From Methylobacter tundripaludum (GTDB lineage: Bacteria > Pseudomonadota > Gammaproteobacteria > Methylococcales > Methylomonadaceae), in contig NZ_PTIY01000001.1 in the NCBI RefSeq assembly GCF_002934365.1, forward strand, positions 62,001 to 126,000: 64,000 nucleotides of DNA, in the 5' to 3' direction. Below the pieces are notes generated by a model. That model ran no database searches and had not been told where the DNA came from. It was given only the letters and a program-made list of their open reading frames with translations. Made by a program: the position numbers and the translations under genes. Below are positions 1-64,000 of this stretch, piece after piece (position 1 is the first letter of the stretch; every line of letters begins with the position of its first letter).

Positions 1-1318
1 TCTGGTTGAAGAAGACAAACTGACCAAAGCTATCGAAGCCTCCTTGGAAGCCGCCGATACGTCGATGACGGATATGCTGGATGAGGATCTGGACAATCTG
101 GAAATCACCGGCGGCGAAGAAGATACGACTAAAGCTGACATTAATTCGGATATTGATGACGCGCCGATTGTCCGCTATGTAAACAAAATACTGCTGGATT
201 CGATAAAACAGGGGGTATCCGACATCCATATGGAGCCCTACGAAAAAACTTTCCGCATCCGCTACAGGTCGGACGGCATGCTGCGCCAAGTCGCTTCGCC
301 GCCGCCCAGTATCGCTGGCAGACTCATCTCCCGCATCAAGGTTATGTCCAAAATGGATATTGCCGAACGCAGGGTTCCGCAAGACGGCCGTATCAAAATG
401 ACCTTATCCAAGAATCGCGCGATTGATTTCCGGGTCAATACCTGCCCTACGCTGTTCGGGGAAAAAGTCGTGCTGCGTATTTTGGACCCTACCAGCGCCC
501 AGTTGGGTATCGAAAAGCTGGGTTTTGAGCCGGAACAACAACGGATTTTCCTTGAGGCCATTAACAAGCCCTACGGTTTAGTGCTGGTAACGGGGCCTAC
601 GGGCAGCGGCAAAACAGTTTCGCTCTATACCGGTTTGAATATCCTCAATACCATGGAGCGCAATATTTCCACGGCCGAAGACCCTGTGGAAATTACTGTG
701 GAAGGCATCAACCAGGTCAATATGAATCCTAAAGCCGGCCTGACTTTCGCCAGCGCTTTGCGCGCTTTTTTACGGCAGGATCCAGACATCATCATGGTGG
801 GGGAAATTCGCGACCTGGAAACAGCCGAAATCGCCGTTAAAGCCGCACAAACCGGACATTTGGTACTATCAACCCTGCACACTAACGACGCGCCGCAAAC
901 ATTGAACCGGCTGCTGCAAATGGGCATACCGGCGTTCAACATTGTGTCTGCGGTTAATTTGATTATGGCGCAACGTTTGGGCCGACGGCTCTGCGAACAC
1001 TGCAAAATCCCTGCCGACCTTCCCGATAAGGTACTTCTCGCTGCCGGCTTTAAACCAGAAGAGTTGCGCGATCTTAAAATCTATAGTGCGGTAGGCTGCG
1101 AACATTGCACCAACGGCTATAAAGGCCGGGTCGGTATTTATCAAGTCCTGACGCTGACCGACAAAATGCGCACACTGATATTGAACGGGGGGAATACCGA
1201 TCAACTGGCGGAGTGCGCCTTGGCCGAAGGCTTTAATGATTTGCGCCGGTCAGGATTAAACAAAGTCCGCATGGGCATAACCAGCCTGGAAGAAATCGAT
1301 CGCATCACCAAGGAATAG
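1..1318 (+). CDS. pilB: Type IV pilus assembly ATPase PilB (5' end outside window)
   Basis: Hexameric secretion ATPase that powers pilin polymerisation on the cytoplasmic face of the type IV pilus machine. The frame is open from base 2, so the gene starts before the window; an internal TTG at 44 is not the start. About 438 residues are visible against the usual ~570, so roughly the first 130 (N-terminal domain) are missing. Walker A GPTGSGKT is encoded at 593-616. An atypical Walker B with MVGEIRD, a His box (TGHLVLSTLHTNDA) and two CxxC pairs near the C-terminus (CEHC twice) that bind zinc in PilB/GspE proteins are all present. pilC starts 2 nt after the stop, as in the usual pilB-pilC-pilD operon. 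Confidence 0.96.
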   Translation, partial: LVEEDKLTKAIEASLEAADTSMTDMLDEDLDNLEITGGEEDTTKADINSDIDDAPIVRYVNKILLDSIKQGVSDIHMEPYEKTFRIRYRSDGMLRQVASPPPSIAGRLISRIKVMSKMDIAERRVPQDGRIKMTLSKNRAIDFRVNTCPTLFGEKVVLRILDPTSAQLGIEKLGFEPEQQRIFLEAINKPYGLVLVTGPTGSGKTVSLYTGLNILNTMERNISTAEDPVEITVEGINQVNMNPKAGLTFASALRAFLRQDPDIIMVGEIRDLETAEIAVKAAQTGHLVLSTLHTNDAPQTLNRLLQMGIPAFNIVSAVNLIMAQRLGRRLCEHCKIPADLPDKVLLAAGFKPEELRDLKIYSAVGCEHCTNGYKGRVGIYQVLTLTDKMRTLILNGGNTDQLAECALAEGFNDLRRSGLNKVRMGITSLEEIDRITKE

Positions 1319-1320
1319 AC

Positions 1321-2544
1321 ATGGCCGAGCAAACTGAACAAATAGATTTCGTCTGGGAAGGAACCGACAAAAACAAAAAGAAAGCCGGAGGAACAATCTC
1401 TGCAAAAAGCGAAATCATTGCAAAAACCGAGCTGCGGCGGCAGGGCTATCGGGTTATTAAATTCAAGAAAAAACCCAAACCGTTATTCACCGAAAGAGTC
1501 CAGAAAATCACTCCAGGCGATATAGCCGTTTTTGCCCGGCAATTAGCCACCATGCTCAGCGCCGGCGTACCCTTGGTTCAATCATTCGATATTGTCGGCA
1601 AAGGCCACGACAATGCCAGCATGCAGGACCTGCTGCTGGGCATCAAGGCCGATATTGAGGGCGGCGACACCCTGGCCGAAGCGCTTAACAAAAGACCGCT
1701 GTATTTTGATGAATTATTTTGTAACTTGGTTGCCGCAGGCGAACAGGCCGGCGTACTGGAAACGCTGCTGGATAAGATCGCCACCTACAAAGAAAAAACC
1801 GAGTCGATGAAGAAAAAGATCAAAAAGGCGCTGACCTATCCGATCGCAGTAATCGTCGTCGCCTTTATCGTCACCACCATCCTGCTGATTTTTGTCGTAC
1901 CCGTATTTGCCGACATGTTTAAAAGCTTTGGCGCGGATTTGCCGGCTTTCACTAAAATGGTTGTCGCCATGTCGGAATGGATGCAGGCGTGGTGGTATGT
2001 TGTTGTCGGCATTGTTGTCGGCACCGTTTACACATTCGGCTATTTTAAGAAACGATCCAGGCCATTCAACCACTTTCTGGATAAAGCTCTGCTGAAGTTA
2101 CCGATAGTCGGCATCATTCTACATAAGTCCGCCGTTGCGCGTTTTGCCCGGACCTTGGCAACCATGTCGGCGGCAGGCGTCCCCTTAGTAGAAGCGCTGG
2201 AATCGGTTGCCGGCGCCTGCGGCAATATTATCTACACCGAAGCCGTTTTAAAAATGCGCGAAGAAGTGGCGACCGGACAGAGACTGCAATTTGCGATGCA
2301 GCAATCAGGGCTTTGGCCGCACATGGTGATACAGATGGTGGCTATCGGCGAGGAATCGGGCTCCATGGACAATATGCTGTTGAAAGTCGCTGATTTTTTC
2401 GACGAAGAAGTCGATAATCTTGTCGATAACTTAAGCAGTTTAATGGAACCTATCATTATGGTTATTTTAGGCACTTTAGTCGGCGGCTTGGTTGTCGCGA
2501 TGTATTTGCCGATATTTAAAATGGGTTCGGCAGTCGGCGGCTAA
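1321..2544 (+). CDS. pilC: Type IV pilus inner-membrane platform protein PilC
   Basis: Polytopic inner-membrane protein that couples the PilB motor to the growing pilus. It is 407 residues, the usual length. Two tandem T2SSF domains are visible: the first about residues 65-195, beginning IAVFARQLATMLSAGVPLVQ, the second about 270-395, beginning ARFARTLATMSAAGVPLVEA. Hydrophobic segments follow each domain (about 170-195 and 375-397) and one lies between them (about 220-240). It follows pilB by 2 nt and precedes pilD. Confidence 0.97.
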   Translation: MAEQTEQIDFVWEGTDKNKKKAGGTISAKSEIIAKTELRRQGYRVIKFKKKPKPLFTERVQKITPGDIAVFARQLATMLSAGVPLVQSFDIVGKGHDNASMQDLLLGIKADIEGGDTLAEALNKRPLYFDELFCNLVAAGEQAGVLETLLDKIATYKEKTESMKKKIKKALTYPIAVIVVAFIVTTILLIFVVPVFADMFKSFGADLPAFTKMVVAMSEWMQAWWYVVVGIVVGTVYTFGYFKKRSRPFNHFLDKALLKLPIVGIILHKSAVARFARTLATMSAAGVPLVEALESVAGACGNIIYTEAVLKMREEVATGQRLQFAMQQSGLWPHMVIQMVAIGEESGSMDNMLLKVADFFDEEVDNLVDNLSSLMEPIIMVILGTLVGGLVVAMYLPIFKMGSAVGG

Positions 2545-2637
2545 TTGCCGCCCCTACCAAGAAATGTCAATTAAACAACATAAAGACCCATCCGCCTTTT
2601 TAAATTGCTCCGGCAGAACACTACTCAAAAAATACAG

Positions 2638-3504
2638 ATGCAGCAGCTCATAAACACACCTACTTTATTTCCGGCTCTGTCCGCCGTTATCGGCTTGCTT
2701 GTCGGCAGTTTTCTCAATGTTGTTATCTACAGATTGCCGATAATGATGCAGCGGGGATGGCGCAAGGAATGCGAGGAATACCTGCAACAGATCACGGAAG
2801 CAAACCAGGCCGAAGAGCCGTTCAACCTGGTTTTCCCATTATCCCGCTGTCCCGGCTGCAATACGCCGATCAAGCCTTACCAGAATATTCCGGTCATCAG
2901 CTACCTTTTCCTAAGAGGCAAATGTGCAACTTGCGGTTGCCACATTTCAATGCGCTATCCGATCATTGAAGCTCTCACGGCGATAGCATCAACCATCGTG
3001 GCCTGGCATTTTGGCTACACGCCACAGGCCGGTTTTGCGCTGCTGCTGACGTGGTCGTTGATTGCGTTAATCTTTATCGATATTGACCATCAGTTACTGC
3101 CGGACTCCATCACCCTGCCGATGCTTTGGTTGGGCATGTGCCTGAGCCTGTTTAATATATTCGCCGATTCCCGCACCAGTATTATCGGCGCTGTTGCCGG
3201 CTATCTGGCGCTTTGGACTGTTTTCCACTTGTTCAAACTGGCGACCGGCAAAGAAGGCATGGGTTACGGCGATTTCAAATTGCTGGCTTTATTCGGCGCC
3301 TGGCTGGGCTGGCAGTACTTGCCGATCATTATTTTATTATCATCGCTGGTCGGCGCGGTCATCGGCATCGGCATGATCATTTTTGTCAAACACGATCGCA
3401 ACGTACCCATCCCCTTTGGCCCCTATCTGGCTGTCGCCGGCTGGATCGCGCTGTTATGGGGGAATGAACTCAACCGGCTCTATTTGACAAGCATAGGTCT
3501 GTAA
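2638..3504 (+). CDS. pilD: Prepilin peptidase / N-methyltransferase PilD
   Basis: Inner-membrane aspartic protease that cleaves the prepilin leader and methylates the new N-terminus. The ATG at 2638 gives 288 residues, the family length; an in-frame TTG at 2605 would add 11 residues unlike the family. The N-terminal GSFLNVVIYRLP motif is present, followed by the methyltransferase zinc site with two CxxC pairs (CPGC and CATC). The two catalytic Asp sit in DIDHQLLPD and in the GYGDFKLL (GxGD) motif. There are several membrane helices. A 93-nt gap separates it from pilC; coaE follows after 4 nt. Confidence 0.96.
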   Translation: MQQLINTPTLFPALSAVIGLLVGSFLNVVIYRLPIMMQRGWRKECEEYLQQITEANQAEEPFNLVFPLSRCPGCNTPIKPYQNIPVISYLFLRGKCATCGCHISMRYPIIEALTAIASTIVAWHFGYTPQAGFALLLTWSLIALIFIDIDHQLLPDSITLPMLWLGMCLSLFNIFADSRTSIIGAVAGYLALWTVFHLFKLATGKEGMGYGDFKLLALFGAWLGWQYLPIIILLSSLVGAVIGIGMIIFVKHDRNVPIPFGPYLAVAGWIALLWGNELNRLYLTSIGL

Positions 3505-3508
3505 AATC

Positions 3509-4111
3509 ATGCTAAAAGTCGGATTAACCGGCGGCATAGGCTGTGGAAAATCAACTGTTGCCAAAATTTTCGCCGACTTCAATATCCCGGTACTTGATGC
3601 CGACGAAATAGCCCACCGGCTGGTCGAACCAGGCCAACCCGCCCTGGTTCAAATTCGGCAGGAATTTGGCGCGGACATCCTGAACCCGGACGGTTCGTTA
3701 AATAGAAAAAAACTCAGAGAGCGTGTTTTTTCAGATCTCGGGCAGAAACAAAAACTTGAATCGATATTGCACCCGTTAATCTTTAAAACCCTACAAACGG
3801 AACTTGAACAACTGACCGCTCCGTATTGTATTGTAAGTATCCCCTTATTATTCGAAACCGGCATGGCGCATCTTGTTGACCGGATACTTGTTATCGACTG
3901 CCCTGTCGAAATGCAGATTGAACGCGTTAAGACTCGGGATAAGATCGCTGTTGAACGGATACAATCGATAATTGACAGCCAGGTATCGCGGGCAACCAGG
4001 AAAGCAAAAGCCGACGACCTGATTGATAACTCGGGCGCGGATTATAGACTTGCAGAACAGGTAAAAAAACTGCACAATTTGTACCTTTCATTAAGAGATT
4101 TCCGGGATTAA
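3509..4111 (+). CDS. coaE: Dephospho-CoA kinase
   Basis: Phosphorylates the 3'-hydroxyl of dephospho-CoA, the last step of coenzyme A synthesis, in the cytoplasm. It is 200 residues with the P-loop GGIGCGKST at residues 8-16, the acceptor-site DADEIAH motif and the lid with RxxxQ-type arginines (VERIQSIIDSQ). It sits 4 nt after pilD and 1 nt before the zapD start, the standard pilD-coaE-zapD-yacG order of Gammaproteobacteria. The pantothenate genes of the same pathway lie at the far end of the window. Confidence 0.96.
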   Translation: MLKVGLTGGIGCGKSTVAKIFADFNIPVLDADEIAHRLVEPGQPALVQIRQEFGADILNPDGSLNRKKLRERVFSDLGQKQKLESILHPLIFKTLQTELEQLTAPYCIVSIPLLFETGMAHLVDRILVIDCPVEMQIERVKTRDKIAVERIQSIIDSQVSRATRKAKADDLIDNSGADYRLAEQVKKLHNLYLSLRDFRD

Positions 4112-4112
4112 C

Positions 4113-4889
4113 TTGTCTGTGAACACCACCATTACCTATGAATTTCCACTCAATGAACGCATCCGGGTTTTCATACGGTTAGAACAGCTTTTCCAACAAT
4201 TCAATCATTTTTTAACCGGGGAGACCGTCGCAGACAAACGCGCGGCGATTAGCATATTGCTCGACATCATGACGATTTTCAGGCGCAACGACTTAAAATC
4301 GGAAATTCTGAAGGAACTGGATCGCCATGCCAACGTACTGAATAAAATCGCCCATAATCAAGGCGTCGACACCCTGAAACTGGAAGAACTGCTCGACACA
4401 TTAAGTCAAACCAGCAAAAAACTCTACGCCACTAACGGAAAAATAGGCACCCATGTCATGGAAAGCGACCTATTCCAGAGCATAGCCCAACGCAGCTCCA
4501 TCCCCGGCGGAACCTGTTCTTTTGATTTACCCGAATTCCATTATTGGCTGGAACAGGACGAAGCCACCCGCTTAAAAGATATGCAACACTGGAGCAGCCC
4601 GTTTGCCGACATTCGTACCGCAATAGACCTGATCCTTAATTTTATACGGAATTGCAGTTCACCGACTCAAGAGGTTGCGGAGGCCGGTTTTTTTCAATTT
4701 TTGCTGGACACCAACCAGCCTCATCAACTGCTTAAAGTAAGCCTGGATAAATCCATACACTGTTTTGCAGAAATCAGCGGCGGCAAACACCGCTGCACCA
4801 TCCGTTTCATGGTGCCGTCTTCCGACAACAAAAGGCCATCGCAAAGCCCTGACGACATTCCTTTTGCCTTAACCTGCTGCCTCTTCTGA
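4113..4889 (+). CDS. zapD: Cell division protein ZapD (FtsZ-associated)
   Basis: Cytoplasmic protein that bundles FtsZ filaments and strengthens the Z-ring. Up to 258 residues; the family hallmark [16 protein letters not shown] opens the protein and [16 protein letters not shown] lies in the middle. No ATG is available: the frame starts at TTG 4113 or at GTG 4119 two codons later, and sequence alone does not decide. The stop overlaps the yacG start by one base (TGATG), so the two are translationally coupled. Confidence 0.93.
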
Positions 4890-5095
4890 TGCCGGCATCC
4901 GACAAACCGCTTATCGTAAAATGCCCCAACTGCGGCTGTCCGGTGCCCTGGGTTCCAGAACAGCTCTCCAAACCCTTCTGCTCCGAGCGTTGTAAATTGA
5001 TAGACTTGGGAGAATGGGCAATGGAAGAAAAGAGGATTCCCGGACAGTCCGTATCGCTGGAAAACGACAGCGAGGACGATACTTTTTTTCATTAG
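4889..5095 (+). CDS. yacG: DNA gyrase inhibitor YacG (zinc-ribbon)
   Basis: Small zinc protein that in E. coli binds GyrB and inhibits DNA gyrase. It is 68 residues with Cys12, Cys15, Cys31 and Cys35 in the family pattern CX2C-X15-CX3C, and the motif [15 protein letters not shown]. The ATG overlaps the zapD stop by one base. The tail is acidic and ends in phenylalanine and histidine, as is common in the family. The mutT gene that often follows is absent. Confidence 0.95.
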
Positions 5096-5235
5096 CCGAC
5101 CGGCAAAACAAGACACCCGGAGCTGCATAGCGGACAGAACCGCTTATCCATATTTTCGATGACACCGGCATCGATCGACACATGACCGGCGCAGCCGGGA
5201 TCATCTAAAACTTTAACTTTGTAACGCTGCCTAAT
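5092..5235 (-). other. Possible short Cys-rich protein with an ATT start
   Basis: Between yacG and the CYTH gene the minus strand holds a 47-codon frame from an ATT at 5235 to a TAA at 5092. It contains DDPGCAGHVSIDAGVI followed by a cysteine cluster, FCPLCSSGCLV, which looks like a metal-binding knuckle rather than random translation. There is no ATG, GTG or TTG upstream because a stop precedes by two codons. A Shine-Dalgarno-like AAGGCGG lies about 7-9 nt before the ATT. It overlaps the last codon of yacG on the other strand. It may be a real small protein with a rare start, or a gene remnant. No family was recognised. Confidence 0.22.
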
Positions 5236-5310
5236 GGGTTACCGCCTTACAAAGTAATCTTATAATCCGCCTTCCCCTCATTGTATAACCCACTGCAAGG
5301 AAATCCAGTC

Positions 5311-5787
5311 ATGGCTATAGAAATAGAACACAAATTCCTGCTCGCCAGCGCAGACTGGCGTCAACACATTAGCCGCTCGATAAAATACCGGCAAGGCTAT
5401 TTAAGCTCCCAGCCAACCAGCTCAATTAGGGTGCGAACCAGTGACGACCATGCTTGGCTGAATATCAAAACGGCGACCATCGGCACTCACCGGCATGAAT
5501 ACGAATATGAAATTCCGCTGACCGATGCAAATGAAATATTAAATACTCTTTGCAGAAAACCGTTAATCGAAAAAACCCGTCATTTCGTTACTGATGATGG
5601 CAATCTTTGGGAAATAGATGAGTTTGAAGGCGATAATCAGGGCTTGATAGTCGCAGAAATTGAATTGGACGAAACAGGACAATCCTTTGCAAAACCGCTC
5701 TGGCTCGGTCAGGAGGTTACCGGAGATTTGCGTTATTACAACAACAATCTCGCAATACACCCTTATTCTGAATGGCGCGAAGACTAA
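5311..5787 (+). CDS. CYTH-domain protein (inorganic triphosphatase / adenylate cyclase-like)
   Basis: 158 residues from the ATG at 5311, preceded by AAGGA about 10 nt upstream; an in-frame TTG at 5281 has no ribosome-binding site. The signature ExExK at residues 4-8 (EIEHKF) opens a single CYTH tunnel-fold domain. Further family motifs are RVRTSDDHAWLNIKT, the KTRH segment and WEIDEFEGDNQGLIVAEIELD. Stand-alone CYTH proteins of this size usually hydrolyse inorganic triphosphate, and some are class IV adenylate cyclases; sequence does not separate these. There is no C-terminal CHAD domain. Confidence 0.9.
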   Translation: MAIEIEHKFLLASADWRQHISRSIKYRQGYLSSQPTSSIRVRTSDDHAWLNIKTATIGTHRHEYEYEIPLTDANEILNTLCRKPLIEKTRHFVTDDGNLWEIDEFEGDNQGLIVAEIELDETGQSFAKPLWLGQEVTGDLRYYNNNLAIHPYSEWRED

Positions 5788-5838
5788 ATATTTCATACAC
5801 ATATTGAAATATAATGAGTTTTGTTCTATATTCGCAAC

Positions 5839-6528
5839 ATGAAAAAATTATTTCTTGTTGTTTTATTGCTACTGTCATCGGCCCAATGCTTTGCAGAGAA
5901 TCTTAAAGATTCTTTAAAAAACATTGAGGCTGAATGGACGTCTATCTACTACAAAACGCCCCAGAGCGAACAGGGTCCGGCTTATGTTCAGCTGCTCGAC
6001 AAAACGACGAATTTAATCCGGCAATATCCGAACGCTGCCGAAGCTATTTACTGGCAAGCCGTAATCAAGGCGACTTATGCCGACCATCAAGATGCTTTTT
6101 CCGCACTTAGCGCCATTCAAGAAGCGCGTGACTTGCTGCTCAAGGCGCTTAAAATCGACCCGAAAACCATGGGCGGGTCGGCCTATGTAACCTTAGGCAC
6201 ACTTTATTATATGGCGCCTAAATGGCCGATCTCATTCGGCGATGACGATGCCGCCAAACAAATGCTTGAAGCGGCTCTCAAAATTAATCCCGACAGCATT
6301 GATGCCAACTATTTTTACGGCGAGTTTCTGTTGCAACAGAACAAGCCCAACGATGCGGCTATTTATTTTAAAAAGGCAAGCGCCACACCGGCCCGAACAG
6401 AACAACTTTTTGCCGACAATCAACTCAAGGCTGAAGCAAGACTCGCCTTAGAAAACGCCCAACAACGAAAAATCAGCAGCCAAAAAGGCATATTTTTGTC
6501 TTTATTTAATTCGGCAAGCGCAAAATAA
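5839..6528 (+). CDS. Exported tetratricopeptide-repeat protein
   Basis: 229 residues from the ATG at 5839; an upstream TTG at 5821 is less likely because the ATG gives a clean signal peptide (MKKLFLVVLLLLSSAQCFA, cleavage before EN). The mature protein is alpha-helical with TPR-like units: NAAEAIYWQAVIKATY, an ARDLLLKALKIDP unit, AAKQMLEAALKINPDSIDAN and AAIYFKKASA. It is probably periplasmic. It may resemble the helical TatT-like partners of TRAP transporters, but no transporter gene is nearby. Function unknown. Confidence 0.8.
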   Translation: MKKLFLVVLLLLSSAQCFAENLKDSLKNIEAEWTSIYYKTPQSEQGPAYVQLLDKTTNLIRQYPNAAEAIYWQAVIKATYADHQDAFSALSAIQEARDLLLKALKIDPKTMGGSAYVTLGTLYYMAPKWPISFGDDDAAKQMLEAALKINPDSIDANYFYGEFLLQQNKPNDAAIYFKKASATPARTEQLFADNQLKAEARLALENAQQRKISSQKGIFLSLFNSASAK

Positions 6529-6595
6529 GTTTTATGGCCCCGTTAGCAAGACTCCGCTCAACCCCACTTAAATAAAGCCTTTAATAAACTCGGCA

Positions 6596-6624
6596 TTCAA
6601 TCGTACAATGCTTTCTGCTAGAAT
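6596..6624 (+). promoter_or_regulatory. Candidate sigma-70 promoter of fdxA
   Basis: TTCAAT at 6596-6601, a spacer of exactly 17 bases, then TAGAAT at 6619-6624. It lies 37 nt before the ferredoxin ATG. The elements match the -35 and -10 consensus at 4 and 5 of 6 positions. Predicted by eye only. Confidence 0.4.
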
Positions 6625-6661
6625 ACCTTTTTAAATTAAACCAACTTTCCTGGAAATAATT

Positions 6662-6985
6662 ATGGCTTTTGTAGTTACCGAAAACTGTATTAAATGCAAA
6701 TTTACTGATTGTGTAGATGTATGCCCTGTAGATTGCTTTCATGAAGGCCCTAACTTTCTGGTTATTGACCCGGATGAGTGTATCGACTGCACATTATGCG
6801 AACCCGAATGCCCTGCCAATGCGATTTTCTCGGAAGATGAACTGCCGGAAGGACAAGAAGGCTTTATCGCATTAAATGCAGAGCTAGCCAAAACATGGCC
6901 CACCATTACCGAAGTAAAATCGGCTTTACCGGATGCCGACGAGTGGAATGGCAAAGAAGGAAAGCTTGATCTACTGGAAAAATAA
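6662..6985 (+). CDS. fdxA: 7Fe-8S ferredoxin (FdxA type)
   Basis: 107-residue cytoplasmic electron carrier with one [3Fe-4S] and one [4Fe-4S] cluster. Cysteines 9, 12, 17, 21, 25, 40, 43, 46 and 50 match the Azotobacter ferredoxin I layout shifted by one. By that model C9, C17 and C50 hold the 3Fe cluster, C21, C40, C43 and C46 hold the 4Fe cluster, and C12 and C25 are free. The C-terminal half with [17 protein letters not shown] is also typical. It stands alone, with a good promoter-like sequence upstream and a MITE-like repeat 34 nt downstream. Confidence 0.96.
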
Positions 6986-7019
6986 CACGTTCGCGGAAAT
7001 TCCAGACGCACTGCCTTAG

Positions 7020-7166
7020 TTAAGGATCGTGCATAAATTAATTTAGGCAATTACCATGAAGAGCATGAAGGATATGAAGACTTAAACCTTTCATGCCGCT
7101 TCATGTCCTTCATGGTTAAAAAATGAAAAATAAAACTTGCCCAAGTTATTTCATGCACGTTCCTAA
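7020..7166. repeat. MITE-like palindromic element, family 1, copy A
   Basis: 147-bp element whose ends are inverted copies of each other over about 30 bases: TTAAGGATCGTGCATAAATT at the left and, reversed, TTAGGAACGTGCATGAAATA at the right. Inside, a second palindrome is made of ATGAAG units (CATGAAGAGCATGAAGG against CCTTCATG copies). Copy D at 23557-23703 has the same length and differs at only a few positions. It encodes no protein and lies between fdxA and a zinc-ribbon gene. Confidence 0.85.
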
Positions 7167-7229
7167 GCTGTTTCCGGCAAGTTAACAGCTTAACAGGCAC
7201 ATCAAAAAACGGTCATCCCCGCTTATTTT

Positions 7230-7517
7230 CTATAAAACGGAAACGACCAGAGCAAACACAAAGACGAAAATAACAAAAAGCGCAAACACGCCTGTTTTAG
7301 TCAAGCCGGCCCACGCCAACTTCAGTTCGGACAGCAATGCCTGCTTCACATCATCCGAAGCAAGAATTTTTTTACACCGCCCGCGAAATGTTTGCATTTC
7401 CTCCAGAGCCTCCTGCTCGGCGATAATCTCGGCAATTTTCGAGTAAAAACTGCCGCATTCCGGGCATTTTACATCACGGTCATTACGCTGATGACCGCAT
7501 ACTGAACATTGATTCAC
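7230..7517 (-). CDS. Small zinc-ribbon membrane protein
   Basis: 95 residues. The N-terminus holds a zinc ribbon with Cys4, Cys7, Cys18 and Cys21 (CSVC and CPEC). A charged helical stretch follows (IAEIIAEQEALEEMQTF), then one hydrophobic segment near residues 73-94 (GVFALFVIFVFVFALVVSVL) at the extreme C-terminus. This is a tail-anchored layout with the ribbon in the cytoplasm. It follows the DUF3301 gene by 24 nt on the same strand, so they may be co-transcribed. No function can be assigned. Confidence 0.75.
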   Translation of the reverse strand: MNQCSVCGHQRNDRDVKCPECGSFYSKIAEIIAEQEALEEMQTFRGRCKKILASDDVKQALLSELKLAWAGLTKTGVFALFVIFVFVFALVVSVL

Positions 7518-7541
7518 ACATCCTCCACAAAAATCATTTCT

Positions 7542-7859
7542 TCAGAATTCCTCAAACCGGTACGGCTCCATCTGAATGGACTCAACTCTCCGCCCCAGCA
7601 TAGTACAAATCCCGTTATAGCGTTCATTCCCGGTTGAAGAAAACTCAAACAAAAACGTCCGTTGCAACCTCATTTTCCCTGCTTGGTCCCTTTTCAACCG
7701 GACGCCGTTTAAGGCGACATACTCATCCAACATTTGCACGTCCACATTCAGGCAATGCGCCCTGACTGCTTTCAGCGCCAGTTCTTTGACCAGCTGCCCG
7801 TTAAACCAGTACAGGTATCCGACCAGCAGTAAAGCGATTAGAATGAGATCGTCCAGCAT
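7542..7859 (-). CDS. DUF3301 membrane-anchored protein
   Basis: 105 residues from the ATG at 7859, which gives the family-typical opening MLDDLILIALLLVGYLYWF, a single N-terminal membrane segment. Longer in-frame starts would overlap the divergent GFA gene and are rejected. The body has the DUF3301 pattern VALNGVRLKRDQAGKMRLQR, then FLFEFSSTGNERYNG and a conserved end LGRRVESIQMEPYRF. The family is common in Gammaproteobacteria and uncharacterised. It is divergent from the GFA gene, with 78 nt between the starts. Confidence 0.85.
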   Translation of the reverse strand: MLDDLILIALLLVGYLYWFNGQLVKELALKAVRAHCLNVDVQMLDEYVALNGVRLKRDQAGKMRLQRTFLFEFSSTGNERYNGICTMLGRRVESIQMEPYRFEEF

Positions 7860-7937
7860 TAACCATGACCGCGCGTTGTTAAAGTAAGCCCGCTCTATTG
7901 TACTAAGATTTGCCGGCAAACTCTCAAGGAGAAAAGC

Positions 7938-8351
7938 ATGAAGCTTCCAATCACCGGCGGCTGCCTTTGCGGCGCAGTCCGCTATGCAATATCCGCCTAC
8001 CCCATCGGCGGCTTCAACTGTCATTGCCGAACCTGCCAAAAAGCGATTGGAGCACCCTATTTTGCAGGCATGTTTGTTCCGACCTCAGCCTTGGCCATAA
8101 CCGGCGACTATAAAGAATATGCCACGATTGCAGCCAGCGGCAACACGGTTTATCGCGGCTTTTGCCAGAACTGCGGGACCTCGCTGTTCGGCAGAAACAG
8201 CGCCTTTACCGGCATCAGGCCGGTCGCTGCGACGACCCTTGACGATCCCGGCATTTTTCAGCCGCAAAAAGATATATGGGTGGCAGACGCCCAGCCATGG
8301 GACACTATGAATCCCGATTTGCCGAAATTTGCCGGCAATCCCTGGCATTAA
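7938..8351 (+). CDS. GFA / CENP-V family zinc protein
   Basis: 137 residues; AAGGAG lies 9 nt before the ATG. The zinc-binding cysteines of the glutathione-dependent formaldehyde-activating fold are present: GGCLCGAVRY (Cys9, Cys11), CHCRTCQK (Cys28, Cys30, Cys33) and GFCQNCGTSLF near residues 77-87. Some members speed the condensation of formaldehyde with glutathione, but most members have no proven activity, so the substrate is open. An esterase gene follows after 26 nt and is probably co-transcribed. Confidence 0.88.
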   Translation: MKLPITGGCLCGAVRYAISAYPIGGFNCHCRTCQKAIGAPYFAGMFVPTSALAITGDYKEYATIAASGNTVYRGFCQNCGTSLFGRNSAFTGIRPVAATTLDDPGIFQPQKDIWVADAQPWDTMNPDLPKFAGNPWH

Positions 8352-8377
8352 CGCCATTACCTACCTTGGAGAAACTT

Positions 8378-9055
8378 ATGAATTCAGGAAAATTGAGCAC
8401 CATCGAGATACAGCCTGAATCAGAACACCGATATTCGGTGATATGGCTGCATGGACTAGGCGCGGATGGTCATGATTTTGAAGGACTGGTTCCCGAGCTG
8501 CATTTAGCCGCGCAAGAAAATATCCATTTCATTTTTCCCAATGCGCCTATTCAGCCCGTCACTGTCAATGGCGGAATGTCCATGCGCTCCTGGTACGACA
8601 TTCTGGAGATGTCGCCGCAACGCAAAATCAATATTGACGACGTCTATCAATCGGCCGACTTGATTGAACCGCTGATCCAGCGGGAGATCGACAAGGGCAT
8701 CCCATCGCCCCATATTTTACTGGCGGGATTTTCCCAAGGCGGAGTCATTGCGCTTCATGCCGGACTAAAATGCCGGACTAAATTGGCCGCGATTATTGCG
8801 CTGTCGGCTTATTTGCCGACCATCGAACAGTTAAAAACAGAACGCTCCGCCGCCAATAACGCCATGCCGATATTTATGGGCCACGGCGTCCTCGATCCCG
8901 TCATGGCGATCGAGGACGGAAAAGCCGCGTTCGATGCATTAAAATCGATGGGTTACAGCATCGAATGGCATGATTACCTGATAGCGCATAATCTTTGCAT
9001 TGAAGAGATACAACACCTTTCAGTGTTTATTAATTCAATTTTCAAATCACAGTGA
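8378..9055 (+). CDS. Carboxylesterase / phospholipase family hydrolase
   Basis: 225 residues from the ATG at 8378, with TTGGAGAAAC just upstream; the longer frame from 8276 overlaps the GFA gene and is rejected. Alpha/beta hydrolase of the EstB/acyl-protein thioesterase-like group: VIWLHGLGADGHDF forms the oxyanion region, GFSQGG holds the nucleophilic Ser, GVLDPVM the Asp, and AHNLCIEEI the His. It is cytoplasmic, with no signal peptide. The pairing with a GFA gene hints at ester or thioester (S-formylglutathione-like) chemistry, but this is not the FrmB/esterase D family. Confidence 0.88.
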   Translation: MNSGKLSTIEIQPESEHRYSVIWLHGLGADGHDFEGLVPELHLAAQENIHFIFPNAPIQPVTVNGGMSMRSWYDILEMSPQRKINIDDVYQSADLIEPLIQREIDKGIPSPHILLAGFSQGGVIALHAGLKCRTKLAAIIALSAYLPTIEQLKTERSAANNAMPIFMGHGVLDPVMAIEDGKAAFDALKSMGYSIEWHDYLIAHNLCIEEIQHLSVFINSIFKSQ

Positions 9056-9104
9056 GAAGCCATGAAGACACGATTTTTCTTCGCGCCGTCATGGTGACGG
9101 GTAA

Positions 9105-10406
9105 TTAACCCCGCTTGATATGCTGCGGCGGTATATCGCGTTTTGTTGCGCCGGTATAAAGCTGCCTTGGCCGCCCTATTTTTTGTTCCGGGTCCGCGAT
9201 CATTTCATCCCAATGGGAAATCCAGCCCACGGTTCGCCCCATCGCAAACATCGCGGTAAACATATTGGTCGGAATGCCTAAGGCATGCAGCACGATGCCG
9301 GAATAATAATCGACGTTCGGATAGAGCTTTTTCTCGATGAAGTACTCGTCTTCAAGCGCAATACGCTCCAGTTCCAAAGCCAATTTAAATATTTTGTCGT
9401 CATGCAAGCCGAGTTCCGTCAGCACTTCATGACAGGTTTCGCGCATCAGTTTGGCGCGCGGATCATAGTTTTTATAAACCCGATGACCGAACCCCATCAG
9501 CCTGAACGAATCGTTTTTATCCTTGGCCTTGTTGATAAACTTAGTGATATTCGAGACATCGCCAATTTCCTCCAACATGTTCAGCACGGCTTCATTGGCG
9601 CCGCCATGAGCCGCCCCCCACAGGCATGCGATCCCGGCAGTAATGCAGGCATAGGGATTCGCCCCGCTGGAACCCGCCAAACGCACCGTTGACGTCGAAG
9701 CATTTTGCTCATGATCGGCATGCAGGATCAAAATTCTGTCCAGCGCTTTGACCAGCACCGGGTTGGGCAGGAAATCGTCGCAAGGCGTACCCAACATCAT
9801 CCGCATAAAGTTTTCAACGTAGCTCAACTTGTTTTGCGGATACATAAACGGCAGGCCGGTACTGTATTTATGACACATCGCCACGATGGTCGGTACTTTG
9901 GCGATCAGACGGATCGCGCTGATGTCACGATCTCTTTTCGATTTAATGTCCAACGCGTCATGATAGAACGCTGACAATGCGCCAACGACAGCCACCATAA
10001 TCGCCATCGGATGCGCATCGCGGCGAAAGCCTTTAAAAAAATTGGTCAGCTGGTCATGCACCATCGTGTGCATGGTGATGGTGCCTTCGAACTGCTGCAT
10101 TTCATCAGGCGTGGGCAATTCGCCATTCAGCAGCAGATAGCAAACTTCCAAAAAAGTGCAATGTTCTGCAAGCTGCTCGATAGGATAACCGCGATACAGC
10201 AGCACCCCTTTTTCACCGTCTATGTACGTTATCGATGAACTGCAACTGGCCGTCGAAGTAAAACCGGGGTCATAGGTAAACATGCCGGTCTTCTGGTACA
10301 GCGTTTGGATGTCGACTACATCGGGGCCAATAGTTCCAGATAAAATAGGCAACTCACATAAAGACTGAGTTTTCTCATTTAAGGTAGCAGTGCGCAGTTT
10401 AGTCAT
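9105..10406 (-). CDS. gltA: Citrate synthase (type II, NADH-sensitive class)
   Basis: Condenses acetyl-CoA and oxaloacetate to citrate. It is 433 residues, the length of hexameric Gram-negative type II enzymes, with their N-terminal domain ([20 protein letters not shown]). Catalytic His residues lie in [12 protein letters not shown] and [14 protein letters not shown], and the catalytic Asp in the NVDYYSG segment. It is last in a minus-strand run zwf-edd-eda-gltA. A 122-nt gap upstream leaves room for its own promoter. It converges with the esterase gene, 49 nt away. Confidence 0.97.
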
Positions 10407-10528
10407 GGTTTTTCTCAGTTTTGAACATAGTCCGTAGCGTCATCAACAGGCTTGGCAACGGGAAAACTCCAGATTTACCAAGCCGATTGAATGATTGATC
10501 CCGGCCAGTATTTTAAAGAACAAGCTAA

Positions 10529-11179
10529 TTAAACCGAAACAACCTTGTCTATGGTCTGTTTTGCCAGTTCAGTCACCCTAGCCCAGTTTTTTGATTTTAC
10601 CACATCCGCAGGCACCAGCCATGATCCGCCTACGCAGGCAACATTGCTTAACTGCAAGTAACTGTTGTAATTTTCCGGCGAAATGCCGCCCGTCGGACAA
10701 AACGTCACCTTCGGGACAGGCCCTGCGATAGATTTCAGCATCGGTATGCCGCCCGCCGCTTCGGCCGGAAAGAATTTAAAATGATCCAGCCCGTACTCCA
10801 TCCCCAGCATCAGCTCCGACAGCGTCGCTATGCCGGGTATCAATGCGATATTTCCGTCGTTGGCGGCGGCTAAAAGCTTCGGCGTCAATCCCGGGCTAAT
10901 CGCAAAAACGGCCCCGGCCTCTTCCGCCGCTCTTAATTGTTCCGGCGTGGTAATGGTGCCTGCGCCGACAATCGCGTCCTTGACTTCCCGGCTGATCAGC
11001 CTGATCGCATCAAGCGCTATCGGAGTGCGCAGGGTTATTTCCAATACTTTAATGCCGCCTGCAACCAAGGCTTGCGCCAGAGGAACCGCATCTTCCAGGT
11101 TCTGGATGACCATTACAGGCATCACCGGACCGGCGTTTAAAACTTCAGCAGGTTGAATTTTCCAGTTATTTTTAGTCAT
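10529..11179 (-). CDS. eda: KDPG / KHG aldolase
   Basis: Splits 2-keto-3-deoxy-6-phosphogluconate into pyruvate and glyceraldehyde-3-phosphate, the last step of the Entner-Doudoroff pathway. It is 216 residues, class I aldolase TIM barrel. The catalytic Glu lies in [10 protein letters not shown] and the Schiff-base Lys in [20 protein letters not shown] is the phosphate-binding loop. It starts 25 nt after the edd stop, in the classic edd-eda pair. Confidence 0.97.
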
Positions 11180-11203
11180 TGTCTTACCTTATTTTTATAG
11201 TTA

Positions 11204-13024
11204 TTAATCGGCAACAAACAGATTGCAGGCGCCGGTTTCGGCTGAAGACGCACCCTGGCGGAAGCCGCCGAACAATTCCCGGCCCATGCCGAAATGATGG
11301 CCTTTGGCGCTGTTGGCGTCTGGAATGCGGGCATCGAATTCAGCCGCATCCACCTTTACGTTGACTTCGCCGGTTTGGGTATTCAGGTAAATGACGTCGC
11401 CGGTACGCACTTTCGCCAACGGGCCGCCTTCCTCGCACTCGGGACACATGTGGATGGCTGAGGGGACTTTACCCGAAGCGCCGGACATCCGTCCATCGGT
11501 CACCAACGCCACCTTGAAACCTTTATCCTGCAACACGCCCAGAGGCGGCGTCAGTTTGTGCAGTTCGGGCATGCCGTTGGATTTCGGCCCCTGGAAGCGG
11601 AGCACCACGATAACATCCTTCTCCAATTCGCCGCGCTTGAAGGCCGCGACTACATCGTCCTGGTCATCGAACACCATCGCAGGCGCTTCAACGATCTGGT
11701 GTTTTTCCGCGACCGCAGACACTTTCGATACGCCGCGCCCCAAATTGCCGTGCATCACATGCAAGCCGCCGCCGGCTGCAAAAGGTTTGGCGACCGTGCT
11801 GATCACTTCCGCATCCAAAGAAGCTTCGGGGCAAGGCTCCCAGATCAACTTGCCGTCAACCAGCTTGGGTTCCTGATGATAACTGTTCATGCCGCGTTGG
11901 TCTGCTACGGTCAGAATGTCCTCATGCAACAGGCCGTTCTTTAACAGTTCGGCAATCAGTACGCCCATACCGCCGGCGGCTTGGAAGTGATTGATGTCCG
12001 CCTGACCATTCGGATAAATGCGGGTCAGCAACGGCACCGCTCTGGACAGCTTGTCAAAATCATCCCAGTTGATAATAACGCCTGCCGCGCGCGCAATCGC
12101 GACCAGATGGATCGTGTGATTGGTCGAACCGCCGGTCGCCAGTAAACCGACAATCGCATTCACAATCGCTTTTTCATCGATCATGTGTCCAATCGGACGG
12201 AAGTCATCGCCCAGCGCGGTAAATTTCAACACCTGTCTGGCCGCGGCTCCGGTCAGTTCATCGCGCAACGGCGTATAAGGGTTGATGAACGAACTGCCGG
12301 GCAGATGCAGTCCCATAATCTCAACCATCATCTGGTTGCTGTTCGCGGTACCGTAGAACGTACAGGTACCGGCGCTGTGATAGGACGCGGATTCGGACTC
12401 CAGCAGTTCTTTACGCCCTATTTTACCTTCGGCGTAAAGCTGGCGGATGCGTACTTTTTCTTTATTGGCCAGACCGCTGGGCATAGGTCCTGCCGGTACG
12501 AACACGGCGGGCAAATGGCCGAAACTCAGCGCGCCGATCAGCAGTCCCGGCACAATCTTGTCGCAGACGCCCAAATACAATGCGCCGTCAAACATGTTGT
12601 GGCTTAAACCGATCGCCGTAGCCATCGCAATCACGTCACGGCTGAACAACGACAACTCCATGCCGGGACGGCCTTGGGTGACGCCGTCGCACATCGCCGG
12701 TACGCCGGCCGCAAACTGGGCGACGCCGCCCGCCTCCTTGATGGCGGCCTTGATCAGCGCAGGCGCGTCTTTGTACGGTTCATGCGCCGACAGCATGTCA
12801 TTATAAGAAGAGATAATCGCAATATTGGCTTTTTTATGCCCGGTTAAATCGACTTTTTCTCCGGCTCCGCAAGCGGCGAAAGCATGAGCCAAATTGCCGC
12901 AGGCAAGCTCGGCGCGGTGCGGCTCCTGTTTTACAGCCGCATCGACACGCGCCAGATAGGCTGAGCGAGTTTCACGGCTGCGCTCGATAATTTCATTAGT
13001 CACTTTTTCTAATACAGGATGCAT
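11204..13024 (-). CDS. edd: 6-Phosphogluconate dehydratase
   Basis: Iron-sulfur dehydratase that makes KDPG from 6-phosphogluconate. The ATG at 13024 gives 606 residues (E. coli Edd 603) and has AAAGGAACA placed well upstream; a frame open to 13054 adds 10 unlikely residues. IlvD/Edd motifs are clear: [37 protein letters not shown] and [17 protein letters not shown], which include the cluster cysteines. It heads the edd-eda pair; zwf lies 250 nt upstream on the same strand. Confidence 0.97.
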
Positions 13025-13110
13025 AGCTGTTCCTTTTATAATCTGGACGGTCAAGTTTTCGGTTTTTGCGATTCACCCCAAAAAGAGATGATGTTCGTTG
13101 AGTTTAAGAG

Positions 13111-13183
13111 TTTTTATTCACCATGAAGAGCGTGAAGTTTCATTTCTTCGTGTCCTTCATGCTCTTCATGGTAAAAATTTTTA
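13111..13183. repeat. Palindrome of CATGAAGAG units (family-1 related), copy B
   Basis: Inverted repeat between edd and zwf. The left arm CACCATGAAGAGCGTGAAG faces a right arm that reads, reversed, TACCATGAAGAGCATGAAG, and both arms end in A/T tracts. The core matches the inner palindrome of the family-1 elements, but the outer terminal repeats are missing. Transcribed from zwf into edd it would form a long stable hairpin, so it could affect read-through. The rest of the 250-nt gap (13025-13274) has no gene. Confidence 0.7.
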
Positions 13184-13274
13184 TATTATTTTAACCGAGT
13201 TAGTTGCCTGTACGCGCCACCAAGCTGGAGTGTACGTGATTCCTTACTATCTACGTTAAGTGGCGACAATACCT

Positions 13275-14762
13275 TTAACTTGATTTTTCGGCTTCATCTT
13301 CCCAGGCCCTTTCGTCCCTCGCAATTAACTTGTCGGCAGCCTTAGGCCCCCAAGTACCGGCAGGATAGGGGGCCGGTATAGCATCCAAATGCGCCCAGGC
13401 ATCCTGTATCGAATCGATCCATGTCCAGGCCTGCTCAATCTCCTCGCGGCTAAGAAATAGCGTGGGATTGCCGCGCATCGCTTCAAGCACCAATTTCTCA
13501 TAACCGCCGAAAATCTTGCTGTTTTTGAAGGTATCGGAAAAACTCAAGTCCAGCTTGGTTTTTTGCAATTTAATATTTTCATCGATACCCGGTATTTTGT
13601 TGAGTATCTGAATTTCCACGCCTTCATTCGGCTGCAAGTGAATGATCAGCTTATTCGACGGCAAATCGGCAAAGCTGTCTTTAAAAATGTTATGCGGCTG
13701 CTGCTTAAAATTAACGACGATTTCAGTGCGTTTATATTTCATGCGTTTTCCGGTACGCAGGTAAAACGGCACGCCAGCCCAGCGCCAATTATCAATGGCC
13801 ACTTTCAAGGCGACGAAACTCTCAGTGGTGCTTTCAGTATTAGCGCCCTCCTCTTCAAGATAGCCCGGCACCGGCTTGCCGTTGATCTCCCCCGCCGTAT
13901 ACTGTCCACGAACGGTTTTTTGTTTGACGTTTTCCGGGGTAATGGGACGTAGCGCGGACAGCACTTTTATTTTTTCATTGCGTATGCTTTGCGCTTCCAG
14001 ATTAATCGGCGGCTCCATCGCCACAAAGGTCAGAATCTGCAACAAATGGTTTTGCAGCATGTCGCGCAGCTGGCCGGTTTTGTCGAAATAATCCCAGCGT
14101 CCTTCAATACCGACTTCTTCCGCGACGGTAATCTGAATATGATCGATGGTATTGTGATTCCAGTTGGTCGTAAAAATGGAATTGGCAAAGCGTAACGCCA
14201 ATAAATTGAGCACCGTCTCCTTACCCAGATAATGGTCGATGCGGTAGACCTGCTTTTCGCTGAACACCTCGGCAACCGCGTCATTAATGTCTTTTGAAGA
14301 TTTAAGATCGTGCCCTATCGGTTTTTCCATGACCATGCGCGATTCTTCATTCAAAACCCCGCACTTAGCCAGCCCCTGACAAATACTGGTGAATAAAAAA
14401 GGCGCCACCGCGAAGTAATTGACCATCACCCTGGACTGTCCATCAATGACAGTATTCAGCAATTGGTATTGATCCAGTTGGGTTAAATCTATTTTCAGGT
14501 AGGAAAACCGCGCCGAAAACCTTGCCCATACCTGTTCATCAATTGCTTCGTTTAAAAACTCCCGCAAACTTTTATGGATGATCCCGACAAATCCCGAACT
14601 GTCATTCTCGTGTTGATCTATCCCTATGATGCGAGTGCCGGCTTCAATCAAACCGGCTTTTTCAAGCCGAAACAATGAAATAAGCAGCTTGCGGCGGGAT
14701 AAATCGCCCAAAGCGCCAAAGATAACCAGATCACAAGGTTTGAATGCTGTTTTTTCGTTCAT
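13275..14762 (-). CDS. zwf: Glucose-6-phosphate 1-dehydrogenase
   Basis: Oxidises glucose-6-phosphate to 6-phosphogluconolactone with NAD(P)+. It is 495 residues. The dinucleotide-binding loop IFGALGDLSRRKL is at residues 14-26. EKPIGHDL follows, and the substrate motif RIDHYLGKE with catalytic His lies near residue 180. It feeds the edd-eda genes downstream; no pgl (lactonase) gene is in the window. GATAAT about 75 nt upstream of the start could be a -10 element, without a good -35. Confidence 0.97.
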   Translation of the reverse strand: MNEKTAFKPCDLVIFGALGDLSRRKLLISLFRLEKAGLIEAGTRIIGIDQHENDSSGFVGIIHKSLREFLNEAIDEQVWARFSARFSYLKIDLTQLDQYQLLNTVIDGQSRVMVNYFAVAPFLFTSICQGLAKCGVLNEESRMVMEKPIGHDLKSSKDINDAVAEVFSEKQVYRIDHYLGKETVLNLLALRFANSIFTTNWNHNTIDHIQITVAEEVGIEGRWDYFDKTGQLRDMLQNHLLQILTFVAMEPPINLEAQSIRNEKIKVLSALRPITPENVKQKTVRGQYTAGEINGKPVPGYLEEEGANTESTTESFVALKVAIDNWRWAGVPFYLRTGKRMKYKRTEIVVNFKQQPHNIFKDSFADLPSNKLIIHLQPNEGVEIQILNKIPGIDENIKLQKTKLDLSFSDTFKNSKIFGGYEKLVLEAMRGNPTLFLSREEIEQAWTWIDSIQDAWAHLDAIPAPYPAGTWGPKAADKLIARDERAWEDEAEKSS

Positions 14763-15140
14763 GGATGCGTTGTTGAATAAAGAGTTATAACCGGCATCAG
14801 ACCGGCAATTTATAGATAGAAAGCTTATTTTTTATTATCGCAGAATTTACTACACGGTGCAGTTCTGGATGCATTCTTGTATCGAATCGATATTTAATTG
14901 ACAGCTATCTTGACCTTCTTTTATAGTATTGATCCGCTACTATACAAAAAGAAGATATTTGCTCGTCACCCCTGCCTCCGCGCCTACACGCGGAAGCTCA
15001 AGCGCCGAGAATTCAAAATATCCGGGTGAAGTAGCATAGAGGAGGCCTCAAGGAGAAATCAGTTCCAACGTTGATATTACTTTTTACATCAACCTTGGCG
15101 CTTATCCATTGATGATTTAACAGACAAGAAGGTATAACAA
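14763..15140. other. Intergenic region between zwf and a small membrane protein
   Basis: 378 bases between divergent genes. No convincing coding frame was found. It holds the presumed zwf promoter on the minus strand and the promoter of the 15141 gene on the plus strand. A short GC-rich stretch (GCGCCTACACGCGGAAGC) near 14978 could pair with itself. AGATATTTGCTC at 14951 resembles the repeat shared by 22931 and 26880. Confidence 0.5.
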
Positions 15141-15323
15141 ATGAACGAAGAAGCACAAACAAAAGACAAATTCTGGTTTTATGTCGGCGGCACCGTATTG
15201 GCTTTGCTGGTGACCATTGCAATGGTCAAGCAAAGCGAAACCGAAAAATTCGCGCCGATCAAACAACAGCTGGAGGAAGAGGCTGCCCAGATGAATATAC
15301 GGGTCTTGAGCGGCGGAGAATAA
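15141..15323 (+). CDS. Small single-span membrane protein
   Basis: 60 residues, with AGAAGG 7 nt before the ATG. A charged start (MNEEAQTKDK) precedes one membrane segment, residues 11-29 (FWFYVGGTVLALLVTIAMV). A helical, charged tail follows (PIKQQLEEEAAQMN). The topology suggests a short cytoplasmic N-terminus with the tail outside, or the reverse. It is not a member of any family I recognise. The next gene, 96 nt on, encodes a secreted Cys-rich protein. Confidence 0.65.
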   Translation: MNEEAQTKDKFWFYVGGTVLALLVTIAMVKQSETEKFAPIKQQLEEEAAQMNIRVLSGGE

Positions 15324-15419
15324 TACCCTGCCACGAGAACCAAACTGGACAACTGAAAATCGTTCTCGTCAAGCTCAACGCAAACACACGCTACTTAAAA
15401 TGATAACCAGGAGAGAACC

Positions 15420-15782
15420 ATGAGACTTAATTTACTATGCCTTTCGATGGCATTAGCTTTTTTTTCGGGAACAGCATCTTCGACAGAATATATTTATCGG
15501 GACCTGATGGCTAACACACTGCCTTCGCCGGGCTGCGCCGTAGAGTCCGAGGCCAAGGAAACGGCGGCAAAACCTTACAACATCACCCGATTCTCCAAGA
15601 CATTTTGTCAAACGCAAGGTTACGGCTGGCATGTCGAAGCCGTGAAGGATGAAGGCAAGGCTACCTGCACACCCTGCACCGGCGCCAACCAAGGAAAAAG
15701 CCAGTGCCACCTGGAGGATGTGATTGTTACCTGCAAACGCATCAAACCCGGCTCGGTCGGCATGCTGCCGGGAAAAGGTTAA
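15420..15782 (+). CDS. Exported six-cysteine protein of unknown function
   Basis: 120 residues with CAGGAGAG just before the ATG. A signal peptide covers residues 1-20 (LLCLSMALAFFSGTASS). The mature protein holds six cysteines, enough for three disulfides: one near residue 39, one in FCQTQGYGW, then CTPC, CHLE and VTCKR. It is small and probably periplasmic or secreted. No catalytic motif is visible and no family was recognised. Confidence 0.7.
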   Translation: MRLNLLCLSMALAFFSGTASSTEYIYRDLMANTLPSPGCAVESEAKETAAKPYNITRFSKTFCQTQGYGWHVEAVKDEGKATCTPCTGANQGKSQCHLEDVIVTCKRIKPGSVGMLPGKG

Positions 15783-15900
15783 CGGCAATCGCGTGAGCAA
15801 GGGATACGGCCTTCTTGCTCACGCGTTCCAATCCAGCCCGGTTATCACATTCCTCCGTTTTGGCGACTGGCGATACCGTGGGGAACAGGGGGAGGTATGA

Positions 15901-15998
15901 ATTATACCAATCCAATAAGTTTTTATTTGACCCCCTCAACCTAACCTTCTCTCGCTGGAGAAGGGATAACATGCGAACTTATTGGGATTGGTATTACT
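15901..15998. repeat. Inverted-repeat element at the res stop codon
   Basis: Two arms of about 21 bases: TTATACCAATCCAATAAGTT on the left and, reversed from the right end, GTAATACCAATCCCAATAAG. They enclose a short stretch with CTCTCGCTGGAGAAGGG. The right arm contains the stop codon of the type III restriction gene (15994-15996). A non-coding MITE-like or hairpin repeat. Confidence 0.65.
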
Positions 15999-18900
15999 TC
16001 ACCAACTCCATCAGCTTGCCGTAACTGTCCACCACACCATACTTGACTTGCCCGGAAGTGATTTTGCCAAAAAACTTCCCCGCACAATCAATTCTGCATT
16101 GCTCGAGTTTCCTCAACTCCATCGACGACATCGAACCTTTAGTTTCGGCGATAAAATAGACATGCTTGACCGCACCTTCTTTAAATGAAATAGCCCAGTC
16201 GGGATTGTAATCGCCTACGGGGGTAGGAATAAAAAACCCCTTCGGCAACTTGGCATAAACAACCACTTCTTCGCTGATGTCGAGTTCGTTGACGAACGCG
16301 CGCTCAATCTTGGAATCGGTAAATACATAATCGTAAATATGGCGATTCAGTTTATCCCCGGCCTTGCTTAAATCCAGCGTCCGTTTTTCCTGGGTAAAAA
16401 TATCAAGACTATGGGTTCCGGCAATCGTGTCATACGCCAGATGCTCGACGATGACGGTAGCTTTCTGCTCATTAATCAGTCGCGTAGCTTTGGCAATAAA
16501 ATCTTCCGGGTTGGTTGGGTATTGGTTGAACGTATCCGGCTGTATTCCCTGAAGAATACCGGCAATGGTTCGGCGGGTAAGATTCGACTCTTGCGCCAGT
16601 TTGCCGATAAGATCGTATTTAACCGTGGAACGGATAGAGTCCTTATCCGACGCCGTTATTGACTCCATCACCTTGAACGACTCTCCTTGTTTGACTTCAT
16701 CATAAACAGCTTCGTTCTTTTGTTCGCCGCGTTGGACGGTGTATTGCAAAGGGCTTACATGCAACTCCTTATCCAGCTCAAGCACACATTTATCAATCAG
16801 TTCCGGCGTTTCAAAATCGACGGTATAGACAGCCTTACGGTTGATTCGCCGCCAAAGCTCCTTGAATTCTTTCTTGTCGAAATTGGCGTTGAGCGGGTTG
16901 ATTCTGCTGTTGCGATCATTACCAATGGGCGGCAATTGGGCATCGCTGAACACGCTGTCAATCAGCTCGAACACTTGCTCGGCATAAACCGCCAATTCCG
17001 GCGGCAACGCAGCAAGCCGCCCTTCCTTCTTGGCGTCGTGATAAGTTAAGGTAATTTTATCGCCGTCATCGGTGTAATCGTTTTTCAGTAAATATTTATA
17101 AATTTGCTTGGCAAGTTGCGCCGTAACTTCCACATCCCCAGCCGCCGTTTTAAGCACTTTGCCGGTAAAATATTTTTCATCCGCGATGCGGGGACGCGCT
17201 GACAGCGACTTGCTAATATCGCTCTGCAGGCCGGTGACGAATTCCGTGTAACTCTCGCCGGTCACGACGGTCAGCACATTCACCTGATGCACGGTTGCCG
17301 GATTGTCCATGCGCTCGCCGAACTGGTTGACCGAAAGCCGCATGCCGCGCCCGACTTCCTGGCGGCGCGAGATGGTATTGTCGCTATGCTTCAACGTGCA
17401 GATAACGAACACATTCGGATTATCCCAACCCTCGCGCAGCGCGGAATGGGAAAAAATAAAGCGCACCGGTTCGCTCAACGACAACAAGCGTTCCTTGTCT
17501 TTCAAAATCAAATCGTAAGCGTCCACATCATCGGTTTCGGTAGACTTTTTCCCGGTCGCCGGATCGACCAAGCGCTTGCTCTTTTTATCGATGGAAAAAT
17601 AGCCCTGATGGGTTCGGTCAGCCCCGATACCCCGCAGGTAATCATTGTAGGGATTGTCGTCTGGCGTCAGTACCTCATCCAAATAACGGCTGTATTCCTG
17701 CTCGAACATTTGCGCGTATTCGCCGGAGCTTTCCCCGCTTTCGTCGTAGCACCGATACTTGGCTACCGTATCGATAAAAAACAGCGACAACACCTTAACG
17801 CCCTGATGAAACAGCGCCTGCTCTTTTTCAAAATGGGCTTTAACGGCTTCGCGGATTTGGATGCGCCGCAACGTAGATTCGTTAACATCCCCGACAGCCT
17901 CGCCTGCCGTCAACTCCACGCCATTGGTAAAGCTAAGGGTATCGGTATATGCATTAATATCCGCAACCACGAAGCCTTTATATTGATCCAGCTTGGACAG
18001 CTCGAACAGATTATCGCCTTTGCCGAGCTTGCGCAGCACCCGTTTAATGCCGGTGTTTTGCTTGATTTCCAGCTCGACGCGACCGACCGGCGCTTTGGCC
18101 GTCGAAACTTCAATACTATCCAGATATAAATAAGCGTTGGCGCCGCTCAGATTTTTGACCGAAATCCCGCGCACCGATATTTTTTTCACCAGCTTCTGGT
18201 TATAAGCGTCCAGCGCATCGAGACGATGGATTTTATTGTGCTCGGTTTTATGCGTGGCGGAATAGCGCAAAATCATCAGCGGGTTAAAGCCCTTCAGCGA
18301 TTCCAGCGTTTTCGCCCCTTCCATCTTTTGCGGCTCGTCCAGAATCAAAATCGGGTTATTCGCCGCTATCACATCAATCGGCTTGCGCGACTGGAAATCG
18401 TCCAACTCCTCATAAATACGGCGATTATCCTTGCCGGTCGCATTAAACGCCTGCACGTTGATGACCATCACATTGATACCGGCGTCGGACGAAAAGCTTT
18501 CCAGGTTATGCAACTGCTTGGAGTTATAGATAAAAAACCGGGCGCGCTTGCCGTAGTCTTCCAAAAAATGCTCGGCGGTGATCTCCAGCGATTTATACAC
18601 GCCTTCGCGGATCGCGATACTCGGCACCACCACGATAAACTTGCTCCAGCCGTAGCGCTTGTTCAACTCGAACACCGTCTTGATATAGCAATAAGTCTTG
18701 CCGGTGCCGGTTTCCATCTCAATATCCAGGTTTACCGGGCAAATTTTGCCGCCAGCCAGCGCCGTGGACAGCGGCAGGTTTTGACGGCGTTGCACGTTGT
18801 GGATGTTGTCCAGAATACACGGCGGCGTCAGCGCAAGCTTGTTATTGCAAAAACCGTTGCCATCCAGCAGGCTTTGCTGCGCCCCCGGTTTAACGCGGCC

Positions 18901-19014
18901 CGGATCGACGCGGTATTGAATCCCGGCGGTTAGCGACTGCCCGGCAAAGCAATCAGCCACGGCTTCGACGGCGCTGGTTTGATACGCTTGCTTCTTAAAC
19001 TTCAGTTTCATCAT
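15994..19014 (-). CDS. res: Type III restriction enzyme, helicase/nuclease subunit Res
   Basis: ATP-dependent DNA translocase and endonuclease that works with Mod and cuts DNA with unmodified head-to-head sites. The ATG at 19014 gives 1006 residues (EcoP15I Res about 970); a TTG at 19026 is also in frame. SF2 motifs are in order: [13 protein letters not shown] (I) near residue 100, [11 protein letters not shown] (II), RYSATHKTE (III) and [13 protein letters not shown] (VI). A PD-ExK nuclease site lies near the C-terminus (NPDWAI ... FIAETKG). The start overlaps the end of the Fic gene by 20 nt. Mod lies two genes upstream rather than adjacent. Confidence 0.95.
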
Positions 19015-19450
19015 CGTTTCCGGCAATCGCGTTAAAAATCTTCAACTTTAATCCTTCATCATCCATTTCTTCGGCGAGGAAGGCAGTTATGATCTCATGT
19101 AATAAATCCCTATCAATATTTCCGGCGGCGACGTGATAACTGATATTTTCCATCTCGCGTAAAAATCGGGTCGCGCAATATAGATAACCATTAAAAAGCA
19201 GCATTTGTGTGCATAAGGTAATGGCTATTCGTTTATTGCCGTCGGCAAAACAATGGAATTTATTGGCGCTAAAGAACAGATGGGTTAATTTGTCTTCAAA
19301 AGTCGGGTAGTAATCATCGTTCTGGATATGGTCCAACACGCTTGCCAGCTTACCTAAATCAAGATGCTCAAGCGTACCGCCACCGCTCACTTCCACCGTT
19401 TTCCGGTGAGTATCAATTGCCTGCTCAATAGTCAGATAAATGACCGTCAT
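18995..19450 (-). CDS. Fic/Doc-family protein inside the type III R-M operon
   Basis: 151 residues. The Fic signature [11 protein letters not shown] starts at His66 and fits HxFx(D/E)GNxR, so the nucleotide-transferring loop is intact. The N-terminus ([20 protein letters not shown]) resembles Doc (death-on-curing) toxins. Members AMPylate or phosphorylate targets such as EF-Tu or gyrase; the target here is unknown. No (S/T)xxxE(G/N) inhibitory helix is obvious in this protein. Its start overlaps the HTH gene stop (TAATG) and its end overlaps res, so the three are tightly coupled. Confidence 0.9.
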
Positions 19451-20475
19451 TAATCCCGATCCTTAAGGCGTTTCATGACATCTTTGGCATCTGCCAAACG
19501 GTCAGCCAATTCTTGGCTTCTTTCGCCAATAAACCGTTCAAACTCATCCCGTTGTAGCGGGGTAACATATTCTTGTAATTGATGATGCAACGCATCTCGA
19601 AATGCTAGATCGCGACTTGCCATTTTCATTCGCGCTTTTTCAATGAGCGGTTTCCAGTGACTCTGAGTCTCAAATATTTTAAACAGAACATCGACTTCCG
19701 AAGGTTTGAGTTTGCGGCCTTTTGCCTTAGCTTCCTGCCGGAGAAGATCACCGAACCCGCACTCGTAAGCGGCAATCAGATCCAACACTTCCGAATAAAG
19801 AGTGGGCCGGACACTATCTTTGTCTTCAAGTTTTAGTATTTTTCGGTACTCCTTCGCGTTCTCACGAAAAATACTGACATAAATTTTGTTGGTGTACACA
19901 GGATATTTAAAATTACCCATATCAACACAATCGTCCAGGGCATCGGTAAACTCTTTGCGATAGTTTTCCTCAATGAAGGCAGAGTGCAGAAAATCTTCGT
20001 CACGCTGGTTAATATACTTAGTGCCGCCGCCGGTACGCTGGTTAATAATGTCGATGACAATATCCAGAATCGCCTGACGCAATAATTTTGCCCGGTCACT
20101 TTCCGAAACCAGCATAGCCAAGTTCAGAAAAGCGCGGAAATCAAAAATACCCAATTGCGGGGTCTTCGTGATGTTCCCGAAATCAGTTTCGGGAACATCC
20201 ATAAGATGAATTGCTTCTTTTAATGATTTCAGTCGCTTACCCTTCAATACTACATAACCGTTTTTTGCCAATTCAGAGGCATTTTGCTCCAGATAATTTT
20301 CAATAGTTCTAAGCGTTACCTCAAAAAAAGCGGCTACCTGCTCTTTAAGCAGAACAGTTTTCCCCTCAAACGGAATGCCTCTAATTCCCGCCGCCTTTTC
20401 AATTTCAGCAAGGGCATAAGGATTATTAAGAATATTTTGCCGATCAATCGAGGAATTGGTCAGGTCTTTGTTCAT
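19450..20475 (-). CDS. HTH DNA-binding protein, partner of the Fic gene (RhuM-like)
   Basis: 341 residues from the ATG at 20475; a GTG at 20484 is the alternative. Residues about 35-75 read as a helix-turn-helix (GKTVLLKEQVAAFF, VTLRTIENYLEQ), similar to the N-terminus of RhuM-type DNA-binding proteins. The middle (FDFRAFLNLAMLVSESDRAK, then a LLRQAILDIVIDIINQRTGG stretch) and the helical C-terminus recur in proteins found next to Fic/Doc genes. The stop overlaps the Fic start. Likely role: antitoxin or operon regulator; this is inference. It is more AT-rich than the R-M genes. Confidence 0.7.
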   Translation of the reverse strand: MNKDLTNSSIDRQNILNNPYALAEIEKAAGIRGIPFEGKTVLLKEQVAAFFEVTLRTIENYLEQNASELAKNGYVVLKGKRLKSLKEAIHLMDVPETDFGNITKTPQLGIFDFRAFLNLAMLVSESDRAKLLRQAILDIVIDIINQRTGGGTKYINQRDEDFLHSAFIEENYRKEFTDALDDCVDMGNFKYPVYTNKIYVSIFRENAKEYRKILKLEDKDSVRPTLYSEVLDLIAAYECGFGDLLRQEAKAKGRKLKPSEVDVLFKIFETQSHWKPLIEKARMKMASRDLAFRDALHHQLQEYVTPLQRDEFERFIGERSQELADRLADAKDVMKRLKDRD

Positions 20476-20539
20476 AGTGCCCACTCAAAAGGTTTAAAGT
20501 ACGCGGCGCAGTCCACAGCTTGTTTTTCTATCATTGTTC

Positions 20540-20655
20540 TAAGGAAGCGCTGAACATATTGATTCCATTCATGGTTCGACAAGCTCACCACGAACGGAAT
20601 CAATATGTTACCGTTCATCCTGAGCCTGTCGAAGGATTTAATCAGCGCTTCCCTA
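20540..20655. repeat. TA-flanked MITE-like element at the mod stop codon
   Basis: 116 bp with terminal inverted repeats TAAGGAAGCGCTGA (left) and TAGGGAAGCGCTGA (right end, reversed). A strong inner palindrome is CATATTGATTCC against GGAATCAATATG. The element is bordered by TA on both sides, the pattern left by Tc1/mariner-IS630 type transposition. The first three bases of its right end are the TAG stop of mod. It separates mod from the HTH gene and would fold into a hairpin in the operon transcript. Confidence 0.75.
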
Positions 20656-22722
20656 AAGAACTTTCATTTCAGTAGTCGGCGAAATGAGCTTGAAGATTTG
20701 TTCGATGTTGATCTTCACGCTGTCGCCGGCAAAACCTGAGTCTTGAAATACCACACGCAACGGATGACGGGCGGCGAGTTCCTTGACGAAGGCCTCGTTA
20801 ATGTCGGCATCGAAACAGGCGGCCAGCGCGTTGCCGTCGACAAACCACACGGTCTTACCGGCGATAGTTTCCTGAGCGATAGGCCGCGTCAAATCCACGC
20901 CCCAGTCCAGCAGCACCTGGAACAATAAATCTTCGGCGCTACGGTCTTCTCGGATATTGTCGACATGGTCGATCAGGTCGCTTTGCTGCACCGCGTCGGG
21001 CGTGTAGTAAACGTCCTTCATGTTGGAACTGTCGATTTTCAGCACGCGGAAGCCGATGTCGAGGTTGTCTATGCCTTCCTTGCCTACGTTGTCCTGCCTG
21101 ATTTTTTGCCCGGCGCGGCGGATGCGTTCTTTGCTTATCTCGGCAATATTTCTCGGTTTATCGATGTCATCACAAAATTTCGCAGCTATCTTTTGATCCT
21201 TTTTATCAACATCAACTGCCTCGGGAATTTGAACCAAAACATAATGCCGCCTTCCGCCGTCGGACAGATTTGCTTCGAAAACAGCGTGTGCAGTGCTGGC
21301 ACTGCCAGCAAAAAAATCCATGACAACTGCGTTAGAATCGTCTGCGGTTACATAGCTAATCAGCTTTGCCAGTTCAAAATGATCTTTGGGGTTGTTAAAT
21401 GCTTTTGCACCCAGAAGCCCGCGAAGAAACTTTACCGCAACTTGAGACTGCTTATAAAAATAAGTCCCTCTAACCTGTGTTGCCAACTGTTCATCTTCGG
21501 ACTCCTCCGTTTCGTTCATATCGACTTCGGCAGCTATCTCAGCAGGAATCGGGCGGATATGGGCCTTGCGAAACGGTGGTTGTGAGTGGTCATCTCTGAA
21601 TTCCACTAAGCCCAGCTTAATTTGCTGCTTCATTGTTGACTCTTCAAAACGCCAACCGCTTTCGGGAACCTTGCAAGGCAAACCTGTCCTCGGATGTAGC
21701 ACATCGTATCTAGGGCCGCCACCACCGGGCCAGGAAATATCCCGGTCACGCCAAGGACCGTTTTCGTCTATGCGCTTATAACGACTCCATTTTTTTGAGG
21801 GATGATTTTTAGAAAGCGCGGAAAACCATGCTTGAAGATCGGCTTCGATAAGCGAATCGTTTGAGCCATGAAGATTACGCAAAGAAAGATATTCAGCCCA
21901 GATTTCCTTGGCTCCCGGTTTTTCCTCTCGCCAGATGACATTTCTGTTACGCAACTCATCAAGCGACTTTGCAAAAATCAAAATGTACTCATGCCCAACA
22001 GAAACCAGTTTCGCATCATTCTTTCTGCCTTTTTCCCAAATCATTGAGGCAATAAAATTAGCTTCTCCAAAAACCTCATCACACAGCCGCTTGAGATTCG
22101 CCTGCTCATTGTCATCAATTGAAATAAAAATAACCCCGTTGTCCCGCAACAGGTTCCGCGCCAGCTTCAAACGCGGGTACATCATGCTCAGCCAGTCGGA
22201 ATGGAAGCGGCCATTGGTCTCGGTGTTGGCGACCATGCGCTGCCCGGCTTCGTCTTTCTGGTTGGAGCGCTGGAAATAACTGGCGGTGTCCTCGCTAAAA
22301 TCGTCGTCGTAGATGAATTCCTTGCCGGTGTTGTACGGCGGGTCGATGTAAATCATCTTGACCTTGCCCAGATAGGTTTCCTGCAACAGTTTCAGCGCAT
22401 CGAGGTTGTCGCCTTCGATAAACAGGTTTTGCGTGCTGTCGAAATCGACGCTTTCTTCGCGGTAAGGGCGCAAGGTCTTGGCGATCGGCGCGTTGGCGGT
22501 CAATAAGGCCTCGCGCTTGCCCGGCCAGTTGAGCTGGTAACGCTCTTGCGGCCCTTCAACCACCGATGTGGAAAGCTCTTGCCGCAGTTGGTCGAAGTCG
22601 ATAGCTTGCTTCAGCGTTCCGTCGGCCTCGCGGGTCTCGGTCACGCAATTGGGGAACAGCTCGGCCAGTTTGGCGATGTTCTGCTGGGTAAAATCGGGGC
22701 TGTGCAGCTTGAGTTTTTCCAT
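20653..22722 (-). CDS. mod: Type III DNA methyltransferase subunit Mod
   Basis: N6-adenine methyltransferase and specificity subunit of the type III system. The ATG at 22722 gives 689 residues and fits the family opening (MEKLKLHSPDF); a longer frame to 22812 runs into a repeat and is rejected. Beta-class order: catalytic motif IV MIYIDPPYNTGKEF near residue 145, then a variable region (about 230-470) likely to be the target-recognition domain, then the SAM motif VMDFFAGSASTAHAV. The C-terminus (IEQIFKLISPTTE) looks complete although the stop lies in a repeat. Confidence 0.95.
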   Translation of the reverse strand: MEKLKLHSPDFTQQNIAKLAELFPNCVTETREADGTLKQAIDFDQLRQELSTSVVEGPQERYQLNWPGKREALLTANAPIAKTLRPYREESVDFDSTQNLFIEGDNLDALKLLQETYLGKVKMIYIDPPYNTGKEFIYDDDFSEDTASYFQRSNQKDEAGQRMVANTETNGRFHSDWLSMMYPRLKLARNLLRDNGVIFISIDDNEQANLKRLCDEVFGEANFIASMIWEKGRKNDAKLVSVGHEYILIFAKSLDELRNRNVIWREEKPGAKEIWAEYLSLRNLHGSNDSLIEADLQAWFSALSKNHPSKKWSRYKRIDENGPWRDRDISWPGGGGPRYDVLHPRTGLPCKVPESGWRFEESTMKQQIKLGLVEFRDDHSQPPFRKAHIRPIPAEIAAEVDMNETEESEDEQLATQVRGTYFYKQSQVAVKFLRGLLGAKAFNNPKDHFELAKLISYVTADDSNAVVMDFFAGSASTAHAVFEANLSDGGRRHYVLVQIPEAVDVDKKDQKIAAKFCDDIDKPRNIAEISKERIRRAGQKIRQDNVGKEGIDNLDIGFRVLKIDSSNMKDVYYTPDAVQQSDLIDHVDNIREDRSAEDLLFQVLLDWGVDLTRPIAQETIAGKTVWFVDGNALAACFDADINEAFVKELAARHPLRVVFQDSGFAGDSVKINIEQIFKLISPTTEMKVL

Positions 22723-22805
22723 GTTTTTTAGCTTAAGTTTGTTTTTGTGGGTAAGGCTTGGCCACGGCGCACCGCTACGCTGCTCCTGCATAATCCACCG
22801 GGGAA

Positions 22806-22925
22806 CATGCATAAATTAATTTAAGTAATCACCATGAAGCGCATGAAGGACATGAAGACTTAAATCCTTCATGTACTTCATGGTTTAAAAATAAAATTTG
22901 CTCAAGTTATTTCATGCACGATCCA
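22806..22925. repeat. MITE-like element, family 1, copy C (left end degraded)
   Basis: Begins ATGCATAAATTAATTTAAGT and ends CAAGTTATTTCATGCACGAT, the same end sequences as copies A and D. The inner CATGAAG palindrome is shorter. The left end lacks the outer TTAGGATCG bases, so this copy is truncated or older. Confidence 0.75.
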
Positions 22926-22930
22926 GGGAT

Positions 22931-22953
22931 ATATTGCAGGAGCAAATATCTGT
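22931..22953. repeat. Short repeat shared in inverse orientation with 26880-26902
   Basis: ATATTGCAGGAGCAAATATC plus TGT. The exact reverse complement of all 23 bases occurs at 26880-26902. A weaker relative (AGATATTTGCTC) is at 14951. Confidence 0.7.
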
Positions 22954-22956
22954 TCA

Positions 22957-23072
22957 TCCTAAAAAATCAGTTGGAATGCGTGAAATCCGTTCGTGCTTCG
23001 ACAAGGCTCTCCTGAGCGCAGTCGAAGGGCTCGGCACGAACGGCTTTCACACGGTCCAACTCCGGTTTTAGG
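22957..23072. repeat. Long palindromic element with about 38-bp terminal inverted repeats
   Basis: Left end CCTAAAAAATCAGTTGGAAT, then GCGTGAAATCCGTTCGTGC. The right end, reversed, reads CCCTAAAACCGGAGTTGGAC and then CGTGTGAAAGCCGTTCGTGC. The centre contains TTCGACAAGGCTC and GCAGTCGAAGG, a second nested pairing. TA borders each end. It is non-coding and of the widespread CGTTCGTGCTTCGACAAG type of intergenic hairpin. Confidence 0.75.
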
Positions 23073-23163
23073 GTTATCCGATTTAATTATCCAGTCCTGC
23101 CGCGTCGGCAATGATTTATAATACCGCAATTCACCCCGTCTAGCCCGCCCCCTCTATTGCAAA

Positions 23164-23454
23164 ATGGCAGAATCGAAAACTTATCTGAATGTACCTTTCG
23201 CCCAAAAGGATGAGGCTAAAGCGCTCGGCGCAAGGTGGGACGCAGTCCAGAAGAAATGGTTTGTCCCGGCGGATAAGGACGTTGCGCTGTTTGCCAGATG
23301 GCAAGCTGAATCCGGCGCTGTCGAATCGCCGAGAGCGAAGACTTCATCGTCCCATATCAGTTCTTCATCCAAGAAGTCCGCCTCCGGCGTCAAAACCCAT
23401 GCGACGGTTAAAGATTTTGTCGCCTATGACGGCGATGCGCCGCCTTGGGATTAA
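23164..23454 (+). CDS. DUF5710-domain small protein
   Basis: 96 residues. The domain covers residues 5-40: TYLNVPFAQKDEAKALGARW, then DAVQKKWFVP. This short fold is usually found fused to DNA primase-like or plasmid proteins, and here it stands alone. A Ser/Lys-rich low-complexity linker follows, and the tail ends in DGDAPPWD, similar to the C-terminal acidic DDxxPF-type tip of SSB. That resemblance suggests, but does not show, a DNA-metabolism role. It is an accessory gene lying among repeats beside the R-M operon. Confidence 0.8.
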   Translation: MAESKTYLNVPFAQKDEAKALGARWDAVQKKWFVPADKDVALFARWQAESGAVESPRAKTSSSHISSSSKKSASGVKTHATVKDFVAYDGDAPPWD

Positions 23455-23556
23455 TGTTTGCCTCTGCAACAGCCGCCATTCTTAAGATGGGAATACGGGC
23501 TTTGCCTGTCCGCAAGCAAAGCTTGCACTCCATTTCTCCGCCCCGCCTTAAGTAAG

Positions 23557-23703
23557 TTAGGATCGTGCCTAAATTAATTTAGGCAATTACCATGAAGAGC
23601 ATGAAGGACATGAAGACTTAAACCTTTCATGCCGCTTCATGTCCTTCATGGTTAAAAAATGAAAAATAAAACTTGCTCAAGTTATTTCATGCACGTTCCT
23701 TAG
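23557..23703. repeat. MITE-like element, family 1, copy D (near-identical to copy A)
   Basis: 147 bp, same length as copy A and differing at only about three to five positions over the shared body. Ends: TTAGGATCGTGCCTAAATTA at the left and CAAGTTATTTCATGCACGTT at the right. The near identity suggests recent movement or gene conversion. Confidence 0.85.
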
Positions 23704-23707
23704 GTGT

Positions 23708-23778
23708 TGTAGGAGCGGGCCATGCCCGCGATGAAGCTGCCGCAATTCCGAAATATCGCGGGCGCGGCCCGCTCCTAC
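23708..23778. repeat. REP-like palindrome (GTAGGAGCGGGC type)
   Basis: TGTAGGAGCGGGCCATGCCC at the left and GGGCGCGGCCCGCTCCTACG at the right form a pair of inverted REP-like units, flanking about 22 bases. GTAGGAGCGGGC-type REPs are widespread in Gammaproteobacteria and are mobilised by RAYT transposases; no such gene is in this window. Confidence 0.75.
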
Positions 23779-23824
23779 GCCCCCTAATAGAGCCGTGTCG
23801 CTGCTATCCCGTCCCGCCGCCCGG

Positions 23825-24907
23825 CTAATTATCCTCATTCGGGATTTGCCCCCTGAATTCCTCCGACAACAGCATTTGCCCACCGGTGACAACCAGCTGC
23901 TCGCCTGGATTAATGCCGCTGCCGACAAAATACCCGCCGGTCGTTGCCGAATACCGGTCTATCGTGCGGCGGCTGAATTGTTCTTCGGCGGTTTTGATGT
24001 AAACGAAAGCCTGATCCAGATACCAGATTAAAGCGGATTTCGGGATCACTACACCCGAATGGCTTTCGCCTTGTTCCGGTATCCAGGCCGTAACGCGCAT
24101 GCCGGTCCTGATATGGTTATCGCCAGGGATGGCGTGTATGCCGCAAGACTGCCCGGAGCAGTCGCGGCGGCCGTCGGTCTGAAAAAAGTAGCTTTCGCCT
24201 TGCACGGTCGTGTCTGTTTGCGGGGCCGCTGAAATCAGTTCGGCTTTACCGGCCGTACTGCGGTTGCCCGACGCATCGACATAAATGTCCTGAATGTCGC
24301 CGGACAGCTGCTTAGTAGCGGGCAAGGTGATTTGCAGCAAGGTTTTCCGCCCGGACAAAAAAGCGCCCAGCTTGTCGGAATCGGTCGCCAAAGCCCATTC
24401 AGTCAGTTTTTCGCCCCAGCTGAGCCGGGCCTGATCGAGAATAGCCTTGCCTTGGACGCCGCTTGCATCAACCAGGGCTTTGTCGATTTGCCACTGCGCC
24501 TGCTGGACTTGCAGGTTCCGTTTTGATGTCGCGCCGTCATCATACAAATCTTGCTGACGCTTGATGTTCTGCTCGGCCTGTTTAAACTTCGCCGCAGCGC
24601 TGCCGCGCTCGGTTAATGCGACCAGATAGCGGTGCCGTAAATCGACCAACGCTTGTATGTTGACCGCTTTGCCGTAAGCCGGGAATTCAGGCCGATAGCT
24701 GGCGGCCGTCAGCGTTATCGTCTGCAAGCCGGATAACGCCTGGGCTTTGGCGGCCAGAAAAACGGTTCCCGGCCCTGCGGATTGCGACAATTTGGCAACC
24801 GGCTTATCGTCATCATCGGCGGCAACCGGGGCAATGCTGAGTATAAAAATACAGGCTATAAAAAGAGCATTCATGTGGACAGTAAAGGGATAGACAGATG
24901 CGTTCAT
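23825..24907 (-). CDS. Periplasmic adaptor (HlyD / RND membrane-fusion) protein, orphan
   Basis: 360 residues; GGAAA precedes the ATG at 24907, while an internal ATG at 24874 would leave a shorter, cleaner signal peptide (MNALFIACIFILSIAPVAA). The DDDDK that follows marks the mature start. Order: N-terminal beta segment, a coiled-coil hairpin about residues 95-160 (AAKFKQAEQNIKRQQDLYDD), then beta-barrel domains with GVVIPKSALIWYLDQAFVYI and a C-terminal GINPGEQLVVTGGQMLLSEE. The last two are typical of metal or drug RND adaptors. A Cys pair (DCSGQSC) near residue 255 is unusual. No inner-membrane pump or TolC gene is adjacent. Confidence 0.85.
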   Translation of the reverse strand: MNASVYPFTVHMNALFIACIFILSIAPVAADDDDKPVAKLSQSAGPGTVFLAAKAQALSGLQTITLTAASYRPEFPAYGKAVNIQALVDLRHRYLVALTERGSAAAKFKQAEQNIKRQQDLYDDGATSKRNLQVQQAQWQIDKALVDASGVQGKAILDQARLSWGEKLTEWALATDSDKLGAFLSGRKTLLQITLPATKQLSGDIQDIYVDASGNRSTAGKAELISAAPQTDTTVQGESYFFQTDGRRDCSGQSCGIHAIPGDNHIRTGMRVTAWIPEQGESHSGVVIPKSALIWYLDQAFVYIKTAEEQFSRRTIDRYSATTGGYFVGSGINPGEQLVVTGGQMLLSEEFRGQIPNEDN

Positions 24908-25007
24908 GTTATAAGATTTCCATTCTTAAATGCATTTTTTTGTTGTTTTTAAAAAATTGCACGTTATCCTTAAAAAATAAAGTAACTATCACTATCGAGA
25001 GATTATC

Positions 25008-25391
25008 ATGAGCGACCTACCGGATAACTTAAAGTACGCAAAAACCCACGAATGGGCGCAGGTGGAAGGCGATAACATCGTTCGTGTCGGCATTACCGAT
25101 TTTGCGCAGGAAGAATTAGGCGATTTGGTTTTTATTGAGCTGCCGGAACTGGGCCGCAAGGTTGCAGCGCAAGAACAGTGCGCCGTGGTCGAATCGGTTA
25201 AAACCGCATCCGATTTGTTCAGCCCGGTTGCCGGCGAAGTGGTCGCGGTCAACGACGCCTTGGTGGACGCCCCCGAGCAGGTCAACGATGACGCTTACGG
25301 AACCTGGCTGTTTTGTATCAAGGCGGACGACCTGAGCGAACTGGACGCGTTAATGGATGCGGATGCCTACCAGCAAATGATTGAGCAATAA
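25008..25391 (+). CDS. gcvH: Glycine cleavage system H protein
   Basis: Lipoyl carrier that shuttles the aminomethyl group between the P and T proteins. It is 127 residues. The lipoylated Lys lies in VVESVKTASDLFSP (about residue 65). The opening LKYAKTHEWAQVEGDNIVRV and the EELGDLVFIELPE motif are typical. gcvT and gcvP are not adjacent, so this is an orphan copy in the window; such copies can also serve as lipoate donors. Confidence 0.97.
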   Translation: MSDLPDNLKYAKTHEWAQVEGDNIVRVGITDFAQEELGDLVFIELPELGRKVAAQEQCAVVESVKTASDLFSPVAGEVVAVNDALVDAPEQVNDDAYGTWLFCIKADDLSELDALMDADAYQQMIEQ

Positions 25392-25473
25392 TTTTGTTTT
25401 ACCTGGTTTGTAACGAAACTGACACACAGCTGTGTAATATTTGTTTTTTTCAATTACAGATAATCAACAAATA

Positions 25474-25833
25474 ATGGCAAATCAAAATGCAAAAGGCTTT
25501 AAACGCCTGATTAACGCGTGTTTCTTCTCTGTTGCCGGCTTTAAGGCAACCTGGACGCATGAAGAGGCATTCAGACAGGAAGTCATCCTGTTTGTGCTAA
25601 CGACCCCCCTGGCGATATGGCTCGGAGAAACTCCGATTGAAAAACTGCTGCTGATCGGCAGCATCGTTTTAGTCATGCTGGTCGAGTTGTTAAATACAGC
25701 CGTAGAGGCCGTAGTCGATAGAGTGGGTTTCGAGCATCACGAATTATCGGGCCGCGCCAAGGATATTGGCTCCGCCGCTGTCATGATGTCGCTGGCCTGG
25801 GCCGCGGTAACCTGGGCATTAATTTTACTTTAG
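25474..25833 (+). CDS. dgkA: Diacylglycerol kinase
   Basis: Small integral membrane kinase that recycles diacylglycerol to phosphatidic acid. The ATG at 25474 gives 119 residues; the frame is open to 25441 but those residues are unlike the family. Three membrane segments are visible (about 32-48, 53-72 and 100-119). The catalytic motif ELLNTAVEAVVDRV and the nearby RAKDIGSAAV are intact, with FRQEVILF before the first helix. Confidence 0.95.
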   Translation: MANQNAKGFKRLINACFFSVAGFKATWTHEEAFRQEVILFVLTTPLAIWLGETPIEKLLLIGSIVLVMLVELLNTAVEAVVDRVGFEHHELSGRAKDIGSAAVMMSLAWAAVTWALILL

Positions 25834-25894
25834 CCGCGACTGCTCCGGCAGCCTTACGGCATACACACCATCCCTGAAGATAAAGAGGAACGCA

Positions 25895-26827
25895 ATGAGC
25901 GCATTAATATGTGGGTCTATGGCTTACGACACCATCATGGTTTTTCATGATAAATTTAAAAACCATATTCTGCCGGAAAAAATCCATATCCTGAACGTAT
26001 CATTCCTGGTGCCGGTTATGCGCCGCGAATACGGCGGTTGCGCGGGCAATATTGCCTACAATATGAAACTGTTGGGCGAAGAGCCGTTAATCATGGCCAC
26101 AGTCGGCCATGATTTTGAACCGTATGCCCAATGGATGGCGCAAAACCAGTTGTCGAGCGAATTTATCAAGATCCTGGATGACAGCTATACCGGCCAAGCC
26201 TATATCACCACCGATGAAGAAGCCAACCAGATTACCGCATTCCATCCCGGCGCAATGAATTCTTCGCACCTGAATTCAGTGCCGACCGACGGAAAGATCA
26301 GCATAGGCATCGTATCGCCCGACGGCAAGGAAGGCATGCAACTGCATGCCGAGCAGTTCGCAGAACTGGATATCCCGTTTATTTTCGATCCGGGCCAGGG
26401 CATGCCGATGTTTAACAAGGAAGAGCTGCTCAAGCTTATCGATCAGGCGACCTGGGTGACATTGAACGATTATGAATCCGAACTGATGCTGGAGCGCACC
26501 GGCTTGTCGTTCGAACAACTGGCCGAACGGGTTGAGGCGCTGATTATTACGTTGGGCGGTAAAGGCTCCCAGATTTACACTCACGGCGAGTGCATCAACA
26601 TTCCCCCTGCAAAGCCCAAAGCGATACTTGACCCGACGGGTTGCGGCGATTCCTATCGTGCCGGCATTTTATACGGCCTGATGAATGACTTGGGTTGGGA
26701 AACCACCGGCAGGGTCGCCTCATTGCTGGGCGCGATTAAAATCGAAAATAACGGCACCCAGAATCATTCATTCGACATGGACGGCTTCAAGCAACGCTAC
26801 CGCGAGAATTTCGGGTCTTCGTTTTAA
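25895..26827 (+). CDS. PfkB-family carbohydrate/nucleoside kinase (adenosine-kinase-like)
   Basis: 310 residues of the ribokinase fold; AAAGAGGAA lies just before the ATG. Signature 1 is the YGGCAGNIAYNMKLLG segment (about residues 46-61). Signature 2 is DPTGCGDSYRAGILYG near residue 250, with the catalytic Asp in GCGD. ITLGGKGSQIYTHG is the usual strand before it. The opening (ALICGSMAYDTIMVF) and length fit the bacterial adenosine kinase-like subgroup, but the substrate cannot be fixed. It stands alone, 61 nt after dgkA. Confidence 0.88.
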   Translation: MSALICGSMAYDTIMVFHDKFKNHILPEKIHILNVSFLVPVMRREYGGCAGNIAYNMKLLGEEPLIMATVGHDFEPYAQWMAQNQLSSEFIKILDDSYTGQAYITTDEEANQITAFHPGAMNSSHLNSVPTDGKISIGIVSPDGKEGMQLHAEQFAELDIPFIFDPGQGMPMFNKEELLKLIDQATWVTLNDYESELMLERTGLSFEQLAERVEALIITLGGKGSQIYTHGECINIPPAKPKAILDPTGCGDSYRAGILYGLMNDLGWETTGRVASLLGAIKIENNGTQNHSFDMDGFKQRYRENFGSSF

Positions 26828-26854
26828 TCGTTAATTACTTATCTGCAAAAAGCA

Positions 26855-27023
26855 TTAATCACCACGAACGACTGCACGGACAGATATTTGCTCCTGCAAT
26901 ATCTGCATTTCCCACATCCCTGTGGGTCATGCAGGAGGTAGAGCAACGCAGGAGCAGTTGCCGAGGCACGAAGAACACGAAGTTTATTTCTTCGTGTTCT
27001 TCGTGCCTTCGTGGTGAATCTAA
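26855..27023. repeat. CACGAAG palindrome interrupted by a second repeat
   Basis: The right arm (26990-27023) reads, reversed, TTAGATTCACCACGAAGGCA and then CGAAGAACACGAAG. The matching left arm is in two pieces: TTAATCACCACGAA at 26855-26868 and GGCACGAAGAACACGAAG at 26965-26982. Between them lie 96 bases (26869-26964) that include the 23-base repeat shared with 22931-22953 and a small hairpin (CCACATCCCTGTGGG). This looks like one repeat inserted into another. The whole intergenic gap before mazG is filled by it. Confidence 0.75.
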
Positions 27024-27044
27024 AACAGTTATACCGAGCTATTC

Positions 27045-27851
27045 ATGCTAAAACACACCCAAAATCTCTTAGACATCATGTCGCGGCTACGCCACCCGGA
27101 ACAAGGCTGTGCGTGGGATGTCAAACAGGATTTCACCAGCCTGATTCCTTACCTGATTGAAGAAGCCTACGAAGTCGCCGATGCGATTGAACGCAACGAC
27201 CTGGACGATTTGCGCTCGGAATTGGGCGACCTGCTGCTGCAAGTGGTGTTCCATTCCCAGATCGCCGAGGAACAAGGGTTGTTCAATTTTGAACAGGTCT
27301 CGGCCGGCATTTGCGACAAGCTGATCCGCCGCCATCCGCATGTTTTTTCCGACGCCGTTTTCACCACGGATGAAGAGCGGCACCAAGCCTGGGAACAGGC
27401 AAAAGCCGACGAACGCCGGGAAAAAAGCAAAAACGAGGAACGGGAAAGCGTGTTGTCGGGCGTGGCCCGCAATCTTCCGGCATTGATCGAGTGCGAGAAA
27501 ATACAGGATCGCGCCGCAAATCACGGCTTTGACTGGCCGGACGTGTTGCCGGTTTTCGATAAAGTGCTGGAAGAGCTGGATGAGGTTAAAGAAGCCTGGC
27601 AATCCGGGAATCAGGCGCATATTCAGGAGGAAATCGGCGATTTGCTGCTGGTTGCGGTTAATCTGGCCCGGCATTTAAACGTCAATGCCGAAGTCGCGCT
27701 GAAGGAAAGCACCCAAAAATTCTCCAGACGCTTCCAACACATAGAGCAACAGCTTGAAACGTCCGGCCTGAACCTGAAAGACTGCGAACTGGCCGAATTG
27801 GATGTTTTGTGGAATCAGGCAAAACAGGCTTTAAATAAAAAGGGCGGCTAA
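27045..27851 (+). CDS. mazG: Nucleoside triphosphate pyrophosphohydrolase MazG
   Basis: House-cleaning enzyme that hydrolyses NTPs and dNTPs to the monophosphate and pyrophosphate. It is 268 residues with two tandem MazG domains. The metal-binding EExxE and ExxD groups read EEAYEV ... ELGDLL near residues 39-65 and EELDEV ... EIGDLL near 175-205. The family opening LLDIMSRLRHPEQGCAWD is intact. The final codons overlap the terminator of the convergent chemoreceptor gene. Confidence 0.96.
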   Translation: MLKHTQNLLDIMSRLRHPEQGCAWDVKQDFTSLIPYLIEEAYEVADAIERNDLDDLRSELGDLLLQVVFHSQIAEEQGLFNFEQVSAGICDKLIRRHPHVFSDAVFTTDEERHQAWEQAKADERREKSKNEERESVLSGVARNLPALIECEKIQDRAANHGFDWPDVLPVFDKVLEELDEVKEAWQSGNQAHIQEEIGDLLLVAVNLARHLNVNAEVALKESTQKFSRRFQHIEQQLETSGLNLKDCELAELDVLWNQAKQALNKKGG

Positions 27852-27864
27852 ACAATCGCCCTTT
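27830..27864 (-). terminator. Rho-independent terminator of the chemoreceptor gene
   Basis: On the minus strand AAAGGGCG, an eleven-base loop region and CGCCCTTT are followed by TTATTTAAAG. The stem overlaps the last codons of mazG on the other strand and lies 16 nt after the chemoreceptor stop. Confidence 0.6.
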
Positions 27865-27879
27865 GTCGGCGCTACCGCA

Positions 27880-30800
27880 TTAAAATTCTTCCCACTCATC
27901 GGCACTTGCTATCGTTGCTTGAGATTTTGGCTTGGCGACAGCACTTACCGGAGAGTTGAAATCTTTTTTCAAGCGCATAATTGCAACCCCGACAGCCGTT
28001 GACGCGGAAACGAAAGCGGATCCATTACCCAGCATTGTTTCCGCCTCTCTGAATTTTTTTGCATTGATCATATTCGCTATTCTTCCCGCCTCGATATGAA
28101 AGGCGGCATGCTTGGACACACAATCGGCATAACTCGGCTTATGGGCGAGGTGATGCTTGACGTCGTGATGCAACCATTTACCGAAATCACAACAATCATC
28201 TCTTGAAATGATTGTCGCATCCATTTCTTCGCGTTTTGATATGGCGGCGCGAAGCTTTACCTTCCACTCAGAATGTTTCTCAAGCGCCTTGTCCAGGTCT
28301 ATGCCGATATTATCTGATGCGGGCGTATTTTGATAAGACTCTTTCTCGACAGGAGCGCTTTTTATGCCGGTCTGATTGACTGTACGTGCCGGCTCGGTAT
28401 TGGCAAATCCAATGAAACCACGCGAATTACCGTCCAATTTAAAGTGCGACACGGTAACCGCAAGTTGTTGCGTTTGTTCCTCCAGCGATTCCGCTGCGGC
28501 GGCCGCCTGCTCTACCAATGCGGCGTTTTGCTGAGTCACGTCGTCCATTTGGCCGATGGCCTGATTGACCTGCTCGATACCGGAAGTCTGTTCCATCGAG
28601 GCGGCGCTGATCTCGGACATAATGACCGTCACGCCGCGAATCGCACTGACGATTTCTTCCATGGTTAAACCGGCCTGGGCGACCAGCTTGGTGCCGTCTT
28701 CAACCTTTTCCACCGAATCGCCGATCAGGCCTTTGATTTCCGCCGCGGCTGCCGCGGCGCGTTGCGCAAGATTGCGCACCTCGACGGCCACAACCGCAAA
28801 GCCCCGGCCTTGTTCGCCGGCGCGGGCCGCTTCCACCGCGGCGTTCAGTGCGAGTATATTGGTCTGGAATGCAATGCTGTCTATCACCGAAATGATGTCC
28901 ACTACCCTGCGCGAAGACTCGTTAATATCTTCCATCGTCGATACAACCTGGCCAACCACCTTGACGCCCTGCCCGGCAATATCTGTTGCGCCGACGGCAA
29001 GCCGGTTGGCATGCTTCGCATTCTGGCTGTTGGCCTGCACGGTGGAGGTCAGCTCTTCCATGCTGGCGGCGGTTTGTTCCAGGCTGGCGGCCTGCTCTTC
29101 GGTACGGTGCGACAGGTCATTGTTGCCTGCGGCGATTTCTTTTGCCGCGGTATTGATCGTTTCGGATGCTTCCTTGATTTGCCCGACAATCTCTTTCAGT
29201 TTTTCAACCGTGGAGTTGGAGTCGTCTTTAAGTTGACCGAAAGTTCCCGAATAATTATTGGTGATGGTTTGTGTCAGGTCGCCTCGGGACAATGCGCCCA
29301 GTACGCGCACGACTTCATTCAGGCCGGTAGAGCTGACTTCCATCAGTTCATTAACGCCCTCGGCTAATTCCAGGAAGAAACCTTCTTTATCCCCTTCGTC
29401 AATGCGCTGGTTGAAATCGCCTAACACCGCCCCACTGACCACTTTGGCGATTTCCTGTTCGATAGCCACTTCCGCGGTACGGTCTTGCCATTCCACGACC
29501 GTACCGATTCGCCGTCCTTGTTCGTTACTGATGGGATTGGTTATCAAATTAAAAGTACGTCTCCCAATGATAATCTCGCTGTTAAAAGTCGAGGTTAACG
29601 CGCCAAGCAACTTTTTCTGGTGTGCCGGATTCTTATGAAAAGAATCCATGTTCGCCCCCAATAACTTACCGGAATCAAACTTAGGCAGGACCATACGAAT
29701 ATCGGACTCGGCGTGTTGCATCATAGTAAGCACGGCCGGATTCAAATAGATAATATTGCCTTCGTTGTCAGCCACCATCACATTAGAGGTCATTCCATCC
29801 AAGGCGATTTTAAGGCGCAAGGCTTCGTTATGCTCACGGTGCTCTTTCGTTATACGGGACAGCAATTGTTGCTGCATGCTATCCATGGAACGGAATAACT
29901 CGCCCAGCTCATCCTTTTGCGAAAGGTCGATACTGGAACTCAAATCGCCGCTTGCAATAGCGCCGGCCACCTGCCGAAGCGCATTAATCGAGCGCAAAAT
30001 CTCTCGGCTGATAAAAAATGTCAATGCGACAGTCGCCAAGACAGACAGCACGGTTAGCGCGATGAAGAATACCGCCGTCCGTTCAGCCTCGCTCTTGAAT
30101 TTGCTTGCCGCATCGAGCAAATCGCCGGAAAGCCTGTCTTCGACTTCCTTGATCAGGTCAATCTTTTCGGTCACCGTTTTAAACCAGTACAGCGGATCGA
30201 TACCGAAGCCATTGCTTTTGTCCATCGCGATTTTCTCCATTCTCGCGACTTCGTCAACCGCAGGCCCGGAAACTTTGGCCTTATAAAATGCTTTTTGACT
30301 GTCCAGCGCGTAGGCGAAAAACAGATCGGTGTAAACATCCTGGGCGGAAAAGTTTTTCAAAAATCGGCTATGGGCGTCGGGCGTAAACTGGTCCGAACCA
30401 AACGTAGCAACCAGTAGCGCGCGCTCCATGCCGGTGCGCTCCTTGGCTTTGAGTAAACTTGAATACGAGGAAGCCAAACGGGAAATTTCGCTATGACTGC
30501 TGAGCGTGGAGACCTGCGCGGAAATATCGAGCAGGGAAGCAATGGTCTTGGTGTAATAAGCGCTCGATTGCGCCACTTCCAGGCCCAGGGCGCTGATGCC
30601 GCCGCGTTTGGCGGCCAGCTCCGCCAAATTGGCGGTAGCGGAGTCTAGCAGCGTTTTCAGTCCGTCACTGTAAATGCCGGCATCAAAACGGTTAAGTCTT
30701 GTCTGAAGTGTCTCAATAGCTTTATCGGTTCTTGTGCGTTGCGCAGGCAATTCGGCGGAAAACTTAGCCCCGTTGCTGCTGATGAACGAGGCGCTCATGC

Positions 30801-31005
30801 CGCGCTCTTTCTGCATTTCATGTACCAGTGCGCCAATTTTGACCGAGACATCGACCAGCGATTCGAGTTGGACCATTTCTTTCGATACCGCCAGCCGCTC
30901 AACAACTCCCGACCCGGAAAAATAAAGCAGGGCAAGAGCCGGGATGGCCGCCATCAGCATTAATCTTGACTTTAAACTCGACGTGAACGTGATATTGCTT
31001 GCCAT
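27880..31005 (-). CDS. Methyl-accepting chemotaxis protein with NIT, PAS and CZB domains
   Basis: 1041 residues from the ATG at 31005 (AAGGGATC upstream). Order: membrane helix about 15-35; periplasmic NIT-type sensor about 45-300 ([20 protein letters not shown]); second helix about 315-340; HAMP; PAS about 400-510 ([20 protein letters not shown]); a second HAMP-like segment ([14 protein letters not shown]); signalling domain with hairpin tip [20 protein letters not shown]; a CZB zinc-binding domain near the C-terminus ([15 protein letters not shown]). The final EWEEF resembles the CheR/CheB-tethering pentapeptide. NIT domains sense nitrate/nitrite in studied cases; the ligand here is inferred. 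No che genes are nearby. Confidence 0.92.
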
Positions 31006-31171
31006 ATTAGATCCCTTGAATAATATTTTTGAAGTTTTCCTGCTCATTCACAGACAGACGCCGGGGGCTGCTGCGGGTAGGGTAGGGCTCTTGCATGCGT
31101 TGGAGCAACGCAGTCCCACGTGGCTGATTCCGTGCGATCCAGCTCCTGTAAAAAATTATAGCATCTAAAAA

Positions 31172-31615
31172 CTAATCATCCTGCAATCGAATCGCCATCA
31201 CGTCGCAACGGGCGTAATGCAGCACGCTATTTGCCGTTGCCCCCAACAATAACGATAAGCCATGCCGCCCATGAGAGCCGACAACGATTAAATCAACCTG
31301 TTCCTGCTCGGCAAGCCGGACAATTTCCTGTTTGGGCGCGCCCCAGACCAGCCAACGGTTAGCCTGAGTCACTCCAAGCCCATCGCTGATTTGCACCAAC
31401 TTGGCTTTCTCCGCCTCCAGCAACCCGTAACCTGAATCCTCAGTCAACGAAATGACGGTTCCATAGCCGGTGTCCGGCATCGGAATATTATCCAGCACAT
31501 GAATAAGGCTCAATTTGGCTTGGTATTTTCCGGCCAAATCCTTCGCCCTGCGGGCAACCATGTCGCCATGTTCGGAAAAATCGACAGCCAATAAAATATG
31601 TTGATAAGCGCCCAT
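31172..31615 (-). CDS. Universal stress protein, UspA family
   Basis: 147 residues, a single Usp domain. It opens HILLAVDFSEHGDMVARRA, with the ATP-binding Asp. The nucleotide motif G-2x-G-9x-(S/T) is present as GSHGRHGLSLLLGATANSVL, so this is an ATP-binding type. Soluble and cytoplasmic. It is monocistronic as far as can be seen: 166 nt from the chemoreceptor start and 129 nt from the thiC end. Confidence 0.93.
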   Translation of the reverse strand: MGAYQHILLAVDFSEHGDMVARRAKDLAGKYQAKLSLIHVLDNIPMPDTGYGTVISLTEDSGYGLLEAEKAKLVQISDGLGVTQANRWLVWGAPKQEIVRLAEQEQVDLIVVGSHGRHGLSLLLGATANSVLHYARCDVMAIRLQDD

Positions 31616-31703
31616 TATTTTCGCCTTGCTTCCGGTGGTTATTGGTTTTAGATAAATGATTGGTGGAGCGGGAACAGCGGTGCGCCGAACGGGGACATAT
31701 CAA

Positions 31704-31738
31704 GAAAAAAGCCCTTCCCCGCCAACGGGAAGGGCTTC
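31704..31738 (-). terminator. Rho-independent terminator of thiC
   Basis: On the minus strand GAAGCCCTTCCCG, a short loop and CGGGGAAGGGC are followed by TTTTTTC. It begins about 10 nt after the thiC stop. Confidence 0.75.
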
Positions 31739-31744
31739 AAGCCG

Positions 31745-33768
<2,024 letters not shown>

Positions 33769-34097
33769 TACGGATGTGGCGTTAAGTTAAAGGATAATGC
33801 CGCAGATTGCAAGCTTGAACCCTATTCGCCCTACAACAAACACCTTATAAAACAAATGGTTTTAACAAGTAATGCTATTTATAACGGCCTATTTACAGCT
33901 GACGCCGCCCTCTCTACCGCTATGAGGATAAAATAGCCGATCATTAAGAATCTCCTTGCTCGAAAGACTCTTCTGCGAACGTTTATCTCCAAAGCCCCGC
34001 CCCATACCAAAAAACGAGCTTATCGGCACTGTAAAAATGATTTTTTTTATCAGCAATGTTAGAATCAGCATAATTCCTGATTAACCAGATATAACGG
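33769..34097. other. Divergent intergenic region between thiC and minC
   Basis: 329 bases, AT-rich, without a supportable gene. It should hold the thiC promoter (minus strand, upstream of the riboswitch) and the minC promoter (plus strand). GTTAGAAT near 34059 could be part of a -10 element for minC. No clear operator or repeat was seen. Confidence 0.4.
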
Positions 34098-34820
34098 ATG
34101 TCAACAGACTCTCAACAGAACGCTCATCGCTCGCCGGTACTGGAATTTAAAAGCAGCACTTTTTCTGTACCTGTGCTGGTTTTAGCCAGCAATGATGTCG
34201 CTACTATCGAGCAACAGTTACAGGAAAAAATCCATCTGGCGCCAGAATTCTTCAAAAATTCACCGCTGGTATTTGACCTGCTGGACCTGAATAAACAAGA
34301 GCTCGACGTTGATGTTACAGAGCTCACCCGCATCACTCGCAAACTCGGCTTATTGCCGATAGGGATACGCGGCGGCACTGCTCAACAAAATCAACAGGCA
34401 CTGGAAATTGGCATCCCCATACATTCGGGACATAACGTTGCAGCGGCTTCCGAGCCGCAGCAGCGGCAAACTCCAGAGCCTGAACCTCAAGCCGTTGCAA
34501 CCACCACACTGATCACCCAGCCTGTCCGTTCCGGCCAACGCATTTATGCCGAAGGCGATTTGGTCATTTTAGCCCAGGTCAGCGCCGGCGCTGAAATCCT
34601 GGCCGAAGGCAATATTCATGTGTACGGCTCGCTAAGAGGCCGCGCGTTGGCAGGCGTGCAAGGCGACACCGAAGCGCGGATTTTCTGTTCCGATTTGCAG
34701 GCCGAGCTTATTTCGATCGCCGGAAATTACAAGATCAGCGAAGATTTGAATAGCGCCGTTCTTAACCAGCCCGTTCAAATCTATTTACAAAACCATACTT
34801 TAGTTATTAAAGATATTTAA
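34098..34820 (+). CDS. minC: Septum-site inhibitor MinC
   Basis: Blocks FtsZ assembly away from mid-cell. It is 240 residues: N-terminal FtsZ-inhibiting domain (about 14-105), a Gln/Pro-rich linker (about 115-140), and a C-terminal beta-helix domain (about 145-240) that binds MinD, opening with PVRSGQRIYAEGDLVIL and including GAEILAEGNIHVYGSLRGRA. It is first of minC-minD-minE; minD follows after 27 nt. Confidence 0.96.
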   Translation: MSTDSQQNAHRSPVLEFKSSTFSVPVLVLASNDVATIEQQLQEKIHLAPEFFKNSPLVFDLLDLNKQELDVDVTELTRITRKLGLLPIGIRGGTAQQNQQALEIGIPIHSGHNVAAASEPQQRQTPEPEPQAVATTTLITQPVRSGQRIYAEGDLVILAQVSAGAEILAEGNIHVYGSLRGRALAGVQGDTEARIFCSDLQAELISIAGNYKISEDLNSAVLNQPVQIYLQNHTLVIKDI

Positions 34821-34847
34821 TCTATATCGCTCTTTGGAGGAAAATTT

Positions 34848-35657
34848 GTGGCACGAATTATAGTCGTAACATCGGGTAAAGGCGGCGTTGGTAAAACAAC
34901 CACAAGCGCAGCCATTGCCATGGGGCTTGCAAAGAAAGGTCACAAAACAGTCGTCATTGATTTTGACGTGGGTTTGCGCAACCTGGATTTAATCATGGGT
35001 TGCGAGCGCCGCGTTGTTTATGATTTTGTCAATGTCATCAACGGTGAGGCAAGCCTTAACCAGGCGTTGATACGCGACAAAAACTGCAACCAGCTTTACA
35101 TTCTGCCTGCCTCGCAAACTCGGGATAAAGACGCCCTGAGCCAGGAAGGCGTAGGTAAGATCCTAGACGAACTGAAAAAAGACTTTAAATACATTGTCTG
35201 CGACTCCCCGGCCGGTATTGAAAAAGGCGCCCATTTGGCCATGTATTTTGCCGACGACGCGTTCATCGTCACCAACCCTGAAGTCTCTTCGGTACGGGAC
35301 TCTGATCGTATGCTAGGCATCTTATCCAGCAAGTCTCGCCGGGCCGAACAAAACGAAGAGCCTATTAAAGAATATCTGCTGCTAACCCGTTATTCGCCTG
35401 AGAGAGTCAGATTAGGCGAGATGCTCAGCGTCGACGATGTGCAGGAAATTTTATCGCTGCACTTGCTAGGCGTTATCCCTGAATCGAAGTCCGTGTTGAA
35501 TGCATCCAACTCCGGCACCCCCGTTATTCTTGACGAAAAAAGCGATGCAGGCCAAGCCTATGCGGATGTGATCGCGCGCTATTTGGGCGAAGACCGGCCG
35601 CATAGATTCATTGACGAGAAGAAAGGCCTGTTCGGGAAGCTTTTCGGGAGCAAATAA
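34848..35657 (+). CDS. minD: Septum-site ATPase MinD
   Basis: Membrane-cycling ATPase that carries MinC. It is 269 residues from a GTG at 34848 with a perfect GGAGG eight bases upstream. The deviant Walker A is SGKGGVGKTTTSA (residues 9-21), followed by DFDVGLRNLDL. The C-terminal amphipathic membrane anchor (EKKGLFGKLFGSK) is present. The stop overlaps the minE ATG (TAATG). Confidence 0.98.
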   Translation: MARIIVVTSGKGGVGKTTTSAAIAMGLAKKGHKTVVIDFDVGLRNLDLIMGCERRVVYDFVNVINGEASLNQALIRDKNCNQLYILPASQTRDKDALSQEGVGKILDELKKDFKYIVCDSPAGIEKGAHLAMYFADDAFIVTNPEVSSVRDSDRMLGILSSKSRRAEQNEEPIKEYLLLTRYSPERVRLGEMLSVDDVQEILSLHLLGVIPESKSVLNASNSGTPVILDEKSDAGQAYADVIARYLGEDRPHRFIDEKKGLFGKLFGSK

Positions 35658-35923
35658 TGAGTTTACTGGATTATTTTAGAACATCTAAAGCCAGCTCGGC
35701 ATCCCTCGCCAAGGAAAGGCTGCAAATTCTGGTTGCGCACGAGCGCAGCTCCAGAAACCAACCCTCTTATCTTCCTCAATTGCAAAAAGAATTGCTGGAA
35801 GTTATTCGAAAATACGTTAATGTAGAGCAAGACGCAATATCCGTTAACTTTGAGCAAAATGACACTCAGGAAACGCTGGAATTAAACATCGTGCTGCCTG
35901 AGCATCAATCCAAAACTTCTTAA
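35657..35923 (+). CDS. minE: Cell division topological specificity factor MinE
   Basis: Stimulates MinD ATPase and drives pole-to-pole oscillation. It is 88 residues. The N-terminal membrane/MinD-binding part is SLLDYFRTSKASSASLAKER and the topological domain follows from about residue 30, with LQKELLEVIRKYVNVE. It overlaps the minD stop by one base, so translation is coupled. Confidence 0.97.
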   Translation: MSLLDYFRTSKASSASLAKERLQILVAHERSSRNQPSYLPQLQKELLEVIRKYVNVEQDAISVNFEQNDTQETLELNIVLPEHQSKTS

Positions 35924-35941
35924 CACTAAAAGGTAATCACT

Positions 35942-36139
35942 ATGTCCAATACAATCGGCGATGCAGCAGGAATAGTCTGGAACTATCTGGATAAAAACGG
36001 GCCATCCAGTGTCAATAAAGTTACCACCGAAACCGGCATCAATAAAAATGACGTTCAACGCGCCATAGGCTGGCTGTGCAAGGAAGACAAGCTATCCATT
36101 GAAATGATAGGGCGTGCTGAAACGCTGTCATTGAAATAA
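35942..36139 (+). CDS. Small winged-helix protein (DUF2582 type)
   Basis: 65 residues covering one winged helix: NTIGDAAGIVWNYLDKNGPS, then SVNKVTTETGINKNDVQRAI and GWLCKEDKLSIE. The fold resembles that of DUF2582 proteins, which are found as single small domains in many bacteria. AAAGG precedes the ATG. It starts 18 nt after minE on the same strand and may be co-transcribed with the min operon. It could bind DNA, but the targets are unknown. The stop codon abuts a family-1 repeat. Confidence 0.8.
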   Translation: MSNTIGDAAGIVWNYLDKNGPSSVNKVTTETGINKNDVQRAIGWLCKEDKLSIEMIGRAETLSLK

Positions 36140-36140
36140 G

Positions 36141-36263
36141 ATTAATTTAAGCAATCGCCATGAAGGACATGAAGACTTAAATCCTTCATGCCCTTCATGC
36201 GCTTCATGCGCTTCATGGTTTAAAAATAAAATTTGCTCACGTTATTTCATGCACGATCCTAAG
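36141..36263. repeat. MITE-like element, family 1, copy E (left end lost)
   Basis: Starts one base after the stop codon of the winged-helix gene with ATTAATTTAAGCAATCGCC and ends CACGTTATTTCATGCACGAT then CCTAAG. The inner part carries extra CTTCATGCG units in tandem. The outer TTAGGATCGTGCAT of the left end is missing. Confidence 0.75.
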
Positions 36264-36320
36264 CAAAAACATCTCAGCACACAGCCCTGGAAAGAAATGG
36301 AGCACGCCGAATAGTCCAAC

Positions 36321-37178
36321 TTATTGCAATTCCCGATGTCGGACAATGACGTTTAAAAAAGGGCCTTTGAACTGTTTGGCAAGCGCATCGACCAGATAAA
36401 CCGAACGATGCTGGCCGCCGGTACAGCCTATCGCCACTGTCAAATAACTGCGCCCTTCCGCCTCAAATCGGGGAATCCATCGCTCCAGAAACCCGGTAAC
36501 ATCCTTAAAAAGCTCGGCAACCCATTTCTGTTTATCAAGAAAATCCATTACCGGCTGATCTTTTCCTGTTAACCCCCGCAACTCAGGAATCCAATAAGGA
36601 TTCGGCAAGCTGCGTGCGTCAAACACAAAGTCGGCATCCAATGGAACGCCATGTTTAAAACCGAATGATTGAAACTGCAAGGAAATATGCCTGACGTCTC
36701 TTTCGCCAATCCGGTCCCGGATAAGTTCACGCAACTGGTGATAATGGGTCCGACTGGTATCAATGACCACGCTGGCGTGTCTGGCAACCGGCGTAAGCAT
36801 TTCCTTTTCAATTTTTAACGCTTCTCTTAACGGCACATTTGAATCCGTCAGCGGATGCCGTCGCCGGGTTTCGCTATAGCGTTTCAACAAGGTAGACTCT
36901 TCAGCCTGCATAAAGATGATTTCGCAATCAATCTGTTTATTGCGTATTAGCGCCAGGCTTTCGGAAAAATTGACCAGGCTTTCGCTCTGATTCCTGGCAT
37001 CAATGCCTATGGCCGTTTTTGCATAGGTAAGCTTATCGACCAGCATGACGTGGTTGATAAAGTCTTCCAGCAAGGTGACAGGCAGATTATCGATGCAGTA
37101 ATAACCGCAATCCTCCAGCGTATCCAAGGCGATACTTTTGCCTGAACCGGAAAGGCCGCTGACGATTAATAGTTTCAT
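36321..37178 (-). CDS. rapZ: RNase adapter protein RapZ
   Basis: Binds glucosamine-6-phosphate in E. coli and directs RNase E to the sRNA GlmZ. It is 285 residues. The Walker A GLSGSGKSIALD is at residues 8-19, then CIDNLPVTLLEDF. The C-terminal RNA-binding half has FDARSLPNPYWIPELRGLTG and VAIGCTGGQHRSVYL. In E. coli the order is rpoN-hpf-ptsN-rapZ-npr. Here it follows hpf directly, with a palindromic repeat in the 80-nt gap. Confidence 0.96.
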   Translation of the reverse strand: MKLLIVSGLSGSGKSIALDTLEDCGYYCIDNLPVTLLEDFINHVMLVDKLTYAKTAIGIDARNQSESLVNFSESLALIRNKQIDCEIIFMQAEESTLLKRYSETRRRHPLTDSNVPLREALKIEKEMLTPVARHASVVIDTSRTHYHQLRELIRDRIGERDVRHISLQFQSFGFKHGVPLDADFVFDARSLPNPYWIPELRGLTGKDQPVMDFLDKQKWVAELFKDVTGFLERWIPRFEAEGRSYLTVAIGCTGGQHRSVYLVDALAKQFKGPFLNVIVRHRELQ

Positions 37179-37186
37179 AAGAAAAC

Positions 37187-37252
37187 CAGGCTAAGGGCAA
37201 AAGACAAAAGGCCCAAAAATATTTTTACCTTTCGCCTTTCGTCTTTCGCCTG
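37187..37252. repeat. Palindrome of GGCAAAAGAC/GTCTTTCGCC type, family 2, copy 1
   Basis: The left arm CAGGCTAAGGGCAAAAGACA (continuing AAAGG) faces a right arm that reads, reversed, CAGGCGAAAGACGAAAGGCG (continuing AAAGG). The loop is AT-rich. It fills the gap between hpf and rapZ where ptsN would be expected. Confidence 0.7.
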
Positions 37253-37258
37253 CTTTAT

Positions 37259-37549
37259 TTATCTATGCTGCGAGGTTTTTTCTTTATGCTTGATAATCTG
37301 ACGATCCAGCTTATCAACCATGTTGTCGATAGCGGCGTACATATCTTCCTGATGATCTTCGGCAAACAATTTAGCGCCACTCAATTGCAATGTCGCCTCT
37401 GCCTTTTGAACTAACTTTTCCACGCTTAAAATGACGTGTACATCGGTAACATTATCAAAATGACGTGCTAATTTCTCAAATTTTGAGTCGATGTGCGCTT
37501 TTAAAGCGTCGGTTACTTCAAGATGATGTCCTGTTACGATGACTTGCAT
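37259..37549 (-). CDS. hpf: Ribosome hibernation promoting factor, short form
   Basis: Binds the small ribosomal subunit and helps form inactive 100S dimers. It is 96 residues, the short HPF/YhbH type without the long C-terminal domain. It opens MQVIVTGHHLEVTDALKAHI, and KLFAEDHQEDMYAAIDNMVD is the conserved second half. It lies 48 nt after rpoN, as in E. coli. Confidence 0.96.
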   Translation of the reverse strand: MQVIVTGHHLEVTDALKAHIDSKFEKLARHFDNVTDVHVILSVEKLVQKAEATLQLSGAKLFAEDHQEDMYAAIDNMVDKLDRQIIKHKEKTSQHR

Positions 37550-37597
37550 GAGATAAACTCCTTTAATGGTGAATGATTGGTTTGGTGTCAGTTGGCG

Positions 37598-39043
37598 CTA
37601 TAAAATACGCTTACGCTGACTTGATGAGGAAATGAGCATCGCTTCGCGATACTTGGCAATTGTCCTTCTAGCAACATTGATGCCCTTTTCTTTTAATAGC
37701 TCGGCTATTTTACTATCACTTAACGGTTTTGCCAGATTTTCATTGCTGATGAGCTCTTTAATAAACGCCCTGATGGCCGTAGATGAGCACTCCCCTCCAC
37801 CTTCCGTTGAAACATGACTGGAGAAAAAATACTTGAATTCGACAATACCGTTAGGGGTATGCATGTATTTTTGCGTTGTCACCCTGGATATGGTCGACTC
37901 GTGCAATTCCAGTTCTTCGGCAATATCCCTGAGCACCATGGATTTCATTGCAATAGAGCCATGTTCAAGAAACCCGGTCTGCTTTTCCACGATGCACCGG
38001 GCAACACGCAATAAGGTATCGTTACGGCTCTGGAGACTTTTGATAAACCATCTGGCTTCCTGCAAATGGTCTTTCATGCAGGCATTATCCTTGCTGTTGT
38101 CGGCTCTTTTTATCATGCCCGAATAAAAAGGGTTGATGCGTAATTTAGGCGCTATATCAGGATTCAGATTGACTTCCCATTTATCGTTTTTCTTAACCAC
38201 ATAAACATCGGGGATAACATATTCTGAATCCGACTCCTGTATCTGCGCCCCCGGCTTAGGATCGAGGGTTCTGATTAACGCCACCACCTCGCCAAGTTGC
38301 CGTTCCGTCACACCCAATTTACGCATCAGTTTTGACTGCTCGTGCGTAGCCAATAGGTCCAAGTACCGGGTAACAAGCGTCAACGCTTCCTCTTTATAAG
38401 GCGTAGTCTCCGGCAACTGCTGTATCTGTAATCTCAAGCAATCTTTCAAATCAATGGCTGCAACGCCTGCCGGATCGAAATTCTGCACCCTGTGCAATAC
38501 CGCGTTAACCTCATCGAAATCCAGGTCGTCCAATTGGCTCTGCAAGCCTTGAAAGATTTCTTCGGGACTGCTGATCAGATAGCCGTCTTCATTGATCGAA
38601 TCAATAATAGCCATCGCAATGGCGTGATCGCGCTCTGAAAACGAGGTGAGTTCCACTTGCCATAACAAATGGTCCAACAAGGTTGAGGATTTACTGCGTT
38701 GCGTTTCAAACTCGACGGTATCGGCGGAATTGCCGCCCGACTCCATCGCGTATTCATAAACATCATCCCAGGAAGAATCAATGGGCAACTCATCCGGTAT
38801 ATCCGTTTGCGAACCTTGACTGGTCAGCAAATCAGCATTGTCAATTTTTTTCTCGGGCGCTATTTCGAGGTCCTGAACGGTGTTTTCTTCCTCATTAACT
38901 TCCAGCATCATATTAGACTCGAGGGCCTGCTGGATTTCCTGCTGCAACTCTAATGTCGACATCTGCAGCAATTTGATCGCCTGCTGCAATTGCGGCGTCA
39001 TAGACAGCTGTTGACCCAGTCGAAGGTGTAAGGATTGTTTCAT
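37598..39043 (-). CDS. rpoN: RNA polymerase sigma-54 factor
   Basis: Directs RNA polymerase to -24/-12 promoters that need enhancer-binding activators. It is 481 residues. The N-terminal Gln-rich activator region reads SLHLRLGQQLSMTPQLQQAI. The core-binding middle is followed by a helix-turn-helix, and the RpoN box (ARRTIAKYREAML) sits near the C-terminus. It lies 27 nt after lptB in the conserved lpt-rpoN-hpf order. Confidence 0.98.
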   Translation of the reverse strand: MKQSLHLRLGQQLSMTPQLQQAIKLLQMSTLELQQEIQQALESNMMLEVNEEENTVQDLEIAPEKKIDNADLLTSQGSQTDIPDELPIDSSWDDVYEYAMESGGNSADTVEFETQRSKSSTLLDHLLWQVELTSFSERDHAIAMAIIDSINEDGYLISSPEEIFQGLQSQLDDLDFDEVNAVLHRVQNFDPAGVAAIDLKDCLRLQIQQLPETTPYKEEALTLVTRYLDLLATHEQSKLMRKLGVTERQLGEVVALIRTLDPKPGAQIQESDSEYVIPDVYVVKKNDKWEVNLNPDIAPKLRINPFYSGMIKRADNSKDNACMKDHLQEARWFIKSLQSRNDTLLRVARCIVEKQTGFLEHGSIAMKSMVLRDIAEELELHESTISRVTTQKYMHTPNGIVEFKYFFSSHVSTEGGGECSSTAIRAFIKELISNENLAKPLSDSKIAELLKEKGINVARRTIAKYREAMLISSSSQRKRIL

Positions 39044-39070
39044 TTAAGAATGACGGTTCAAAATTTAAGG

Positions 39071-39796
39071 TTAAAGACTAAAATTATTGCCTAAATAAAC
39101 TTTACGCACTTCCTCATTGGCAACGATAGCTTCGGCCGCACCTTCTGCGATCACCCTACCGTTGTTAAGTATATACGCCCGATCGCAAATACTTAATGTT
39201 TCCCTGACATTATGTTCAGTAATCAACACGCCGATGTTGCGGTCTTTCAAATGTTCGATGATTTTTCTTATATCGTCCACCGATATAGGATCAACACCGG
39301 CAAAAGGCTCGTCCAGCAAGATAAATTGCGGGTTAGTCGCCAACGCCCTGGCGATTTCGACGCGCCGCCGTTCGCCGCCCGACAAACCCAAAGCGGTTTG
39401 ATCCCGCAAATGAAGGATATGAAACTCCTGCAACAATTCCTCAATCAATAACTCCGCCTGTCCTTCGGTTAAGTCGGAACGAATTTGCAAGACTGCGCGT
39501 AAATTATCCGCCACACTCAATTTCCGAAAAACCGACGGTTCCTGAGGCAAATAACCTATACCCAATTGCGCCCTCAAATGCATCGGATGATGGGTAATAA
39601 CTTGCGAATCCAGGGTAATCTCGCCTTCATCGGCTTTAATCAGGCCTACCATCATATAAAAACTGGTGGTTTTACCGGCTCCGTTAGGACCCAGCAAGCC
39701 GACGACTTCACCGGTATCAACATGCAATGAAACACCGTTAACCACATTGCGTTTATTGTAGTTTTTAATCAGCTGTTTTGCGGCTAGTCTGGTCAT
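39071..39796 (-). CDS. lptB: Lipopolysaccharide export ATPase LptB
   Basis: Cytoplasmic ATPase of the LptB2FG exporter that extracts LPS from the inner membrane. The ATG at 39796 gives 241 residues, as in E. coli; a frame running to 39928 would overlap lptA and adds a basic tail unlike the family. Walker [11 protein letters not shown]-loop YLPQEPS, signature [15 protein letters not shown], Walker [14 protein letters not shown] and the switch His in LITEHNV are all intact. It lies 61 nt after lptA. Confidence 0.97.
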
Positions 39797-39857
39797 CTTT
39801 AAAAAGTAAAATTGAAAAGAACTTTTTGGTATCCGGCTTCTTGAACTCTGCGCCTTG

Positions 39858-40424
39858 TCATTTGCTACCCTTGGCCGGTTGTTCCGCTGCGGGCGGCTGT
39901 TCTTTTTCTTTCGGCTGCAATATGACATGAACGCGTTTATTCGTAGACTCTTTTTCTCCGGCTTTAACCAGCGAGGTTTTGAGATCGTATTCGATAAAGT
40001 CGCTGCTATAAACGCCGTTCTCCCGCCAGACCGTAGCTTTATCGATCAAAATCAACAAATTCTTTTTAGGATAATGCTCGCCTGTCAGCGCCTCACCGAC
40101 TATATCTTTAGCCCCCTCGTGCGGCGTTTGTTTAAATTTTGCAAGATTACCGGTAAACACCAGCTTATCAGCCTCACCGTCTATAAAATAAACCACCAAC
40201 TTATCCGAGTTTACCCGGATACTGCCCTGAATTGAGATTACATTACCCGTATAAGTGCTGATAGCCTTGACATCATCATACGTCGCCGTATCCGAATCGA
40301 TAATGATCGGCTGGTCGCTGTCGCTTTCCAAGGCGCAAGCACCGGCGCTATAAAGCGCTAATAACAATAAACAGCAGCGGCTCCCGCGCATTACGCTATC
40401 TCGGGTTTTCTTTTTTTGTTTCAT
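39858..40424 (-). CDS. lptA: Periplasmic LPS transport protein LptA
   Basis: Forms the bridge that carries LPS across the periplasm. 188 residues; the ATG at 40424 has AAAGGG six bases upstream but overlaps lptC by 29 nt, and a second ATG at 40391 would avoid the overlap. A signal peptide follows ([20 protein letters not shown]). The OstA-type core has [20 protein letters not shown] and [20 protein letters not shown]. The C-terminal tail is Lys/Pro/Gln-rich. Confidence 0.94.
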
Positions 40425-40980
40425 AATTACCCTTTACATTAGAGAGCAATTCCAGATGAATCGGTTCCGCAAAAGTCAGCTTCATGCCGACCCCTGTCGT
40501 CCAGTTCGGCAGGCTGATCAACTCTGCCCACTCATCGGTTTCTGCATAACTGATTTCCGGTTTTACTTTTAAATTAAAGCTATAAATCTTAAGCTCTCTG
40601 ACGCCTTCAGCGGCGGCCCTGTCCACAACAACCTTGCCGTTTAACAATAAATCCTTGCCATCGGCTGACAAAATACCGGTCTCCGATTGAATGACCCACG
40701 GCGGCGTCTTGTCATTATAAAAAAACATCAATGGATTTGTCAGGTGTGTGGTGCCGTCATCGCTGTAATGGGTCATTTCATCGGCGATCAGTTTGCTTTT
40801 CGGCCTGCCCTGCTCACTCATTTCCCATTTCGTATAGCCCTTGCTGAAATAATCAGGGCTGTGCGCCGGAACAGCTATGTGACTCGGCTCATCCGAGCCC
40901 GTCAACTTAACCAGCCACCAGCTTCCTATCGCGATAGCGAACAGGAACAGATGCATGTAGTTTCCATTTAACCGGGTCAT
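40396..40980 (-). CDS. lptC: LPS export protein LptC
   Basis: Single-span inner-membrane protein linking LptBFG to LptA. It is 194 residues with a membrane anchor near residues 9-25 (MHLFLFAIAIGSWWLVKLTG), then the periplasmic beta-jellyroll with PDYFSKGYTKWEMSEQGRPK and LTNPLMFFYN. It starts 12 nt after kdsC and overlaps lptA at its 3' end. Confidence 0.93.
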   Translation of the reverse strand: MTRLNGNYMHLFLFAIAIGSWWLVKLTGSDEPSHIAVPAHSPDYFSKGYTKWEMSEQGRPKSKLIADEMTHYSDDGTTHLTNPLMFFYNDKTPPWVIQSETGILSADGKDLLLNGKVVVDRAAAEGVRELKIYSFNLKVKPEISYAETDEWAELISLPNWTTGVGMKLTFAEPIHLELLSNVKGNYETKKENPR

Positions 40981-40992
40981 TTCACTTCGCGC

Positions 40993-41541
40993 TCAGCGAA
41001 CCAGGTAAGCATTCAAAACCTCATCAAAACGGCCTTGCGCCTGCATAATAAAATCACAGACTTCCCTGACCGCGCCTTGCCCTCCGGGCAATGTCGTACA
41101 CCAATCGGCGCGTTGCTTAACGGCAAAGTTGGCGTCATTAACGGCAATCGCCAGACCGACTCTAATCATTATCGGCAAATCCAACAAGTCATCGCCGACG
41201 TGCGCCGCCTGTTCGTGCGTTATGCCTGTTTTCTGAAGAATCTCGTTAAATGCGGCGATTTTATTTTCATGACCCTGATACACATGCTCAATGCCCAGGT
41301 TTTTCATGCGCAACGCAACCGAGCTTGATTTGCGCCCGGAAATCACCGCAACCTCAACGCCAGTCTGCCGCAACAGCTTGATACCGTGACCGTCCCGCGC
41401 GTGAAATGACTTGTATTCGTTGCCCTCGGCATCAAAAAACAACTTGCCGTCGGTTAACACCCCGTCCACATCCAGAATCAGCAACTTGAGTTTCTTGGCT
41501 TTTTCCAAAATAGCCAACCTGTTTTGTATGTCCGTCATCAT
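40993..41541 (-). CDS. kdsC: KDO-8-phosphate phosphatase
   Basis: HAD-family enzyme that removes phosphate from KDO-8-phosphate in the LPS core pathway. It is 182 residues. HAD motif I reads LLILDVDGVLTDGKLFF with the nucleophilic Asp, motif II is in AVISGRKS, and motif III is AAHVGDDLLDLPIM. There is no cap domain, as is normal for KdsC. It overlaps the kdsD end by 4 nt. Confidence 0.97.
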   Translation of the reverse strand: MMTDIQNRLAILEKAKKLKLLILDVDGVLTDGKLFFDAEGNEYKSFHARDGHGIKLLRQTGVEVAVISGRKSSSVALRMKNLGIEHVYQGHENKIAAFNEILQKTGITHEQAAHVGDDLLDLPIMIRVGLAIAVNDANFAVKQRADWCTTLPGGQGAVREVCDFIMQAQGRFDEVLNAYLVR

Positions 41542-42515
41542 ACTATCCCTGCACGAACCAGGTCATGCATATTCAAAGCCCCTATCGCTCTGCGCTGCTC
41601 ATCAACGACGATTAACGCGTTAATCTTTTTCCGCTCCATAATTTGCATGGCTTCCGCCGCCAGAATATCCGCCGAAATAACAGCGCAATTCGGGGTCATC
41701 ACTTCGGTAATAGCCGTCTTATGCACATCCAGATTCCTGCCCAGCATCCGCCGCAGATCGCCATCGGTGAAAATGCCGGTGACGCGGTTGCCCGCATCGA
41801 CAATAGCCGTCATGCCTAGCTTCTTCTCGGTCATCTCCAGCAATGCATGACTGATAAGTGCGGACTCAGGAACGATGGGCACATCATTATCGGCATGCAT
41901 AATATCGCCAACCATCAATAACAGACGCCTACCCAAACTGCCGCCGGGATGGGACAAGGCAAAATCGTCGCGGGTAAACCCCCGCGCTTCGAGCAAGGAA
42001 ACCGCCAACGCATCGCCCATCACCAACGCCGCCGTCGTGCTGGAAGTCGGAGCAAGACCCAACGAGCACGCTTCCTGCTCAACAGTGACGTTGATATGGG
42101 TGGTCGCAAACTTGGCCAGTGTTGAAGCCGGATTGCCGGTCATCGCTATTAACGGTACGCCCAGCCGTTTAATAATCGGCAGTATCGTTAAAACCTCTTC
42201 TGTTTCCCCTGAATTTGACAAGGCCAGCACGACATCCTGCCGGGTAATCATGCCCAAATCGCCATGACTGGCTTCGCCCGAATGCACAAAAAAAGCAGGC
42301 GTTCCGGTGCTGGCCAATGTCGCGGCAATTTTACCGGCAATATGCCCTGATTTCCCCATACCGGTAACCACAACGCGACCTTTACAGTCAAACATTAACT
42401 TGCAGGCGAGCACAAAATCATCATTAATCTGATCGGCTAATGCGGCAACCGCCCGTGTTTCCACCTGAATAACAGCTAAGCCCAATTTGCGGAGCTCTTG
42501 ATCATCTAATTTCAT
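41538..42515 (-). CDS. kdsD: Arabinose-5-phosphate isomerase
   Basis: Converts ribulose-5-phosphate to arabinose-5-phosphate, the first committed step to KDO. It is 325 residues: a SIS domain about 40-185 (GKSGHIAGKIAATLASTGTP and LALSNSGETEEVLTILP) followed by two CBS domains (about 205-325). It is first of the run kdsD-kdsC-lptC-lptA-lptB-rpoN. The mla genes that often precede it are not here. Confidence 0.96.
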   Translation of the reverse strand: MKLDDQELRKLGLAVIQVETRAVAALADQINDDFVLACKLMFDCKGRVVVTGMGKSGHIAGKIAATLASTGTPAFFVHSGEASHGDLGMITRQDVVLALSNSGETEEVLTILPIIKRLGVPLIAMTGNPASTLAKFATTHINVTVEQEACSLGLAPTSSTTAALVMGDALAVSLLEARGFTRDDFALSHPGGSLGRRLLLMVGDIMHADNDVPIVPESALISHALLEMTEKKLGMTAIVDAGNRVTGIFTDGDLRRMLGRNLDVHKTAITEVMTPNCAVISADILAAEAMQIMERKKINALIVVDEQRRAIGALNMHDLVRAGIV

Positions 42516-42660
42516 CTATCGGTACAAGTTGCGTTCCAGTCGCTTAAGGCATTATCAACATGGCGTTTCAAACGCGCCCGCCATAAGTAAAAACCTCGAA
42601 GCTTATTTTAGTATGCAATGATAAAGCATTTACGGCTTTATAGGGCGGTTGAATGTAAAT

Positions 42661-43629
42661 TTAGGATGATTTATGAGTACTGCCGCCGCGTTTTGCGAAC
42701 CTGTCGGTTGCAGAGACCAACGCTTCGACCATTTCCTTCCCTTGAGCAACATGACCTGCATTAGGCAATACAATATACTCAGCATTCGGCAATACTTTAT
42801 GCAGACTGTACCCAGCCTCCATCGGACAGACAAAATCGTGGCGGCCATGAATGATCACCGTTGGAATCTCAGCCAAACCGTTGCAGTTGTCCAATATCTG
42901 GTTTTCCTCAATAAAATAACGGTGCCGGGCGTAATGCAGCTCCATGCGCACCTGTTTAACCATTTTCTCGGACGTATGTTCGCCATTCGGACTCGGCCGA
43001 TAATCCCCGCCTAAGGATACCTGACCGCCCCAAGCCGTCCACTCTCTAGCTGCCCGCCTTTTTGCCACCTCGTCTTCTCCCCACACCACATCGCACAGCC
43101 CTTGCAGCAGATTATCCTGAGCATGCGCAGGAATGCTTTCAATCAGCCGCTGCCATTGCTCGGGATAAACCTTGCCCGCGCCATCTTTGGCAAACCAGTC
43201 CAAATCCCGCTGCCGCGCCAAGAACACTGCACGAATGATCAAGCCCATCACTTTATCTTTATGCTGCTGGGCATACAGTAAAGCCAACGCTCCTCCCCAC
43301 GACCCCCCGAACACCAGCCATTGAGCGATAGCCAGCTGTTCACGGATACGCTCCATGTCATCGATTAAATCCTGAGTAGTGTTGTTTTCCAGCTCGCCAA
43401 AAGGCAGCGACTGACCGCAGCCGCGCTGGTCAAACAGAACAATCCGGTAAAGTTCGGGATTAAAAAAACGCCGATGATCGGGCTTGGTTCCCGAGCATGG
43501 CCCACCGTGCAGAAAAACAACCGGAATGCCGGCAGGATTGCCGGACTGCTCGACATAAACCGAATGCATACTGCCGGTTTCGAGGAAAAAACTGTGGTAG
43601 GGCAAAATTTCAGGGTAAAGAGTTTTCAT
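42661..43629 (-). CDS. pip: Proline iminopeptidase
   Basis: Alpha/beta hydrolase that releases N-terminal proline from peptides. The ATG at 43629 gives 322 residues. The oxyanion motif HGGPCSG is near residue 42, the nucleophile is in VFGGSWGGAL, the Asp in GRHDFVCP and the His in NAGHVA. DQRGCGQSLPFGELENNTTQ is the family's hallmark. Cytoplasmic. It is separated from the upstream outer-membrane gene by a strong terminator. Confidence 0.95.
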   Translation of the reverse strand: MKTLYPEILPYHSFFLETGSMHSVYVEQSGNPAGIPVVFLHGGPCSGTKPDHRRFFNPELYRIVLFDQRGCGQSLPFGELENNTTQDLIDDMERIREQLAIAQWLVFGGSWGGALALLYAQQHKDKVMGLIIRAVFLARQRDLDWFAKDGAGKVYPEQWQRLIESIPAHAQDNLLQGLCDVVWGEDEVAKRRAAREWTAWGGQVSLGGDYRPSPNGEHTSEKMVKQVRMELHYARHRYFIEENQILDNCNGLAEIPTVIIHGRHDFVCPMEAGYSLHKVLPNAEYIVLPNAGHVAQGKEMVEALVSATDRFAKRGGSTHKSS

Positions 43630-43731
43630 GGGCAACAGCATCTAAAGCTAATTTGTTTCCCGGAGAAAACCGGAAAAACGCTATTTTACCTTGAGCCTTT
43701 ACCTAACACCTCTTTTTAATTCTGCAAACAT

Positions 43732-43767
43732 AAAAAAAGGGAGGGGTTTAAAACCCTCCCTTTTTTT
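43732..43767 (-). terminator. Strong Rho-independent terminator after the outer-membrane protein gene
   Basis: AAAAAAAGGGAGGG pairs with CCCTCCCTTTTTTT around a small AT loop. It ends in a run of seven T on either strand and lies 25 nt after the stop of the gene at 43792. Confidence 0.9.
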
Positions 43768-43791
43768 CAGGTTTGTTTCTAAACTAAACGC

Positions 43792-44700
43792 TTAGAAGCC
43801 AAGACCGAGGTAACCGCCAGCAGTGTAACCGTCAGTGTTTACGCCGTCAGCATTGTTAGCTGTCCAATGGTAACGTGCATCAGCACCGACATAGATGTCT
43901 TTCCAGATTTTGTAGTCCGCACCAAGAGCAAACATTGCGCCTGGGTTGAACACAGTCACACCGTTAGATGGAGGACTGATAACGTGCATTGCCAAACCAA
44001 CAGGAATTACCCATGGTCTCAATGCGCTGCCTTTCATAAACTTAACTTTTGGCGCTGCGCTTAAAGTAAACTGGCTTACAGTAACTTTGCCGCAATCAGG
44101 TCCGGTGATATTGGCGTTAGCCCCAGGGACAGTAAGAGCGGATGTGGCGCAAAGAGTGTTGGTACCAAGAACCGTTGCTTGTGAGGATCTCTTGTCATAA
44201 TTTTTGTATTCGAACATCAATTCCGCCAAAACTTCGGTGTTGTCCATCAAGCCAAACAAATCATCGTTCAAACTGAAATCGAAACCGGCACCCAGATCAT
44301 AACCGCTCTTATCTGTTGTACCTGAGTTAAGAATTGTTTGACCGCCGGTCAAAAGATCGTTTCTGCCTTTGTTCATATGCGCAAAGCCGCCACGGAAGAA
44401 CACCATGTTGTCTTTGCTTCTTTTGGCTTCTTTTGGAGCCGATTTAACTGAGTTCATCCACTGATCCAGCTCCTGAACCTTGCCTGCATCAGCGCTAGGA
44501 CGGTTTGCTGCCGCTTTTAAACGGCTTAATTCAGCCTGCATAGCCTGCATTTGAGCTTCCAATGCATCCACTTTATTGTTTGCCGCTTCCGCAACGCGAT
44601 CCGCTTTTGAAAGCGCCATAGCTTGTGGAGAAACCAATGCGCCGGCCATTGTTAATGTTGCTGTCGCAATGCCCAGCGCTAGTTTAGTTTTATTGATCAT
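43792..44700 (-). CDS. Outer-membrane barrel protein with N-terminal coiled coil
   Basis: 302 residues with GAGGGGG just before the ATG. A signal peptide runs to SPQAMA (about residue 29). A coiled coil follows, about residues 38-68 (ANNKVDALEAQMQAMQAELS), reminiscent of Lpp or of porins with a trimeric stalk. The rest is beta-strand-rich with alternating hydrophobic residues (MVFFRGGFAHMN, GYDLGAGFDFSL, DIYVGADARYHW) and ends in GYLGLGF with the aromatic terminal residue needed for barrel insertion. Substrate unknown. Two promoter-like sequences, a strong RBS and a strong terminator suggest high, monocistronic expression. Confidence 0.8.
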   Translation of the reverse strand: MINKTKLALGIATATLTMAGALVSPQAMALSKADRVAEAANNKVDALEAQMQAMQAELSRLKAAANRPSADAGKVQELDQWMNSVKSAPKEAKRSKDNMVFFRGGFAHMNKGRNDLLTGGQTILNSGTTDKSGYDLGAGFDFSLNDDLFGLMDNTEVLAELMFEYKNYDKRSSQATVLGTNTLCATSALTVPGANANITGPDCGKVTVSQFTLSAAPKVKFMKGSALRPWVIPVGLAMHVISPPSNGVTVFNPGAMFALGADYKIWKDIYVGADARYHWTANNADGVNTDGYTAGGYLGLGF

Positions 44701-44724
44701 TTATCCCCCTCATGAGGTTGTTAT

Positions 44725-44752
44725 TTTATAGAAATTTGCTTTAATACAACAA
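44725..44752 (-). promoter_or_regulatory. Candidate proximal promoter of the outer-membrane protein gene
   Basis: On the minus strand TTGTTG, a 16-base spacer and TATAAA, 25 nt before the ATG. Confidence 0.4.
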
Positions 44753-44771
44753 AGCCTATCTTCCGAGAGTA

Positions 44772-44800
44772 ATAGTAGCAGTTAAACTAATTCCCTACAA
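44772..44800 (-). promoter_or_regulatory. Candidate distal promoter of the outer-membrane protein gene
   Basis: On the minus strand TTGTAG, a 17-base spacer and TACTAT, about 72 nt before the ATG. Spacing and elements fit sigma-70. Confidence 0.45.
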
Positions 44801-45211
44801 GTTTTAACGCCATTTTTTTTATATTAATTAATCCTTATTTATCAATAAGTAAACCATGATTTTAATGCTGAACGATTAATTGTATGCAAAAAACAACAAA
44901 TTATTTCTCCTAGACGCATTCAAACACCAGTTAAAGTTTTCGCATCGTACTCAGTGAAATAAAATGAACCCGCTGCCGAGCAATGTGTCAAAATTCCGCA
45001 GACAAAGTACGATAAAAAAACGACAAATTTAAAACGGCGAAAGACGCAACAGTTTCCGGCCGACAAGCTATTAAAGCCAGCCACCAAAGATAAAATTTTT
45101 CAATCCGGTAAAATCTTATTTAAGCCTAATTATATCGGCGGCATCGACATGCTGCTCTTGCCCGCTGAATAGTAACAATATTTTTTTGCCCAGATCCCTT
45201 AGCAAATACAT
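44801..45211. other. AT-rich intergenic region between the outer-membrane gene and thiO
   Basis: 411 bases with no supportable gene. It is markedly AT-rich near 44811-44910, next to the candidate promoters, which could be a site for nucleoid proteins or activators. GTATAAT-type elements for the divergent thiO gene are not obvious. No repeat of the families seen elsewhere. Confidence 0.4.
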
Positions 45212-46312
45212 ATGACCATAACCCCGGATATTACCATCATTGGCGGCGGCATTATCGGCCTGCTAACTGCCCGCGAGTTTATTAAGACCGGCGCTACCGT
45301 CGCCATTATTGAGAAGAATGAGCCGGGACAGGAATCATCCTGGGCGGGCGGCGGTATTTTGCTGCCGCTTTACCCATGGCGACAACCGGATGCGATTACC
45401 CGGCTGGTGCTGCAAAGCCTGAAGCTGTATCCGACGTTAGCCTCGCAACTGACTAGCGACACCCTGATCGACCCGGAATGGAATCCCTGCGGCTTATTGA
45501 TTGTTAAAAACCCCGACCTTACCGCGGCTACCAACTGGTGCGACGCTAACGGCATTGTCTATCGGCCCGCCGGTGCAGATTTTTTTAACATGCTTGATAC
45601 AATCCCAGACCAGCCGCTTTGGCTGCCGGAAATTGCCCAGGCCCGCAATCCCCGTCTGGTTAAATCATTAAAGCAGGACCTGATTAACAAAGGCGCTACA
45701 TTCATGGAACATTGCGAGTTAACAGCGGTTACCCTGGATAAAAACCGCATAACGGCGATCGATACCACGTCCGGCCAGTTCGCAGTCAATCAGTTGATTA
45801 TTGCTGCGGGCGCCTGGAGCGGCCAGTTGTTTGAACGATTTTTCCCGTCCTTTATCGAAAATGCGCCGAAAATCAGCCCCGTGAAAGGCCAAATGCTGTT
45901 ATTCGACGCCCAGCCCGAAACGCTGACTTATATGGTGCTGGATGACGACCAATACTTGATTCCGCGGCGAGACGGTAAAATACTGGCAGGCAGTACGGTA
46001 GAACAGGATGATTTCAACAAAATAACAACAACCGAAGCCCGTGACCGACTGAGTGCATTTGCATTAAATTTACTGCCGTCGCTTAAGAACTTTCCTCTGG
46101 TTAAACATTGGGCGGGATTAAGGCCCGGCACCGAACAGGGCATACCGTATATCGACAAGCATCCCGAGATCGGCAATTTATACATTAATGCCGGTCATTT
46201 TAGAAACGGTCTGGCGATGGGACCCGCATCGGCGCAATTGATGGTCGACCTTGTGCTGGAGCGTCCGACAGCGATAGCGCCGGAACCTTATAAATTATCC
46301 CGCCCACATTGA
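45212..46312 (+). CDS. thiO: FAD-dependent glycine oxidase-like protein (ThiO)
   Basis: 366 residues of the DAO/glycine oxidase family, which makes iminoglycine for the thiazole half of thiamine. The FAD-binding motif is IIGGGIIGLLTAREF (residues 9-23). ESSWAGGGILLPLYPWRQPD matches ThiO proteins, as do the LIIAAGAWSG segment, PVKGQMLLFD and the C-terminal HFRNGLAMGPAS. The other thiamine gene in the window, thiC, is distant. A different amine substrate cannot be ruled out. pyrD follows after 37 nt. Confidence 0.85.
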   Translation: MTITPDITIIGGGIIGLLTAREFIKTGATVAIIEKNEPGQESSWAGGGILLPLYPWRQPDAITRLVLQSLKLYPTLASQLTSDTLIDPEWNPCGLLIVKNPDLTAATNWCDANGIVYRPAGADFFNMLDTIPDQPLWLPEIAQARNPRLVKSLKQDLINKGATFMEHCELTAVTLDKNRITAIDTTSGQFAVNQLIIAAGAWSGQLFERFFPSFIENAPKISPVKGQMLLFDAQPETLTYMVLDDDQYLIPRRDGKILAGSTVEQDDFNKITTTEARDRLSAFALNLLPSLKNFPLVKHWAGLRPGTEQGIPYIDKHPEIGNLYINAGHFRNGLAMGPASAQLMVDLVLERPTAIAPEPYKLSRPH

Positions 46313-46349
46313 ACGCCATACCCATTCAGCCTAACAACACGGTCACAAG

Positions 46350-47363
46350 ATGAACCTTTACCCCTTACTGCGCCCCTTGTTATTTTCCCTAGCCCCTGAA
46401 ACCGCCCACGAAGTGACGCTTAAACTGCTGAACGCGGCCCATGTTTCGGGCTTATCAAAACTGATCTACCCGGCAGTTGACCACAAACCGGCCACGATCA
46501 TGGGACTGGACTTTAATAACCCGGTCGGCCTTGCCGCCGGCCTCGATAAAAACGGTGACTATATTAATGCGCTGGCCGCATTGGGTTTCGGTTTTATAGA
46601 AATCGGCACGGTGACGCCGCGCCCGCAGCCGGGCAACCCGAAACCGCGCTTGTTCAGGCTACCTGAGCATCAGGCGATCATCAACCGCATGGGCTTTAAC
46701 AATCTGGGCATAGACCATCTGCTGAGCCGGGTAAAACAAAGCCGTTACTCCGGCATTCTAGGCATTAATATCGGCAAGAACTTCGATACGCCAATTGAGA
46801 AGGCGGCGGACGATTATCTGATCGGCTTGCGCAAGGCCTACACCTCGGCCAGCTACATCACCATCAATATTTCTTCGCCGAACACCAAGAATCTGCGCCA
46901 GTTGCAGCAGGGCGTTGAAATCAAAAGCCTGATTTCCGCGCTAAAAGAAGAGCAGCTGAAACTGCAACAGGAACACGGAAAATACGTGCCTTTGGCCCTG
47001 AAAATAGCGCCCGATCTGAGCGCCGACGAAATAAGCCATATTGCCAAGCTGTTGCTGGAATTTGAAATTGACGGCGTGATTGCGACCAACACCACGATTG
47101 CCCGCGACATGATTGCCGATCATCCGCTTGCCAATGAAACCGGCGGTTTAAGCGGCGCGCCGGTTAAGGAAAAATCTACGTTGGTCGTGCGGGGATTGGC
47201 GGCGGAATTGAACGGCAAGATTCCGATTATTGCTGCGGGCGGAATTTTGACTGCGGAAGATGCGCAGGAAAAATTAAAAGCGGGGGCAAGTTTGGTACAG
47301 GTATACAGCGGCCTGATTTATCGCGGACCGCAGTTGATAGCCGACATTGTGCGGAGCCTTTAA
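46350..47363 (+). CDS. pyrD: Dihydroorotate dehydrogenase, class 2 (quinone-linked)
   Basis: Membrane-associated flavoenzyme of pyrimidine synthesis that passes electrons to quinone. It is 337 residues with the N-terminal helical membrane-binding part of class 2 ([20 protein letters not shown]). The FMN-binding stretch is [14 protein letters not shown]. The catalytic Ser is in [11 protein letters not shown], and NTTIARD and [12 protein letters not shown] complete the barrel. It converges with the Uma2 gene 7 nt away. Confidence 0.97.
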
Positions 47364-47370
47364 GCGTAAA

Positions 47371-47967
47371 TTACTGCTGCGCCTGCTGCTCTTGAATATA
47401 AGATCGAACCTCGTCATTGTCGACGCGGGCGTAGATTTCTTCGACTGTCAGCGTTAAACCAATCGCATCAAAGCGCACGCTGTCGCCCATAAAATAATGA
47501 TTGGAAACCCAGCCTTCGCTTCTTCGACAGACTTCCACATCGACAAAATCCTGTTCGATCAAGACGTATTCTTTCAGGCTGGGAATACTCTGGTAGGCGA
47601 TACGCTTGGTCGTTTCATCGACGCGCCGTGAAGCTTTCGACAAAACTTCGACAACAATCACCGGCGAATCGGTGTAATAATCGTGCCGGCTCTGTTCATC
47701 GCAGACGACCATCACATCCGGGTAGAAAAACCGGCTGCCGGCCTTTATTTTCAGGTCGGAGCTGAACGGCTCGCAGGGTTTGTTTTTTAAATGATTGCCG
47801 AATTCCCGATAAATATTCCCCGCGATTCGTTCATGGTTCCGGCTTGCGCCCGCCATCGCATAAACGTAGCCGTCAATATATTCATGCTTGATTTCGCTGG
47901 TTAATTCGCCTGCCAGGTAATCTTCCTCACTGATCCAGGCGTTGGTAGACTGTAAATTTGCCGACAT
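47371..47967 (-). CDS. Uma2-family putative restriction endonuclease-like protein (DUF820)
   Basis: 198 residues from the ATG at 47967, which has a perfect GGAGG seven bases upstream; a longer frame to 48009 is rejected. The PD-(D/E)xK core is visible: an early Glu in EIKHEYIDG, then RFFYPDVMVVCDE and PVIVVEVLSKASRR. The family is abundant in cyanobacteria and some Proteobacteria, and its role is unknown. It lies in a housekeeping region, not in a defence island. Confidence 0.88.
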   Translation of the reverse strand: MSANLQSTNAWISEEDYLAGELTSEIKHEYIDGYVYAMAGASRNHERIAGNIYREFGNHLKNKPCEPFSSDLKIKAGSRFFYPDVMVVCDEQSRHDYYTDSPVIVVEVLSKASRRVDETTKRIAYQSIPSLKEYVLIEQDFVDVEVCRRSEGWVSNHYFMGDSVRFDAIGLTLTVEEIYARVDNDEVRSYIQEQQAQQ

Positions 47968-48027
47968 GATTTTACCTCCGCTAGCAAACTGCCCAAGACA
48001 ACTATTCAAGACATCATAACAACCGGC

Positions 48028-49359
48028 TTATTCCCCGGCAATCGACATCCGCTCAACCAGTATGGAGCCGGTGCGTATATTGCCGCGATAATCGACGTCA
48101 TTGCCCACCGCAACGATGTTTTTAAGCATGTCTTTCAGGTTTCCGGCAATGGTAATTTCCTCGACCGGATATTGAATCTCGCCGTTCTCGACCCAGAATC
48201 CGGCCGCACCGCGCGAATAATCGCCGGTCACCATATTGACCCCCTGCCCCATCAGCTCGGTGACCAGCAAACCGGTGTTCAGTTCTTTCAACATGCCCTG
48301 ATAATCGAGCTTGCCCGGATCGATCGTTAAATTATGCACGCCCCCGGCATTGCCGGTGCTGCGCAAGCCCAGCTTGCGGGCGGAATAGGTGCTCAACACA
48401 TAGCCGCGCAAAATACCGTCGCTGACTATATCGCGGGTTTGGGTGGCGACACCCTCGCCGTCATACGCTCCGCTGCCCAATGCGCCTTTCAAATAGGGCT
48501 GCTCGTGGATGCGGACAAATTCAGGGAAAACTTGGGTGTTTAGCGCATCCAGCAAAAATGATGACTTGCGGTATAGATTGCCGCCGCTGATCGCGCCGAT
48601 AAACGACCCGAGCAAACCGGAAGCGGTTTCCGCGCAATACAACACCGGACATTGCCGCGTACTTAGGCTGCGCCCCTCTAAACGGCGGATCGTCCGCTCG
48701 GCGGCTTTTTTACCGACGTCGGCTGCGGATTCCAGGTTGGCCGCATTCCTTGCCACGGTGTACCAGTAATCTCGCTGCATGCTGTCGCCGCGCTGCCCTA
48801 ACACCGAACAGCTCAAGGAATGACGGGTTGAGGCATAGCCCTGAAGAAAGCCCAAGCTGTTGCCCAACACCCGGACGCCCTGGTGGGTATCGACCGAAGC
48901 GCCTTCGGAATTGGTAATTTCTTTATGGTAAGACCGCGCCGCGCTTTCACATTCAATCGCCAGCGCAATCGCCCCATCGACGCCAATATCCCACGGATGG
49001 TTAAGATCAAGATCGGGAAATTCGGTCGCCAATAACTCCTTTTCCGGCAACCCGGCATACTCGTCTTCGCTGGTGTAACGGGCAATGCTGCATGCCGCGC
49101 CGACCGTTTCCCTGATCGAAGCAGGCGACAAATCCGTGGTGCTGGCGGAGCCTTTGCGCTTGCCGAAATAAACCGTCACGCCCAGCCCTTGGTCGCAGTG
49201 GTGCTCGATGGTTTCGACATCGCCCAGGCGCACCGATACGGACAAGCCGTTTTCCTGGCTCAAACCCGCTTCCGCGGCACTGGCGCCTTGTTTTACGGCT
49301 TCGTCCAGGATGGACTGAACGGTGTTTTTCAAACGGTTGATTTGTTGGTGATTTTGCAC
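48028..49359 (-). CDS. pmbA: Metalloprotease-associated protein PmbA (TldE)
   Basis: Partner of TldD in the TldD/TldE protease that matures peptides such as microcin B17 and degrades the antitoxin CcdA in E. coli. It is 443 residues. It lacks the HExxxH motif, as is normal for TldE. Typical stretches are QENGLSVSVRLGDVETIEHH, DYWYTVAR, YDGEGVATQTRDIV and GDYSRGAAGFWVENG. It is downstream of tldD on the same strand with a 78-nt gap that holds a small hairpin repeat. Confidence 0.95.
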   Translation of the reverse strand: MQNHQQINRLKNTVQSILDEAVKQGASAAEAGLSQENGLSVSVRLGDVETIEHHCDQGLGVTVYFGKRKGSASTTDLSPASIRETVGAACSIARYTSEDEYAGLPEKELLATEFPDLDLNHPWDIGVDGAIALAIECESAARSYHKEITNSEGASVDTHQGVRVLGNSLGFLQGYASTRHSLSCSVLGQRGDSMQRDYWYTVARNAANLESAADVGKKAAERTIRRLEGRSLSTRQCPVLYCAETASGLLGSFIGAISGGNLYRKSSFLLDALNTQVFPEFVRIHEQPYLKGALGSGAYDGEGVATQTRDIVSDGILRGYVLSTYSARKLGLRSTGNAGGVHNLTIDPGKLDYQGMLKELNTGLLVTELMGQGVNMVTGDYSRGAAGFWVENGEIQYPVEEITIAGNLKDMLKNIVAVGNDVDYRGNIRTGSILVERMSIAGE

Positions 49360-49375
49360 TGTTTTCTCTAATTCT

Positions 49376-49410
49376 GTGTAGAAAAATGGTGCGCGATGCG
49401 CACCCTACAT
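49376..49410. repeat. Short palindrome between tldD and pmbA
   Basis: TGTAGAAAAATGGTGCGCGA followed by TGCGCACCCTACA. The GGTGCGC/GCGCACC pairing and TGTAG/CTACA ends form a compact hairpin of a kind scattered in many Proteobacteria. Confidence 0.5.
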
Positions 49411-49437
49411 GACTTTCGTGTTTGAAATGAATTCAGC

Positions 49438-50889
49438 CTAAACACTCGTCCCGCCAACCGTCAAGCCGTCAATCTTTAACGTAGGCTGGCCGACGCCGAC
49501 CGGCACGCTTTGCCCTTCCTTGCCGCAACTGCCGACGCCGCTGTCCAGCGCCAGATCGGTGCCGACCATGGACACTTTGGTTAGCACATCCGGGCCGTTG
49601 CCGATCAAGGTCGCGCCTTTAACCGCACGGGTGATTTTGCCGTTCTCGATCAGATAAGCTTCGCTGGCGGAAAACACGAATTTGCCCGAGGTAATATCGA
49701 CCTGTCCGCCGCCGAAATTTTTCGCGTACAGGCCTTTTTTCACCGTTTTTATGATTTCTTCGGGATCATGTTGTCCCGCCAGCATATAGGTGTTGGTCAT
49801 GCGCGGCATCGGCAGGTGGGCGTAGGATTCGCGCCGGCCGTTACCGGTAGGATTGACGCCCATTAACCGGGCGTTGAGTTGATCCTGCATGTAGCCTTTG
49901 AGGATGCCGTTTTCGATCAATACGGTAAGTTCGGTCGGCGTGCCTTCATCGTCGATGCTCAACGAGCCGCGCCGTCCTTCCAAAGTGCCGTCATCGACCA
50001 CGGTGCATAAATCGGAGGCCACCCGTTCGCCGACGCGGCCGCTGAATGCCGAAGTGCCTTTGCGGTTAAAATCGCCTTCCAGGCCGTGGCCGATGGCTTC
50101 ATGCAACAAGATGCCGGGCCAACCCGGCCCCAATACGACAGTCATGTTGCCGGCCGGGGCTTCGACGGCTTCCAGGTTAACCAGCGCCTGTCTTACCGCT
50201 TCGCGGCCGTATTCCAGCGCGGTATCCCGGTCGATGAAATAGCCGTAATCGCTACGCCCGCCGCCGCCCATGCTGCCTTGCTCGCGTTGGCCGTTTTGTT
50301 CGACGATGACCGTGACATTCATCCGCACCAAAGGCCGCACGTCCGCAACCAAAGAACCGTCTTGCCGTGCGACCAGGATATGTTCATGGAGGCCGACCAG
50401 GCTGACGATGACTTCTTCAATCCGACTGTCCAGTTTGCGGGTTTCGCTGTCAACCCTACGCAACAAATCGATTTTCTGCTGATCCGCCAGCGATTTTAAC
50501 GGGTTTTGCGTCGCGTAATAGTTCGGCCTTCCGGCCGCCTTTGTGGCGACCTTGCAATGCAGCGGTTCCGCGTCCTGTCCCTGCCGAACGATGGCTTTGA
50601 CATTATTGGCCGCTTCCAGCAGCACCGGCAGTTCAATCCGGTCGCTGTAGGCAAAGCCGGTTTTTTCGCCGAATACCGCGCGCACTCCGGCACCCTGCTC
50701 GATATTGTGGCTGCCTTCCTTAATGATGCCGCCTTCCATGACCCAAGATTCAAAATGGCTGGATTGAAAGTAAATATCCGCCGCATCAACCGGCGAACTG
50801 AGCAACCGGCCCATAATCTTTTCAATATCGCCATCCTGTATGCCGGTCGGCATTAAGATGGCTTGTCTTGCAAGGTTTAGTATTTCCAT
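49438..50889 (-). CDS. tldD: Zinc metalloprotease TldD
   Basis: Catalytic subunit of TldD/TldE. 483 residues from the ATG at 50889; two TTG codons just upstream are in frame but no better placed. The zinc motif [11 protein letters not shown] (HExxxH) lies near residue 265. The family opening [20 protein letters not shown] and the C-terminal [20 protein letters not shown] are intact. It is in the run yhdP-nitrilase-bamC-like-tldD-pmbA on the minus strand. Confidence 0.97.
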
Positions 50890-50910
50890 CAACAAATCAA
50901 TAATAGGGAT

Positions 50911-51010
50911 TTAAGGTAAAAGGCAAAGGGCTAAAGGCAAAAGACGAAAGGTGCAAGACGATATTTTTCGCCATTTGCCCTTTGCCTTTCGCCTTTCGCC
51001 TTTCGCCTCC
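50911..51010. repeat. Palindrome of GGCAAAAGACGAAAGG type, family 2, copy 2
   Basis: The purine-rich left arm (AAGGTAAAAGGCAAAGGGCT, continuing AAAGGCAAAAGACGAAAGG) faces a pyrimidine-rich right arm (GCCCTTTGCCTTTCGCCTTT). The GCCTTTC unit is repeated in tandem at the right. It occupies the gap between the BamC-like gene and tldD. Confidence 0.7.
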
Positions 51011-51011
51011 A

Positions 51012-51599
51012 TCATTCTTCTTCGAGCTTATCGCGCAGCGTCTTAAACAGTGACTGCATCAAGTCTTCCGGGCCTTCTTCCGTGGTTTCCGGCGCACCAT
51101 CCTTGGCCGCCGCGCTGCTTTGTTCGGTAGCATGGGCTACCGTTGCGGTCACCGTTGTTTCGGTGCCTTCCTGCTTTACGGTCAACAAATAGGTGGTTTT
51201 ATCGCTACCGAAGAGGGAGCTCGCCTTGGCAAAGAAACCGGAAGTATCCGCTTCATCTTGCTCTCGTGTCACATAATAAAGCCCCTTGTCGCGCTCATGA
51301 TCGGTGATTTTGACGCCGCTTTGCTTCAGAGCCCGCTTTAAGGTGGACCAAGCGTCATCAAAAGACTGTTTGATCGTCAGCTGCGTTGGCGTACTCTGGT
51401 AAACATCCGAACCTAAGCCCGTTTTGTCTTTTTTCTTCGGAATCGAGCTGGTATCGACAACACGCTGCTCCCTGGTCGGGCTGCTGGCCACCGTTGGCGG
51501 ACGCTCAAGGGCTTCGGTGTCGCGGTAGCGACTTTCTTCCGTGGTCCCGCAAGAAACTAAAAAACCGGTCAACAATAAACTTTTAACTATGACGCGCAT
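51012..51599 (-). CDS. BamC-like (NlpB) lipoprotein, short form
   Basis: 195 residues from the ATG at 51599; a GTG at 51608 is in frame. Lipobox FLVSC places the lipidated Cys near residue 17. An unstructured segment with ESRYRDTEALERPP follows, then one helix-grip domain (SFDDAWSTLKRALKQSGVKI, DKGLYYVTREQDEAD, YLLTVKQEG). E. coli BamC is about 344 residues with two such domains, so this protein has only one. It probably acts with the BAM outer-membrane assembly machine. Its place between a nitrilase and tldD, not beside dapA, is unusual. Confidence 0.8.
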   Translation of the reverse strand: MRVIVKSLLLTGFLVSCGTTEESRYRDTEALERPPTVASSPTREQRVVDTSSIPKKKDKTGLGSDVYQSTPTQLTIKQSFDDAWSTLKRALKQSGVKITDHERDKGLYYVTREQDEADTSGFFAKASSLFGSDKTTYLLTVKQEGTETTVTATVAHATEQSSAAAKDGAPETTEEGPEDLMQSLFKTLRDKLEEE

Positions 51600-51607
51600 A
51601 TTATTCA

Positions 51608-52411
51608 CTAAAAAAAACGACGATGGCTCAACGCCGGAAATGCGCCCCGCACTTTTTCCAGGCGTTCCAGTTCTATTTCAGCGGAGACAAAGCCGCCGCC
51701 CGTTTTGTAGCAATCCTGCACCACACCCCACGGATCGATAATCATGCTGTGTCCGAAAGTTTTACGTCCGTTAATATGAAAGCCGCCCTGATTCGGCGCA
51801 ATCACATAACACAGATTTTCCACCGCGCGGGCGCGCAACAGCACTTCCCAATGAGCGGCGCCTGTTTCCGCGGTAAAGGCTGACGGGATAACCAGTATTT
51901 CCATGCCCATCTTGCGGAAAAATTCGGGAAAGCGCAGATCGTAACAGACCGCGATACCCAGCCTGCCGAAAGGCGTGTCGATCACCACCGAGTCGGTACC
52001 CGGCTCAATAGAATCGGATTCGCGGTAAACTTCATCACTGTCGGGAACGCAGACATCGAACAAATGCACTTTATCGTAACGTGCGACCCGCTCGCCCTGA
52101 TCGTTATAAACCAGGCAAGCCGCCCGCACTTTATTGCTGTCGTTGCCCACGATCGGAATGGTGCCTCCGACCACCCAGACCCCGTATTTTTTGGCGACCG
52201 ACGCCAAAAAGCTCTGGATAGGTCCTGAACCGTCGACTTCTTTCGCTTTGATTTTGTCCAATTCATGGTCGCCCATCAGCGCAAAATTTTCCGGCAAAGC
52301 CACCAGCTTCGCTCCCGCTTTGGCCGCTTCCGCGATAAGCTTGCCGGCTTCCAGCAAATTGGCGCTGATATTGGGACTTGACGCCATTTGTATGGCCGCA
52401 CATCTACTCAT
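51608..52411 (-). CDS. Carbon-nitrogen hydrolase (Nit1/omega-amidase-like)
   Basis: 267 residues of the nitrilase superfamily. The catalytic triad is visible: Glu in LPENFALMG, Lys in YDKVHLFDVCV and Cys in AVCYDLRFPEFF. Nit1-type members deaminate a damaged form of glutathione or act as omega-amidases. The gene commonly sits beside yhdP, rng and tldD in Gammaproteobacteria. Its stop meets the possible GTG start of the BamC-like gene. Confidence 0.93.
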   Translation of the reverse strand: MSRCAAIQMASSPNISANLLEAGKLIAEAAKAGAKLVALPENFALMGDHELDKIKAKEVDGSGPIQSFLASVAKKYGVWVVGGTIPIVGNDSNKVRAACLVYNDQGERVARYDKVHLFDVCVPDSDEVYRESDSIEPGTDSVVIDTPFGRLGIAVCYDLRFPEFFRKMGMEILVIPSAFTAETGAAHWEVLLRARAVENLCYVIAPNQGGFHINGRKTFGHSMIIDPWGVVQDCYKTGGGFVSAEIELERLEKVRGAFPALSHRRFF

Positions 52412-52533
52412 ATTGCTCTCTCTTAAATTTATGACTGCTCAGCAGATACAATTTTTATATAGGGAACACGGATAACACTGGTTAAACGGATTTCTAAAAA
52501 GCTGAAGCCAAGTGTTTTATCTGGATAATTCTA

Positions 52534-55500
52534 TCAGTGTTTATCAGTCAAATCCGCGTCACCCGTATTCTGTTTTTCTAACTGCTGCGTGGTTTCTTCT
52601 TTTCCTATCCATGGAAAGTCGGTAATGCCGTTCCAGGTTTTCTGTAACAATCCGTCGTTTTTATGCATCGGAATGATTTCCGCCTTGTCCCACGCGCCCT
52701 TTACCAGATACTGGGAACCAAAGAAAAATCCCTCCTGATCTTTGCCCGTCAGCGACCGCCCGACCAGGGCCGCCACTTTGCCCATAATTGTACCAGCAAT
52801 AGGCACGGCCTCTGCACTTTTAGGTGTGACATCGACAATGTGATCAACGGTTTGGCTAACAAGATCGGTGTCCCCGTTAATCGCGATTTTTGCGGGAACG
52901 GCGTCGACAACCAAGTCATGGGTTGACGCAATCCCGCGAGCCAAATCGAAATGCCCCTTGATGCTGTTGAACGTCAAGCCTTCCTCATAAATGTCGCTAA
53001 AATCAAGCTGCGCCCGTTTTATCCACTGCGCCAGCGCCAACATGCCCAGCACCCGGCCGAAGCCGGGCTCGATGCTTAAAATGCGTCCGTTTTTAAGGTT
53101 AACATCCACTTCGCCTTTCAGCTCCGCCAGCGAGAATTGATACGGCGCGGCGTTCCAGTTGGCGGAAAAATCAACGGACGCTTCGGTTTCGGTCAGATCC
53201 TGGGTAATGCCGAGCTTTGCCAGCAGCCGCCCTGCGCGCGGTACATCCAAATGGCCTTGGGTGTGCGTTACCGATTGCCCGCCGCTTGCCGTCCAATCGC
53301 CCGAAAAAACCAGTTTTTGCTCTTCTCCCGCCAGCTGAACATTCGTGAACCCCATGCCGCCGGGTATACGCTCGGTTTCCAATGACAACCGCCCCAAGTC
53401 GACCGAGCGCCATAGCGTTTTATTGCTGGTGATCGTCAATAACGGCACCAGTTCCGGCGATAACGCCTTGAGGGGCGAAGATAAATCCGCCAGGATCGGC
53501 TTTGCTCCCGGAGCGCCCGAAGGAACAGCACGGGCGAAATCTTTCGCGCCTATTTGCTTTAATGCCGAAAGATCCAGCAACGCCATGTCCAGACTGATTC
53601 TGTCCGTGCTTTTGAAGTCGGCGGGAATCAGGACTTTTCCTTTTGCAAATGATCCTGCGAGGGCTCCGTCCCAATACTTGTCATTGTGCTTCAAGACCAG
53701 ATCGAAAAGGCCTATATCGGTTTTCTTCCACAATGCATGATCGCTATGAATCTTCAGTTCGGTAACACCGTCCCCCGCGCCCTGGGCGGCAGCCAGCGCC
53801 AACCAATCCTGCAAAGCCAAACGGTCGCGGTTGATCTCAAGCTTTAATCCCGCATCCTGAACCTGGGCGACTTCGCCATTTCCCACCAGCACATGCCCCG
53901 AATAAAGGGTCTTTTGTTTGGTATCCAACTGCAACGCCGCTTTCAGCTTATTGTCGTAATTAAGTTGCAACGGCAATAACTGTTTATCGTTTAAGCTAAA
54001 TATCAACGACAACGGTGTTTTCTGCTCCCGTGTTTTAGCCAATGACTCCGGCAAATCCAAGGATACGCCGGACAGCATCGACTCCACAAACACTTCCGCC
54101 GCAGCCCCACCGTATGGCAGCCCCAGCTTTAACCGGTAATCCGTCTCCCCGTCGGCGATGCTCCACCAGGGCATGTCAAATTGCGCCTGTAGGTCGTCAA
54201 TCCCGACCTCCCCCTCCACGTTAACGGTGGTTTGAACATCCGAACTTTTAATGTTGAATTGTACCGGATGTCCCAAGGCCACAGCTTTAATGGTGTCGCT
54301 ATAAACACCCTGCTCATTGAACTTGAGCTCGCCGTTCATTTTACTGACAGGCAAATCCAGGGATTTCACCGTCAGTCGGGCGTCTTTCAATTGCGCCGTT
54401 CCATCGACTTTGGTCGGCGCACCGTCGGTTAATGGAATTTTAAGATCCAGCGCTATTTGGGTATTTCCTTGAGGAATAATGGCTTCCAGCAGCGAATCCA
54501 CCGGCGAACTCAACGGCGTTTGCTGCATATAAGCCAGCACCTGAGCTATACCTCCTTCTGCCTCGCCCTTGATCAGCAATTGCTTGCTCTTATTCAGCGA
54601 CGGAATGGCGACTTCGGCTTGCTTAATGGACACATCGCCGGATTGCCCTTGCAGGACATTAACCGTGAGGCCGCCCTGCGAGAACATGACTTCCGCATTC
54701 ATGCCGGTTATATCGGGCCATTCCGAATCGAACGACAAGTCGAACTGCTCGCCATTAAATACCCCCTCAAAAACGCCCGGCGCGTCGGTAAACGGAAAAT
54801 CCTTAAGGTTGCCGTAAACCAGCAAGCCGCCGTTGGTCATCCTGCCGCTGACGAATGCGCGGTCCAGCCAGGCAACGACTTCTTCATCCATAATGCCGAC
54901 CGGTAAATAATGCTTGACCTCGCTGGCGTCCTCACCGGTAAATGCAGTTTGCAGATCCATAAACACGGGCTTGCCGGCTTCGGGAATGTCGACGCGGAAC
55001 CGGGTTTTGCTCTGGAAGCTCATCGAGTCCAATTCAATTGATGGACTGGACACAGACCAGACATGTTCCGCCTGCCGCCAATCTAATGTCCCTTGAAGCC
55101 GGTTGACCGGTAAAGCTTCACGGAACAGGTCCGGCCCTGTTAACCACGCATCTTTAGTCGCAAGGGTAATAGAGCCCTGCTTTTCGCTGCCCTTGATCCC
55201 GCCGGTCAAATTCTCTATGCCGGGAACGGACGACAGCGACGCGACACCGATATTGGCAAACCTGCCGTTCAGCGCCACCGATTTTGTATCCAGGTCGGCA
55301 AACAGGGAGAAATTTTCCAACGATCCTTTCAACCGGGCTTTTGCCAATGCTTCAGCCTGCTCGCCCGGCAAGGGCGCGAAAAACTGCGCCAGCTCGGACG
55401 CTTCCTGCAAGTCCAGCCGTTCGACAAACAACGCTATTTTATGCAAAGCGCTATCGTCCATAGGTTGTCCGGCAACGCTGAATACCGCGGAAGGCCATTT

Positions 55501-56502
55501 TTTAACGTCGTCTTTGGCGCTGTCCTGGGTTTCCAGAGCAAAATCGCTTACATCGAGCCGCCACGAATTGCTCGCCCCCGTGGGGAAATCATTCATTCCC
55601 CAGTGAAGCCGGGTTTCCAGCTGTTTGACCTTAAATTCCGGCTTTCCCTGCCGGACCAGTTTCATCTGTTGAATTTGCGCCGCTATATCCATCGACGCCA
55701 ACTGCGATTGCCGCCAATCGGCCCAGATTTTAAAATCGCCGACGCCGGCATTGATATTGATTTGATCTCCGACCGAGGCCTGCCCTAACGCAGCCAACTC
55801 AGGCAAGTTGACGGACTTTCCGTCTATATAAATGCGCCCCTGAATGGTCGATGGTTCGAACACATTGCCTGCAAAATCCATCGATACCCTTAAAGTATCG
55901 CCGACTTTTTCCGGCAACTTCGTCAACATATTCAACCGGTGCCGCTCGCCGTCATTGCGGATTGCCAAGTCCACCTGATTGAACAACAGCGGTTTACTGT
56001 GACTTGTTTCGTCCTGCCAAGTAATTTCGCTTTGCAAGACCTCGTACTTTCCTCCCTGCAACAACCACTGCGGCTGCCCATCGCTGGCTTTTAAGCCGAC
56101 AATAACAACACTTCCGTCCTGCTGCCGTTTAACGGCAAGCTTGGCGCCCACCAACGTAACCCAGGACGAAGACAATAAATCCCTACTGACCAGCATATCC
56201 AGCACGCTAATACCCAGGCGTATTTCGGTAAACTGGATAGCAGGTTTCCCGTTGTCAGCAGACGCGGCGGATAAAATGGTGATGTCTTTTAACACCAGTT
56301 GGGGATTAAAACCGCGCATTTTTGCGCCCAGGCGGCCTATTGTGACCGGGGTGCCGACAAGGTCGCTGACATGACTCGCCAAATCCGACTTGTAGTGTTC
56401 AATCCCAGATAATAAAAGGCGCATACCGGTCAAGCCGATAGCTGCCGCGATCACTGACCAGAAAATGAGGTGCCGGGTGGCGCGCTTAATATGATGAATC
56501 AC
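52534..56502 (-). CDS. yhdP: YhdP-family AsmA-like envelope protein
   Basis: 1322 residues, anchored by one N-terminal membrane helix (HLIFWSVIAAAIGLTGMRLL) with a huge periplasmic part. The beta-rich, repeating AsmA-like structure forms a groove that in E. coli YhdP helps move phospholipids to the outer membrane. The DUF3971/AsmA C-terminal region includes DVNLKNGRILSIEPGFGRVL and DVTPKSAEAVPIAGTIMG. It sits between rng and the nitrilase gene, the conserved order. The far C-terminus is charged and polar. Confidence 0.93.
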   Translation of the reverse strand: MIHHIKRATRHLIFWSVIAAAIGLTGMRLLLSGIEHYKSDLASHVSDLVGTPVTIGRLGAKMRGFNPQLVLKDITILSAASADNGKPAIQFTEIRLGISVLDMLVSRDLLSSSWVTLVGAKLAVKRQQDGSVVIVGLKASDGQPQWLLQGGKYEVLQSEITWQDETSHSKPLLFNQVDLAIRNDGERHRLNMLTKLPEKVGDTLRVSMDFAGNVFEPSTIQGRIYIDGKSVNLPELAALGQASVGDQININAGVGDFKIWADWRQSQLASMDIAAQIQQMKLVRQGKPEFKVKQLETRLHWGMNDFPTGASNSWRLDVSDFALETQDSAKDDVKKWPSAVFSVAGQPMDDSALHKIALFVERLDLQEASELAQFFAPLPGEQAEALAKARLKGSLENFSLFADLDTKSVALNGRFANIGVASLSSVPGIENLTGGIKGSEKQGSITLATKDAWLTGPDLFREALPVNRLQGTLDWRQAEHVWSVSSPSIELDSMSFQSKTRFRVDIPEAGKPVFMDLQTAFTGEDASEVKHYLPVGIMDEEVVAWLDRAFVSGRMTNGGLLVYGNLKDFPFTDAPGVFEGVFNGEQFDLSFDSEWPDITGMNAEVMFSQGGLTVNVLQGQSGDVSIKQAEVAIPSLNKSKQLLIKGEAEGGIAQVLAYMQQTPLSSPVDSLLEAIIPQGNTQIALDLKIPLTDGAPTKVDGTAQLKDARLTVKSLDLPVSKMNGELKFNEQGVYSDTIKAVALGHPVQFNIKSSDVQTTVNVEGEVGIDDLQAQFDMPWWSIADGETDYRLKLGLPYGGAAAEVFVESMLSGVSLDLPESLAKTREQKTPLSLIFSLNDKQLLPLQLNYDNKLKAALQLDTKQKTLYSGHVLVGNGEVAQVQDAGLKLEINRDRLALQDWLALAAAQGAGDGVTELKIHSDHALWKKTDIGLFDLVLKHNDKYWDGALAGSFAKGKVLIPADFKSTDRISLDMALLDLSALKQIGAKDFARAVPSGAPGAKPILADLSSPLKALSPELVPLLTITSNKTLWRSVDLGRLSLETERIPGGMGFTNVQLAGEEQKLVFSGDWTASGGQSVTHTQGHLDVPRAGRLLAKLGITQDLTETEASVDFSANWNAAPYQFSLAELKGEVDVNLKNGRILSIEPGFGRVLGMLALAQWIKRAQLDFSDIYEEGLTFNSIKGHFDLARGIASTHDLVVDAVPAKIAINGDTDLVSQTVDHIVDVTPKSAEAVPIAGTIMGKVAALVGRSLTGKDQEGFFFGSQYLVKGAWDKAEIIPMHKNDGLLQKTWNGITDFPWIGKEETTQQLEKQNTGDADLTDKH

Positions 56503-56504
56503 AA

Positions 56505-56620
56505 AGGCAGGCGAAAGGTAAAGGGTTCATAACTAAAGATTCAAGGCTAAAAAGGCATTTAATGTCTCGCGGGCTTTGCCGCTATCTTTCGCCCTTCGCC
56601 TTGCGCCTTTCGTCTCAAAG
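56505..56620. repeat. Palindrome of GGCGAAAGG type, family 2, copy 3 (degenerate)
   Basis: The left part AAAGGCAGGCGAAAGGTAAA faces TTTCGCCCTTCGCCTTGCGC and CTTTCGTCTCAAAG at the right. The arms are similar in composition to copies 1 and 2 but less regular. The right end overlaps the last codons of rng. It fills the gap between yhdP and rng. Confidence 0.5.
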
Positions 56621-58069
56621 AAGAACCACATCATACTGCTCCTGGTTGTATTCAGCCTCGGCCCTGAACTTGATGCGCACGCCCAAAAAGACCTCCAATT
56701 CGGCCAGCATATCCGCTTCCTCATCCAGCAACATTTCCACAACTTCATTGGACGCCAGCACCAGTATCTTCTTGACTTTGTACTGCCGAACTTCGCGAAT
56801 AATTTCCCGGAATATTTCCAGGCACATGGATTCGGCGGTCTTCAACACGCCCCGGCCTCCGCAAGCGCTGCACGGCTCGCAAAGTATGTGCTCCAGACTT
56901 TCACGGGTTCTTTTGCGGGTCATTTCCACCAGCCCCAACACCGATACTTCGGTGATGTTGGTCTTCGCGTGGTCTTTTTCAAGATGCCGCTCGAAGGCTT
57001 GCAAAACCTGTTTTTTATGATCCTCGCTTTGCATATCGATGAAGTCGATGATGATGATGCCGCCGAGGTTTCGTAGCCTTAACTGCCTGGAAATCGTCTG
57101 CGCCGCTTCAAGATTGGTTTTAAAAATAGTCTCTTCCAGGTTGCGGCCGCCGACGTAGCCGCCGGTATTCACGTCGACCGTGGTCATCGATTCGGTCTGG
57201 TCGAACACCAGATGCCCGCCCGATTTCAGGTTGACTTTGCGGTCCAGCGCTTTTTGAATTTCGTCTTCGACGCTGTAAATGTCGAACACCGGACACTCGC
57301 CGGTGTAATGCTCGATGACCGGCACGATTTCCGGCGCAAAAATTTCCGCAAATTCAACCAAACGTTGATAGGTTTCCCTTGAATCGACCCGGACTCTTTC
57401 TATACCCTCCCGGTACAGGTCCCTTAAAGTCCTGATGCTCAGCGGCAAATCCTTATGGATAAACTGTTTGGGCTTGGCGCCGGCGATTTTGGCGGCTATC
57501 GACTCCCACAATTTCAATAAAAACGTCATATCGGCAATCAATACCGTCTCGCCCACGCATTCCGCCGCGGTTCTTGCGATAAAGCCGCCGCATTGATGTT
57601 CCTGCCTGAAAGCCTCAAGACACGCTCTTAACCGAGCCCGCTCCATCTCGCATTCAATCCGCTGGGATACGCCGGAATTGTGCGCATAAGGCATATAGAC
57701 CTGATACCGCGACGGAATCGATATTTCCGTGGTTAAGCGTGCGCCTTTGCTGCCCAACGGATCTTTGACCACCTGCACGATAATATGCTGGCCTTCATGC
57801 AGATAATGCTCGATGTTTTCCGAACCTTTTTTTTCCAGATCCTTCGCGCACAAATCGGAAAGGTGCAAGAAAGCCGCCCTGGGCAGGCCAATATCGACAA
57901 AAGCGGCTTGCATGCCCGGTAAAACCCGGCACACTTCACCTTTATAAATATTGCCGACCAAGCCCCGCTGCCGGGTCCGCTCAATGATCAATTCCTGCAG
58001 GACGCCGTTTTCAATAACCGCCACACGCGTCTCCGGCGGAGTCACGTTGATTAAAATTTCTTCACTCAT
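56615..58069 (-). CDS. rng: Ribonuclease G
   Basis: Single-strand endoribonuclease that matures the 5' end of 16S rRNA and decays some mRNAs. It is 484 residues. An S1 RNA-binding domain covers about 37-125 (VGNIYKGEVCRVLPGMQAAF). The metal-binding Asp residues are in MTTVDVNTGGYVG and IIIIDFIDMQ. A zinc-link CEPCSACGGRG follows. The long C-terminal scaffold of RNase E is absent. Its start overlaps the maf end by 8 nt. Confidence 0.96.
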   Translation of the reverse strand: MSEEILINVTPPETRVAVIENGVLQELIIERTRQRGLVGNIYKGEVCRVLPGMQAAFVDIGLPRAAFLHLSDLCAKDLEKKGSENIEHYLHEGQHIIVQVVKDPLGSKGARLTTEISIPSRYQVYMPYAHNSGVSQRIECEMERARLRACLEAFRQEHQCGGFIARTAAECVGETVLIADMTFLLKLWESIAAKIAGAKPKQFIHKDLPLSIRTLRDLYREGIERVRVDSRETYQRLVEFAEIFAPEIVPVIEHYTGECPVFDIYSVEDEIQKALDRKVNLKSGGHLVFDQTESMTTVDVNTGGYVGGRNLEETIFKTNLEAAQTISRQLRLRNLGGIIIIDFIDMQSEDHKKQVLQAFERHLEKDHAKTNITEVSVLGLVEMTRKRTRESLEHILCEPCSACGGRGVLKTAESMCLEIFREIIREVRQYKVKKILVLASNEVVEMLLDEEADMLAELEVFLGVRIKFRAEAEYNQEQYDVVLL

Positions 58070-58640
58070 TTGAAAACCCTATGCCTTGCCGGGATAAAAG
58101 TTCCGCAGTCTCAAACAGCGGCAAACCGACCACGCCGGAAAAACTGCCGCGTATCGATTCCACGAATACACCGCCCAAGCCTTGAATTGCATAACTGCCG
58201 GCTTTATCGGCCGGTTCGCCGCTTCGCCAGTAGGCCGCTATTTCGCTTTCCGCCAACGGCCTGAACCTCACCTCGGTAATGCTGACCGCCTGACCGTGCT
58301 CCCGCCCCCTCAGCGAAACAGCGCTGTATACCCGATGCATTTTACCGGACAACTGCCTTAACATGGCAAGCGCGTCCTCGCGGTCTTTGGGCTTGCCCAT
58401 AATCAGGCCGTCCAAAACCACGGCGGTATCCGCAGCCAGGATCGGCAAACTGCCGCCCAGCTGTGCAACACATGCGGCAGATTTTTCGGCGGCCAGCCGC
58501 CGCACATAGTCCAACGGGGTTTCGTTGGGCAACGGCGTCTCGTCAAGATCGACCGGATTGATGCGATAAGTCACCTTAATCTGATCGAGCAATTCCCTGC
58601 GCCGGGGAGAGGCTGAGGCGAGAATAATCTGTACAGTCAT
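58062..58640 (-). CDS. maf: Maf-family nucleotide pyrophosphatase
   Basis: Hydrolyses dTTP, UTP or modified nucleotides to monophosphates. The ATG at 58640 gives 192 residues; the longer frame runs through rlmH and is rejected. Motifs: LASASPRRRELLDQI at the start, then ILAADTAVVLDG with the catalytic Asp, GKPKDREDA, and SYAIQGLGGVFVESIRGSFS near the end (YhdE-like dTTPase type). The start overlaps the rlmH stop (TAATG) and the end overlaps rng. Confidence 0.95.
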   Translation of the reverse strand: MTVQIILASASPRRRELLDQIKVTYRINPVDLDETPLPNETPLDYVRRLAAEKSAACVAQLGGSLPILAADTAVVLDGLIMGKPKDREDALAMLRQLSGKMHRVYSAVSLRGREHGQAVSITEVRFRPLAESEIAAYWRSGEPADKAGSYAIQGLGGVFVESIRGSFSGVVGLPLFETAELLSRQGIGFSNE

Positions 58641-59107
58641 TAGCGGTGATAAGGATGGTTGTGGAGAATGCTCCAGGCGCGATAAAGCTGTTCGGCGACA
58701 ACGATGCGCACCAGCGGATGAGGGAAAGTCAGTTTCGACAAACTCCATGATTCCCGCGCCAGCTGTTTAACCGAATCCGCCAAACCTTCCGGGCCGCCGA
58801 TTAATAGCGAGACATGCTGACCGCTTTCCAGCCAGCGCTGCATCGCTTCCGCCAATTCGGGCGTCGTCCAGGTTTTTCCGGGGATGTCCAAGGTTACAAT
58901 ATGGGAACCTTGCGGGATAGCCGCGATCATCCGCTCCCCTTCCTCTTTGACGATCCTGGCGACATCGCTGTTCTTGGTCCGTTTGCCCGGCGCAATTTCC
59001 TTAAGCACCAGTTCGCATTCACGGGGCAGGCGTTTGGCATATTCATCGTAGCCCTGCTGCACCCAGCCCGGCATACGGTTTCCTACTGAAATCAGATTTA
59101 TTTGCAT
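58640..59107 (-). CDS. rlmH: 23S rRNA pseudouridine-1915 N3-methyltransferase
   Basis: SPOUT methyltransferase acting on helix 69 of 23S rRNA. The ATG at 59107 gives exactly 155 residues, the E. coli length. It opens [20 protein letters not shown]. The knot region reads [20 protein letters not shown] and the C-terminus [21 protein letters not shown] frame running upstream to 59200 adds 31 unlike residues. The rsfS gene, often its partner, is not next to it. Confidence 0.97.
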
Positions 59108-59224
59108 GCGGTGCAGGATACAGAGAACAAGGTTTTGATGCAATGCAGCGAGCGGCTTATATCCTACCGTATTACGCCATTGAGTATCTAACTTGCTCAT
59201 TCGGGTAAATCGCTTACAAAAAAT

Positions 59225-59251
59225 TTAAGTAATCACATTATCAGCCGATAT
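59225..59251 (+). promoter_or_regulatory. Candidate sigma-28 (FliA) flagellar promoter
   Basis: TTAAGTAA at 59225-59232, exactly 11 bases, then GCCGATAT at 59244-59251. The FliA consensus is TAAAGTTT-N11-GCCGATAA; the second element matches at seven of eight positions, the first at five. It lies 29 nt before the flgP start and points toward it. Confidence 0.5.
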
Positions 59252-59280
59252 ACCAAGAAGACAACACAGGAGTGAGTACC

Positions 59281-59931
59281 GTGAAAACTAAATATTTAAA
59301 TCCAGCATTCGCCGCACCTGCTCCCAACAAGGGGGCGGCATATATATCATCCTTGGTCATAGCAGGACTGGCCGCCGGTTTATTGCTGACCGGCTGCACT
59401 GCCCCGAAAGCGCCGCCAACGATTGCATTTCTACCGAATAAAACGCTAAGCGCGACGGGTTACGGCACCGTCGAAAAAAGCGATCGGTATTCGCGTTCGC
59501 AAATTAAATTAATGGCTATGAGAGCATCCAAGATGGATGCTTATAGAAGTATGGCCGAACAGCTTACCGGCATCCAAATGCGCGGACAGACTACGGTCGC
59601 AAATGCGGAAGTCTCCCATGACAATTATCAGATTTATCTTAATGCTTACTTGCGCGGCGCAAGAGTAAAAAGAACTACGGCTATCAACAGCGACATCTAC
59701 GCCGGCGACGATACGTTTGAAACGGTTGTGGAGCTTGACTTGACGCCACGATTCTACGAGTGCATTAACGGTTCCAGCGAATTGATTAATCAGTGTCTAC
59801 AACAAAATCCCGGAAATCCGGCGCCCGATTTTGACTATACGCCACCACCCGCAGTATCCAGCATCAGTCCCGGCTGCAACACGGTTGACTGCTACACGTA
59901 TCCAAAAACCAAGGGATTTAATCGAAAATAA
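59281..59931 (+). CDS. flgP: LPP20-family lipoprotein, probable FlgP
   Basis: 216 residues from the GTG at 59281, eight bases after CAGGAG; a GTG at 59272 overlaps that site and is less likely. Lipobox LLLTGC puts the lipidated Cys at residue 39, after an unusually long N-region of about 22 residues. The LPP20 domain follows (KLMAMRASKMDAYRSMAEQL, TGIQMRGQTTVANAEV, VELDLTPRFYECI). In Vibrio, FlgP is an outer-membrane lipoprotein of the flagellar basal disk. Pairing with flgT and a FliA-like promoter supports this. The Pro-rich Cys-containing tail is extra. Confidence 0.8.
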   Translation: MKTKYLNPAFAAPAPNKGAAYISSLVIAGLAAGLLLTGCTAPKAPPTIAFLPNKTLSATGYGTVEKSDRYSRSQIKLMAMRASKMDAYRSMAEQLTGIQMRGQTTVANAEVSHDNYQIYLNAYLRGARVKRTTAINSDIYAGDDTFETVVELDLTPRFYECINGSSELINQCLQQNPGNPAPDFDYTPPPAVSSISPGCNTVDCYTYPKTKGFNRK

Positions 59932-60078
59932 TCCGCGCCATGACATCGCGATTCTGTGCGTTTCTGTAGAAAAACGGTGACGGCCGGAACGCACGCTTTT
60001 AAAATTGTAACAAATAGTATCTAATGGCGATCATGCAGCAACGTCGTAACTGTTTACCGCAACAGACCGGTTTGATGA

Positions 60079-61308
60079 ATGGCAAAAATATTACTCAAAT
60101 ACCTATGGATCGCATGTTTATTAACCCAATCGTGCGCTGCCGTTCAACCCCAGGCTAATCCTGATGTCAAGGTAGTCACCGCTGAAGGTCAAGCCGCTAT
60201 TAATAAAAGCGCGCCTTTATTAGCCAAAAAACAGGCGTTGCAGGATGCCATCCGGCAGGCATCCATGCAAGGGTCCGTTAATGTTCACAGCCAGACTTTA
60301 ATCGATCAAAATAACGTTTCGATAGACGCCGTGTCCATGCGCACCGCTGCTGCGGTGAACAACACTAAAATCCTCAAGGAATGGACTACCGATAATATCT
60401 ATCATGTTATAGCCACGGTGGAGTTGTCCGCCGACAATTCCTGCTCGCCCCACTATCGCAAACGCATTATCGCAACCGGTTTCCCTTTAGCCAATCAAGG
60501 GCAAATGAGCGCTCACGAAACCCAGGATTTGCACACGGGCATTCCGCGTGAACTTAATAATCTTTTAATGGAATCAGGCAACTTTATAGTCAGTAACTCC
60601 GCCAATATCAATTTATACCCAAGACCCGACCTAGCTCCCGAATTACAAGACCGCACAGCCTATCATCCGTCAAAACTAATGCAGATAGCCGCATCGAACG
60701 GCGTGCAATTTGTACTGTCGGGCGTGATTAGGGATCTGGAAGTCGAGTCCACCGAATACATCAGCGGCGCCGGACCTTTGGCATTCGCCAGAAGTTTGGC
60801 GCGCGATGTTATAGCCAGACGCGGAATCGGTATCGATGTTTATGTGCATGACGGGTTTACCGGCGCATTAATCTTCCAGCAACGTTATGTGGACACGGTG
60901 ATCGGCGATGTATGGATACCCTCATCCTATACGGTAGGCAGCGAACGCTTTAACTCGACTTCAACCGGCGAAAAAATAACTCAGATTATAGAGCAGGCAA
61001 GCAACGACATTAGCCGCGCCTTAAGCTGCTATCCCTTTACAACGCGCATCATTGAAGTCAAGGATAATCAGGTATTTATTGAGGCGGGGGCACAGGAAAG
61101 AATTAATGTCGGGGATCAACTGGTGGTCTATAGCTCAACCGGTGAGGACTTAAACGTTGACGGCGGCATGAGTTTTGTCGGCAGGGACAAGCAACCAACA
61201 GGCGTATTAACCATCATCAATATTACGCCCCGTTACGCGATAGGCAGATTGGAAGTCCCGGCCCGTGAGCTGGGCATCAGAGTTGGCGACTGGGCGAAAT
61301 CCTGGTAA
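60079..61308 (+). CDS. flgT: Flagellar assembly protein FlgT
   Basis: 409 residues. Exported: a hydrophobic N-terminus (ILLKYLWIACLLTQSCAA); LLTQSC is not a good lipobox, so ordinary cleavage is likely. FlgT-N reads VVTAEGQAAINKSAPLLAKK and QALQDAIRQAS. A middle TolB-like domain has IAASNGVQFVLSGVIRDLEV and GIGIDVYVHDGFTGALIFQQ. FlgT-C has IEAGAQERINVGDQLVVYSS. In Vibrio, FlgT forms the H ring that anchors the stator-holding T ring. It follows flgP by 147 nt. Confidence 0.9.
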   Translation: MAKILLKYLWIACLLTQSCAAVQPQANPDVKVVTAEGQAAINKSAPLLAKKQALQDAIRQASMQGSVNVHSQTLIDQNNVSIDAVSMRTAAAVNNTKILKEWTTDNIYHVIATVELSADNSCSPHYRKRIIATGFPLANQGQMSAHETQDLHTGIPRELNNLLMESGNFIVSNSANINLYPRPDLAPELQDRTAYHPSKLMQIAASNGVQFVLSGVIRDLEVESTEYISGAGPLAFARSLARDVIARRGIGIDVYVHDGFTGALIFQQRYVDTVIGDVWIPSSYTVGSERFNSTSTGEKITQIIEQASNDISRALSCYPFTTRIIEVKDNQVFIEAGAQERINVGDQLVVYSSTGEDLNVDGGMSFVGRDKQPTGVLTIINITPRYAIGRLEVPARELGIRVGDWAKSW

Positions 61309-61329
61309 ATAGCTTATTACAAGGCAACC

Positions 61330-61358
61330 TTGCTATACTGACGGCTTTAGACTATACA
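61330..61358 (+). promoter_or_regulatory. Candidate sigma-70 promoter of fliW
   Basis: TTGCTA, a 17-base spacer and TATACA, 33 nt before the fliW ATG. Each element matches consensus at four of six positions, so support is modest. Confidence 0.25.
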
Positions 61359-61391
61359 TTTATTTTTCACATCCACCTACCCGAGTTCATT

Positions 61392-61847
61392 ATGGAAATT
61401 AAATCAAGCTTTTTCGGCCAACAAACCATCGACCCCAACACCGTCCTCAGCTTCCCTAACGGAATCCCGGGCTTTGAAGACCAAACCCGCTTCAAGCTGT
61501 TTCATCAGGAAGGCGACAATCCACTCATTTTCTGGCTGCAATCACTGGATGATGAATCTCTGGCTTTTTCAGTTACGCAACCGTCTAACTTCAATATCAA
61601 TTACAACTTTGCGTTAAACGATACCGAAGAAGCCCTTTTAGGAATTGAAGATATAGCCGACACTCTTATCCTGATAATTCTGCATAAAGACGAATCCGAC
61701 CAGCCGACCATTAAAGGTTCGATCAAATCGCCGCTAGTCATTAATTGCTCTAAAAGAATCGGTTTGCAGAAAGTGCTTACCCAAGTAGAGCAAAGCATCA
61801 CGCTGACTGACACCAGCAATGAAATCAATGTTTCTGAAAGCGTATAG
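61392..61847 (+). CDS. fliW: Flagellar assembly factor FliW
   Basis: 151 residues. In Bacillus and Campylobacter FliW binds flagellin and antagonises the translation regulator CsrA. The family core is intact: FPNGIPGFEDQTRFKLF, then PLIFWLQSLDDESLAFSVTQ, and a late SPLVINCSKRIGLQKVL. csrA, its usual neighbour, is absent here, as are flagellin genes. It follows flgT by 83 nt and ends at a clear terminator. Confidence 0.94.
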   Translation: MEIKSSFFGQQTIDPNTVLSFPNGIPGFEDQTRFKLFHQEGDNPLIFWLQSLDDESLAFSVTQPSNFNINYNFALNDTEEALLGIEDIADTLILIILHKDESDQPTIKGSIKSPLVINCSKRIGLQKVLTQVEQSITLTDTSNEINVSESV

Positions 61848-61920
61848 AGCGGCATAATGAATGCCACCTCAAAAAAGTGCGGCAGCTGATTTTTAGCGGC
61901 GGACTTAAACAGCTATATGA

Positions 61921-61945
61921 CTGCCGCTTTTTAGCGGCAGTTTTG
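61921..61945 (+). terminator. Rho-independent terminator after fliW
   Basis: CTGCCGC, loop TTTTTA, GCGGCAG, then TTTTG. It lies about 75 nt after the fliW stop. A related GCGGC sequence at 61879-61903 may form an alternative stem. Confidence 0.75.
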
Positions 61946-62046
61946 TAATATGTAGAATCCAGGGCATTAAGCGGGACACTCAAAAACCTCGACACGAACG
62001 CTCCGCCTTTGATTCATGCGTTGGGATTGCCCGAAAAAATAGGCTA

Positions 62047-62433
62047 TCAAGCAGAAGCGGCTTGAACGGGAATGGAACTGGCTGAACGCTGAACCTGATT
62101 TTTTTCATTGAAATAAACCAGGGTGGGCTTATGATTTTCCGCTTCCTGTTGATCCAATATTGCAAATGCGCAAACAATAATCAGGTCGCCGGGGCACGCC
62201 AGACGGGCGGCGGCGCCGTTAACAGAGAACAACCCTGATCCTTCTTCCGCACGAATGGCATAAGTCGTAAAACGCGCGCCATTGTTGATGTTGTAAATCT
62301 GTATCTGCTCGTATTCCCTAATACCAGACAAGTCGAGAATATTGCCGTCAATCGCACAAGAACCCTCATAACCCAATTCCGAATGAGTCACCGTGGCCCT
62401 ATGTAATTTCGCTTTAAGCATCGTGATTTGCAT
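62047..62433 (-). CDS. panD: Aspartate 1-decarboxylase (proenzyme)
   Basis: Makes beta-alanine for pantothenate. It is 128 residues, cleaved between Gly24 and Ser25 (YEGSCAID) to form the pyruvoyl group. [10 protein letters not shown] and [20 protein letters not shown], with the conserved IVCAFA, are typical. The C-terminus is a few residues longer than E. coli PanD (126). It lies 104 nt after panC on the same strand. Confidence 0.97.
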
Positions 62434-62537
62434 AATAAAAAACTATATAAATACCTTTGAGAACCGCGCATTATCCATTAATAGCAACAATGCATCAACT
62501 TTTAGCATTTTCCAAACCCTACAAATCCTGCTATGGC

Positions 62538-63380
62538 TTATCTGGAAAAATAAATATTATCGATTAGCCGGGTTTTGCCTAAGCGCGCCGCCGTCAACAA
62601 AACCAGCTCCTTATCATCTACGTCTGCTTTTTTTAAATCGCTCGCTCTGCACACGCTAAAATAATCCGGCTGAAAACCGGATTCCTGCAAAAACAGCAAC
62701 GCCCTGCTCTCTATTTCCTGATCAGACAAATGCCCAGCTAAAACAGCATTACGCGCATCACACAAGGTTTGATACAGTTTTGAGGCGACAGCTTTTTCCT
62801 CTACGGTTAAATAACCGTTTCTGGAGCTCATTGCCAAGCCGCTTGCTTCGCGGACTGTATCTACTCCGATTATTTCAACAGGAATATTCAGATCCCTGAC
62901 CATCGTCCGTATCACCGTCAACTGCTGAAAATCTTTTAATCCGAATAAAGCGACATCCGGTTGCACGATGTTGAATAATTTACAAACAACTGTCGCAACC
63001 CCGTCAAAATGCCCCGGCCTGAACGCGCCGCAATACTGTTCAGATAAGCCGCTTACCGATACAACGGTTTTGGCATCCGGCGCATAAATCTCTGAAACAG
63101 CCGGTTGAAACAACAAATCCGCGCCGGCGGCATTAAGCTTTTCCTGATCTTCACGTTCGGTACGGGGATAAGTCTCAAAATCCTCGCCGACGCCAAACTG
63201 GGTAGGGTTGACAAAAATACTGACGACCACCCGGTCCGCTTTGTTTTTGGCCTCGTTGACCAGCGCCAGGTGCCCCGCATGCAGATTACCCATCGTCGGC
63301 ACCAATGCAACGCTCTGTCCCAGTGCTCGCCACGCCCCAACGGCATCGCGTAATTCTGATATGGCATTAACTATGTGCAT
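62538..63380 (-). CDS. panC: Pantothenate synthetase
   Basis: ATP-dependent ligase joining pantoate and beta-alanine. It is 280 residues. Nucleotidyl-transferase motifs: VPTMGNLHAGHLALV (HIGH-like, residues 27-41), FVNPTQFG, the KDFQQL segment and the KMSKS-like loop MSSRNGYLTVEE. It starts 5 nt after panB in the pan operon. Its substrate beta-alanine comes from panD downstream. Confidence 0.97.
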   Translation of the reverse strand: MHIVNAISELRDAVGAWRALGQSVALVPTMGNLHAGHLALVNEAKNKADRVVVSIFVNPTQFGVGEDFETYPRTEREDQEKLNAAGADLLFQPAVSEIYAPDAKTVVSVSGLSEQYCGAFRPGHFDGVATVVCKLFNIVQPDVALFGLKDFQQLTVIRTMVRDLNIPVEIIGVDTVREASGLAMSSRNGYLTVEEKAVASKLYQTLCDARNAVLAGHLSDQEIESRALLFLQESGFQPDYFSVCRASDLKKADVDDKELVLLTAARLGKTRLIDNIYFSR

Positions 63381-63385
63381 AAACC

Positions 63386-64000
63386 TTAAAAACTATGTTC
63401 AGTCGCTGGAAACAGGGACTGCTTGACCGCCTGATGATAGGCATTAATCGCTTCCTCGATATTCGCTGCGCCGCTCATGAAATTCCTGGAAAATCGCGGA
63501 CGCTTGACGGTACCGATATTGAGCATGTCATAAAGCACCAACACCTGTGCGTCGCAGTCGACACCGGCGCCGATACCTATCACAGGAATCGTTAACTGCG
63601 AGCTGATTTCTTTAGCCAAGACCGCTGGAACACACTCCAGCAGCAGCAGTCCCGCACCCGCTTGCTGCAATTGATGGGCATCAACCAGCATTTTTTCGGC
63701 AGCTGCGCGATCCTTGCCCTGAACCTTATAACGGCCCAATTGGTTAATCGATTGCGGCAGCAAACCCAAATGCCCGCAGACCGGAATGCCCTGATCGACC
63801 AGAAAACTGACGCAGTCGATTCTAGGCCCTTCCAGCTTAACCATTTGAGCGCCGCCAAGCTGCATTAATTTGGCCGCATTTTTGGCTGCAATAACCGGTG
63901 TGCTATAACTCATGAACGGCAGATCGGCGATAATAAATGCTCGCTGCCTGGCATTGCTGACGCACCGAGTATGATAAACCATGTCCCTGACGGTGACCGG
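63386..64000 (-). CDS. panB: 3-Methyl-2-oxobutanoate hydroxymethyltransferase (5' end outside window)
   Basis: Transfers a hydroxymethyl group from methylene-tetrahydrofolate to ketoisovalerate, the first pantothenate step. The frame is open to the window edge; upstream of the internal ATG at 63982 it reads PVTVRD, matching PanB, so the first 60 or so residues are missing. ADLPFMSY, MVKLEGP, VCGHLGLLPQS and the catalytic Glu in LLECVP are visible, as is PVIGIGAG. It is first of panB-panC-panD. Confidence 0.96.
   Translation of the reverse strand, partial: PVTVRDMVYHTRCVSNARQRAFIIADLPFMSYSTPVIAAKNAAKLMQLGGAQMVKLEGPRIDCVSFLVDQGIPVCGHLGLLPQSINQLGRYKVQGKDRAAAEKMLVDAHQLQQAGAGLLLLECVPAVLAKEISSQLTIPVIGIGAGVDCDAQVLVLYDMLNIGTVKRPRFSRNFMSGAANIEEAINAYHQAVKQSLFPATEHSF

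Follow-up and report, generated by a model that had tools for sequence, protein, structure and literature searches.

In phage P1, phd precedes doc, and a lysine in the catalytic loop makes Doc a kinase whose target is EF-Tu and which stops translation. Among predicted phage-defense systems, the PADLOC library holds PDC-M59, an uncharacterised candidate entered without a mechanism; PDC candidates reportedly came from a preprint on "genetic embedding". The accessible part of one report describes DarTG2 as a toxin-antitoxin (TA) module embedded between the genes of a type I restriction-modification (R-M) operon (PMC12255303), and that of a 2013 study notes that RhuM-like and Doc-type genes occur close to R-M genes with RloC/PrrC, read there as multi-level defense (PMC3710099). 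The literature searched did not contain the name PDC-M59 (bioRxiv preprints lying outside its scope), nor the phrase "between mod and res" for a type III R-M system with an embedded TA module.

A Doc-like gene and its partner inside a type III operon

The window analyzed here is a 64,000-nucleotide stretch of Methylobacter tundripaludum DNA (contig NZ_PTIY01000001.1, positions 62,001 to 126,000), in which an HTH protein gene and a Fic/Doc-type gene lie between mod and res (Table 1).

Table 1. Features of the operon, in window coordinates
Feature	Coordinates	Strand	Evidence
mod, type III DNA methyltransferase, 689 aa	20653..22722	-	PF01555 4.9e-26; PADLOC MTase_III 3.9e-236
Spacer between mod and HTH gene, 177 bp	20476..20652		palindromic repeat at 20536-20650
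HTH protein, 341 aa, PDC-M59A	19450..20475	-	predicted wHTH and DdrC-resembling helical domain; conserved C-terminal helix
Fic/Doc-type protein, 151 aa, PDC-M59B	18995..19450	-	PF02661 1.9e-10
res, type III restriction endonuclease/helicase, 1010 aa from TTG	15994..19026	-	ResIII, RE_endonuc, PADLOC REase_III E 0

All four frames are open and co-directional, as the earlier note described, and the two overlaps that it reported also stand: the HTH stop and the Fic start share one base (TAATG), and the 3' end of the Fic gene overlaps res by 32 nt if res begins at its TTG or by 20 nt if it begins at the ATG at 19014. The spacing between mod and the HTH gene, however, is loose (177 bp). The HTH gene starts with the ATG at 20475, with an in-frame GTG also present at 20484, and most of the gap before it is filled by a 115-bp palindromic repeat (RNA fold z -6.7) with at least 57 matches in the genome at E ≤ 0.001, of which 23 are nearly full length and at least 86% identical, its own copy included. 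Scans for promoter-like and terminator-like sites returned 4 and 8, against 5.2 and 5.3 in shuffled sequences, and a tRNA scan of the window found none. The mod translation contains DPPY and FFAGSAS stretches; Mod has the N6/N4 methylase domain, and Res the helicase and endonuclease domains, of a type III R-M system. Both genes are intact in sequence and may support methylation and cleavage.

The Fic loop is intact, as previously claimed, and its sequence, HCFADGNKR, adds the subtype: GNKR is the Doc form, unlike the GNGR of AMPylating Fic proteins, and the lysine of the Doc kinase loop is retained. Of 73 full-length Fic rows, 72 keep HxFxDGNKR (the rows come from 72 of the 77 Fic-bearing loci and the window itself; the omitted loci are L015, L035, and L054, cut by contig ends, L044, with a frame that ends at 100 aa, and L050, with an intact loop in a 143-aa frame). 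The Fic model superposes on P1 Doc with Z 15.6 (2.0 Å over 120 residues), compared with Z ≤ 7.9 for other Fic proteins. Its PHROG match is to a Doc-like toxin (phrog_577, 3.5e-13), and it scores 34.4 bits against NCBIfam DOC_P1, under the family cut-off of 38.65. Judged by its modeled fold the protein is Doc-like, and we infer a Doc-like kinase that would halt translation.

The HTH protein has a predicted DNA-binding fold and matches a PHROG transcriptional regulator (9.8e-5); Pfam and NCBIfam gave no match, the Phd/YefM family of Pfam included. In a model of modest quality (pLDDT 71.7, pTM 0.44), residues 26-280 resemble Deinococcus DdrC with Z 12.4 over 204 residues (the next unrelated row reaches 5.6), a score that mostly helical models can reach through a common arrangement. 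Foldseek gave a probability of 1.00 and E 2.7e-3 for this comparison, but the rmsd is 10.1 Å and the identity 11%, and a sequence comparison with DdrC gave no match at E ≤ 10. The model also resembles phage KilA-N/antirepressor proteins. The partner could be read as a DdrC-like protein that detects DNA breaks or nicks and keeps the Doc kinase silent until then, with the mod-res junction as a one-slot dock for swapped death modules: ends arising from restriction or BREX activity, or from phage attack, would free the kinase and throw a translation switch, and bacteria would exchange death modules while retaining their R-M genes. We know of no toxin partner of DdrC, and consider this combined reading doubtful.

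Other identities for the partner were not supported. A Phd-type antitoxin does not fit a 341-aa protein with no Pfam family and a model like DdrC or KilA-N. RhuM (PF13310), suggested by the layout, had no Pfam match in the HTH protein, and a profile comparison with a 6-sequence RhuM alignment lent it no support (31 wHTH columns only, E 0.13); sequence searches of solved structures with the HTH family and with the RhuM alignment returned nothing credible. FicA-type partners carry the inhibitory motif [ST]xxxE[GN], which is found in 32 of 81 HTH rows and is not conserved; this, together with GNKR rather than GNGR in all but one of the Fic rows, speaks against a FicT-FicA class I TA system. Because the partner is not Phd, matches no Pfam or NCBIfam family, and has no conserved Fic-inhibitory motif, we base its putative role as antitoxin on position and conservation.

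The pair across host systems

The HTH protein matches PADLOC profile PDC-M59A at 1.7e-104 (residues 3-339 of 341) and the Fic protein matches PDC-M59B at 4.1e-39 (residues 3-145 of 151), i.e. both profiles of PDC-M59 are found in adjacent genes. Among 80 HTH relatives, the Fic gene lies directly downstream in 77, and in the other three the contig ends there. The surroundings differ: 27 of these loci are type III, 14 type I, 6 BREX/PglX-type, and 33 elsewhere or unassigned, as judged from neighbor clusters and from tblastn searches that used Mod and Res of the window as queries, with a profile check of some members. At the type III loci, res is at least partly visible in 22 and the contig ends first in 5; L012 and L014 hold res only in part. 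The pair is also seen apart from R-M genes (L022, L031, L041, and L059), and the plasmid and phage collections searched contained it on 1 plasmid and in 4 satellite-phage records. The order mod-HTH-Fic-res recurs well beyond this strain, but a defined four-gene system is not supported, given that the same pair is found with type I and BREX/PglX-type systems, outside R-M contexts, and on satellite phages. The HTH-Fic pair is the unit, because Fic follows HTH constantly while the host loci vary.

This unit recurs across phyla and across host systems. It is uncommon, given that a phylum-wide HTH search was positive in 11 of 398 genomes, several of those hits being fragments or weak. Host switching is not free either, since host type is clustered on the pair's tree (29 changes against a shuffled mean of 39.6, with 0 of 200 shuffles as low). 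Against close relatives, dN/dS is 0.040-0.074 for HTH (5 of 7 comparisons computable) and 0.050 and 0.105 for Fic (2 of 7), the rest being saturated at silent sites. Conservation in dozens of species, the kept loop, and these low values indicate that the pairing is more than chance. Decay is also seen: the Fic frame of L044 is shortened, and in L022 the loop reads GNKH.

Cargo at the mod-res junction

Within one Res subfamily, 65 mod-res junctions were resolved, and 21 are empty, 43 carry an insert, and 1 is unclear; the window's own family accounts for 26 filled junctions out of 33, and a phylum-wide sample for 17 out of 32. The family sample began with 45 places in 43 genomes (8 at contig edges or in pieces were dropped and 2 pieces of one gene merged), of which 36 loci were fetched and 33 showed the junction. 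The phylum sample had 38 places in 37 genomes, of which 33 were fetched and 32 resolved; the window's genome, which the family set already contained, and 4 places cut at the contig start were excluded. Gaps were measured up to the first aligned Res residue, starting where the Mod alignment stops (family) or where the Mod ORF closes (phylum).

The inserts include HTH-Fic, VapC/PIN, ParE, HicAB, zeta, MNT/HEPN, SoFic, RhuM, YhcG, and a UvrD-like gene. Of the 43, 21 are TA-type modules and 10 are neither TA-type nor SoFic/RhuM; SoFic is present at 6 of the 65 loci (1 by PADLOC, 5 by BLAST at 61-82% identity). Some names come from BLAST to profile-scanned or labeled inserts (L149, L150, L156-L158, L162, and L171; for RhuM/SoFic, L183, L187-L189, L191, L197, L210, and L211), and the RhuM of L163 was named by tblastn with another RhuM. 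The ParE match in L151 lies just below the Pfam cut-off (22.6 of 23 bits), L193 holds MNT with UPF0175 rather than with HEPN, and the L209 insert has no family. The nearest relative of the window (Res 91% identical) has VapB and PIN genes in place of HTH-Fic, and homology between the two breaks at the start of res and close to the end of mod. Most of the inserts either overlap res or directly adjoin it, and in 22 of 26 family junctions the end of the insert lies 36 bp or less from the first aligned Res residue, a boundary that is not a proven start codon. The junction has the look of an interchangeable slot that takes up back-up defenses against phage.

The R-M genes evidently work without cargo, because empty junctions are common. 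This bears on the suggestion that the HTH protein mainly regulates res, making it lag behind mod upon arrival in a new host, with Fic as an accessory. Its predicted fold, its PHROG match, and a gene upstream of res in the same direction would suit such a role, but the site works with nothing in it or with unrelated cargo that has no such protein and mostly keeps the same tight spacing to res, the pair is present where no res is near, and HTH travels with Fic and not with res. These results weaken the suggestion to the point that we think it very improbable.

The pair and the other TA modules might instead stabilise the R-M operon by killing cells from which it is lost, with no direct anti-phage role. 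The share of TA-type inserts fits this, as does their tight contact with res, through which the two would be lost together, and Doc is a classical death-on-curing toxin in the available text of PMC7180214. Related loci are nevertheless empty or hold another module, so cargo has been lost and replaced, and the pair also lives away from R-M genes. Furthermore, SoFic, RhuM, the YhcG nuclease, and UvrD-like proteins are, to our knowledge, not known as addiction modules. The earlier note's idea of a guard against R-M loss is therefore weakened only, by the empty junctions and the cargo turnover, and we hold it to be unlikely.

Turnover is high: cargo labels change 23 times on a 34-row Res tree, against a shuffled mean of 24.0. 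Such near-random labels would be expected if the junction merely tolerated selfish modules within a defense island that serve neither defense nor stability, and decayed inserts (RhuM pieces in L173, L189, and L192, besides the Fic genes of L044 and L022) agree with it. As a control, we took the 15 first same-strand ORFs of at least 150 aa just after res. At least 3 of these are defense-like (L161 AAA_13, L170 ThsA_Macro, and L174 AAA_21/PHP), hence part of the cargo pattern may equal ordinary defense-island clustering. L152 has a deaminase gene there, which we take to be reminiscent of anti-phage AvcD. Classical TA toxin families, however, account for 16 of 26 family inserts and 0 of 15 downstream genes at the same loci (Fisher P = 5e-5, the rows being related), and shorter downstream ORFs, compared with the TA inserts by BLAST only, gave no match. 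TA toxins are thus a feature of the junction and not of the genes just after res, which, with the low dN/dS of HTH and Fic, makes mere hitchhiking rather unlikely.

We therefore favor, with a probability of roughly 0.55, a Doc-type TA module that belongs to a varied set of interchangeable modules lodged at the mod-res junction of this type III R-M subfamily. Weighing against it are the common empty junctions, the 10 inserts outside both the TA-type and the SoFic/RhuM groups, the clustering of host type on the pair's tree, the non-Phd partner, and the DOC_P1 score under its cut-off. An interchangeable second line of defense is its most likely role, and the previously proposed second defense arm is, from the evidence above, the best reading of the pair. 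The Fic protein would act as a Doc-like kinase that stops translation (Doc does so via EF-Tu), and the HTH protein would bind both DNA and Fic and keep the toxin silent. This silencing may be disturbed during phage infection, whether by DNA binding, by damage, or because the operon is shut off; the freed toxin would then make the infected cell cease growth. Co-translation with res would tie this suicide arm to restriction, such that it acts when restriction fails.

If this is true, type III operons of this Res subfamily offer suicide modules a fixed slot, providing a counted, phylogeny-based case of one defense "embedded" in another, and new TA pairs could be found as whatever occupies the mod-res gap. 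The junctions would also amount to a natural swap experiment, i.e. similar R-M systems with Doc, VapC, ParE, HicA, zeta, SoFic, RhuM, or nothing, in which one could ask if a second module broadens the protection against phage or serves only to stabilise the operon. The pair would give a Doc toxin an unfamiliar, predicted DNA-binding partner.

Comparison with described systems

The predicted fold of the partner (residues 26-280) resembles that of Deinococcus DdrC, with the reservations given above for this model, at 11% identity and without a sequence match. As far as their accessible text goes, the loci of PMC3710099 are not described with a mod-res junction, an HTH-Doc pair, or exchange of cargo. 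DarTG2 (PMC12255303) likewise places a TA module between R-M genes, but, in the part available, with another toxin, in a type I rather than a type III system, and in an island governed by a separate repressor, RptR. SoFic (PMC12249575, seen in part) is a Fic-domain anti-phage toxin that occupies the same junction; it is a single AMPylating protein of ~370 aa with GNGR, whereas the window has a 151-aa Doc with a predicted DNA-binding partner. Phd-Doc of phage P1 is alike in toxin fold (Z 15.6), size class, kinase-lysine loop, and a partner gene that lies upstream of and overlaps the toxin gene, and differs in that its partner is the small Phd, while here it is a 341-aa protein with a wHTH and a helical domain. 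With PDC-M59 the pair agrees in gene order, adjacency, and a near full-length match of both proteins.

The restriction operon in the window

The window carries a complete type III restriction operon, with all four genes on its minus strand. The earlier note had described mod, an HTH protein gene, a Fic/Doc gene and res running in one direction, the last three with overlapping ends, and this arrangement is borne out. The Fic start codon overlaps the stop of the HTH gene by one base, and the Fic 3' end overlaps res by 32 nt when res is read from its TTG start, or by 20 nt from the ATG at 19014.

The spacer between mod and the HTH gene is 177 bp long and looks like a later insertion, because this gap is usually 6–70 bp in type III relatives. 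The bulk of the spacer is a palindromic repeat with at least 57 matches in the same genome (E ≤ 0.001), including 23 near full-length copies when this one is counted, and its RNA fold is far better than that of shuffled sequences (z = -6.7). It probably represents a MITE- or REP-like element parting mod from the remaining operon. Just upstream of mod, direct repeats (72 and 38 nt, 88% and 95% identical) bracket a DUF5710 gene.

Features of the type III operon and its upstream flank (window coordinates)
Feature	Position	Strand	Remark
Direct repeats	23560-23699		bracket DUF5710 gene
DUF5710 gene	23164-23454		
Direct repeats	22802-22924		bracket DUF5710 gene
mod	22722-20653	minus	strong family match
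Palindromic repeat	20536-20650		115 bp
HTH protein gene	20475-19450	minus	PADLOC PDC-M59A match
Fic/Doc protein gene	19450-18995	minus	PADLOC PDC-M59B match
res	19026-15994	minus	strong family match

Conservation and settings of the HTH–Fic pair

Profile searches assign the HTH protein to no Pfam or NCBIfam family, and both proteins of the pair match the profiles of an uncharacterised PADLOC defence candidate. In a scan of GTDB species genomes the HTH protein had 235 relatives, and the 80 that were kept (64–93% identical) are spread over many phyla. The Fic gene lies directly after the HTH gene in 77 of these loci and the contig ends there in the other three. Of 73 full-length Fic rows, including that of the window, 72 retain the HxFxDGNKR loop. 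A dN/dS value could be computed in five of seven comparisons for the HTH gene (0.040–0.074) and in two of seven for the Fic gene (0.050 and 0.105).

Host types were assigned from neighbouring genes, with some members profile-checked. The four-gene order of the earlier note recurs, though the pair is not confined to it: 27 of the 80 loci are type III, with res at least partly visible in 22 and the contig ending in 5. A further 14 are in type I loci, 6 in BREX or PglX-type loci, and 33 in other or unassigned settings, many on short contigs; in some of these 33 (loci L022, L031, L041 and L059) the pair sits beside housekeeping genes. One plasmid has the order mod-res-HTH-Fic. The HTH gene is also present in four Streptococcus satellite phages, and in the two that were inspected, Javan319 (L093) and Javan742 (L094), the pair adjoins the integrase; there the HTH protein is annotated as 'CiaB protein', and the Fic gene of Javan319 lacks an annotation.

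A tree of 84 HTH proteins shows 29 changes among the four host labels, compared with a shuffled mean of 39.6 (0 of 200 shuffles as low), and the three named host types only (49 rows) give 11 changes against 17.7. Host type is therefore clustered beyond chance, yet far from a single origin per host type.

Occupants of the mod–res junction and their exchange

Of 237 genomes of the Methylomonadaceae, 43 have Res relatives, and the junction is visible in 33 of the 36 loci that were fetched. Seven junctions are empty (gap ≤ 75 bp) and 26 are filled, with PIN/VapC (6), HTH–Fic (5), ParE (3), SoFic (3), YhcG (2), and one each of RhuM, HicAB, zeta, AAA_21+DUF4276, OLD-like (with a RhuM piece), UvrD/GajB-like and PDDEXK_3. 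A second sample, drawn from the whole phylum (398 genomes, 37 of them with Res; 33 loci fetched, 32 resolved), has 14 empty junctions (gap ≤ 40 bp), 17 filled and one unclear (L200). Its inserts are RhuM (5; one a remnant, one with HEPN), SoFic (3), MNT-type (3; two with HEPN), HTH–Fic (2; one with RhuM), AlbA_2-like (2), Bro-N (1) and one without a family. Pooled, the 65 junctions comprise 21 empty, 43 filled and one unclear, and the 43 inserts are 21 TA-type (HTH–Fic counted), 12 SoFic or RhuM, and 10 others. With a third of junctions empty, the R-M system evidently needs no cargo, which counts against a back-up role of the inserts.

Several single loci add detail. The Bro-N protein of L194 (~290 aa), the only insert there, adds to the phage-antirepressor-type proteins at the junction. 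L185 holds two modules (mod-HTH-Fic-RhuM-res), and shortened RhuM pieces in L189, L192 and L173, alone or next to another module, are perhaps scars of earlier cargo. Outside the window, the same genome has a second embedded candidate (L096, C1:12710-13444; RhuM by PADLOC), in a row of apparent type I methylase, RhuM and apparent specificity subunit with overlapping ends.

As a control, the first same-strand genes of at least 150 aa just downstream of res (n = 15) were profile-scanned. None belongs to a classical TA toxin family, compared with 16 of 26 inserts (Fisher P = 5e-5, a rough value as the rows are related). At least three of the 15 are defence-like, i.e. AAA_13 (L161), ThsA_Macro (L170) and AAA_21/PHP (L174). 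In L152, too, the gene just after res looks like a defence gene; it encodes a dCMP-deaminase protein that may resemble AvcD. The surroundings of res are thus a defence neighbourhood, in which the junction stands out by its TA-type cargo and not by defence genes in general.

Cargo labels (13, on a Res tree of 34 rows, i.e. the 33 family junctions and L154, in which only the Fic gene can be seen) change 23 times against 24.0 for shuffled labels, so cargo shows no visible tendency to follow the R-M genes. The window's nearest relative, from the same genus and with a 91% identical Res, carries VapB, a DUF2281 protein and a PIN protein in place of HTH–Fic; the DNA match between the two breaks off 46 bp short of the aligned Mod end and resumes at Res residue 6. 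Regardless of the insert's family, its end lies within 36 bp of the first aligned Res residue in 22 of the 26 occupied family junctions, the exceptions being three SoFic loci and L178. All SoFic junctions (L157, L170, L171, L183, L197, L210) leave 118–362 bp there, a wide gap unlike that of most other inserts, with room for a small AS1-like antitoxin gene; AS1 is described in PMC12249575. Related DUF2281-type small proteins precede differing toxins (PIN, ParE) in L148, L149, L151, L158, L159 and L162, as if antitoxin ends were retained and toxins exchanged.

A very similar pattern across genomes would be expected if the pair served addiction, as stabiliser of the operon, or simply hitchhiked in a defence island. 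However, what the inserts have in common is a toxin or anti-phage role and not addiction (PMC12249575 reports SoFic as an anti-phage gene), and the pair is also found away from R-M genes. On these genomic grounds we favour a role in defence.

Structural models and comparison with known systems

The Fic model (pLDDT 88.8) matches P1 Doc with Z 15.6 (2.0 Å, 120 residues), compared with Z 7.9 for the best non-Doc Fic protein; the protein scores below the NCBIfam Doc cut-off. Lysine 73 of its loop is the counterpart of the residue by which the Fic fold becomes a Doc kinase. According to PMC7180214, Doc phosphorylates EF-Tu and halts translation, and the Fic protein may be a Doc-like kinase that would likewise act on EF-Tu and stop translation.

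The HTH model (pLDDT 71.7, pTM 0.44) combines a wHTH with a helical domain. Among solved structures, Deinococcus DdrC fits it best (204 residues, rmsd 10.1, 11% identity) at Z 12.4, a score that mostly helical models can reach without kinship, and the next unrelated row has Z 5.6. Of the viral proteins with a name, those that match are mostly KilA-N, antirepressor, BRO and MSV199 proteins. The last helix is well conserved and has low model confidence, which would fit a segment that folds upon its partner. The Fic-inhibitory motif [ST]xxxE[GN] is not conserved among the 81 HTH rows (present in 32), which counts against an antitoxin role. On balance, we read the pair as a putative Doc-type TA module with a DNA-binding antitoxin, which would act as an interchangeable back-up to restriction.

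The pair is already listed as a PADLOC candidate. TA or defence genes embedded in R-M operons (PMC12255303, PMC12629846) and Doc and RhuM near R-M genes (PMC3710099) are known. Our search found no literature naming the HTH–Fic pair or mod–res as an exchange site; the preprint 10.1101/2024.01.29.577857 may hold part of this. Compared with Phd-Doc, the pair has a Fic protein with a predicted fold like that of P1 Doc, whereas its HTH partner is not Phd.
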